DNA of 32,429 nucleotides from Helicobacteraceae bacterium (lineage in GTDB: Bacteria > Campylobacterota > Campylobacteria > Campylobacterales > SZUA-545), in assembly GCA_031288475.1 (NCBI GenBank), contig JAITRJ010000020.1, positions 1 to 32,429 of the forward strand, in the 5' to 3' direction. Under the pieces are notes generated by a model that did no database searches, was not told the DNA's origin, and saw nothing but the letters and a program-made list of their open reading frames with translations. The translations under genes were made by a program, and so were the position numbers. Shown one piece after another: positions 1 to 32,429 of this stretch. The stretch's first letter is position 1, and each line of letters begins with the position of its first letter.

Positions 1-330
1 ACTAGCTTCGCGCACTTTGGGGAGCTCCATTCGAGAGTCCAACTTCAAACTCAACTTTACAGGATTGACGCCGAAGTGATTGTAAAAGTAGCGATCCTCG
101 TAGGCCAAAAGCGCGTCAATATAGTAGGGCGAAACTTCATCTATGGTAACGGGGAAACGCCAGATTCCGTTGCTGTCCGCGAAACGCCACAGCGGAGTCC
201 CGTCATCTGCCAGAACGACCCTCGCCATTCGCGCCTCTTTAAGAGGCAGCGGAAAGAGATTGTCCAATGTTATCAGCAGGGCGGGCAGAACGACACAGAC
301 AGCAAACAGAACATTTTTAACTCTTTGCAT
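1..330 (-). CDS. pbpC: Penicillin-binding protein 1C, N-terminal part (runs off the window)
   Basis: Only the first 110 codons are inside the window. Residues 6-24 form a hydrophobic signal anchor. It is followed by the PBP1C-type stretch DDGTPLWRFADSNGIWRFPV and by the glycosyltransferase-51 signature AYEDRYFYNHFGVNP, whose Glu is the catalytic residue in this family. Family knowledge: PBP1C is a bifunctional glycan polymerase and transpeptidase acting in the periplasm. The gene begins 42 bp after the alpha-2-macroglobulin gene on the same strand, the same pairing as E. coli yfhM-pbpC. The residues after GVNP (VKLSLKLDSRMELPKVREAS) do not look like the usual continuation, but the rest lies outside the window. 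Confidence 0.85.
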   Translation of the reverse strand, partial: MQRVKNVLFAVCVVLPALLITLDNLFPLPLKEARMARVVLADDGTPLWRFADSNGIWRFPVTIDEVSPYYIDALLAYEDRYFYNHFGVNPVKLSLKLDSRMELPKVREAS

Positions 331-372
331 CGTTGATCAGCGGCTTCCCCGTATAAAGGGAAAGCCGTACCA

Positions 373-3300
373 CTACTTAACGATCAGCGTGTCCCCGCCT
401 GCGCCGATCGCGTAAAACTGCGGCGAATACATCGACTCAACAAAAGGCGGCGGCACCGCGTAGCTGCCAGGGCTTACCGCCCTCGCCAGATAGACGATTG
501 TTGCCCCATTATCTTTGTCCAGATCCAAAGCGGCGACATAACGATCGTCTCTGAACTCCTGATGAATGATCCTTGTCGCCTCAACCGCGCGCGCGAGTTT
601 TTTGTTCTTCGGCACCTCTGTATTCTCCAGACTGACGCTGCTGGTTCCAAGATTCTGGTTCTCCAGCTCCAGCCCCGCTGGCAGCAGATCGACGACAAGA
701 GCATCATTTATTCTTCTCAGATCGGTCCCGATCCTCAATACCACAACCACAAGCTCGCCGCTCTTTATGCTGCCAAGCGTCGTTTTATCGCCGCCGGTCG
801 TGTAGTACTCCCTGCTAATCACAAAGCCTTTGTTTTTCACCTCCTTAGGCGCAACAACCGGATAACCGACAATTTCAAGCGTGGCAAATATTGAGCGGCT
901 GCCGCTGTTTAGCACGTTTTGCCACGCGTTGATTCCGTTAAAGTCGTATATTCTGCTCACCGCTTTTTGGGCGTTTTGGAAACTTGCCTGCCCGTTTGCC
1001 GAGTTTATTTGCGCCTCCCAGTCCGGCTCGTCGCCTAAAAAGTGCCTCCCAAGAAGCGCGATTGCGTTTCTCTCCTGCGTGGAGAAGTAATTCTTTGTCC
1101 GGATTTCGCCTGAAATGGACGTAAGTATCTCCAAACGCCGATCCTCAAGCAAATCGTATTCATACATAAGTGATAAAGCATAGCCTCTGTCCCTGAACGG
1201 CGTGCCGTAATCGCCATACCAATAGTAGTCGGAGTCTCTGCCGCCATCAATGCTAAACGACAATTGGGAAAGCAGATCGTTCGCTTTGGCAACGTCTCCC
1301 ATCAATTTAAGCGCGATCGCAAGCTGCAATCTGCCAAGTTCGGGCGATTTACTATTCACATTTTCGTAGAGACGCCGCAATTCGGCAAGGCTCGCTTTCT
1401 GCTCCCGCGCAAGCACAAACGCCGCGTAACTCTTAATAGAAAACGAGAGACGGACTATATCGTCCGAATACGTATTAAAAGAGGAAGACGATCCCGCAAG
1501 ATAGTCCTGCAACCGCCAGATCGCCTTTGTCAAAGCGGCTTGCGGTACTTCAAAACCCTGCTCCTTCGCCCGCAACAGAAAATCGGTTACATAGACGCTC
1601 GCCCAATACGCCTCCGAGCTGTCCGCGCTCCAGAAACCAAACGATCCGTTGCTCTTTTGCATATTAAGCAGCCGCGCGATCCCTTTGTTTACGTTCGCTT
1701 TGCGGTCCTCATTCGTCGAGGTTTGTATGCCAAGCTCGGTAAGCTGCTCGGTGGTGTAGTAGATAGAGGGGTAAATACCGCTCGTCGTCTGCTCCACGCA
1801 GCCGTATGGATACGCGAAAAGCTCGCGGATCGCGTAGGCTATGTGAAGCGGCGGAAACGCAGTAATGTTCAACACAGCCTGAACCGTACTCGGCTCCAGC
1901 CTGTTAAGCGTACTGTTGATGTCCTCCTTGCTGAGCGTCTCACCCTTGCTCAACTGTTTGACTAGTTTAAAAGTCTCTGCGGGATACGGGTGGCGGACGC
2001 TTATGTCCCACTTGCGCTCTATCTCCAGTTCATTGCCATTTTGATCCTTCGCGCCCAATACCTCTATGATTACCACGCCCTCGCCATAACCGTATTTGGC
2101 GGTAATTGGTATATATATCACGCGTTTCTGTTTATCAGAAACCTGAACGGATTGCGCCGCTTTACCCGTAAGTGAAAGCAGCCCCTCAGCTTTTACGCGT
2201 ACCTGTACATTTTGATTAACGCCGGACATATTGCTTAAATCCAGCGCGAACATACTATTATCGCCACCCGCCAAAAAGCGCGGATGGTTCAGCTCCACCA
2301 CAAACGGCGCGGCTACGACCACCTTTTGTTCAAAGGAAGCAAAATCCTCGCCGCTCCACACCTGCGCCATAAACCGCAGCTCGCCGTTGAAGTCTGGAAT
2401 CTCAAAGACCACCTCTGCCTCGCCGTTCTCGTTTAACTTGATCGGTTTAGATTGCATAGCGACCATCTGAATCTTCGTCAGCGGCTGCCTGCCGGTTTTA
2501 TCCAGCGCTATGTCGCCGCCGAAGCGCATTTTCGCATTCCGACCTTTTGACTCGATCAGGGAGCCGTATATGTCGAACATATCGACATTAAAGGCACGTT
2601 TTGCAAAAAATCCCTCAAACGGATCGGGGGTTACAAAATTCGTGATATTGAGTATCCCGCTGTCAACCGCCGAAACGATCGCGTATATCTCCTTTCCCTT
2701 CTGCGCCTCGCTCAGATTGATCTTCAGCCCGACCCGCGTCTTACTCTTAGGCTGAACGCTGGAGGGAATATTAAGCGCGAAGTCAAGTTTCCTGTCGCTT
2801 CGATCAAGCGGCAGGTGCAACAATCCGAGCGTGCGTTTAGGCGTCGCGTGGGTCTTTTTGCTGCCGCCCCTGATCACCGCTGCGCCTACGTATATATCGT
2901 GCGTGTTCCACTCCGCCGGTACAGGAATGTCAAAAGCCGAACCCTCTTTCTCAACCTCAATCGCCTGCCACCACAGCAGCCCGCCGTTGTACTCCACAAA
3001 AAGATAGCCACTGCCGCTCTCTGGCGACTCAACCGTCACCTTAGCGATATCGCCCGCCTTGTATGAGGGCTTGTCGATACGCAGCTTGATCTGCTCCGGT
3101 CTCGTTCCGCTGATACCGCCGCTCTCCTGCCAGCTCCAGCCTGCCCAGAAATGGACACTGCTCACCGCGCCGCCATCTCTGTCAACCACCTCGACGACAT
3201 AAGGACCCCACTCCACATCGAAGCTCACCTTTGCGCTTAAACCCTTTTCAACGGCGATTGTACGGCTTTCCAACGTAATCTCTCTTTCGCGGTAGTCGTA

Positions 3301-5487
3301 GTTCCACCCCTCATCGCCGCTGTACCAGTAGTAATCGCGCCGCTTTCGTATCAAATTAACCTGAAGATTTTTATTCTCCAGCCGTTCGCCGTCTTTGTTA
3401 GTATAGATAATTTCAAACTCCGCACTGCTGTCGTAATCAACGGCAAATGTCTGTTCGTAGCGATCGTAGCGATAGTCATATATGTCCTTCCTGCCGAAAT
3501 TGGGCTTGATCGCAGGCAGCGTTTCCTTGGGCCAGAACGGTTGAACCGCCGTTCTTGTTACCGGTCTTCCGCCCGATTCCATCAGACTTGCGGTAAACAC
3601 AATATTCAACGGCGAATCGATGGACGACCATTTGTTATTGACTATAATCCGCGCCTTCCCCTCTCTGTTCAGCGACGTTTCTATGTCGTCTAGAGAACCG
3701 GAACGCTCTTTGTTTCTGACCGATCCGAAGTAAAACCCCGGCAGACTCTTCACCGCCTCTCTCAGCGGTCGCTTAACGATCTCACCGACAAGTACGTTGC
3801 CCGCCGCGGGCGCGCCGTAGAGGTATTTGCCATACAGATCAAACGCCGCGTCTTCTTTGCCGATAATCGGCACGTCCTTGGTGATAATCTCAAGCGCCAT
3901 CTTCTCTGGCATAAAATCTTCCACTTTGAACTGATAGGTCTGTTCAGACTCATATCCCAGATCGAATTTAAAGAACCAATCTCCCGTCGGCGCGTTGCTG
4001 GCCAATTGGTACTCGTATTGATAGAAGCCGTCGATTCCCTGCCATGTAAAGGTTTTTGCGATTTTGTTGTCGCCCTGAATGATCGTTACCTTGATCGGAC
4101 GATTGTCGAGAGGCTTGCCGTCCGCGTCCCGCAAAAGCGCGTTGACGTACACCTTTTCGCCTGATCGGTAGAGATCACGAGGTCCAAAAGCGAAAAGCGT
4201 TCTTGCCAGCGCGGGTTTTCCGGCAATGGCAAACTCGCCTAAATCAAGCGCGCCTCTGTCTAACACGACAAAGCTTGTTTTACCATCTTTTTCCGCCAGC
4301 AGCGCAATGGCGTTCGAGTGATACGCAAGCGCGAGGTGTCCGTCTTTATCCGTCTCTCCGCTGCCGATCGGATCGCCATTCTCGCCGAGAAGTTCGATCT
4401 TTACGCCGCCGGTTGCCCTACCATTCAGCAGGCTTTGCGTAAATATCTCTATGTTTCCGCCTCCGTGCGGGACGTGAGCGATCGCTCCAATGTCAGTTAT
4501 GGAAAAGAGCGTAACGGGCAGCATATAGTCATTGTAGCGCCCCGATCTGGACAACACCGCGTAATAGACGCCCGGTTCGCTAAGCTGCGGTATATCTTTA
4601 ATCGGCAGCGTTACGGTTTCGCGCGTATTTTTCCTGATGCCCAGATCAAACCCGCCCGTATAGACCAGCTCCGACTCCGCACTTCTTTTGTCCAGATAGT
4701 AGCTCTCTGTTTTGTTCTCTCCGTAGAGCAGGCGGATAAACTGCGGCAGGTTTTTTCGGTCGACGCGGAAAAAATCCACGTTTATCTTATTGATGTTTAC
4801 GGCGCTGACCGGCAGCCCCTCCGAAAGATCCGACGGCAGCAGGGAGGCTTTGGAGGCAAAACCGACCGAGGGTTGGAGTTCGCGCGTAACGATGTTAAAA
4901 AAAAGAGGGGTGCTTTGCCCGGTAAGGCTTTTCTGCGCAATGTTTTTTATCTTGGAATCTTCTATCTTTATATTGTATTCGATTTCAGGCTCAACGTATT
5001 TTAAACGCAGTTCTTTCTTGTTTGGCGAAAGCTCCCACGACGCGGCTTCCTCTACCCTTTTATTGACGTAGACCGTGATAAAATCATCAAACTTCTGATT
5101 ATCCAGCAGAGGCGTCGAAAACGTGATAACAATCGCCGCTGCCCCATCGATCGCCATCTCGGAAACATCAAGAATTGTAAAGGGCTTATCCGCAAAATCC
5201 GCTGCGGAATATACGTAGGTTTTCGAGGTCATAGGGCTGTCCGCGGATGCGTTCTCTGTGGAAACGGCTGACCCGCCGCCCAAAGGAAACCTGCTTGCCA
5301 GCAAAAACGCTGCTACGGCGACAACAATCACTCCTGCTATGATAACCGCTATCTTACGCACTGATATCTCCTGACTAAAATATCTACGAAACAGCGCGGG
5401 CATTGTACCAGAAAGGAACTTGAAAAAAACTGAAGGGATCCGCTTTCTGTTTCGCTTTTTTTGCTGCCGCGCGCCGCCGCGCTTCAT
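373..5487 (-). CDS. yfhM: Bacterial alpha-2-macroglobulin (thioester protease inhibitor)
   Basis: A 1704-residue protein of the size expected for bacterial alpha-2-macroglobulins. After a very basic N-terminus there is one membrane segment at about residues 46-64. The protein continues through macroglobulin-type beta domains to the thioester motif Cys1230-Val-Glu-Gln1233 (context YPYGCVEQTTS), followed by the helical thioester domain and a C-terminal receptor-like domain. Family knowledge: such proteins trap proteases in the periplasm and are paired with PBP1C, which repairs peptidoglycan; pbpC follows directly here. E. coli YfhM is a lipoprotein, whereas this copy has no lipobox and appears held by an uncleaved anchor. 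The ATG at 5487 is used; a second ATG at residue 29 is possible. The large open frames on the opposite strand are shadows. Confidence 0.93.
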   Translation of the reverse strand: MKRGGARQQKKRNRKRIPSVFFKFLSGTMPALFRRYFSQEISVRKIAVIIAGVIVVAVAAFLLASRFPLGGGSAVSTENASADSPMTSKTYVYSAADFADKPFTILDVSEMAIDGAAAIVITFSTPLLDNQKFDDFITVYVNKRVEEAASWELSPNKKELRLKYVEPEIEYNIKIEDSKIKNIAQKSLTGQSTPLFFNIVTRELQPSVGFASKASLLPSDLSEGLPVSAVNINKINVDFFRVDRKNLPQFIRLLYGENKTESYYLDKRSAESELVYTGGFDLGIRKNTRETVTLPIKDIPQLSEPGVYYAVLSRSGRYNDYMLPVTLFSITDIGAIAHVPHGGGNIEIFTQSLLNGRATGGVKIELLGENGDPIGSGETDKDGHLALAYHSNAIALLAEKDGKTSFVVLDRGALDLGEFAIAGKPALARTLFAFGPRDLYRSGEKVYVNALLRDADGKPLDNRPIKVTIIQGDNKIAKTFTWQGIDGFYQYEYQLASNAPTGDWFFKFDLGYESEQTYQFKVEDFMPEKMALEIITKDVPIIGKEDAAFDLYGKYLYGAPAAGNVLVGEIVKRPLREAVKSLPGFYFGSVRNKERSGSLDDIETSLNREGKARIIVNNKWSSIDSPLNIVFTASLMESGGRPVTRTAVQPFWPKETLPAIKPNFGRKDIYDYRYDRYEQTFAVDYDSSAEFEIIYTNKDGERLENKNLQVNLIRKRRDYYWYSGDEGWNYDYREREITLESRTIAVEKGLSAKVSFDVEWGPYVVEVVDRDGGAVSSVHFWAGWSWQESGGISGTRPEQIKLRIDKPSYKAGDIAKVTVESPESGSGYLFVEYNGGLLWWQAIEVEKEGSAFDIPVPAEWNTHDIYVGAAVIRGGSKKTHATPKRTLGLLHLPLDRSDRKLDFALNIPSSVQPKSKTRVGLKINLSEAQKGKEIYAIVSAVDSGILNITNFVTPDPFEGFFAKRAFNVDMFDIYGSLIESKGRNAKMRFGGDIALDKTGRQPLTKIQMVAMQSKPIKLNENGEAEVVFEIPDFNGELRFMAQVWSGEDFASFEQKVVVAAPFVVELNHPRFLAGGDNSMFALDLSNMSGVNQNVQVRVKAEGLLSLTGKAAQSVQVSDKQKRVIYIPITAKYGYGEGVVIIEVLGAKDQNGNELEIERKWDISVRHPYPAETFKLVKQLSKGETLSKEDINSTLNRLEPSTVQAVLNITAFPPLHIAYAIRELFAYPYGCVEQTTSGIYPSIYYTTEQLTELGIQTSTNEDRKANVNKGIARLLNMQKSNGSFGFWSADSSEAYWASVYVTDFLLRAKEQGFEVPQAALTKAIWRLQDYLAGSSSSFNTYSDDIVRLSFSIKSYAAFVLAREQKASLAELRRLYENVNSKSPELGRLQLAIALKLMGDVAKANDLLSQLSFSIDGGRDSDYYWYGDYGTPFRDRGYALSLMYEYDLLEDRRLEILTSISGEIRTKNYFSTQERNAIALLGRHFLGDEPDWEAQINSANGQASFQNAQKAVSRIYDFNGINAWQNVLNSGSRSIFATLEIVGYPVVAPKEVKNKGFVISREYYTTGGDKTTLGSIKSGELVVVVLRIGTDLRRINDALVVDLLPAGLELENQNLGTSSVSLENTEVPKNKKLARAVEATRIIHQEFRDDRYVAALDLDKDNGATIVYLARAVSPGSYAVPPPFVESMYSPQFYAIGAGGDTLIVK

Positions 5488-5944
5488 ATGCTTAATGCCC
5501 GCCTTTCCTATGCAAATGAACGATGCGTAGCACGCGCTTTATCTAGAAGATGTTTGGCTAATGATCGCGGCTAGGAAAATACAAGCGCGATATAAATAGA
5601 GTCTTTGTTGATATGGTCTGCGCGATGGTAACGCTTGGCGCTTTGCTGAAAAATCAATGCGAAATGTTTTGCGCTAGATAAGCAAAGCTGGCTTAGCGAC
5701 GTTGCTTGATATATATTTTCATAGTTTGTCGTCTGACTTACGACGCGCTTAATCAAAGCGTTTAATTTTATATCCGTAAGAAAGGCGGTTATTGGAGCTC
5801 TTGCTGCTCACAGAAATATTATCGAAAAGCCGGCGTATAAATGGTTCAAAAGCAAGATTCGGATAAAGGCTGCGTATGCAGAGTTTCGTACGCGTATGGC
5901 AGCTTTATAGAGATCAGTTCAACGGCGCTATAAAAAGCCTTATT
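5488..5944. other. Gene-free interval between the alpha-2-macroglobulin gene and ribD
   Basis: About 460 bp without a convincing gene. Both flanking genes are on the minus strand, so this holds the promoter side of the alpha-2-macroglobulin gene and the end of the ribD transcript. The only open frames are short and not protein-like. I see no clear hairpin followed by a T-run after ribD. Confidence 0.5.
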
Positions 5945-6973
5945 TTATGCGCTTATCCCGCGCCGATGTTCAAGATCGAGCCATATTTTCATATCCCCGC
6001 CAATCGCGCCACCGTGCAGAAACGCCGTTTTATGGAAAGAAGCGGCGGTCAGCCTGCCGCCGTTCAACGCGAAGCTCTCATAGCACAAAATCCAATCGAT
6101 CCGATCTGCTAAGCGGTTTAACAATCCCGCGCCGCCTTCAATCAAGATAAAGCCGCTGTCCGCGTCTAGTTTTTCCGCGATCGAAACGTTTCTGTCCGGA
6201 ACGTTAAACAGCGGAATCGTCCTGTCGAAACTACCCCGTCTGGAGATAACAAGCGCGTTAGGCGCTCTGCCGCCGACACGCCTCGCGTCCAGAATCGGAC
6301 GATCCTGTCTGACCGTGCCGCCGCCCACCACGATTAGATCGCACAACGACCTGAGAGCGTGCACCTCGTCCAGCGCCAAATCGCCGCTGATCCGTCCTTC
6401 ATCAATCGTGCCGTTGAGCCGCTGCGCCCACTTGAGCAGAACGAAGGCGCGGCTAAGCCAAATTTTAAACGGCGTCAAGAGAGCATCGCATTCCTTGGGC
6501 AGTACACCGCGAATGATGGCGATGCCGCGATCGCGCAGATATTCGCCGCCCCCAGCCATTTTGGGGTTGGGATCGTCGCTGCCGATTACCACCCTCCTTA
6601 CGCCCAGATCAGCTATCAGCGGCGCGCAGGCGGGGGTTCTGCCCGCTTTCGCGCATGGCTCCAGCGTAACAAAAAGGCTCGCGCTGGCAAATAAGTGATC
6701 GTGGTTATCGCGCAAGAACCCGCAAATTTTCTCGCTTGCCGTCAGTTTACGCAACTGCGCGATTTTCGTTTCATCGGGACAAAGCTTGCAGAATCCATCG
6801 AAAAAGGCGTTGATCTCCGCATGTGGATCTCCGGCTTTTCTGTGGGCGGCCACGGAGATCAACCGCCCGCAGCGATCAAGAAGCGCCGCGCCGACCGCTG
6901 GATTCGGATAGGTTAAAAGCTGATACTTCCACGCCTCGTCAAGCGCGAGATGCATATAAAACTCATCTCTCAT
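5945..6973 (-). CDS. ribD: Bifunctional diaminohydroxyphosphoribosylaminopyrimidine deaminase / 5-amino-6-(5-phosphoribosylamino)uracil reductase
   Basis: Second and third steps of riboflavin synthesis from GTP. The N-terminal deaminase domain has the zinc signature HAE (51-53) and PC-x8-C (Cys107, Cys116; PCAKAGRTPAC). The C-terminal reductase domain starts near residue 190 with TIDEGRISGD and contains the nucleotide-binding VVGGGTVRQDRP. The N-terminal DEFYMHLALDEAWKYQLLTY followed by PNPAVG is typical of the Campylobacterota form. The length of 342 is slightly short for the family. The ATG at 6973 overlaps the rimP stop by one base (TAATG), so it is translationally coupled as the last gene of the infB operon. 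Confidence 0.95.
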   Translation of the reverse strand: MRDEFYMHLALDEAWKYQLLTYPNPAVGAALLDRCGRLISVAAHRKAGDPHAEINAFFDGFCKLCPDETKIAQLRKLTASEKICGFLRDNHDHLFASASLFVTLEPCAKAGRTPACAPLIADLGVRRVVIGSDDPNPKMAGGGEYLRDRGIAIIRGVLPKECDALLTPFKIWLSRAFVLLKWAQRLNGTIDEGRISGDLALDEVHALRSLCDLIVVGGGTVRQDRPILDARRVGGRAPNALVISRRGSFDRTIPLFNVPDRNVSIAEKLDADSGFILIEGGAGLLNRLADRIDWILCYESFALNGGRLTAASFHKTAFLHGGAIGGDMKIWLDLEHRRGISA

Positions 6974-7386
6974 TAAAATACTACGTTCGCCTTCGCCACT
7001 TCGTTGAAACCTACCGCTTCGTGCCCTTCCACAACGATTTTATCCTCCGCGCTCAATAGCCTGCCTTTGATTTTAGCGCCGCTTTTCAGCGTTATTTTGA
7101 TCTTTTCGCCTATAGCGCCGCCAAAATGTTCCGCCGTTTTAAGCCTGCGATTAAGACCGCGCGAGGAGACCTCCAGCAGATACTCTCCATCGATCGGCGG
7201 CTTTACGTCCAGCAGCGGCGAAATAATACGGCTGATCGCGGCGCATAAATCAATAGTCACGCCTCCGCCCCGATCGATATAGACGCGAAAGATCGTTTTG
7301 CCGCCCTCTCTTACAATCTCCATATCGTAAAGCACGGCGCCCCGGCTTTTGATCAGTGCTTCAATCTCTTCTTTAAGGTTCTCCAT
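6973..7386 (-). CDS. rimP: Ribosome maturation factor RimP
   Basis: A 137-residue protein starting MENLKEEIEALIKSRGAVLY, with the RimP N-terminal alpha/beta domain (VYIDRGGGVTIDLCAAISR, EYLLEVSSRGLNRRL) and a C-terminal SH3-like barrel (KIKITLKSGAKIKGRLL). Family knowledge: it assists assembly of the 30S subunit. The reading frame is open further upstream to 7611, but that part lies inside rbfA in another frame and is not protein-like, so the ATG at 7386 is chosen. It overlaps the end of rbfA by 14 bp. The infB-rbfA-rimP neighbourhood supports the call. Confidence 0.93.
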   Translation of the reverse strand: MENLKEEIEALIKSRGAVLYDMEIVREGGKTIFRVYIDRGGGVTIDLCAAISRIISPLLDVKPPIDGEYLLEVSSRGLNRRLKTAEHFGGAIGEKIKITLKSGAKIKGRLLSAEDKIVVEGHEAVGFNEVAKANVVF

Positions 7387-7732
7387 CTCTATGTATCTCT
7401 TTAAAAATCTGCTCCAGATGCGCGGCTTTTTCAAGGGTATCGTCAAAAACGAAGTGCAGCGCTGGAGATTTGAACCAGCCGTCGTTTGCCGTAACAAAGC
7501 CTGCCAAAAAGCCGCTCGCCTTTTTGAGCTTGGCGACGAGGCGCGTCTGATCGCTCTTTGACACGCCGGCGGCGTCAATGTAGAGATGTGCGTCGCGTCT
7601 GCCCCTGGCAAGCTTCACTTCCAGCAGGGTAAGAGAAGAAAGTTCCGGATCGTTGAGTTCCGACATAGCGGCGGCAAGTCTTTCAAAGAGCGCGGACTGC
7701 GCGCGCTCCAGCCGAATCCGCGCCTCGTTCAA
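7373..7732 (-). CDS. rbfA: 30S ribosome-binding factor A
   Basis: A 119-residue KH-type cold-shock ribosome maturation factor. Recognisable parts are the N-terminal helix with RIRLERAQSALFERLAAAMS, the ELNDPELSSLTLLEVKLARG strand region, and the C-terminal SPALHFVFDDTLEKAAHLEQ, equivalent to the usual PxLxFxxDxS segment. The ATG overlaps the infB stop by four bases (ATGA), so it should be co-translated with infB. Family knowledge: it binds free 30S subunits near the 5' end of 16S rRNA. Confidence 0.93.
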   Translation of the reverse strand: MNEARIRLERAQSALFERLAAAMSELNDPELSSLTLLEVKLARGRRDAHLYIDAAGVSKSDQTRLVAKLKKASGFLAGFVTANDGWFKSPALHFVFDDTLEKAAHLEQIFKEIHRDGEP

Positions 7733-10296
7733 ATTACCGCCTTAAAGACAGCGGCAACTTCCGTCGCCTTATATATCTGGATCAGATCGCCTACTTGAAT
7801 ATCGGGCGAACCATCCAATCCTATGCCGCACTCCAGCCCTTTTTTAACCTCTTTCGCATCCTCTTTGAACCGTTTAAGCGTTACGATCGTACCGCCATAG
7901 ATTTCTTCCTCGCCGCGCGTTACTTTCGCAATCGCCCCTCTGAGAATCTCGCCGTCAATCACCATACAACCGGCAATACGACCCTGCTTTGGAATATCGA
8001 ACAACTGCCTGACCTCAGCTTTGCCGATCAATTCCTCGCTAGTAACTTTGGAAAGCATTCCGCTTAGAATTCTGCCAACATCGCCTAACAGATCGTAGAT
8101 CACATCGTAGCTGTATATGCGCACACCGAGCGACTTTGCCCGATCTTTGATAATCTGACTCGGCTTAACGTGAAAGCCGAGTATGATCGCGTTTTCGCTT
8201 GCGAAGGAGAGGGCAATATCGCTCGCGTTAATCTCCCCTACCGCCGAATGGATAATCTCCGCCTTCACCTCATCGTTGCGCAGTTTTGAGATGGAGGACG
8301 CAATAGCCTCAAGCGTCCCTTGCACATCAGCTTTCAAAATGATTGGCAGTCGTTTTAATCTGCCCTCCGCGATAAGGGAACCAAGGTCTTCCAGCGTCGC
8401 CTTTGTTGATCGCGAGAGGGCGCGCGAACGCTCATATTCGGAGCGTTTTTGTGCGTACTCCTTCGCCGTTTCTATATCCGCCATAGCGACCATCACGTCG
8501 CCGCTTGAAGGCACAGCGTCCAATCCTATCACCAGCCCCGCTTCCGAAGGATCTAGCCGCTCTATCTGCGCGCCGTGATCATTTGTGATCGCCCGTATTC
8601 TCCCGCTAGAGACGCCCGATACGACAAAATCGCCCACTTTCAGGGTGCCGTTCTGTACGATCACCGTCGCCACCGCGCCGCGCCCCTTTTCCAGCGAGCT
8701 TTCAATTACCGTCGCTTTAGCGAAGGTGCCTGTTTCGGCTTTCAGCTCCATCAGTTCTGCCTGCAGAAGAATCGTTTCCAGCAGCGTCTCTATGCCCGCG
8801 CCGCTCTTCGCGGAAACCCCCACGCACTCAACATCGCCGCCCCAGTCAAGCGGCGTAAGCCCAGCTTCAGCAAGCTCCGCCTTGACTTTGTCGATATTGG
8901 CAGATGGCTTGTCGATCTTGTTAATGGCGACGATGATCGGACACTTCGCCGCGTTCGCGTGGCTGATCGCCTCTTTCGTTTGCGGCATTACGCCATCGTC
9001 CGCCGCAACAACAATGATAACGATGTCGGTCGTGTTTGCCCCGCGAGATCGCATCTGTGAGAACGCCTCGTGCCCCGGCGTGTCTATGAAAGTGATACGT
9101 TTAGAATCTTTGCGCACGGTGTACGCGCCGATATGCTGCGTAATCCCTCCCGCCTCACCGCTTGCCACGCGGGAAGAGCGGATATAGTCCAGAAGCGACG
9201 TTTTACCGTGATCTACATGCCCCATAATCGTTACGATCGGCGGTCTCGGCACAGTTCTGCCGCTGTTTTTATGTTCGCTGTCGTACAGCGCGGCATAATC
9301 AAGCTCCTCGCTCACGTCCTTCGTGCGCACCTCTATACCAAACTCAACGGAGAGAATCTCAATTGTATCTTTACCCAGAAAATCGTTTTTCGTTACCAGC
9401 ATACCAAAGTCGAACAGTTTTTTAATAACCGCTGAAATGGGCTGCTTTATCTTTTCGGCAAACTCATATACGCGCACATCTTCACTGATCTCAATGGCTT
9501 CAACTTTTTCGCGCGCCTCGCTTATTCTGGGGAAAGAGCGTCTCTTGCGCCTCTTCTGCCGCGCAATCGAATCTGTGCCCGCTATTCTGCCGGTGGCGGT
9601 GGTAAGCGTCTTCGCTTTTTCGTAGTCCTTTTTCGCGGTTCGCTCTTTGCGCTCCTGCTCCGCTAAAAAATCGCTTACGCCGATCGAGAGATCAGGCATT
9701 AAGACTACTTCGTCTTCATAGGCGTCGCGGCTGTCCAGATCGCGATCGCCGAGCATCTCTATGCGCTGTCCGGACTCTTTCCTGTTTGAAGAGATGATTG
9801 AGCGCCGCTCCCTTCTTTTGTGCCGATCCTCTTGCGTAGTATCCAGAGCGACTTTGTTTTTCCCGTAGGCATGAACGAACGGCTCCGCTTTGGATTCATA
9901 GCTGCCAAAACTCTGCCGTGTCTGCGGGTTTCTCTTATTGACAATTCTTAGTCCGGATTTAACCTTCGCTTTCTCCAGCGGTCTCTCGTCCGCCACGGGG
10001 GGCGCTTTTACGTTTTGAGCGGGCGGTGGAGGAAGGTCGGGCCGCGTCTTTGGCTCTTTTATCACCGGCGCTGGTTTAACGGCGCTTGCGGGATTTTCTC
10101 TCTTTACATCTTCCTTTTTAGCCGGTTCTTTCGCAGAAATACCCATCAGGTAGTCGTATATCTTTTCCGCCTGCTCGCTGGTAACCGAACTTTGAATCGA
10201 CTTGGTAGGAATGCCAAGCGCGCGGCTGGCTTCAAGCGCGTCTTTTTTGGCTCTGCCCGCCTCCTGGGCTATCTCGCTGATTCTTACTTTTTCCAA
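7729..10296 (-). CDS. infB: Translation initiation factor IF-2
   Basis: An 855-residue GTPase that delivers initiator tRNA to the ribosome. The N-terminus (KVRISEIAQEAGRAKKDALE) is an IF2-N domain, followed by a charged Lys/Pro/Arg-rich linker to about residue 250 and a second IF2-N-like domain. The G domain starts with GHVDHGKT at 359-366 and contains DTPGHEAF and NKID. Beta-barrel domains II to IV follow to the C-terminus. Its start overlaps the end of ylxR by 13 bp, and it is followed by rbfA with a 4-bp overlap. A strong promoter lies upstream of ylxR at 10535-10564. Confidence 0.97.
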   Translation of the reverse strand: MEKVRISEIAQEAGRAKKDALEASRALGIPTKSIQSSVTSEQAEKIYDYLMGISAKEPAKKEDVKRENPASAVKPAPVIKEPKTRPDLPPPPAQNVKAPPVADERPLEKAKVKSGLRIVNKRNPQTRQSFGSYESKAEPFVHAYGKNKVALDTTQEDRHKRRERRSIISSNRKESGQRIEMLGDRDLDSRDAYEDEVVLMPDLSIGVSDFLAEQERKERTAKKDYEKAKTLTTATGRIAGTDSIARQKRRKRRSFPRISEAREKVEAIEISEDVRVYEFAEKIKQPISAVIKKLFDFGMLVTKNDFLGKDTIEILSVEFGIEVRTKDVSEELDYAALYDSEHKNSGRTVPRPPIVTIMGHVDHGKTSLLDYIRSSRVASGEAGGITQHIGAYTVRKDSKRITFIDTPGHEAFSQMRSRGANTTDIVIIVVAADDGVMPQTKEAISHANAAKCPIIVAINKIDKPSANIDKVKAELAEAGLTPLDWGGDVECVGVSAKSGAGIETLLETILLQAELMELKAETGTFAKATVIESSLEKGRGAVATVIVQNGTLKVGDFVVSGVSSGRIRAITNDHGAQIERLDPSEAGLVIGLDAVPSSGDVMVAMADIETAKEYAQKRSEYERSRALSRSTKATLEDLGSLIAEGRLKRLPIILKADVQGTLEAIASSISKLRNDEVKAEIIHSAVGEINASDIALSFASENAIILGFHVKPSQIIKDRAKSLGVRIYSYDVIYDLLGDVGRILSGMLSKVTSEELIGKAEVRQLFDIPKQGRIAGCMVIDGEILRGAIAKVTRGEEEIYGGTIVTLKRFKEDAKEVKKGLECGIGLDGSPDIQVGDLIQIYKATEVAAVFKAVI

Positions 10297-10526
10297 ACAG
10301 ATTCTCCTTTGAGAGCTTCAATCAGCGTGAGGTCTGGCTCTTTCATTCCGCATGTCCGCGCAACCTGTTTTGCGATTTTGGGCGAACGCAGGCACTCCTC
10401 GCACAGATAAAAGCTTCGCCCGAAATTTCGGTATCCAACCACGGCAGAACCCACGCATTGCAACCGGTGCAACTCATTCTGGCTAAACCGTTTGCGGCAG
10501 ATAATACACATTCGTACGGGCGACAT
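10284..10526 (-). CDS. ylxR: YlxR/DUF448 family RNA-binding protein
   Basis: An 80-residue protein beginning MSPVRMCIICRKRFSQNELH. The two paired cysteines (CIIC, then CEEC) and the YlxR-type N-terminus preceding infB support the family. Its job is not settled; YlxR proteins are thought to bind RNA or act as nucleoid-associated regulators. The ATG at 10526 lies only 8 bases past a strong -10 box, so the mRNA may start practically at this codon. An ATG at residue 6 (10511) is the alternative start. No ribosome binding site is visible before either. Confidence 0.85.
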   Translation of the reverse strand: MSPVRMCIICRKRFSQNELHRLQCVGSAVVGYRNFGRSFYLCEECLRSPKIAKQVARTCGMKEPDLTLIEALKGESVWKK

Positions 10527-10534
10527 CGGCGCGG

Positions 10535-10564
10535 ATTATATCTCTACGCCGCTTTAATCGTCAA
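10535..10564 (-). promoter_or_regulatory. Strong sigma-70 type promoter for ylxR-infB-rbfA-rimP-ribD
   Basis: Reading the minus strand, TTGACG (10564-10559), an 18-base spacer and a perfect TATAAT (10540-10535) are present. The -35 box includes the TGA stop codon of thrB. A transcript would begin near 10528, about two bases before the ylxR ATG. The match is visible directly; activity is inferred. Confidence 0.65.
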
Positions 10565-11445
10565 AAATCCGCCCTTACCCCTTCCGTATCAAACTCAACG
10601 CGCCTCACCTTCCATTGGGGAAACGATCTTTTCAGGGCGCTTTCAATTGTCAAAGCGGACTCCTCGTCCCGCGCCATATTAAAAAAGCTCGATCCGCTTC
10701 CAGAGAGAACGCTCATCAGCGCGCCGTTATCCAGAGCGCACTTTTGAACGTCAAATAACGGCGGCAGAAACCGCATTCTGATCTCCTGATGGAACCGATC
10801 GCGGGAAGCGGTTTTAAGATTATCAAAATTACCGCTCATCAGAGAGGCGACAAGAAGCGACGATCTGGAAAGGTTAAAGACGGCATCTTCCATAGAAACC
10901 CTTTTAGGTAGCGCCTTCCTGCTCTGACGCGTGGAGATCGTCTTATCCGGCATCACGACGATGGCGCGGAGATTTCCGTTCAAGCTGGTGCGCACAAAGC
11001 TGATCTCCTGTTCTTCAATCGCCGTAACACAAAACCCGCCGAAGGTGGCGGGCGTAATGTTGTCGGGATGGCGCTCGTACACAAACGCCTCCCGCAGCAG
11101 CGCCGTTTTATTGACCGTCTTTTTTGCCATAACGTTTGCCGCGAAAAGCGCCGAGACGATTACCGCTGACGAGCTTCCAAGCCCGCGGGAAAGAGGTATC
11201 TGATTGTTGAACCTGAACCGGAATTGCCTTCTAAATCCCGTAAGCTCCTCATACTTTTTGAAAAATATACTCAAAAATATGTTGCCGCTTCTTGTCTTGA
11301 GCATCTTTTCACCCTCGCCTCTTACCGAGATGCTGAAAAACCGCGACGGCGTTATGTCTACCACATTGTACAGCTTAAGCGCGATGCCCAAGCTGTCAAA
11401 ACCCGGACCCATATTGGCGCTGGTTGCCGGAACGGTGATTCTCAT
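10561..11445 (-). CDS. thrB: Homoserine kinase
   Basis: A 294-residue GHMP-family kinase that phosphorylates homoserine in threonine synthesis. The N-terminal VPATSANMGPGFDSLGIAL and the phosphate-binding loop PLSRGLGSSSAVIVSAL (84-100) are diagnostic. The C-terminal SVLSGSGSSFFNM is the third GHMP motif. The start at 11445 has AGGAAG five bases upstream and follows the tsaB stop by 9 bp. In Campylobacterota thrB commonly sits directly before infB, as here. Confidence 0.95.
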   Translation of the reverse strand: MRITVPATSANMGPGFDSLGIALKLYNVVDITPSRFFSISVRGEGEKMLKTRSGNIFLSIFFKKYEELTGFRRQFRFRFNNQIPLSRGLGSSSAVIVSALFAANVMAKKTVNKTALLREAFVYERHPDNITPATFGGFCVTAIEEQEISFVRTSLNGNLRAIVVMPDKTISTRQSRKALPKRVSMEDAVFNLSRSSLLVASLMSGNFDNLKTASRDRFHQEIRMRFLPPLFDVQKCALDNGALMSVLSGSGSSFFNMARDEESALTIESALKRSFPQWKVRRVEFDTEGVRADF

Positions 11446-11454
11446 CGCTCTTCC

Positions 11455-11913
11455 TCAAACCGCCGGCAGCAGATAGCATGGAGTTGTATCACCGCTAAAA
11501 TTCGCCATATTCAGCTTTTTGGGCGGAATCAACCGGTTTTCCGGCGGATTCTCAAAACGGATCAGTTCAATCGACGAACCGTTTTTAACAAACCAGCGAT
11601 TTTTATGTGAAAACACAGGCGCTCCGCCGGTGATGGCAAAGCTGTCGCATGCGGCAAAATCAATCTCTCTTGCAAGCGCGAAGGTGCGCATAAACACAAA
11701 ACCCAGCTTAAGGCCCATAAAACTGCCCGGACCGTTCACGTACAAAACCCGTTTGATCGAGTAGCGCCGTTCAGCGGCGCTCATAAGCACGTAGAGGGAT
11801 TCGGTAAGCGGTTTATCGCAGCTCTCCTGTTCGATCATCTCGCCGTTTTCATCGTACAGCGCGAAAAAACAGGGCTTCGCGGCGCTGATAAGCAGTACCG
11901 TTACGTTACGCAA
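11455..11913 (-). CDS. tsaB: tRNA threonylcarbamoyladenosine biosynthesis protein TsaB (short form, TTG start)
   Basis: About 152 residues beginning MRNVTVLLISAAKPCFFALY. It has the ASKHA-type N-terminal strand and the signature YVNGPGSFMGLKLGFVFMRT, equivalent to the GPGSFTGLR motif of TsaB. No ATG or GTG exists in the right place. The TTG at 11913 has GGAG seven bases upstream and overlaps the lpxC stop by 8 bp, so it is taken as the start. Family knowledge: TsaB is the scaffold of the TsaBDE complex that makes t6A37 in ANN-decoding tRNAs. The protein is much shorter than the roughly 230-residue enterobacterial form, as is usual in this phylum. Confidence 0.82.
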   Translation of the reverse strand: MRNVTVLLISAAKPCFFALYDENGEMIEQESCDKPLTESLYVLMSAAERRYSIKRVLYVNGPGSFMGLKLGFVFMRTFALAREIDFAACDSFAITGGAPVFSHKNRWFVKNGSSIELIRFENPPENRLIPPKKLNMANFSGDTTPCYLLPAV

Positions 11914-12796
11914 AGACGCGCTCCAATTCTTTTTCCGCCTCGCTGACGCTTTCGCTCTCCACAATCTCAAACGCTTCGCTGTCGGATAAGATCGATTTTG
12001 TCAGCAGGTGATTTAAATGGTGGCTTCCCGCGAACGCTTCGTATTTACCCAGAAAGGGCGCGCCTAAAAACGCCATATCGCCGATCGCGTCAAGAATTTT
12101 ATGGCGTACGAATTCGTCGGCAAATCGCAGACCCTCCGTATTAAGCACTCTTTTTTCGTCCAGCACGACCGCGTTATCCAAGCCGCCTCCCAATCCTTTG
12201 CCTATTGATCTCAGATAGTTCGCCTCCTTCAGGAAGCCAAAAGTGCGGGCGCGGGCGATTTCTTTTATGTAGTTCTCTTTGCTGAAAACGAAGTGGTACT
12301 CCTGACGCGAGATCGCGGGGTGATCGAACCTGATTTCAAAGCGAATCTCGTTGATCCTGCCGGGCGAGAGGCGGACAAATCTGCTGCCATCTCGGATTTC
12401 AACCGGCTTTTTGACCAACAGCACCCTCTTTACCGCGCTCTGATCGGCGGCGCCGGCTTCTTCAAAAAGTATGCAGAAGCTGGCGGAGGAACCGTCCATA
12501 ATGGGTACCTCGTCGCTGTCAAGCACAACCTCCAGATTGTCGATCCCCATCGCCATAACCGCCGAAAGGAGATGCTCGATCGTTGAAACGGAAACCTCTC
12601 CGTTGGCAATTACCGTCGCCAGCCGCGTATCAGTTACGTTCTCCACCGCCACTTTAATTTGCCTGTTTACATCTTCCCGCACAAAGACGATGCCGAAATC
12701 CGCCGGCGCGGGATTAAGACGCATTCGTACGGGATTGCCGCTGTGTAATCCAACTCCCATTATTTCCACAGATTTTGATATTGTCCGTTGTTTCAT
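11906..12796 (-). CDS. lpxC: UDP-3-O-acyl-N-acetylglucosamine deacetylase
   Basis: A 296-residue zinc deacetylase, the committed step of lipid A synthesis. The N-terminus is MKQRTISKSVEIMGVGLHSG. The zinc ligands are His75 (STIEHLLSAV), His232 and Asp236 (HKILDAIGD); the preceding Glu74 and His259 (AFAGSHHLNH) match the catalytic residues of E. coli LpxC. The ATG at 12796 overlaps the minC stop as ATGA, which decides the start; the 12 codons upstream lie inside minC. Confidence 0.96.
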   Translation of the reverse strand: MKQRTISKSVEIMGVGLHSGNPVRMRLNPAPADFGIVFVREDVNRQIKVAVENVTDTRLATVIANGEVSVSTIEHLLSAVMAMGIDNLEVVLDSDEVPIMDGSSASFCILFEEAGAADQSAVKRVLLVKKPVEIRDGSRFVRLSPGRINEIRFEIRFDHPAISRQEYHFVFSKENYIKEIARARTFGFLKEANYLRSIGKGLGGGLDNAVVLDEKRVLNTEGLRFADEFVRHKILDAIGDMAFLGAPFLGKYEAFAGSHHLNHLLTKSILSDSEAFEIVESESVSEAEKELERVFA

Positions 12797-13329
12797 TCCA
12801 TCTCCTCGATCTCCGCTCTGCCGTTCTCCCAAAAACAGCGAAGTCCCGTTTCGCGCTCCTCAAAGACCGCGCCATGAAATATGAGCAACCCGCCTTTGCC
12901 TATGCCGCGCAGTAGCGCACACCCTCCTTCGCACACGAGCATTCCAAAAAGCGGCGCTAAAAGCGTAACGCAGCCCGAGACTTCAATACGCGATCCGCTG
13001 TTTACGCGGGCGAGAAAAATCGCGTCCGAATCGGCGCGTATCGTTTCGCCAGAGCGCACAGGTTTTCTGACGATCAGCGTTTTCCCACCCTCCGACCGCA
13101 AGACGGGAGCGCTGACAGACCTTGAGAAAAGCCGTACCGATCGCTCCGCCCACGCATACACGAACTTTCCCTCTTTTAAAAACCGGTCGATTTCCGCGTC
13201 AAACCTGCCTTTAAGCAGAAAAACATAGGACTTCAGCAATGCCTCGTGCGTTTTTATATACTCTATGAACTCCTCCGCGTCAGGAGATTCAAACTCAAAA
13301 CAGCGCAGGTTGGTCTGCTTTACTCTCAT
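12793..13329 (-). CDS. minC: Septum site-determining protein MinC
   Basis: A 178-residue division inhibitor. The N-terminal domain (RVKQTNLRCFEFESPDAEEF) is the FtsZ-inhibiting part. The C-terminal half is the right-handed beta-helix domain with the VRSGETIRADSDAIFLARVN and GSRIEVSG pattern that binds MinD. The start at 13329 gives the normal N-terminus; the frame is open to 13419 but the extra residues are not MinC-like and would run over the start of ccoS. No minD or minE gene is in the window. Confidence 0.85.
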   Translation of the reverse strand: MRVKQTNLRCFEFESPDAEEFIEYIKTHEALLKSYVFLLKGRFDAEIDRFLKEGKFVYAWAERSVRLFSRSVSAPVLRSEGGKTLIVRKPVRSGETIRADSDAIFLARVNSGSRIEVSGCVTLLAPLFGMLVCEGGCALLRGIGKGGLLIFHGAVFEERETGLRCFWENGRAEIEEME

Positions 13330-13372
13330 TGGGCGCGGATTGTAACATCTAAATGTTGTTAGACTTGCGTTT

Positions 13373-13627
13373 ATGTTTGAGGATACTACCAGTTTAGCGC
13401 TTACGTTAACGCTTTTCATCTCTGTCTTGCTGGGACTGCTGGGGCTGATCGCCTTTCTGTGGGGGCTGCGAAGCGGTCAATTCGATGACGAAGAGCGCTT
13501 TACGCACGCCGCGCTGTTCGACAGCGAAGAGGACTTGAACGAAGCGTATCAGCGGGAGATCAGAGAGCAAGAGGAAATCGGCGCGGACAAGAACGAACGA
13601 ACCTTTACCCCAAAAAAATTGGGGTAA
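13373..13627 (+). CDS. ccoS: cbb3-type cytochrome oxidase assembly protein CcoS
   Basis: An 84-residue single-span membrane protein. After one hydrophobic helix at about residues 8-30 comes the CcoS signature LWGLRSGQFDDEERFTH. Family knowledge: CcoS is needed for cofactor insertion into cbb3-type cytochrome c oxidase, the usual oxidase of microaerophiles. The gene is divergent from minC with a 43-bp gap. Its 3' end forms half of a perfect hairpin shared with the convergent cytochrome c gene. The acidic C-terminal tail (residues 46-78) is longer than usual. Confidence 0.88.
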   Translation: MFEDTTSLALTLTLFISVLLGLLGLIAFLWGLRSGQFDDEERFTHAALFDSEEDLNEAYQREIREQEEIGADKNERTFTPKKLG

Positions 13628-13629
13628 AG
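13603..13629. terminator. Hairpin between convergent ccoS and cytochrome c genes
   Basis: A perfect 9-bp stem, CTTTACCCC against GGGGTAAAG, closes an A-rich 9-base loop. The right arm contains the TAA stop of ccoS. The two genes converge here, so it could end transcription from both sides, although neither side has a long T-run after the stem. Confidence 0.5.
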
Positions 13630-13637
13630 CGCCGTTA

Positions 13638-14183
13638 TTAATTGAGCGTCTTTATGTAGGCGGCTAACGTATCCAGATCCGCCTCGTTGATTGGATTGAG
13701 GTTGCCTTTCATCAAAGCGCCCATACCATAGGAATTTCTCGTACCCGCTTTATAGCCTTTAAGCGCATCGGCGATCTCCTCTTTTGTGAGGGTAGATGGC
13801 GCTTTCCCCTTATTTAGACCGGATTTGTCCGCCTTCGGGCCGTGGCAGGTAATGCAGGTCTTGTACAGAGCGGGACCTTTGGAGAGATCGACCGTCGCCG
13901 CAGGCGTAGTCGCCGCTGGCTTGGGCGTCGTGGTCGCCGCTGGTTTAGGGGTTGCTGTTGAAGATGGCTTGGGCGTTGTAGTCGCCGCTGGTTTAGGCGT
14001 AGTCGTCGTTGGCTTGGGCGTTGTGGTCGCCGCTGGCCTGGGCGCGGTTGTGGTCGCCGCTGGTTTAGGTCTGGTAACCGTCGTTGTTGTTGGCTTAGTC
14101 GCCGTCGTGCCAGCTGCATCGGCGGCAAACACATTGATCGTCAGAGCAGCCGCCAAAAGCGACGCCAGCGCGATTTTTTTCAT
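13638..14183 (-). CDS. Periplasmic monohaem c-type cytochrome with Thr/Pro/Lys linker
   Basis: A 181-residue secreted protein. Residues 1-20 are a Sec signal peptide (cleavage likely after NVFA). Residues 22-98 are a low-complexity linker built from TTTPKPAA-type repeats. Residues 100-181 are a class I cytochrome c domain with haem motif CITCH (Cys110, Cys113, His114) and a distal Met in the MGALMKGNL segment (Met154 or Met158). It probably shuttles electrons to the cbb3 oxidase whose assembly gene ccoS is the convergent neighbour; this is inferred from position. The start has AAGGA six bases upstream. Confidence 0.88.
   Translation of the reverse strand: MKKIALASLLAAALTINVFAADAAGTTATKPTTTTVTRPKPAATTTAPRPAATTTPKPTTTTPKPAATTTPKPSSTATPKPAATTTPKPAATTPAATVDLSKGPALYKTCITCHGPKADKSGLNKGKAPSTLTKEEIADALKGYKAGTRNSYGMGALMKGNLNPINEADLDTLAAYIKTLN
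13899..14090 (-). repeat. Minisatellite-like repeat encoding the cytochrome linker
   Basis: The linker is encoded by imperfect tandem units of about 21-27 bp, each giving a variant of ATTTPKPA. Units differ mostly by synonymous or Thr/Ser changes. Such arrays can change length by recombination or slippage, which would alter the reach of the haem domain. Confidence 0.7.
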
Positions 14184-14289
14184 CGTCGTTCCTTTTTTCG
14201 GAGAAATTTTTACGCAAGCTTAGCACGCAAGGCTTAAACTTGTATTATATCCTGAAAACCGCTATTGTGCGGCAAACGAAAAAGGATAT
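14184..14289. promoter_or_regulatory. Divergent promoter region of the cytochrome c and epimerase genes
   Basis: On the minus strand a perfect TATAAT lies at 14249-14244, about 60 bases before the cytochrome start. On the plus strand TATTAT overlaps the same site. Both genes have good ribosome binding sites (AAGGA before each ATG). No clear -35 box is seen, which is common in this phylum. Confidence 0.5.
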
Positions 14290-15201
14290 ATGAACGATCT
14301 GAACGAGAAAAGGGTGCTTATCACAGGAGGCGCGGGATTTTTAGGGTCAAATCTTGCCATAAAAATCCAGCAAAAATTTCCCTCCTGCCGCCTCGTCGTT
14401 TTCGACTCGTTTCGGACAGGGCATTTTAAAAATCTTCTCTCCTACAGAGGAGAGTTGATCGTGGGGGACACAATAGTGGATCGGGCGCGGCTTGACAGCC
14501 GCAAGTTTGACTGTATCTTTCATCTTATCGGCGAAGCAAACGAGGCAAAACAACTCTTGCAGGTGAACGCCTTTAAGGATATGCTTGATTTTGCTGTCCA
14601 GAACGGCGCCGATCTGGTTTACGCCTCGTCGTCGCAGGTTTATGGAGATTCGCCTTCCGCTGGAAACGGATCGGAAAAGCCCTGCACGGTGGAGGGATTC
14701 GCAAAGCTAATGATGGACAATCTGGCGCTTGAGTATCTCAAAGAAGAAAGTATCAACATAGCCGGACTGCGTTTTTTTGAGATATATGGCGAGCGGGAAG
14801 TATACAAGGGCAAGGCGTCCTCGCTGATTCTGCGGATGGCGCTTACCATTCTAAGCGGCGCCAAACCAAAGCTGTACAGGTGGGGAGAGCATAGGCAGGA
14901 TTTCATCTATATCGACGACGCGGTAAATGCCCTGCTGAAATCAGTATCGCGGCGCGGAATCTACGACATAGGAACGGGGCAGGCAAGGGAGCATAACGAA
15001 GTCTTCGGCGCTCTGACCAGCGTGCTTGACGCCAATGTAAAGGTTGAGTTTACCGATCCTCCGGAACGCCTCTTTCAAGGCGTCGCCGATACGGCACGCG
15101 CTTGGAACGAATTTGATTTTCAGGCCGAATATGACCTGGAGGAAGGAATCAAAAAGTACGTGCCCTCGATCATGGAAATATACGAAAAGGAGTTGCGCTG
15201 A
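14290..15201 (+). CDS. HldD-like NAD-dependent epimerase family protein lacking the catalytic Tyr
   Basis: A 303-residue extended short-chain dehydrogenase. The Rossmann motif GGAGFLG is at 13-19, the Ser motif YASSSQVYG at 111-119, and KLMMDNLALEYL follows at 139. The sequence tracks ADP-L-glycero-D-manno-heptose 6-epimerase of Campylobacter (HFKNLL, FKDMLDFA, RDFIYIDDAV-like and EYDLEEGIKKY segments). However, the YxxxK catalytic site reads Glu135-Gly-Phe-Ala-Lys139, so the Tyr is missing, and the loop after FHLIG is about four residues shorter than in HldD. It may be inactive or do another job. It precedes a YfaZ-like gene by 36 bp, probably as one operon, and not in a heptose cluster. AAGGA lies just before the ATG. 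Confidence 0.75.
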   Translation: MNDLNEKRVLITGGAGFLGSNLAIKIQQKFPSCRLVVFDSFRTGHFKNLLSYRGELIVGDTIVDRARLDSRKFDCIFHLIGEANEAKQLLQVNAFKDMLDFAVQNGADLVYASSSQVYGDSPSAGNGSEKPCTVEGFAKLMMDNLALEYLKEESINIAGLRFFEIYGEREVYKGKASSLILRMALTILSGAKPKLYRWGEHRQDFIYIDDAVNALLKSVSRRGIYDIGTGQAREHNEVFGALTSVLDANVKVEFTDPPERLFQGVADTARAWNEFDFQAEYDLEEGIKKYVPSIMEIYEKELR

Positions 15202-15237
15202 AGCGTTTTCTGCCGATTTTGCCAACAAGGAGACAAG

Positions 15238-15810
15238 ATGAGAAAGCTATCCGTTTTTATGGCGCTGGTCGCGGCGCTGGTCGCGGCGGGGCAGTCGGTC
15301 TGGATCGATCTTAACGGCAACGACTTAGAGGGAGGATACGAACTTTCAAGCTCATTAAGCAGCGCCAGCGCTGTTTACTACGGCATTGAAGCGATCCGCG
15401 CGGAAGACGAATACGAGGAGTCTCAGTTTATGGCAAGCGCCCTTATCTGGGCGGTGGGCGCCACTCCCATTCCCGGTTTGAGCGTTGGCTTGGGCTTCAA
15501 GCCTTTTTTCGCGCTGATCGACCTGCCGAAGAATTATACCGTTAGCGCTGTCTCTGTCAGGGCGGGCATTATTTACACGCTGCCGTTAGTGATCAGCACT
15601 ACCGTCGCCGCCTACTACAACATCGCCCCCAAAGCGCTGTGCATCTCAGACTGTGAACGCTACGGCGAATGGAGGCTGGAGGCAGCTTTGCAGCCAATGG
15701 ACGGCGGAATGATATTCGCTGGATTCAGGGATATCGATTTTAAGCTGGACAACGGAGCTAAGTACGAATTTAACAGAACCGGGTATATAGGCATACGCAT
15801 CATTTTTTAG
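15238..15810 (+). CDS. YfaZ family outer membrane protein
   Basis: A 190-residue secreted protein with a signal peptide at residues 1-18 (cleavage likely after AAGQS). The remainder alternates as amphipathic beta strands (VRAGIIYTLPLVISTTVAAY, MIFAGFRDIDFKL) and ends in Phe, as expected of a small outer membrane barrel. The pattern LQPMDGGMIFAGFRDID matches YfaZ-type proteins as I recall them. The start follows AAGGAGA closely. Function of the family is not known; the upstream epimerase-like gene suggests an envelope role. Confidence 0.65.
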   Translation: MRKLSVFMALVAALVAAGQSVWIDLNGNDLEGGYELSSSLSSASAVYYGIEAIRAEDEYEESQFMASALIWAVGATPIPGLSVGLGFKPFFALIDLPKNYTVSAVSVRAGIIYTLPLVISTTVAAYYNIAPKALCISDCERYGEWRLEAALQPMDGGMIFAGFRDIDFKLDNGAKYEFNRTGYIGIRIIF

Positions 15811-15821
15811 ATACCGTTAAC

Positions 15822-15849
15822 AGCCGCCGCCGGAGGAGGGCTATTTTTT
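15822..15849 (+). terminator. Weak intrinsic terminator after the yfaZ-like gene
   Basis: AGCC (15822-15825) can pair with GGCT (15839-15842) around a GC-rich loop, and a T6 run follows at 15844-15849. The stem is short, so this is only suggestive. Confidence 0.35.
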
Positions 15850-16456
15850 AGCGTAAGCGGCGGCGATCTTTATAACAAGCTCTGACCGGCATATCAAACG
15901 CGTCCGTTGCCGGGCGCATCTTAACCGTTGAGTCTATTTGTAAGCTCTGTCTCTTGATTTTGCCGCCATACGCTCCGGTAACGCAAGGACGAATTTGCCG
16001 TAGGGCGGAGATGAACGCGATTCCAGCGCGGCGCCCAACCTCCGCTGTGCCGCTCAACGACGCGAAACAGAGTACGTGCCAAAAAAACGAAAACGCGAAA
16101 GTGGGTTTGAGGAAACGCCGCTTATAGTCCTGCGGCGTCTTTTGAGACTTGCTTCTTTATACATTAACTTTTTCTAAAAATTTTTGGCGTTAAGTATGAA
16201 ATTGCATCAACCGTAAAAAGTAAATCTTCTTCCGCAAGGAGTTTAATCACTATATACCGTAATTTTGCACAAGAAGCTGACATAGGGGCGCCCCTCGATC
16301 GCAGCGGCAGTGCCTTTAAGGTTACGATTGCGGGACACGCGATATTTATTAGCAACGGACAACGGCACAAACGCGCTTACACCGCTCGGTTTCTCACGCA
16401 AAATTTTCGGACAGCACGGCAATGTTGCTGAAATGACGGAAGAGCGAAACAGACAT
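15850..16456. other. Gene-free interval with a possible terminator hairpin
   Basis: About 600 bp between the ends of two convergent genes. A 7-bp stem ACGCCGC (16115-16121) and GCGGCGT (16132-16138) with a 10-base loop is followed by CTTTT, a plausible plus-strand terminator. The part from about 16160 to 16270 is AT-rich. The short open frames here are not recognisable proteins, and no RNA gene was recognised. Confidence 0.45.
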
Positions 16457-16855
16457 TCAAAGAGATCGCGTTGCTTTCACATAGAACTTCCGCCGCCTGG
16501 GCGGGTCAAACTCGCAGAAATAAATCCCCTGCCAGACACCCAAAACGGGTTTGCCGCCATCAATAATCAACGTCGCGCTTGATCCGATCACGCTTGCCTT
16601 CAAATGAGCCGCGCTGTTACCTTCGCTATGGAGGAATTCGGCGTAATCCGGATACGTTTTTCGCAATGCGAAAATCAGATCGCCCATCACGTTGGGATCA
16701 GCGTTTTCGTTGATAGTAACGCCAGCCGTGGTATGCGGGCAGTATACCACGGCGATTCCGTCTTGCACGCCGCTCCTATTTACCGCTTCGCAGACCTGCG
16801 GCGTAATATTATAAAAGCTTTCTCTCGGCGTTTCAAGTTTGTATTCAAAGAGCAT
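16457..16855 (-). CDS. yjbQ: YjbQ/UPF0047 family protein
   Basis: A 132-residue protein with all family hallmarks: CPHTTAGVTINENADP (residues 39-54), HSEGNSAAHLKASVIGSS, and the C-terminal VLGVWQGIYFCEFDPPRRRK. The conserved His residues in HTTAG, HSEGN and AHLKAS are likely metal or active-site positions. Family knowledge: YjbQ proteins show a weak thiamine phosphate synthase activity, but the physiological role is unsettled. The start has GGGAG nine bases upstream. It stands alone, convergent with the yfaZ-like gene. Confidence 0.92.
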   Translation of the reverse strand: MLFEYKLETPRESFYNITPQVCEAVNRSGVQDGIAVVYCPHTTAGVTINENADPNVMGDLIFALRKTYPDYAEFLHSEGNSAAHLKASVIGSSATLIIDGGKPVLGVWQGIYFCEFDPPRRRKFYVKATRSL

Positions 16856-17021
16856 AACCGAGTCTCCCGTAGCCGCGTATTGATTTACTCGGAGAAGATA
16901 GCAAAAGGAAACTTTGCGTACTCAAACACCTGCGGACAATAATAGTTTATCCGTCGCAGGCAAGGTAAAATGCCCTACCACGCGTTAAACCAAATCCTCT
17001 ATCTGCACCTGCTTCATTCGG

Positions 17022-17110
17022 CGGACAGGGAGGGATTCGAACCCTCGATACCCGTTACCGAATATCCGTCCTTAGCAGGGACGTGGTTTCAGCCGCTCAC
17101 CCACCTGTCC
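17022..17110 (-). tRNA. tRNA-Ser, anticodon GCU
   Basis: An 89-nt cloverleaf of the long-variable-arm class. The acceptor arms GGACAGG and CCTGTCC pair fully. The D arm contains TGAGCGGCTGAAA, the anticodon loop reads CTGCTAA (anticodon at 17076-17074), the variable arm follows, and the T loop is GGTTCGAATCC. It reads AGC and AGU serine codons. The 3' CCA is not encoded; the genome continues CCG after the discriminator G. Confidence 0.95.
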
Positions 17111-17398
17111 AATGGAAGGACGCGATTTTAGCAAAACGCGCTTAATGACGCAAAGTCGAGGATTTTTAGCGGTATTACGTCGTTTGTCGTTTTACCGAGG
17201 GAGTTTGCCGTATAAATCACGCTATATGCATAATATACGGGCGTGGAAGGGCGCGTTGAGTGATTTACATCGCTTTCACCGCGTAAACTGAAAATCCGGC
17301 GACTGTAGCTAAGCAAAAAAAGCGTTGGGGTCGTTATCGAAATTATTTAGATCAGAAGCGGCAAAATACAGCTAGCGGCGGCTAAAAGCTTTCAAGAA

Positions 17399-18076
17399 CT
17401 ACGCGCTTAGCGCTTGAGCGGCGGCTAGTCGCGGATCGGGCGACAGAAGGATCGGACGCCCCATAACGATAAAATCGCATCCGTTCTCTCTCGCCGTTTC
17501 AGGCGCGGCGACGCGTGATTGATCGTCTTTGCCGCCGCCCTTGAAACGAACGCCGGGGCAGAGCGTTAAGAAACGACTTGAGATCGCCGATTTGATCGCC
17601 GCGCTTTCATATACGGAGCAAACCGCGCCGTCCAGACCCGCGTTATGCGCCGATCGCGCCATGTCGATCGCTGTTTTTTCAATCGGATTGTTGTAGATCG
17701 CCGCAAATTCGTCTTTGGACAAACTTGTCAGCGCGGTAACCGCCAATACGATCGGACGGTGCTTTAGCGCGTTTAGGCGATTCATCGTCGTTTCCATCGC
17801 TTTTGTCCCCGCCGAAGCGTGGATATTAAACATCTCGATTCCTCGATCGGCGAGCGCCAAAGCTGCGTCCGCGGTCGTGTTTGGAATATCGTGAAGTTTC
17901 AAATCCAGAAATATCGGCGCGCCGCTTATCCGTTTTGCCTGATCGACAAATTCCCATCCGTCGCGGGTAAAGCTTCGCAGTCCGATCTTAAACCACAGAT
18001 CAAGCCCGCTTAGCTTTTCGACAATCGACAGATTTTCCTTCGCGCTTTGCAGATCGAGCGCGACGCACAGCTTCAC
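17399..18076 (-). CDS. pyrF: Orotidine 5'-phosphate decarboxylase
   Basis: A 225-residue TIM barrel for the last step of UMP synthesis. The catalytic block LDLKLHDIPNT contains Lys60 and Asp63; Asp58 and the early ALDLQ complete the charged site. TLCPGVRFKGG and FIVMGRPIL near the C-terminus form the phosphate-binding part. The ATG overlaps the nusB stop by four bases. It closes the ribH-nusB-pyrF run. Confidence 0.96.
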   Translation of the reverse strand: MKLCVALDLQSAKENLSIVEKLSGLDLWFKIGLRSFTRDGWEFVDQAKRISGAPIFLDLKLHDIPNTTADAALALADRGIEMFNIHASAGTKAMETTMNRLNALKHRPIVLAVTALTSLSKDEFAAIYNNPIEKTAIDMARSAHNAGLDGAVCSVYESAAIKSAISSRFLTLCPGVRFKGGGKDDQSRVAAPETARENGCDFIVMGRPILLSPDPRLAAAQALSA

Positions 18077-18471
18077 CGCGCGGCGCTCTTTCGGACATTT
18101 TCCAGCACGCCGTTGATAAGCGGCGGCGCATTTTCGTCCGCCATTTCCTTGCTCAGTTCGACCGCCTCGTTGATCGCAATCGCCGAATCAACGGAAGCCC
18201 GAAGCAGCTCATACGCGCCAAGCCGCAGGATTGCCCTCTCCACTACACCCAACCGCTCGATTGTCCACTCTTCGTTAAGAGAAGCCGATATCTTAGCGTC
18301 CAGCTTCGCGACGCTGCCGCTTACCTCGTTGAAAAGCTCAGCGGCAAAGTCGGTGTATTTTTTCGATAACCTGCTTTCCTCGATCAGCGCGCACGGCTGA
18401 TCGCTCCCCATTTCGGACGAGTACAGCAGTTGAATGGCAAGAATGCGCGCTTGATGGCGTGCGCTGCTCAC
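18073..18471 (-). CDS. nusB: Transcription antitermination protein NusB
   Basis: A 132-residue all-helical protein with the NusB N-terminal pattern [19 protein letters not shown] and the C-terminal [20 protein letters not shown] followed by NGVL. Family knowledge: it acts with NusE in rRNA antitermination. It overlaps ribH upstream and pyrF downstream by four bases each, so the three are translationally coupled. Confidence 0.95.
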
Positions 18472-18935
18472 TTGGCTAGTTTGCCGTAGAGCGATATCAG
18501 CTCGATCACGCCGGTCATCGCTTCAAATCCTTTGTTGCCCGCTTTGCTTCCCGCACGCTCAATTGCCTGCTCGATCGTATCGGTTGTGAGCACGCCGAAG
18601 GTTACGGGAATTAGCGATTCCAATGCAACCGCAGCGATCCCTTTGGTCGTTTCGGCTGCGACGTAATCAAAGTGCGGAGTGGAACCGCGGATAACCGCGC
18701 CGACACAAACCGCCGCGTCATATCTCCCGGTCTTGATGGTTTTTTTGAGCGCCAAAGGCGTCTCAAAAGCGCCAGGCACCAGAACGATATCAAGATTTTC
18801 GACTGATCCGCCGTGCCGTAAAAAACTGTCCTTCGCGCCTTCTACCAGCCGATCGGTGACTATATGGTTGAAACGGGACGCGATCACGGCGATTTTCTCC
18901 CCGCCCTTTAGCGACAGCGCGCCTTCAAACATCAT
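18468..18935 (-). CDS. ribH: 6,7-dimethyl-8-ribityllumazine synthase
   Basis: A 155-residue enzyme making the riboflavin precursor lumazine. Diagnostic segments are [28 protein letters not shown] and [15 protein letters not shown], which holds the catalytic His, and [12 protein letters not shown]. It stands first in ribH-nusB-pyrF, preceded directly by a DUF465 gene. In Campylobacter a kdsA gene normally precedes ribH; it is not here. Confidence 0.96.
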
Positions 18936-19163
18936 TTAGATTCCCTGCTTTTTCTTGTAATCAATAATGATCGCATAGGCTTCGTCCTTGAGATGAAGCT
19001 TTTCCTTTTTCAGCTTTTCCAACTCAAGCTGATCCAGATGTTCCCTTCCAGCGTCGATGGCGGTAATTCTATCGTCAAGTTCGTTGTGCCGCTCGAAGAT
19101 CTTTGCGAAATGCGCGTTGGATTGCTTTAAATGCGTGATTTCATCGCGGTATTCGTGAAGCAT
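18936..19163 (-). CDS. DUF465 / YdcH family coiled-coil protein
   Basis: A 75-residue acidic-basic helical protein: HLKQSNAHFAKIFERHNELD, then LELEKLKKEKLHLKDEAYAI. This is the DUF465 pattern, two helices with a central Glu-Lys-Leu-Lys-Lys-Glu block. The function is unknown. It lies directly before ribH with no gap, so probably shares its transcript. Confidence 0.85.
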   Translation of the reverse strand: MLHEYRDEITHLKQSNAHFAKIFERHNELDDRITAIDAGREHLDQLELEKLKKEKLHLKDEAYAIIIDYKKKQGI

Positions 19164-19262
19164 AGAAACCCTTTCAATTTTATTTGCAGTGTAACGAAAA
19201 TAAACTAACGCCCCTGTTCAGGCAGACTCGCGCCTGTCCGCGAAGCGCCGGTTGCATTCCAG

Positions 19263-20678
19263 TCAGCCCGGTTCTTCCGTCTTCTTTCTGCGCTTTTTCG
19301 GTTTTGGCGGCGAAATGACCTCTTCCACCTCGTACTCTTCCTTTTCGAAAGACACGCCCGCTTTGGATTTTGTGTATTTGGCGGTGGGATCGATGATTCC
19401 CTCCAGCAGATCTTCGGAGAAGGCCTGGGTTTTTTGTCTGGGCTTTGCCGCTTTTGCGCTATCAAACAGCACAACCTTGTTGCGTCCCGTTTCCTTTGCC
19501 TTGTACAGAGCCTGATCGGCGGCTTTTACCACTGCGTCCACGCCTTCTGTTACCACGCCGCTGTCGGCGGCGCCTATGCTGATATTAATCGACATCGGCG
19601 TGGTGTCCGGTTTAATGGGTTTTCTCGGTTTTTTTTCCGGTCTGTCCTTGCTGCGCACTGTAAATGGCGTGGAGGCGATCTCCTCCCTGAGCTCCTCCAA
19701 ATACGGCATCGCCTCAGCCGCCTTCTTGCCGCGGAAAAGCAGCGTAAACTCCTCGCCGCCGTACCGGTAGACGCTGCCTCCGCCCCGTATCTTTTCCAGC
19801 TTTACGGCGACCATTTTCAGCACCTGATCGCCTATTTCGTGCCCGAATTTATCGTTAAATTTTTTAAAAAAATCAATATCCGCCATCGCGATCGTGTACA
19901 GCCTGCCGAGCCTGCTCAGCTCTTCGATCAGCGCCCGTCTGCCCAGAATGCCGGTTAATTCGTCGTAATACGCCATTCTGAACGCCTGCTGCACGTAGGC
20001 GATCGTCCAGATAAGCGCGCCGCAGGTAAAAAAAACCAGCATGGCGGCGCGATCGGGAAACTGAACGAGCGCGGACAGAAAGGCGGCGCAACCTATAAAA
20101 TAAGCGGCGCGAAGCGTTTTCTGCCTGCGCAGCAACGTATCAACCACGCTGTAAACCGCAATAATCGCCGCGCTGCCAAGCGCGATTTTCGGAGCGCCGA
20201 AGGAAAATATATGCGCGCCGAGACAGGCAGCTACCTCGGAAACGTAGGAACTGACAGCGCACGCTATCGTCCCACCCATCGCCAGCGCTATAAGCAGCAG
20301 GCGGATCAGAGCGCCCCACGAAACAAACTTGCCATCTTTAATCAGAGCGAAGAGCAGCGTGTTGATCGGAATAAAATACCATGCCGCCAAAAGTATCATA
20401 TCCTGCGCCGCAGGGCTGAATTTTTCCAGCGGAAAGTCGCCGGTAAGCAGATACATAAAACAGAGGTTTGGCAGTATCGCGCAAAATATCCCAAGCCGAT
20501 CAAAACGGACGGAGAGGATCAGGGCGGTAAGCATCGCGGCGTATGCGGCAAGGTTAAACACAAGATAAAGCGAGAGATCGGTGATAAACGACTCTACGCT
20601 GACCGCCGCGGCAGCCGCCGCAAAGACGACCAGCGATAGCAACAAAAATCCGAACAACTGCCTGAACGCCTCCAACAC
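19263..20678 (-). CDS. Membrane-bound diguanylate cyclase (GGDEF)
   Basis: A 471-residue protein. Residues 1-235 contain about seven membrane segments with no recognised sensor family. The GGDEF domain runs from about 237 (YYDELTGILGRRAL) to 390. MADIDFFKKFNDKFGHEIGD holds the metal-binding Asp residues, and the active site GGEEF is at 307-311, so it should make cyclic di-GMP. The inhibitory RxxD site is absent (RGGG occupies its place). A 75-residue tail after the GGDEF domain is charged and ends in a KPKKRRKK cluster, which is unusual. An insert rich in Lys/Pro lies at about 336-350. Confidence 0.9.
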   Translation of the reverse strand: MLEAFRQLFGFLLLSLVVFAAAAAAVSVESFITDLSLYLVFNLAAYAAMLTALILSVRFDRLGIFCAILPNLCFMYLLTGDFPLEKFSPAAQDMILLAAWYFIPINTLLFALIKDGKFVSWGALIRLLLIALAMGGTIACAVSSYVSEVAACLGAHIFSFGAPKIALGSAAIIAVYSVVDTLLRRQKTLRAAYFIGCAAFLSALVQFPDRAAMLVFFTCGALIWTIAYVQQAFRMAYYDELTGILGRRALIEELSRLGRLYTIAMADIDFFKKFNDKFGHEIGDQVLKMVAVKLEKIRGGGSVYRYGGEEFTLLFRGKKAAEAMPYLEELREEIASTPFTVRSKDRPEKKPRKPIKPDTTPMSINISIGAADSGVVTEGVDAVVKAADQALYKAKETGRNKVVLFDSAKAAKPRQKTQAFSEDLLEGIIDPTAKYTKSKAGVSFEKEEYEVEEVISPPKPKKRRKKTEEPG

Positions 20679-20867
20679 CCCTGCCTTCGCATAAACGCGG
20701 CTGTTCGCTTCCGCCGCTTTTCAATTTTCAATAGTAAGAAGGGATTATAGCGTACCGCCAGTTACGTCCAGCGAGGCAGGGAAGTTCCGTGCGGATCGCG
20801 CCGCCGATCGGCGCAGGTTAAGCGTTTCTTATGTAGTGTTCCTCCTGATTTTCTCAAGGTTTGCCTA
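20679..20867. promoter_or_regulatory. Divergent intergenic region of the diguanylate cyclase and trpA
   Basis: About 190 bp between divergent starts, so promoters for both must lie here. No strong -35/-10 pair stands out. The trpA start has AAGG eight bases upstream. No trp leader peptide or attenuator hairpin is evident. Confidence 0.4.
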
Positions 20868-21611
20868 ATGAAAAAACTTGTCGGTTATCTTACGCCAAAA
20901 CTGCCCGATAGCCAATTTACCATCGATCTGGCGCTGGCGTTGTTTGAAAGCGGAATGGATTCTTTAGAGCTTGGCGTGCCGTTTTCCGATCCGGTGGCGG
21001 ACGGAGCGGCAATTGAGCTGGCGGGGCTTAAAGCCATAAAAAACGGCTTTGTCTTTGACGATATCCTGCGCGTCTCCGACAATCTTCGCGGCAAAGACCT
21101 GCTGTGGATGGGCTATATGAACTCTTTCTTTCGCCGCGGATTTGATCGTGTGGCGCAAGAAGCGGCTTCGCTCGGCGTAAGCGGGCTTCTGATACCCGAT
21201 ATGCCGCACGAGGAGAGCGGAAGGTGCGCGGGCGTTCTGGAACAAAAAGACATCGCGCTGATCGAGTTCATCGCGCCCACGACGCCGAAAGAACGCATTC
21301 TGGCGAACCTGAAAAATGCGCGGAAATTTATATATCTTGTCGCGTACAACGGCATAACGGGCGCTGATCGCGGCGAAGACGAAAGCATACGCGGATGTCT
21401 GGAGAACATTCGAGCCGCCACGGAAACTCCCGTTTTTGTCGGATTCGGCGTCAATCGGAAGAGCGCGAAAAGGCGGGTTCTGGGCGCTGACGGCGTGATC
21501 GTCGGAAGCGCGTTTGTCCGTCCGCTTCTGGACGACAATGTCGGATCGGGAGAGAAAATGCGGCGCGTCTGCGAAGAGGCAAAGGCAATCAAAGAGATTA
21601 TAAACGAGTAG
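20868..21611 (+). CDS. trpA: Tryptophan synthase alpha chain
   Basis: A 247-residue TIM barrel that cleaves indole-3-glycerol phosphate. The catalytic Glu34 and Asp45 lie in LELGVPFSDPVADG. LIPDMPHEES, FIAPTTPKERI, and FVGFGVNRKS with GVIVGSAFV form the rest of the phosphate site. trpB is not adjacent; the gene instead leads an operon with waaA. The stop codon abuts the waaA ATG. Confidence 0.95.
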   Translation: MKKLVGYLTPKLPDSQFTIDLALALFESGMDSLELGVPFSDPVADGAAIELAGLKAIKNGFVFDDILRVSDNLRGKDLLWMGYMNSFFRRGFDRVAQEAASLGVSGLLIPDMPHEESGRCAGVLEQKDIALIEFIAPTTPKERILANLKNARKFIYLVAYNGITGADRGEDESIRGCLENIRAATETPVFVGFGVNRKSAKRRVLGADGVIVGSAFVRPLLDDNVGSGEKMRRVCEEAKAIKEIINE

Positions 21612-22757
21612 ATGTTTAATTTTTTCTACCTATTTTTAAGCTGGTCTTTATATCTCGTTTTTTTGCCGTTTCTGCTTCTGGCGTCCGTTTACGATAAAAA
21701 GATACGCGTCTTTGTTTTCAAGCGTATGCTCCTCGTGAAAAATCCACCCTTTACAAAAAAGGGTGTCTGGATACACTGCGCGAGTTTCGGAGAGGCGCGG
21801 GCGGTTTTTACGATCGTTTCCTCTATCGGCGGCGATGTCAATATAACGGTTGCGACCAAGGCCGGATTTGACGAGGCAAGGCGGCTTTATCCAAACGCCC
21901 AGACGCGGTATCTGCCATTTGAAAACCTGCTGCCTTTCTGGACGCGGGAACAGAAAGCGCTGATCGTTTTCGACGCGGAACTCTGGTACGAGCTTTTCAG
22001 GTCCGCCAAAAAGAGGGGCGCGAAAACGGCGCTGTTCAATGCTAGAGTTCCAGATAAAAGCGTCAAGACTTATCGTCGTTTTCGTTTTCTGTTCTTCCGC
22101 ATATTTTCTTTTGTCGATCATATATACGCGCAGGGGGGAATTGACAAAGAGCGGCTGCTAGAACTCGGCGCGAAAAAGGCGGACATACTGGGCAATATCA
22201 AGCTCGCGCAGAAACCCAAGATAAAACGTCTTTTCGACAAGCCGCCGGACGGCATCGTTACCGTTGCGGCAAGTACTCACGAGGGAGAGGAGCGGCTGAT
22301 CTTAGAGGCATGGAGAGAGAGTGGGATTGGAGGAAAGATTCTAATCGCGCCGCGCCACAGCGATCGGTTCTCAAGCGTTTACAGCGAACTGAAAAAAGAT
22401 TGCGGAGTGGCGCTTTTCAGCGAAACAAAAAATCTTGAAGCCTCCGTTGTGCTTGTGGATCAGCTCGGCATATTAAACGAGCTCTACGCAATCGCCGATA
22501 TCGCGGTGCTGGGGGGATCGTTTACTTTAACAAGCGGGCATAATCCGCTTGAACCGCTCTTTCTGGGCTGCACGATCGTCTCAGGCGAAGGAATCGAGCA
22601 TCAGCGCTCTCTTTTTGACGAGATAGAAGGGGTGATCTTCGCCAACAAATATAATCTGAAAGAGAAGATACGCCTTGCTCAAAAAGCCGAAAAACCGCGC
22701 CTGAAAAATAGTTTTGACTGCGCCGGATTTGAACGGGCTCTTAAAAATGTCCTCTGA
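21612..22757 (+). CDS. waaA: 3-deoxy-D-manno-octulosonic acid (Kdo) transferase
   Basis: A 381-residue GT30 glycosyltransferase that adds Kdo to lipid A precursors. Residues 3-26 form an N-terminal membrane anchor. HCASFGEARAV contains the acceptor-site Glu61. The C-terminal half has AASTHEGEE, LIAPRHSDRF and LGGSFTLTSGHNPLEP, the CMP-Kdo binding part. The ATG immediately follows the trpA stop, and the 3' end overlaps the next gene by 11 bp. Confidence 0.95.
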   Translation: MFNFFYLFLSWSLYLVFLPFLLLASVYDKKIRVFVFKRMLLVKNPPFTKKGVWIHCASFGEARAVFTIVSSIGGDVNITVATKAGFDEARRLYPNAQTRYLPFENLLPFWTREQKALIVFDAELWYELFRSAKKRGAKTALFNARVPDKSVKTYRRFRFLFFRIFSFVDHIYAQGGIDKERLLELGAKKADILGNIKLAQKPKIKRLFDKPPDGIVTVAASTHEGEERLILEAWRESGIGGKILIAPRHSDRFSSVYSELKKDCGVALFSETKNLEASVVLVDQLGILNELYAIADIAVLGGSFTLTSGHNPLEPLFLGCTIVSGEGIEHQRSLFDEIEGVIFANKYNLKEKIRLAQKAEKPRLKNSFDCAGFERALKNVL

Positions 22758-23028
22758 AATATCGTTAAACGTTAAGGTTACGCCAAACGCCGCGAAAAAT
22801 GAGCTTGTAAGAGTCGTGAACGGCGAGTGGGTTATTAAGCTTCGCGCGCCCGCGTTGGAGAATAAGGCAAATGCCGCGCTGATCGTTTTTCTGGCTGAAA
22901 TATTGAATATCCCAAAAGGCGAAATTATTATAAAAAAGGGAGAGAAGTCGCGCCGCAAGATTATCGCGCTGCCTGATCGTGCGCGGATTCGCGATATACT
23001 TACGCAAATAACTGAAGGAAAAATATGA
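22747..23028 (+). CDS. DUF167 / YggU family protein
   Basis: A 93-residue protein with the family pattern LNVKVTPNAAKNE, IKLRAPALENKANAALIVFL and GEIIIKKGEKSRRKIIAL. The role of the family is unknown. The ATG at 22747 is preferred: it gives the normal N-terminus and overlaps the end of waaA by 11 bp. The ATG 33 bp upstream would add residues that are not family-like. Confidence 0.9.
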   Translation: MSSEISLNVKVTPNAAKNELVRVVNGEWVIKLRAPALENKANAALIVFLAEILNIPKGEIIIKKGEKSRRKIIALPDRARIRDILTQITEGKI

Positions 23029-23303
23029 AGAAGATCGTTGCGTTTATATTATTCGCGGCATCACTTTACGGCGCGCGGATCGAGCCCGGAAGCGTTGCAT
23101 GCCTTCGGGAAGCGTGGCTGCGCGATCTGGCTGTGTTTCTGCAAAACAAAGATGGCGTGAGCATAGTATCGTATCTTAAGATGGAGCGTTGCTTCAAAAT
23201 GCTGTCTGAGACAGTTACGGTTCTCCAGGAAAAGGGAGAATTCAGCCAGATATTTCTGAAAGGCAGAAAGTACTGGCTGCCCAGCTTCTGGCTTACCGAT
23301 TAG
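23025..23303 (+). CDS. Small secreted protein of unknown function
   Basis: A 92-residue protein with a signal peptide (KKIVAFILFAASLYG, cleavage likely after YGA). The mature part has two Cys (in VACLREAW and MERCFKML) that could form a disulfide, and is otherwise helical. The ATG overlaps the stop of the DUF167 gene by four bases, so it is co-translated with it. I recognise no family. A stem of about 9 bp with a 21-base loop follows at 23314-23352 but without a T-run. Confidence 0.7.
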   Translation: MKKIVAFILFAASLYGARIEPGSVACLREAWLRDLAVFLQNKDGVSIVSYLKMERCFKMLSETVTVLQEKGEFSQIFLKGRKYWLPSFWLTD

Positions 23304-23570
23304 TTATTGCAAGTGCGCGGACGCCCTCTCGCGCCCCGCCGCAGTCCGCGTAATCACAAAAAAACGGAAATCTGCCGCTGAAGTTTCAACGCTTCGCGCG
23401 GCGCCGGCGGACTACTTCGATTCGCTCACATTGACAAAGAGAAGCGAAACAACACGCCGCATCCCGCTTACGAAAGTTAATTAGGTTTAACTGGACGTTC
23501 ATCGACCCATCCTTCGTCGGAACAGATAAAACGAAACTTTGATAGTTATTCATAAAAGCGGCGGAGGTTT

Positions 23571-23657
23571 ATGTATACTGAAAAACTCTTGCTCCCGCAG
23601 AGCGCGGGAGTATTTGAAAGATTAAACATGAAGTCTCATCTGTTCTCCTTTAAGTGA
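23571..23657 (+). CDS. Possible 28-codon small protein or leader peptide
   Basis: The ATG at 23571 is preceded by GGAGG only three bases upstream. The frame encodes MYTEKLLLPQSAGVF and on to a TGA at 23655. Within it CTCCCGC (23592-23598) and GCGGGAG (23604-23610) form a perfect 7-bp stem with a 5-base loop. The short spacing and AT-rich surroundings make this weak. Confidence 0.2.
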   Translation: MYTEKLLLPQSAGVFERLNMKSHLFSFK

Positions 23658-23715
23658 AAATTTTCATAAATCCAATCTTCACTCTTAGTAAAACCATATC
23701 ATTGAGATTCTCCTT

Positions 23716-23861
23716 TGAAAAGTGTGGTCATTTTAATACTTCCAAGATTTAAGAACGCTTAAAATGTAACGGTTTGAAGTAAGCAGCGTGAACTTGTTCA
23801 ATAAAAAGTGCGGTCGTTTTAGTACTTCAAAGCTTAAAAACGCTTAAGTTTTAGCGCGGTC
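23716..23861. repeat. Imperfect direct repeat containing AAGTGCGGT
   Basis: Copy one (from 23716) and copy two (from 23802) agree at about 38 of the first 46 positions. Both contain AAAAGTG-GGTC-TTTTA and end in AACGCTTAA. Copy two includes AAGTGCGGT, the core of the Pasteurellaceae DNA uptake signal; copy one has one mismatch to it. Confidence 0.65.
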
Positions 23862-24347
23862 TGCAGACCGACACAGCTTGAGACAAGCTAAAGTTGCGAA
23901 ACTTACTCAAACTGTTGAAATCCTTAATTTTGGCGTGTTTTTTGGAACCATTGAGGCTGAACGGTGAAGCTGAGAAGCAGATTTGGCAGTATTTAATCAT
24001 GTGAAAGACCCCTGAACGAGCCGCCAATCGCTTGGAATAGACGCCGAACCGTTTATTTCTTCGTCTTCGCATCGTATCCCTTCCTGTAAATTAACCATCC
24101 CTTTAAATAATGACGGGATCGGGCTTCCGCGCCTCCCTCTTGAGAGAGCGGCTAAAAAATACTTTGATAAAACCGCTAAAAACTGCACGCGGGGCGCGAA
24201 AAAGCGCATAACAAAAGGGAAGCATATCCGCGCCATTCCTAGGGGAGGCAAACGTAACCGCGGCTAACAAACGCCAGCAGTCGCTGCGAGCTGTCCACAA
24301 TAAGGATATTGCGCTAAACTAACCGATTTTATTTTAAAGGATCGTCG

Positions 24348-24944
24348 ATGATGAAGTTTGTAGCCCGCTACCGGACAAAGTTCTCCAGAGCGATGGGGTG
24401 CGCGCTTGTTTTCTTTTTTGCCGTTTCCGATAAAAAATTGACGGGGGGAGGACAGATAATGTTCGCAACCGGATGCGTTCTGGTGGGGTACGCTATAGCC
24501 GGCAGGCTGTGGTGCGCTTCGTATATCGCCGGATACAAGACCAATCGCCTTGTTATGGAAGGTCCTTACTCAATATGCCGCAACCCGCTCTATTTTTTCA
24601 GCCTGCTCGGCGGAATTGGAGCGGGACTCTGCTCCAAATCGCTGACCATAACCGCCATCATCTTTACCGCCTTCGTCGTCATATACCCTATCACTATCGG
24701 GGCTGAGGAGAGAAAGCTGTCCGTTAAATTCCAAGAAGCGTACGCCAGATATAAGGAAGACGTTCCAAGGTTTATCCCCAAATATTCAAAGCTCCGCGAA
24801 CCGGCTGAATATACCGTTAACGCGAAGACATACAGACAGGAGGCAATTGACGCGATCTGCTTCGTCTGGATTATCGCGCTTTTCGAGTTTGTAAACGCTC
24901 TGATCGAGATGCAGATCATACCGACCTATTTTTCCATATATTAA
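24348..24944 (+). CDS. Isoprenylcysteine carboxyl methyltransferase / phospholipid methyltransferase-like membrane protein
   Basis: A 198-residue membrane protein with about four or five hydrophobic segments. The signature GPYSICRNPLYFFSLLGGIG (residues 67-86) followed by GAEERKLSVKFQEAYARYKE matches the ICMT/PEMT family, where the HxxxRNP-like and EE motifs bind S-adenosylmethionine. The substrate cannot be told. AAAGGA lies six bases before the ATG; a second ATG follows at once. It converges on the next gene with a gap of only three bases. Confidence 0.75.
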   Translation: MMKFVARYRTKFSRAMGCALVFFFAVSDKKLTGGGQIMFATGCVLVGYAIAGRLWCASYIAGYKTNRLVMEGPYSICRNPLYFFSLLGGIGAGLCSKSLTITAIIFTAFVVIYPITIGAEERKLSVKFQEAYARYKEDVPRFIPKYSKLREPAEYTVNAKTYRQEAIDAICFVWIIALFEFVNALIEMQIIPTYFSIY

Positions 24945-24947
24945 CGT

Positions 24948-26870
24948 TTAGCCGCCGGCCGCTTCGGGTATGTTATCTATAAGGCGGTACGGCGGATCGT
25001 GGATGATTTGTGTTTTGCGCGCTGTTAAAACCCACGAAGCGAACAGGATGAGCATCAGGCATAGAATCAGCGTCGCGACGCGTAACGTAGAGTCGTTTCG
25101 CCTGATGCTACCTAAATCCTTGAAGATCAGTGTCGTTTCGGGAAACCCGGCGGTTTCATACGCCCGCAGGTTTTTTTGCAGCCGCTCCATATGCGCCTGC
25201 ACATTCTGCTCTTTCAGACACTCCAGAAGCATCGTATCTACGCCGAAGTGCCGCGCGTATATCTCAAGGCTTTTCTCCCAGTCCACGGCGGCGCTTACGC
25301 GGACACTCCGCATCTCCGTGGTAAAAGCAATCCTAAGCAAAAAGGCGATGTAAGAGCGGAAAATTGGAAACTGGGAAAGTTTCGCGGCGTGGCGCTGCGT
25401 TGCGTCGCTCCTGCCGCTTCGCGCCGCCTCGTTCGCGCGGTTGAGCGCATCATCGCAGCGCGCCAGCAACCGTAAAAACGGCTTTGTATCGGTAAGGAAC
25501 GGATGCTTGAGTGCGAGATTGAACGCCTTTTTACGATCGCCTTCGTCGATAAAGTCAAACAGCGCTTGCGTCCTTTCATCCAGACGCGGCATATTCGGAT
25601 AGAAAAAGAGCTTTTTTGCCCTTTCAAATATGGAGAGATAGTCGTGGCGCTCCAGAAAAAATCCGATCGATCGCGCTATCTCTTCGGAGCGATCAAACGC
25701 TTCGGCGATGTGAGGAAGGGTTTTGACAATCGGGTGTTTTCCGCAAAACTCAAAGATCGCCTCCGTGTCGTCGTCTTTTACCAAAGCAAGCGCTTTGGCG
25801 AAAATGCGATGAAAGCCGATGATGTTTTCGCACATCTCTTTTTTTGCCTTCATAAACGGCGCGAGACTCTTTTTCGCTTCATCGATTCTGCCCTGCTCCA
25901 GCAGCGAGACTGCTCCTTCGCAAGCGAGCTTGAGTCCGTTTATAAATAGTTTGGCGGCGCTGGTTCGTCTGAGGATTGGATAGCTTTCGATCAGTCGGCT
26001 TGCAAGCGGGTTGTTTTTCAGCTTCGAGGCAAACCGCAAGGTGAGAAGCTGTCTTTCGTAGCCGATCGCCTCGTTTAGCGCCCTCTCTTTCGCGCCATCA
26101 AAAAGAAAAGGCGCGGCAATCTCCTCCGCCGCCGCGCGCAGCCCTTCCGCCAGAAAGGCGAGGACGCTGGGATATATGCTCTCTTCCCACGTGTTTTCAA
26201 GATATTCCATCAGCGCGTCGTCAATGATCAAAAAGCAGTTGGCGTCGATTGCGTTTCTGATGGCGGCAATGTCGTCCAGCGCCATCAGGGACACTACGTT
26301 TTCCCTCGCCGCTTTCATGTCAAACTCTTTGACAGCGCCGTTTTCTCCAGTTATCACAAACCGATCCGCGCTCATATCGATCCGCGCGATTGGCTCTTCT
26401 AAAACTTTCCAGCCGTAAAACGCACGGTTTTGAATCAGGTCAATCGCCGTCAGCGATCCGTCCGCGAGCGGGAGCAAAGCGGTGTTTCCAGAGACGATCG
26501 GCGCCGCGCTCACGGCGCTTGGGAGGACAATGACGCTTTCCAGAACGCCGCCCCCGTGCCACGAGACGATCAGCGCTTCGCCGCTGTTTGTATCCAGAAG
26601 CAGGCGTCCGCGCTCAAGAAAAGCGCCGCGCGAAACCGGTTTGGGAAGCCCGAATTCCAGCGCGATCCGATGCAGCGTTAAATCGTATATAAAAGCGGAA
26701 AGCGAATCGTCCGAAACAAAGATAAACCTGCCGGCGGCGTCGGCAAAGATCGTTTGCAGGATGCCGACGGGTTTTTCGCAGAACGAAGCGATTTTGCCAT
26801 GCCAGTAGAACGTCAGCAGACCGTCATCGTTGATTTCCGCCAGCAGGGTGTTTAAACGGACGCTAACCAT
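24948..26870 (-). CDS. Unknown membrane protein: propeller-like N-terminus, helical-repeat middle, C-terminal membrane segment
   Basis: A 640-residue protein I cannot assign to a named family. Residues 1-190 are beta-rich with WD40/PQQ-like units (GRFIFVSDDSLSAFIYDL, DRFVITGENGAVKEFDM). Residues 200-580 are almost entirely helical and contain helix-pair repeats; for example EAIFEFCGKHPIVKTLPHI resembles KAFNLALKHPFLTDTKPFL further on. A single membrane helix lies at about 597-617 (LILCLMLILFASWVL), leaving a short tail. There is no signal peptide, so the large part is probably cytoplasmic. It is divergent from the M23 peptidase gene with only 52 bp between. Confidence 0.65.
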   Translation of the reverse strand: MVSVRLNTLLAEINDDGLLTFYWHGKIASFCEKPVGILQTIFADAAGRFIFVSDDSLSAFIYDLTLHRIALEFGLPKPVSRGAFLERGRLLLDTNSGEALIVSWHGGGVLESVIVLPSAVSAAPIVSGNTALLPLADGSLTAIDLIQNRAFYGWKVLEEPIARIDMSADRFVITGENGAVKEFDMKAARENVVSLMALDDIAAIRNAIDANCFLIIDDALMEYLENTWEESIYPSVLAFLAEGLRAAAEEIAAPFLFDGAKERALNEAIGYERQLLTLRFASKLKNNPLASRLIESYPILRRTSAAKLFINGLKLACEGAVSLLEQGRIDEAKKSLAPFMKAKKEMCENIIGFHRIFAKALALVKDDDTEAIFEFCGKHPIVKTLPHIAEAFDRSEEIARSIGFFLERHDYLSIFERAKKLFFYPNMPRLDERTQALFDFIDEGDRKKAFNLALKHPFLTDTKPFLRLLARCDDALNRANEAARSGRSDATQRHAAKLSQFPIFRSYIAFLLRIAFTTEMRSVRVSAAVDWEKSLEIYARHFGVDTMLLECLKEQNVQAHMERLQKNLRAYETAGFPETTLIFKDLGSIRRNDSTLRVATLILCLMLILFASWVLTARKTQIIHDPPYRLIDNIPEAAGG

Positions 26871-26910
26871 AGCTTAAGCATAACAAAAGACTCTTTTAGC
26901 CGCGCTGATA

Positions 26911-26916
26911 TATAAT
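26911..26916 (+). promoter_or_regulatory. -10 box of the M23 peptidase gene
   Basis: A perfect TATAAT ends six bases before the ATG at 26923. The usual start point would fall on the A of that ATG, predicting a leaderless mRNA. No clear -35 box is seen. Confidence 0.5.
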
Positions 26917-26922
26917 CGTTCA

Positions 26923-27759
26923 ATGCGAAAGATATGTATGCTTATTGCCTGCCTAGCGGCGGCGTTTTCTGATGGCGACACAAACTATCCCGGCGGGATT
27001 GCCATAGTTCCGCTCGGCGTTTCCGGCGTTAAGCCGGCCAACGTTACCTTTAACGGCAAGCCGCTGAGAGTCGAAAGACTCCCCGGCAACGAATGGGCGG
27101 CGGTCGTGGGGCTTTCGATTGACACTATGCCGAACAGTACGCAGGTTGTTTTGAGAAAGGGGACGGGGAACCAAAACGTGGAGGTACCCTTCACCGTAAT
27201 CTACAAAGAGTACCCGCTCCAGAAGGTAACGGTGGATGACAGCTTTCTTAATCTCGACGAGGCGACGCAGAAACGCGTACAGGCGGAAAGCGTCAAGCTC
27301 AATAAGGAGCTTGCCGCTTTTACGCAGCCAGCCGCCGGTCTTGATCTCTCCCTGCCGCTTTTAGCGCCGATCAGCGGGCAGTTTGGGGCGAAGCGCATAT
27401 TTAACGCGCAGCCGCGCCGACCGCACAGCGGAACGGATATCGCGGCGGTGAAAGGTACGGCGGTGAAAGCGGCGCAGAATGGAACCGTGGCCCTGAGCGA
27501 GCAGTTTTTCTTTTGCGGTAATATGGTGCTTCTCAACCACGGCGAAGGGCTTTTTACGATGTACTGTCATCTGGACAAGCGATCCGTAAACGCCGGCAAA
27601 AAGGTCAGGCGGGGCGACGCGATTGGAACGGTGGGCGATACGGGAAGGGTAAGCGGAGCGCATCTTCACTTTGCCGCCGCTTTAAACGGAGACCTCATCG
27701 ATCCCCTGCTTCTGCTTTCCGGCGAGGATCGCGCAAATCTTCTAAACCAGCAGCGATAA
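26923..27759 (+). CDS. Secreted M23 family metallopeptidase (LytM-type endopeptidase)
   Basis: A 278-residue protein with a short signal peptide (MRKICMLIACLAAAFS), an Ig-like N-terminal domain (residues 25-95), a helical linker and an M23 domain at about 150-265. The zinc site is His168-x3-Asp172 (PHSGTDIA) and His-Leu-His at 247-249, with His216 in YCHLD. All catalytic residues are present, so it should cleave peptidoglycan cross-links. In Campylobacterota such enzymes shape the cell. There is no ribosome binding site upstream, which agrees with the leaderless prediction. Confidence 0.92.
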   Translation: MRKICMLIACLAAAFSDGDTNYPGGIAIVPLGVSGVKPANVTFNGKPLRVERLPGNEWAAVVGLSIDTMPNSTQVVLRKGTGNQNVEVPFTVIYKEYPLQKVTVDDSFLNLDEATQKRVQAESVKLNKELAAFTQPAAGLDLSLPLLAPISGQFGAKRIFNAQPRRPHSGTDIAAVKGTAVKAAQNGTVALSEQFFFCGNMVLLNHGEGLFTMYCHLDKRSVNAGKKVRRGDAIGTVGDTGRVSGAHLHFAAALNGDLIDPLLLLSGEDRANLLNQQR

Positions 27760-27827
27760 GAGCTGCGGCGCGCCGGAACCAAACCAAAGAGCTTGAGCGC
27801 TGTTTGATTTCCAGTCCGGATAGCGAG

Positions 27828-27929
27828 ATGGAGGTGTTCGGACGGCCGATCGGTCGCGGCGCGGTAAAAATCGCCGAGAATCGCTCTCTGCCGCTCTTTG
27901 CGCGCATAAATAAGATTTCGGATAGATGA
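27828..27929 (+). CDS. Short reading frame of 33 codons, possibly a gene remnant
   Basis: The frame begins MEVFGRPIGRGAVKIAENRS and ends before the DUF4261 gene. It stays open further upstream without an ATG, into the end of the peptidase gene. The ribosome binding site is poor. The pattern VFGRPIGRGAV is faintly like the SpoA/FliN domain, but this is too weak to name it. Confidence 0.2.
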   Translation: MEVFGRPIGRGAVKIAENRSLPLFARINKISDR

Positions 27930-27942
27930 AAAGGAACTTGTT

Positions 27943-28803
27943 ATGGACGGCGTTTTGCGGCAGGATTTAAGCAGGAAAGCGGGAAACGGCGGCGTTTACG
28001 CGATAAATCTGCTATTTAAAGAGCGCGCCGACGCGCCCGAAACCGTGACGCTGCAAAGCAAAGTCGAGGCGAAGTTCGGCGAAATCGACAAAGTCGCCGA
28101 CAACGCGAATATCGCCTCTTTCGCTTTGTTAAACCGCGCCTGTATGATTGAAGAGGGCAAAGCGATCCCGCCGATGATTATGCTCGTCGGTTGCGACAGG
28201 CTCAGCAAACCGCTCGCCGATGGCATAGCCAGAACGCAGTTCTGGGACGTTGAAAACGGCGCGCGGCTGTTGGACTCTCTGCCTTTCAGCGCGGTTTTGT
28301 GCGATTTTATGGCGCGCGGTTTAGAGCCTTTGGCGCGGGCGGAGATACTGGCCGACTGGCTTGATATAGCGCTCGATCTGTTTCCGTCCTGCAAAGCGGT
28401 CTACTTTCAGCCCAGCGCGAAACTGCTCTTGGCCGGGCAGTTGCGCGATAATCCTTACCGCGATCGCGGCGCGGCACGCTTTTTATACGGCGGCGTAAAT
28501 ACCCGGCACTTTCGCGTGGACGGTACAGGCGACAGCGTTGTGGATACGCTTGGAATGTTTGCCTTTGGGTTAGCCGATATTCAATACCACTTTCGCGATC
28601 TGAATATAAACGACGTTGTAAGGCATGCTTACAATACGGCGATCTATCAGTTTGAAAACGGCGAACCGATCAAAGACGGAAACACCGTTGACGGCGCGGC
28701 GGGCGAAAAATGGTTATGCCGCTATGAACAGGCGCTGATCCAGCCATCGCGCGAGGTATTGGACATAGCTCCGGCGGCGCGCGCGGCGGGCAGCAGAGGC
28801 TAG
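27943..28803 (+). CDS. DUF4261 domain-containing protein
   Basis: A 286-residue soluble protein without signal or membrane segments. The block VDTLGMFAFGLADIQYHFRD (residues 201-220) is the conserved core of DUF4261 as I recall the family; upstream FLYGGVNTRHFRVDG and CKAVYFQPSAKLL fit too. The family has no established function. The start is well supported by AAGGA seven bases before the ATG. It stands alone, followed by repeats and no partner gene. The C-terminus (AARAAGSRG) is low complexity. Confidence 0.65.
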   Translation: MDGVLRQDLSRKAGNGGVYAINLLFKERADAPETVTLQSKVEAKFGEIDKVADNANIASFALLNRACMIEEGKAIPPMIMLVGCDRLSKPLADGIARTQFWDVENGARLLDSLPFSAVLCDFMARGLEPLARAEILADWLDIALDLFPSCKAVYFQPSAKLLLAGQLRDNPYRDRGAARFLYGGVNTRHFRVDGTGDSVVDTLGMFAFGLADIQYHFRDLNINDVVRHAYNTAIYQFENGEPIKDGNTVDGAAGEKWLCRYEQALIQPSREVLDIAPAARAAGSRG

Positions 28804-28836
28804 CGCCGCCTCCCAATCCATCCGTTGCGGTTTTAG

Positions 28837-28854
28837 TGCCGGATTGCCGCGCTG
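28837..28854 (+). repeat. Short direct repeat, copy 1
   Basis: TGCCGGATTGCCGCGCTG, identical over 18 bases to a second copy at 28955-28972. Both lie in the gene-free stretch after the DUF4261 gene. Confidence 0.8.
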
Positions 28855-28954
28855 CCACGCGACAGCTCTCAATGCAATTCTCTCTTTGTCATCGCGGGGA
28901 TCGTTAGCGGGCAAGCAGGTCAAAACACAGCAAAGAAAACGGAACGTTTTGGGT

Positions 28955-28972
28955 TGCCGGATTGCCGCGCTG
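28955..28972 (+). repeat. Short direct repeat, copy 2
   Basis: Second identical 18-base copy, 118 bases after the first. The stretch 28804-29288 holds these repeats and a candidate small RNA but no recognisable protein gene. Confidence 0.8.
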
Positions 28973-28984
28973 TTTTCAATGGCG

Positions 28985-29012
28985 TTACAATGACGGAGGA
29001 TTGTTATATGAT
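28985..29012 (+). promoter_or_regulatory. Candidate promoter of a small RNA
   Basis: TTACAA (28985-28990), a 16-base spacer and TATGAT (29007-29012) resemble a sigma-70 promoter. Transcription would begin near 29019. Confidence 0.35.
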
Positions 29013-29018
29013 AAATTC

Positions 29019-29101
29019 ATTGAAATATTAATACTCGTATTGCCCTTAAGACCCGCAACGCTGCGTGTTCCACGCTAACCCCGCTCTCCTTGCGGTTTTT
29101 T
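29019..29101 (+). ncRNA. Candidate small RNA ending in an intrinsic terminator
   Basis: The predicted transcript of about 83 nt lies between the candidate promoter and a terminator. Its 3' part has CCGCAA (29053-29058) pairing with TTGCGG (29090-29095), an inner hairpin GCGTG-TTC-CACGC (29063-29075), and a T6 run. A seven-codon frame with a good GGAGG site (29008-29031) starts within the -10 box. No known RNA family was recognised. Confidence 0.3.
29053..29101 (+). terminator. Two-tier intrinsic terminator
   Basis: A 6-bp base stem CCGCAA/TTGCGG encloses a 5-bp hairpin and is followed by six T residues. No gene on the plus strand ends close upstream, which points to a short transcript. Confidence 0.5.
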
Positions 29102-29288
29102 ACGACAACGGCTAACGCCGGCTAATTTCACCGATACAAATAACCGTTGCTTTTTTGCCCTGTTCCGCGTCAAAGCAGATTGACGCCGAGCGTAAAACAG
29201 TTTGTCAGAACATTGCGGTTTACGCGCTTATGGCTATAACGCCTGGCGCGAAATGTCAATACGTCGCGCTGTCTGCGCTAAAGGCGGT

Positions 29289-29996
29289 TTAATTGCCATA
29301 ATAATCAATATGCCAATCAATAGTTGTTGAGCCGTATATGTTAAACCATCTTGTTGGATTGTCGCGCCCGCACCAAGCGTTAACGCAGCTAAAGCCGTCT
29401 GAATCAGAGAAGTATTTATAAGCGTCAAACCGTGCGCTCATATTCTCGTTATAATTGCGCCATACGTAAAAGAAGCCGACGGAAGCGGATGAGATTTTGC
29501 CGAATACCTCCTCGAACTTATCGTCATTCGGGACAAAGCCCCCGTTGCCATAAAGCGTAAGTTCAAGCCGGTATTTGTCGCCTTCATCGCCGATTTCGGC
29601 AAGCGCGTGCATCCCCTCCTCCACGGCGCATTTTTCGTAATATGAGTTCGCGCCAAAATAGTTGACGTACCCCGCTTTCGCCAGCCTTTCTCTTAGCTCC
29701 TTCAGCTCCCCTTCGGTTACGGTTACGTAAGAGATTTTGCCAATCGTGTGCGAAAGCGTAGCGCCGCTGCTGTCAAAAGAAGGGAAAAGAAGATAATCTT
29801 CTACACCGCCCGCGCCGTCAATGCTCGCGTTTAATTTACTACAAACGGGATAATTACCGCCCGTCTGATTGCCGGATCCGCCATCCGATCCGCCGCAGCC
29901 GATCAGAAAAAATAAAATGGCTAAGCAGGCGAACAGTTTGTTCAACGTTCTTCTCGCAAATGGGGGGGGGGGGGGGGCAAGAAAGAAGCGCGGCAC
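29289..29996 (-). CDS. Putative phase-variable secreted lipoprotein of unknown function
   Basis: In the sequenced state the open frame starts at GTG 29996 and gives 235 residues. The hydrophobic signal LFACLAILFFLIGC ends in a lipobox with the lipidated Cys at residue 34, followed by the Gly/Ser-rich tether GGSDGGSGNQTGG. The mature part (about 200 residues) has a Cys in each third and no family I know. A run of 16 C encodes the Pro stretch before the signal. The ATG at 29998, which has AAGGA eight bases upstream, is out of frame with this run and stops after 18 codons; 17 or 14 C would join it to the lipoprotein. A TTG at 29945 after the run is an alternative start. A near-consensus promoter lies upstream. 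Confidence 0.75.
   Translation of the reverse strand: MPRFFLAPPPPPFARRTLNKLFACLAILFFLIGCGGSDGGSGNQTGGNYPVCSKLNASIDGAGGVEDYLLFPSFDSSGATLSHTIGKISYVTVTEGELKELRERLAKAGYVNYFGANSYYEKCAVEEGMHALAEIGDEGDKYRLELTLYGNGGFVPNDDKFEEVFGKISSASVGFFYVWRNYNENMSARFDAYKYFSDSDGFSCVNAWCGRDNPTRWFNIYGSTTIDWHIDYYGN
29962..29977. repeat. Homopolymeric G/C tract of 16 bases
   Basis: Sixteen consecutive G on the plus strand, C on the coding strand, lie between the ribosome binding site and the signal peptide codons of the lipoprotein. Tracts of this length are known contingency sites in Campylobacter and Helicobacter. The exact length may vary within the population or be a sequencing error. Confidence 0.9.
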
Positions 29997-30033
29997 ATCT
30001 CGACGATCCTTGGATTTTTTTGACGAAGACGGG

Positions 30034-30061
30034 ATTATAATCTTTTTTTACTAACCGTCAA
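30034..30061 (-). promoter_or_regulatory. Near-consensus promoter of the lipoprotein gene
   Basis: On the minus strand TTGACG (30061-30056), a 16-base spacer and a perfect TATAAT (30039-30034) are present. Transcription would start near 30027, about 29 bases before the ATG at 29998, so the homopolymer is inside the transcript and would act on translation, not on the promoter. Confidence 0.75.
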
Positions 30062-30555
30062 TAATTTTACGAACCGGGCTTTCAAACAAAACTCAGGGAT
30101 CGGGGGCTTAATGTCTTTCCGCCGAAACGCCGCGCGATTACGACGCGGCGTTTCGGAAGACGACGCTGAAACTGGAGATTTGCGCCGTCCGCAATTAGGA
30201 AGGGAAGCGTAGCGCTTCGTCGTCGGTCGCTCTTCGCGATTCCAGCGCCGCGTTGCCTTCTCGCGCGACGCTGGATGCCTGCGCCAAAGGCGAGCGCCGC
30301 TCGCGCTTCTTTCTTCCTTGCGACAGCGGCGGATTAAGAACGCCCCTATTACGAAACGCGCGGCGCAAACCGCAGAGACGAAGGAGCTTAAAATCGCCGA
30401 CGGGATATCAAGGCTGATGTATTCTGAAGAAAACCGCGGTTGATCCCAGGGATGATCACCAGCGATACGGTGAATTTTAAGAAACTGCAAAAAACAAAAA
30501 ATTACATAAATATCATCCGGGAAGAACTTATAATTGTTTTCATCTTTACTGTGCG
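30062..30555. other. Gene-free interval with strong inverted repeats
   Basis: About 490 bp between the lipoprotein promoter and the end of the dam pseudogene. It contains the 13-bp hairpin at 30122-30156 and an imperfect one from CCAGCG (30242) to CGCTGG (30274). The open frame on the minus strand is Arg-rich and made from these repeats, so it is not taken as a gene. Confidence 0.5.
30122..30156. repeat. Perfect 13-bp inverted repeat
   Basis: CCGAAACGCCGCG (30122-30134) pairs perfectly with CGCGGCGTTTCGG (30144-30156) around a 9-base loop. No T-run follows on either strand, so a repeat-type or mobile palindrome is more likely than a terminator. Confidence 0.8.
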
Positions 30556-31386
30556 CTACTCATAATTCCGCACTATCACTTCATCAATTTCGGCGCGTTT
30601 TGCCTGAACAACGGTAATGTTGTAGGACGCGTACCGCTCTTTTATAAAATCTGTCGCGGAGGGAGTTTGAAAGCATAAATTTTATGCCCCTCGCGTCCAG
30701 CTCGTCGCATGCGGCGCGGAGCGCAATCTGATCTTCGCGCGAAAAACTTCCGCGCGCGTAACCCGTGAAATTGGCGGTATCGGACGCGGGGTCATAGGGC
30801 GGATCAAGGTAGACAAACGCCTCTTTTGGCAGCGTTCGAAGCACGTCGGCGTAATCAATTGATGTCATACTGACCGCGGCGGCGTTTAAGTACGCGCTTA
30901 CAGCCTGAAGTGTCGGGGCGTTTACGATGTTCGGGTTGCGGTAGCCGCCAAACGGCGAGTTGAATTCTCCGGCGCTGTTTACCCTAAACAGCCCGTTGTA
31001 GCAGGTCTTGTTCAGATACAGGTCTTGTTCAGATACAGAATACGGGCGGCTTTCTCAACGGCGGTTCGCGCTTCGTACGCGGTTTTGTCTCTGTCCCAGT
31101 CGCGGATGGCATAGAAATAATCGGCTTCGTTTCTAAACGTTTTCAAAACGGCTATGAGCGCTTCAGCGTTGTCTTTGATCGCGCCGTATACGCCCATCAA
31201 CTCGACGTTTATATCGTTGATAAAGGCGGTCTGAGGCTGTAAGTTAAAAAGCAGCGCTCCGCCGCCGACAAACGGCTCACAGTAAACGGTTATATTATCG
31301 GGCAGCAGCGAAATCAGCGCGTCGAGCAACTGCCTTTTGCCGCCAGCCCATTTCAAAACGGGCGCGGCTGGTTTGTTTTTCTTCAT
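30556..31386 (-). pseudogene. dam: Dam-type (D12 class) DNA adenine methyltransferase, frameshifted twice
   Basis: Joined across two frameshifts the protein is a full D12 methyltransferase: PVLKWAGGKRQLL (motif X), CEPFVGGGALLFNL (motif I), the mid part YNGLFRVNSAGEFNSPFGGY, YLDPPYDP (motif IV) and a tail ending EIDEVIVRNYE. The first break is a 17-bp tandem duplication at 31002-31035 after LYLNKTC. The second is a 4-bp duplication (GGAG twice, 30658-30665) after MLSNS; removing it restores ATDFIKERYASYNITVVQAK. Between AKRA and EIDEV about ten residues usual in the family are also missing. Family knowledge: such enzymes methylate the A of GATC-type sites. An upstream ATG at 31425 overlaps a TATAAT box, so the ATG at 31386 is preferred. 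Confidence 0.88.
31002..31035 (-). repeat. 17-bp tandem duplication that frameshifts dam
   Basis: CAGGTCTTGTTCAGATA occurs twice head to tail (31002-31018 and 31019-31035). Removing one copy restores the reading frame LYLNKTCYNGLFRVN, which is what the family has. Confidence 0.95.
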
Positions 31387-31515
31387 CAGGCGCGGACTCT
31401 TTTTCGCAACGTTGACTGCGCGCATTATACGCCCGCCTCGCTACAAAGAGCGTTTCTTATTAACCCCGCCGCAAAACGCGCGATCAATACGCGATGGACA
31501 AAAGGACCAGCGGCG

Positions 31516-32139
31516 CTAACGGGTATTTGCCGCGGCGAATACGATTAGCAGCAAAAAGACATTAAAGATAACGATCAAAACGATCGGCAGTACGACCGCC
31601 CATCGGTTAAACCCGCCGTGAAGCGCCATTGTTGAAACGCGATCTCCCTCCTCCGCGTATTTGCCTTCAATCGCCTCTTTCAAATCGCAGTATCTTTTAA
31701 TCACAAAATACGGTGCGAAGCCTCCGATCAAAATCCAGAAACATAAAAACGCCGCGCAGCAAACGGCGGAATAGGTCGCGATCTCGCGCATCATATGCTC
31801 GATATGCGCGGGCACCGCGTCGGTGAATGCGATATGCAGCATCCCTAACTCTGCCATCTTTTTGAAAACCATAAGTTTTTCCGTCGGCGCAAAGACTTCC
31901 ATAAACACGGATAAAACGAAACTGACGCCTAAAATGCCCAACGCCGCCAAATACGCTTTGCGGTAAAGCGGAAAGAAAATGCCGCCGAAAAACGCCCACC
32001 ACGACCATTTCCAGCATAGTTTAGGAGAGCCAAGCCGCATAGCGCGATTGTACAGATCGCGGTAAAACGGCATTTTAGCGGGCTTCGAGACAAACGCGGA
32101 AAGCATCTTTTCGTCGTAATCGCTCTGTAAAACAGCCAC
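31516..32139 (-). CDS. DUF2628 family membrane protein
   Basis: A 207-residue protein with a short soluble N-terminus and about four membrane segments. The segment WSWWAFFGGIFFPLYRKAYL followed by AALGILGVSF is the DUF2628 hallmark; helices near FLCFWILIGGFAPYFVIKRY and VLPIVLIVIFNVFLLLIVF follow. Function is unknown. The start chosen is GTG 32139: AAGGGA lies just upstream and a TACAAT box at 32172-32167 would start the mRNA about 20 bases before it. The frame is open to 32262, but the extra codons cover a palindrome with a poly-G tract. Confidence 0.7.
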   Translation of the reverse strand: MAVLQSDYDEKMLSAFVSKPAKMPFYRDLYNRAMRLGSPKLCWKWSWWAFFGGIFFPLYRKAYLAALGILGVSFVLSVFMEVFAPTEKLMVFKKMAELGMLHIAFTDAVPAHIEHMMREIATYSAVCCAAFLCFWILIGGFAPYFVIKRYCDLKEAIEGKYAEEGDRVSTMALHGGFNRWAVVLPIVLIVIFNVFLLLIVFAAANTR

Positions 32140-32198
32140 TATACTTCCCTTTGCATTTTTGCCGCCATTGTAACCAAAATAATGTTCGCGGACATAAT

Positions 32199-32250
32199 GG
32201 ATTGGGCGAACGGGAGGGGGGGGGTAAACCCCCCTCCATTCGCCCAATCC
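32199..32250. repeat. Long inverted repeat with G9 tract
   Basis: Outer arms GGATTGGGCGAA (32199-32210) and TTCGCCCAATCC (32239-32250) pair perfectly over 12 bp. Inside, GGAGGGGGG pairs with CCCCCCTCC, and nine G in a row lie at 32216-32224. It sits just upstream of the DUF2628 promoter region. It could be a bidirectional terminator or a mobile palindrome. Confidence 0.85.
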
Positions 32251-32429
32251 GAAGCGCGTCATAGACTGAGCAAGGCAGACAGGTGAGGCGTATTGTAAGT
32301 CCCGCTCAAAAAGCGGCAGTCAGTTCTTTACTGACTGAGCGGCAAGGCTTGCGGATACCAACTGTCAATGTGCCTTATATCGTTTCATTACTGTCTGCGG
32401 TGGTATTGGGGAGCAAGGCAGACAGCCTC
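32251..32429. repeat. Repeat-laden end of the window
   Basis: GAGCAAGGCAGACAG occurs at 32268-32282 and again at 32411-32425. A related GACTGAGCGGCAAGGC lies between. CAGTCAG (32317-32323) and CTGACTG (32331-32337) form a 7-bp hairpin. No gene is visible in these 180 bases. Confidence 0.6.

Follow-up and report, generated by a model that had tools for sequence, protein, structure and literature searches.

A 16-C tract in the translated leader of a lipoprotein gene is a probable phase-variation switch, with many loci of the same layout in two genera of a Campylobacterales family

A lipoprotein gene in a Helicobacteraceae bacterium is very probably a contingency locus switched by slippage of a tract of 16 C, as judged from the sequence of the locus and of its relatives. 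The gene is encoded on the minus strand of a contig of 32,429 nt (“the window”, meaning the whole stretch that was analysed), which belongs to a 1.25-Mb genome that is 71% complete. In the mechanism we propose, slipped-strand mispairing in this population would alter the number of C residues in a tract placed within the translated leader, after the start codon or codons and before the lipoprotein signal peptide. Any change that is not a multiple of three would cause a strong ATG, if that is the start used, to gain or lose its frame with the signal peptide and body, and single cells would either make the lipoprotein or not make it. The assembled 16 C would be an off state for the ATG, which transcriptional slippage or frameshifting on the C run might make leaky, while a low level of product may arise from an overlapping GTG. 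The gene would be one member of a large repertoire of similarly switched lipoprotein genes in two genera of an uncultured Campylobacterales family.

Inspection of the sequence and a pattern scan located the promoter, AAGGA, ATG, 16 C and signal ending LIGC of the original prediction, all of them in place. The promoter-like site (30034..30061) consists of TTGACG at 30061-30056, a 16-bp spacer and TATAAT at 30039-30034, and it is recognized by its consensus match only (11/12 positions). A Shine-Dalgarno-like AAGGA (30007..30011) is spaced 8 nt from the ATG at 29998, the best start (29996..29998), and 10 nt from the GTG at 29996 (29994..29996), a candidate start that had been described as lying two bases later and that overlaps the ATG (ATGTG). 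The leader from ATG to tract has seven codons (MCRASFL, 29978..29998) and runs into the 16-C homopolymer (29962..29977), the proposed slippage switch. Past the tract lies the remainder of the lipoprotein signal peptide (FARRTLNKLFACLAILFFLIGC, 29895..29961), which holds a weak alternative start, TTG (29943..29945), with GAGAAG 4 nt ahead of it, and which closes with the lipobox LIGC, its Cys codon at 29897-29895. The mature lipoprotein has 202 aa (29289..29897; stop codon 29291-29289) and, from its homologues and an AlphaFold model, is predicted to comprise a Gly-rich linker followed by an alpha/beta domain.

To relate tract length to reading frame, we computed the frames for tracts of 13-19 C. 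From the ATG at 29998 the lipoprotein is reached with 14 and 17 C, and from the GTG at 29996 with 13, 16 and 19 C; tracts of 15 and 18 C give truncated products from both starts. For the ATG, the 16 C of the assembly leave a product of only 18 aa. The recomputed frames therefore agree with the earlier reading that the ATG frame stops after 18 codons at 16 C and enters the lipoprotein at 14 or 17 C, and that the GTG is in frame at 16 C. Shifted frames stop early throughout this range, with truncated products of 17-48 aa. The repeat thus sits within the 5' coding region and a frame shift leads to an early stop, as in translational contingency loci. Since the tract is downstream of both promoter and start, its effect would be exerted at the level of translation.

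The tract is also longer than chance predicts. A first-order Markov model of the window composition, scaled to the 1.25-Mb genome, gave an expectation of about 6e-5 for G/C runs of at least 16, and for runs of at least 9 about 30 were observed in this genome against about 2.4 expected. Genomes of the genera g1 and g6 have 26-61 runs of at least 9 C each, as compared to 0-1 in five other genera of the family. Tracts were found within 150 bp of a contig end in 5 of 28 cases (0.4 expected), which fits mixed lengths in the population but equally a failure of homopolymer sequencing, and is not taken as evidence for the switch. Across the family no MutL scored above the cut-off, as expected if slippage escapes mismatch repair. 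Loss of mismatch repair was nevertheless rejected as the cause of tracts in two genera only, because MutL is also missing from the tract-poor genera.

A search of 60 relatives matched the lipoprotein body in G012 (62% identity), G013 (55%), G014 (43%) and G007 (41%), and in G010 as two frame-shifted pieces. The G007 homologue carries AAGGAG-ATG and a C13 tract in frame (MPLPSIFTFTPPPPPPLTERRT...LIGC), and the N-terminus of this ON form reads MPLPSIFTFT-PPPPPP-LTERRT. In G013 the signal peptide is preceded by an in-frame 26-nt CT repeat, (CT)13. Short CT remnants are found in G012 (8 nt, in frame) and in G010 (out of frame), and the G014 copy has no repeat ahead of its signal peptide. Comparing tract length and frame in relatives, as the original prediction had proposed, thus found a same-site repeat that is in frame, out of frame or lost. 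The occurrence of C13, CT, a remnant or nothing at one site suggests that the position of the repeat is common, that its class changes and that it can be lost. That the closest relative, G012, keeps only a short remnant argues against universal retention.

Loci with the same layout were compared in their leaders. We took 30 loci with a pre-repeat start having at least 5 matched Shine-Dalgarno bases and counted stop codons in 775 leader codons. There was 1 stop in the frame of the start as compared to 31 and 43 in the other frames. The Poisson P for this deficit is about 3e-15 assuming independent loci, a value that overstates independence since the leaders are related. The 29 leaders free of stops divide into 6 that share the frame of the lipoprotein and 23 that do not (11 and 12 in the two wrong frames); 6/29 is compatible with a random one third (P = 0.17), the loci again being related. 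A slipping repeat is expected to leave leaders open and yet in random phase to the lipoprotein. With a coding repeat of fixed length all loci should be in frame, and without translation the leaders should not have stayed free of stops. Coding leaders, random phase and dozens of loci of the same layout thus back the claim that translation is switched by tract length.

Repeat length also differs between closely similar genes. On three contigs of G012, about 95 nt of start region and leader are letter-identical while the CT tracts measure 22, 24 and 28 nt and the bodies are about 40-52% identical. The predicted products are 29 aa (22 nt), 541 aa (24 nt) and 31 aa (28 nt), and only the 24-nt tract reads through. 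These differences among paralogues are evolutionary variation and not variation between cells. Three contigs of G012, with the loci L239 and L240 (G012:C51, C52) and L173 (G012:C14), break off at almost one position ahead of a 5' cassette that is the same in all three. The GLUG-type bodies behind it differ, and could be paralogues or alternative arrangements in the population.

One alternative to a switch between on and off is a switch with three levels, in which 16 C would give modest expression from the GTG, 17 or 14 C strong expression from the ATG, and 15 or 18 C none. The frames permit exactly these states and the spacing from AAGGA is 10 nt for the GTG and 8 nt for the ATG; however, an overlapping GTG is expected about 1 time in 16 by chance, the G007 homologue has none, and most paralogues have one clear start. 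Of the earlier suggestion that starts of different strength alternate, the fit of the frames therefore stands while the relatives lend it no support, and we regard three levels as plausible but somewhat less probable than an even chance. Another possibility is that translation begins past the tract at the TTG at 29945, leaving the tract untranslated or able only to tune expression. The original prediction had itself raised this start. Only TTG codons offer starts downstream of the tract in the window gene and in the G007 homologue, and GAGAAG does precede this one. However, in 33 of the 41 loci with this layout the sequence after the repeat contains no ATG, GTG or TTG from which the signal peptide could start, and for the layout as a whole this start is rejected. 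An untranslated leader would also leave the coding leaders unexplained, and AAGGA and the ATG are positioned for use ahead of the tract. We consider a TTG start very unlikely for this gene, and the coding leaders and the 33 loci point to translation beginning ahead of the repeat.

The tract could also be a product of sequencing. NovaSeq chemistry can yield false poly-G, and the exact count of 16 C may be wrong, as the relatives' data are of this type. Four of the relatives encoding the lipoprotein (accessions JAIRWX, JAISMA, JAITEA and JAISOU) fall inside the range JAIRJQ-JAITXW, deposited by a study of termite guts that used NovaSeq reads and MEGAHIT up to k = 119 (PMC11257099; public reads under PRJNA732531). 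In the genome of the window, moreover, one contig (G000:C35:1-66) opens with implausible runs of 36 and 29 C that are probably an artefact. On the other hand, the 16-C tract lies inside a contig of 32 kb whose coding is consistent to either side of it. In addition, several genomes have tracts adjoining signal peptides, and the same place can be occupied by CT repeats, which this chemistry does not generate. An assembly or two-colour sequencing error that hides a short and fixed run is thus the least probable of the alternatives, with only a slight chance of being correct. Somewhat less remote, although still unlikely, is a relic: the switch would have worked in an ancestor, and the present gene would either have a shifted frame or depend on the GTG with a tract whose length is stable. 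The repeat is lost in the closest relative and the adjoining dam-like gene is broken, both as a relic might suggest. However, a pure and uninterrupted run of 16 bases is unlikely to last without continuing slippage, and the body is intact over 202 codons. A tract that still slips and is translated from the ATG therefore remains the reading we prefer.

Dozens of loci appear to share this arrangement. We scanned fetched loci for C runs of at least 8 or at least 4 CT units that lead into an open frame encoding a hydrophobic stretch and a lipobox, and found 41 distinct loci in g1 and g6; later fetches added further loci (>40 in total). In the family, 18 distinct places have a CT repeat 15-45 nt ahead of GGYTGYG and none has the reversed pattern, although 2 of the 18 are not lipoprotein starts on inspection. 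C tracts adjoin a lipobox in 28 cases in the two genera (9 reversed), as compared to 26 (24 reversed) in other families of the order (284 genomes), and the association of tract and lipobox is therefore specific to these genera. Among the candidate switched lipoproteins, one of G011 (C15) has a match to the neuraminyllactose-binding haemagglutinin family. A second family of CT repeats was seen at L138, L145, L150, L154, L155 and L158 (G013 and G007), where repeats of 22-46 nt follow short ORFs with the motif ...SQSVFSEAEGFVSLSLS...; these ORFs are not lipoprotein starts. The leader motif TTCAGCTTCNNTTAAGA is present in several genomes, with two degenerate copies in that of the window, and it was rejected as a general mark of the system because many of its matches in G001 are an unrelated repeat.

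Some of these 5' regions may be movable. In G002, signal cassettes that are about 84% identical over 185 nt precede bodies with no detectable similarity, namely bodies with RCC1 repeats and bodies of another family whose members carry GLUG repeats in other genomes. It could be speculated that the system is modular, and that cassettes consisting of ribosome site, coding leader, C or CT repeat and lipoprotein signal are transferred, by copying or recombination, to surface-protein bodies that are unrelated to one another (GLUG-repeat, RCC1-repeat and unknown). This proposal is tentative, and we would put its chances a little below even. Within its own genome the window gene was not found to share a cassette, as its 5' DNA matches other loci via the C run only. 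If the proposal is correct, acquiring a cassette would make any body switchable, and the class of repeat should track the cassette and the genome and not the body. It would also mean modular phase variation in insect-gut symbionts, whose hosts lack adaptive immunity.

The product has the features of a lipoprotein, with a positively charged n-region, a hydrophobic core and a lipobox Cys (RRTLNKLFACLAILFFLIGC), and the lipobox is present in 5/5 aligned relatives. No match to a known lipoprotein family was found in Pfam, NCBIfam or PDB sequences, where NCBIfam gave only a sub-threshold match to the signal peptide; the earlier assignment to an unknown family is thereby borne out. An AlphaFold model from five sequences (mean pLDDT 81) is alpha/beta. 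A fold search of the PDB and a viral library gave a best TM-score of about 0.4 and no E below 0.001; there was no confident match, and the structure therefore points to no function. With no Pfam match, a lipobox and an alpha/beta model, the protein does not have the character of the Helicobacter Hop outer-membrane family. The lipobox, and the kinds of gene around which such switches occur, suggest that it is exposed at the surface.

Several observations concern the surroundings of the gene and other tracts. A dam-like DNA adenine methylase gene (31425..30572, minus strand) is interrupted by 17 nt that are repeated exactly in tandem (31002-31018 and 31019-31035) and, further on, by a frame shift near 30640. 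An exact 14-nt inverted repeat (29979-29992 / 30302-30315) flanks the lipoprotein promoter and start and ends beside the C tract. It is the sole one of that length with a spacing of 100-600 nt in the window (0.27 expected), and may be due to chance or possibly mark an invertible segment. Another inverted repeat, of 22 nt and with G-rich and C-rich arms (32199-32250), takes in a C9 run at the 5' end of a membrane-protein ORF (31516-32262). Orthologous outer-membrane proteins of the same genus (L065, G000:C45:24809, 23 C; L080, G002:C46, 12 C) have a C tract immediately ahead of the signal peptide, which is the lipoprotein layout. Elsewhere in the genome of the window there are a 21-G tract within a short-chain dehydrogenase gene, possibly phase-variable (L064, G000:C45:7647-7667), an 18-C tract ahead of an AlgX-like SGNH hydrolase domain (L050, G000:C14:28690-28707) and a 15-G tract within the signal peptide of a secreted protein of 200-odd residues (L051, G000:C15:10467-10482).

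Kinship to the four relatives suggests that the genome of the window is itself of termite origin. Termites have no adaptive immune system. If dozens of switchable lipoproteins are present in these bacteria, then the force that selects for switching, from which the cells would presumably benefit, may be phages, innate defences, protists or competition. To our knowledge, it is mainly in pathogens that large repertoires of switches have been described to date. Our literature search yielded no account of phase variation in Campylobacterales of termite guts, although this does not prove that there is none; the lipoprotein repertoire in these apparent termite-gut bacteria thus appears to be undescribed. 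The locus itself is well supported as a switch of a known kind; the repertoire is unusually large and mixed, and the host setting is unexpected. With dozens of loci, two classes of repeat and repeat-free relatives in the same family, it offers a natural comparison for the gain and loss of switches.

The mechanism itself, by contrast, is already known from hop-type and poly-G contingency loci in Helicobacter and Campylobacter (PMC3960876, PMC6321876, PMC2823697). The relatives described here resemble the Helicobacter pylori hop genes with CT repeats (oipA, hopZ, sabA and babA; PMC10564699), in that they too carry CT repeats, which read Leu-Ser and lie before or inside the signal peptide. They differ in that Hop proteins are porin-like proteins of the outer membrane, while the genes here encode lipoproteins with a separate translated leader, and in that the window gene has poly-C where a homologous body in another genome has CT. 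In Helicobacter canadensis, sixteen coding regions have tracts typical of translational phase variation, and these translational cases are all poly-G with no dinucleotide cases (PMC2823697), whereas CT is also used here. The Campylobacter phasome consists, as here, of long G/C homopolymers in reading frames, with a median of about 20 tracts per genome in C. jejuni (PMC6321876) against the 26-61 runs of at least 9 in g1 and g6; lipoproteins as a named phase-variable class are absent from the PhasomeIt text (PMC6321876). Dinucleotide repeats in C. jejuni 81-176 are not typical contingency loci (PMC13317227). On the other hand, in these genera C and CT repeats both serve one class of protein.

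Other surface repertoires are built differently. The opa genes of Neisseria are a multi-gene surface family in which each member has its own repeat in the signal-peptide region, the repeat being a pentanucleotide and the bodies forming one paralogous family. Here, related leader and signal cassettes precede unrelated bodies. The mycoplasma Vlp proteins are switched by a promoter repeat. As in the genera described here, the variable lipoproteins of mycoplasmas, Vlp and Vpma, are a combinatorial repertoire of switched lipoproteins, with Vpma switched by site-specific recombination (PMC11868660). The mycoplasmas thus differ from the bacteria described here in their switches, and in having neither a cell wall nor an outer membrane.
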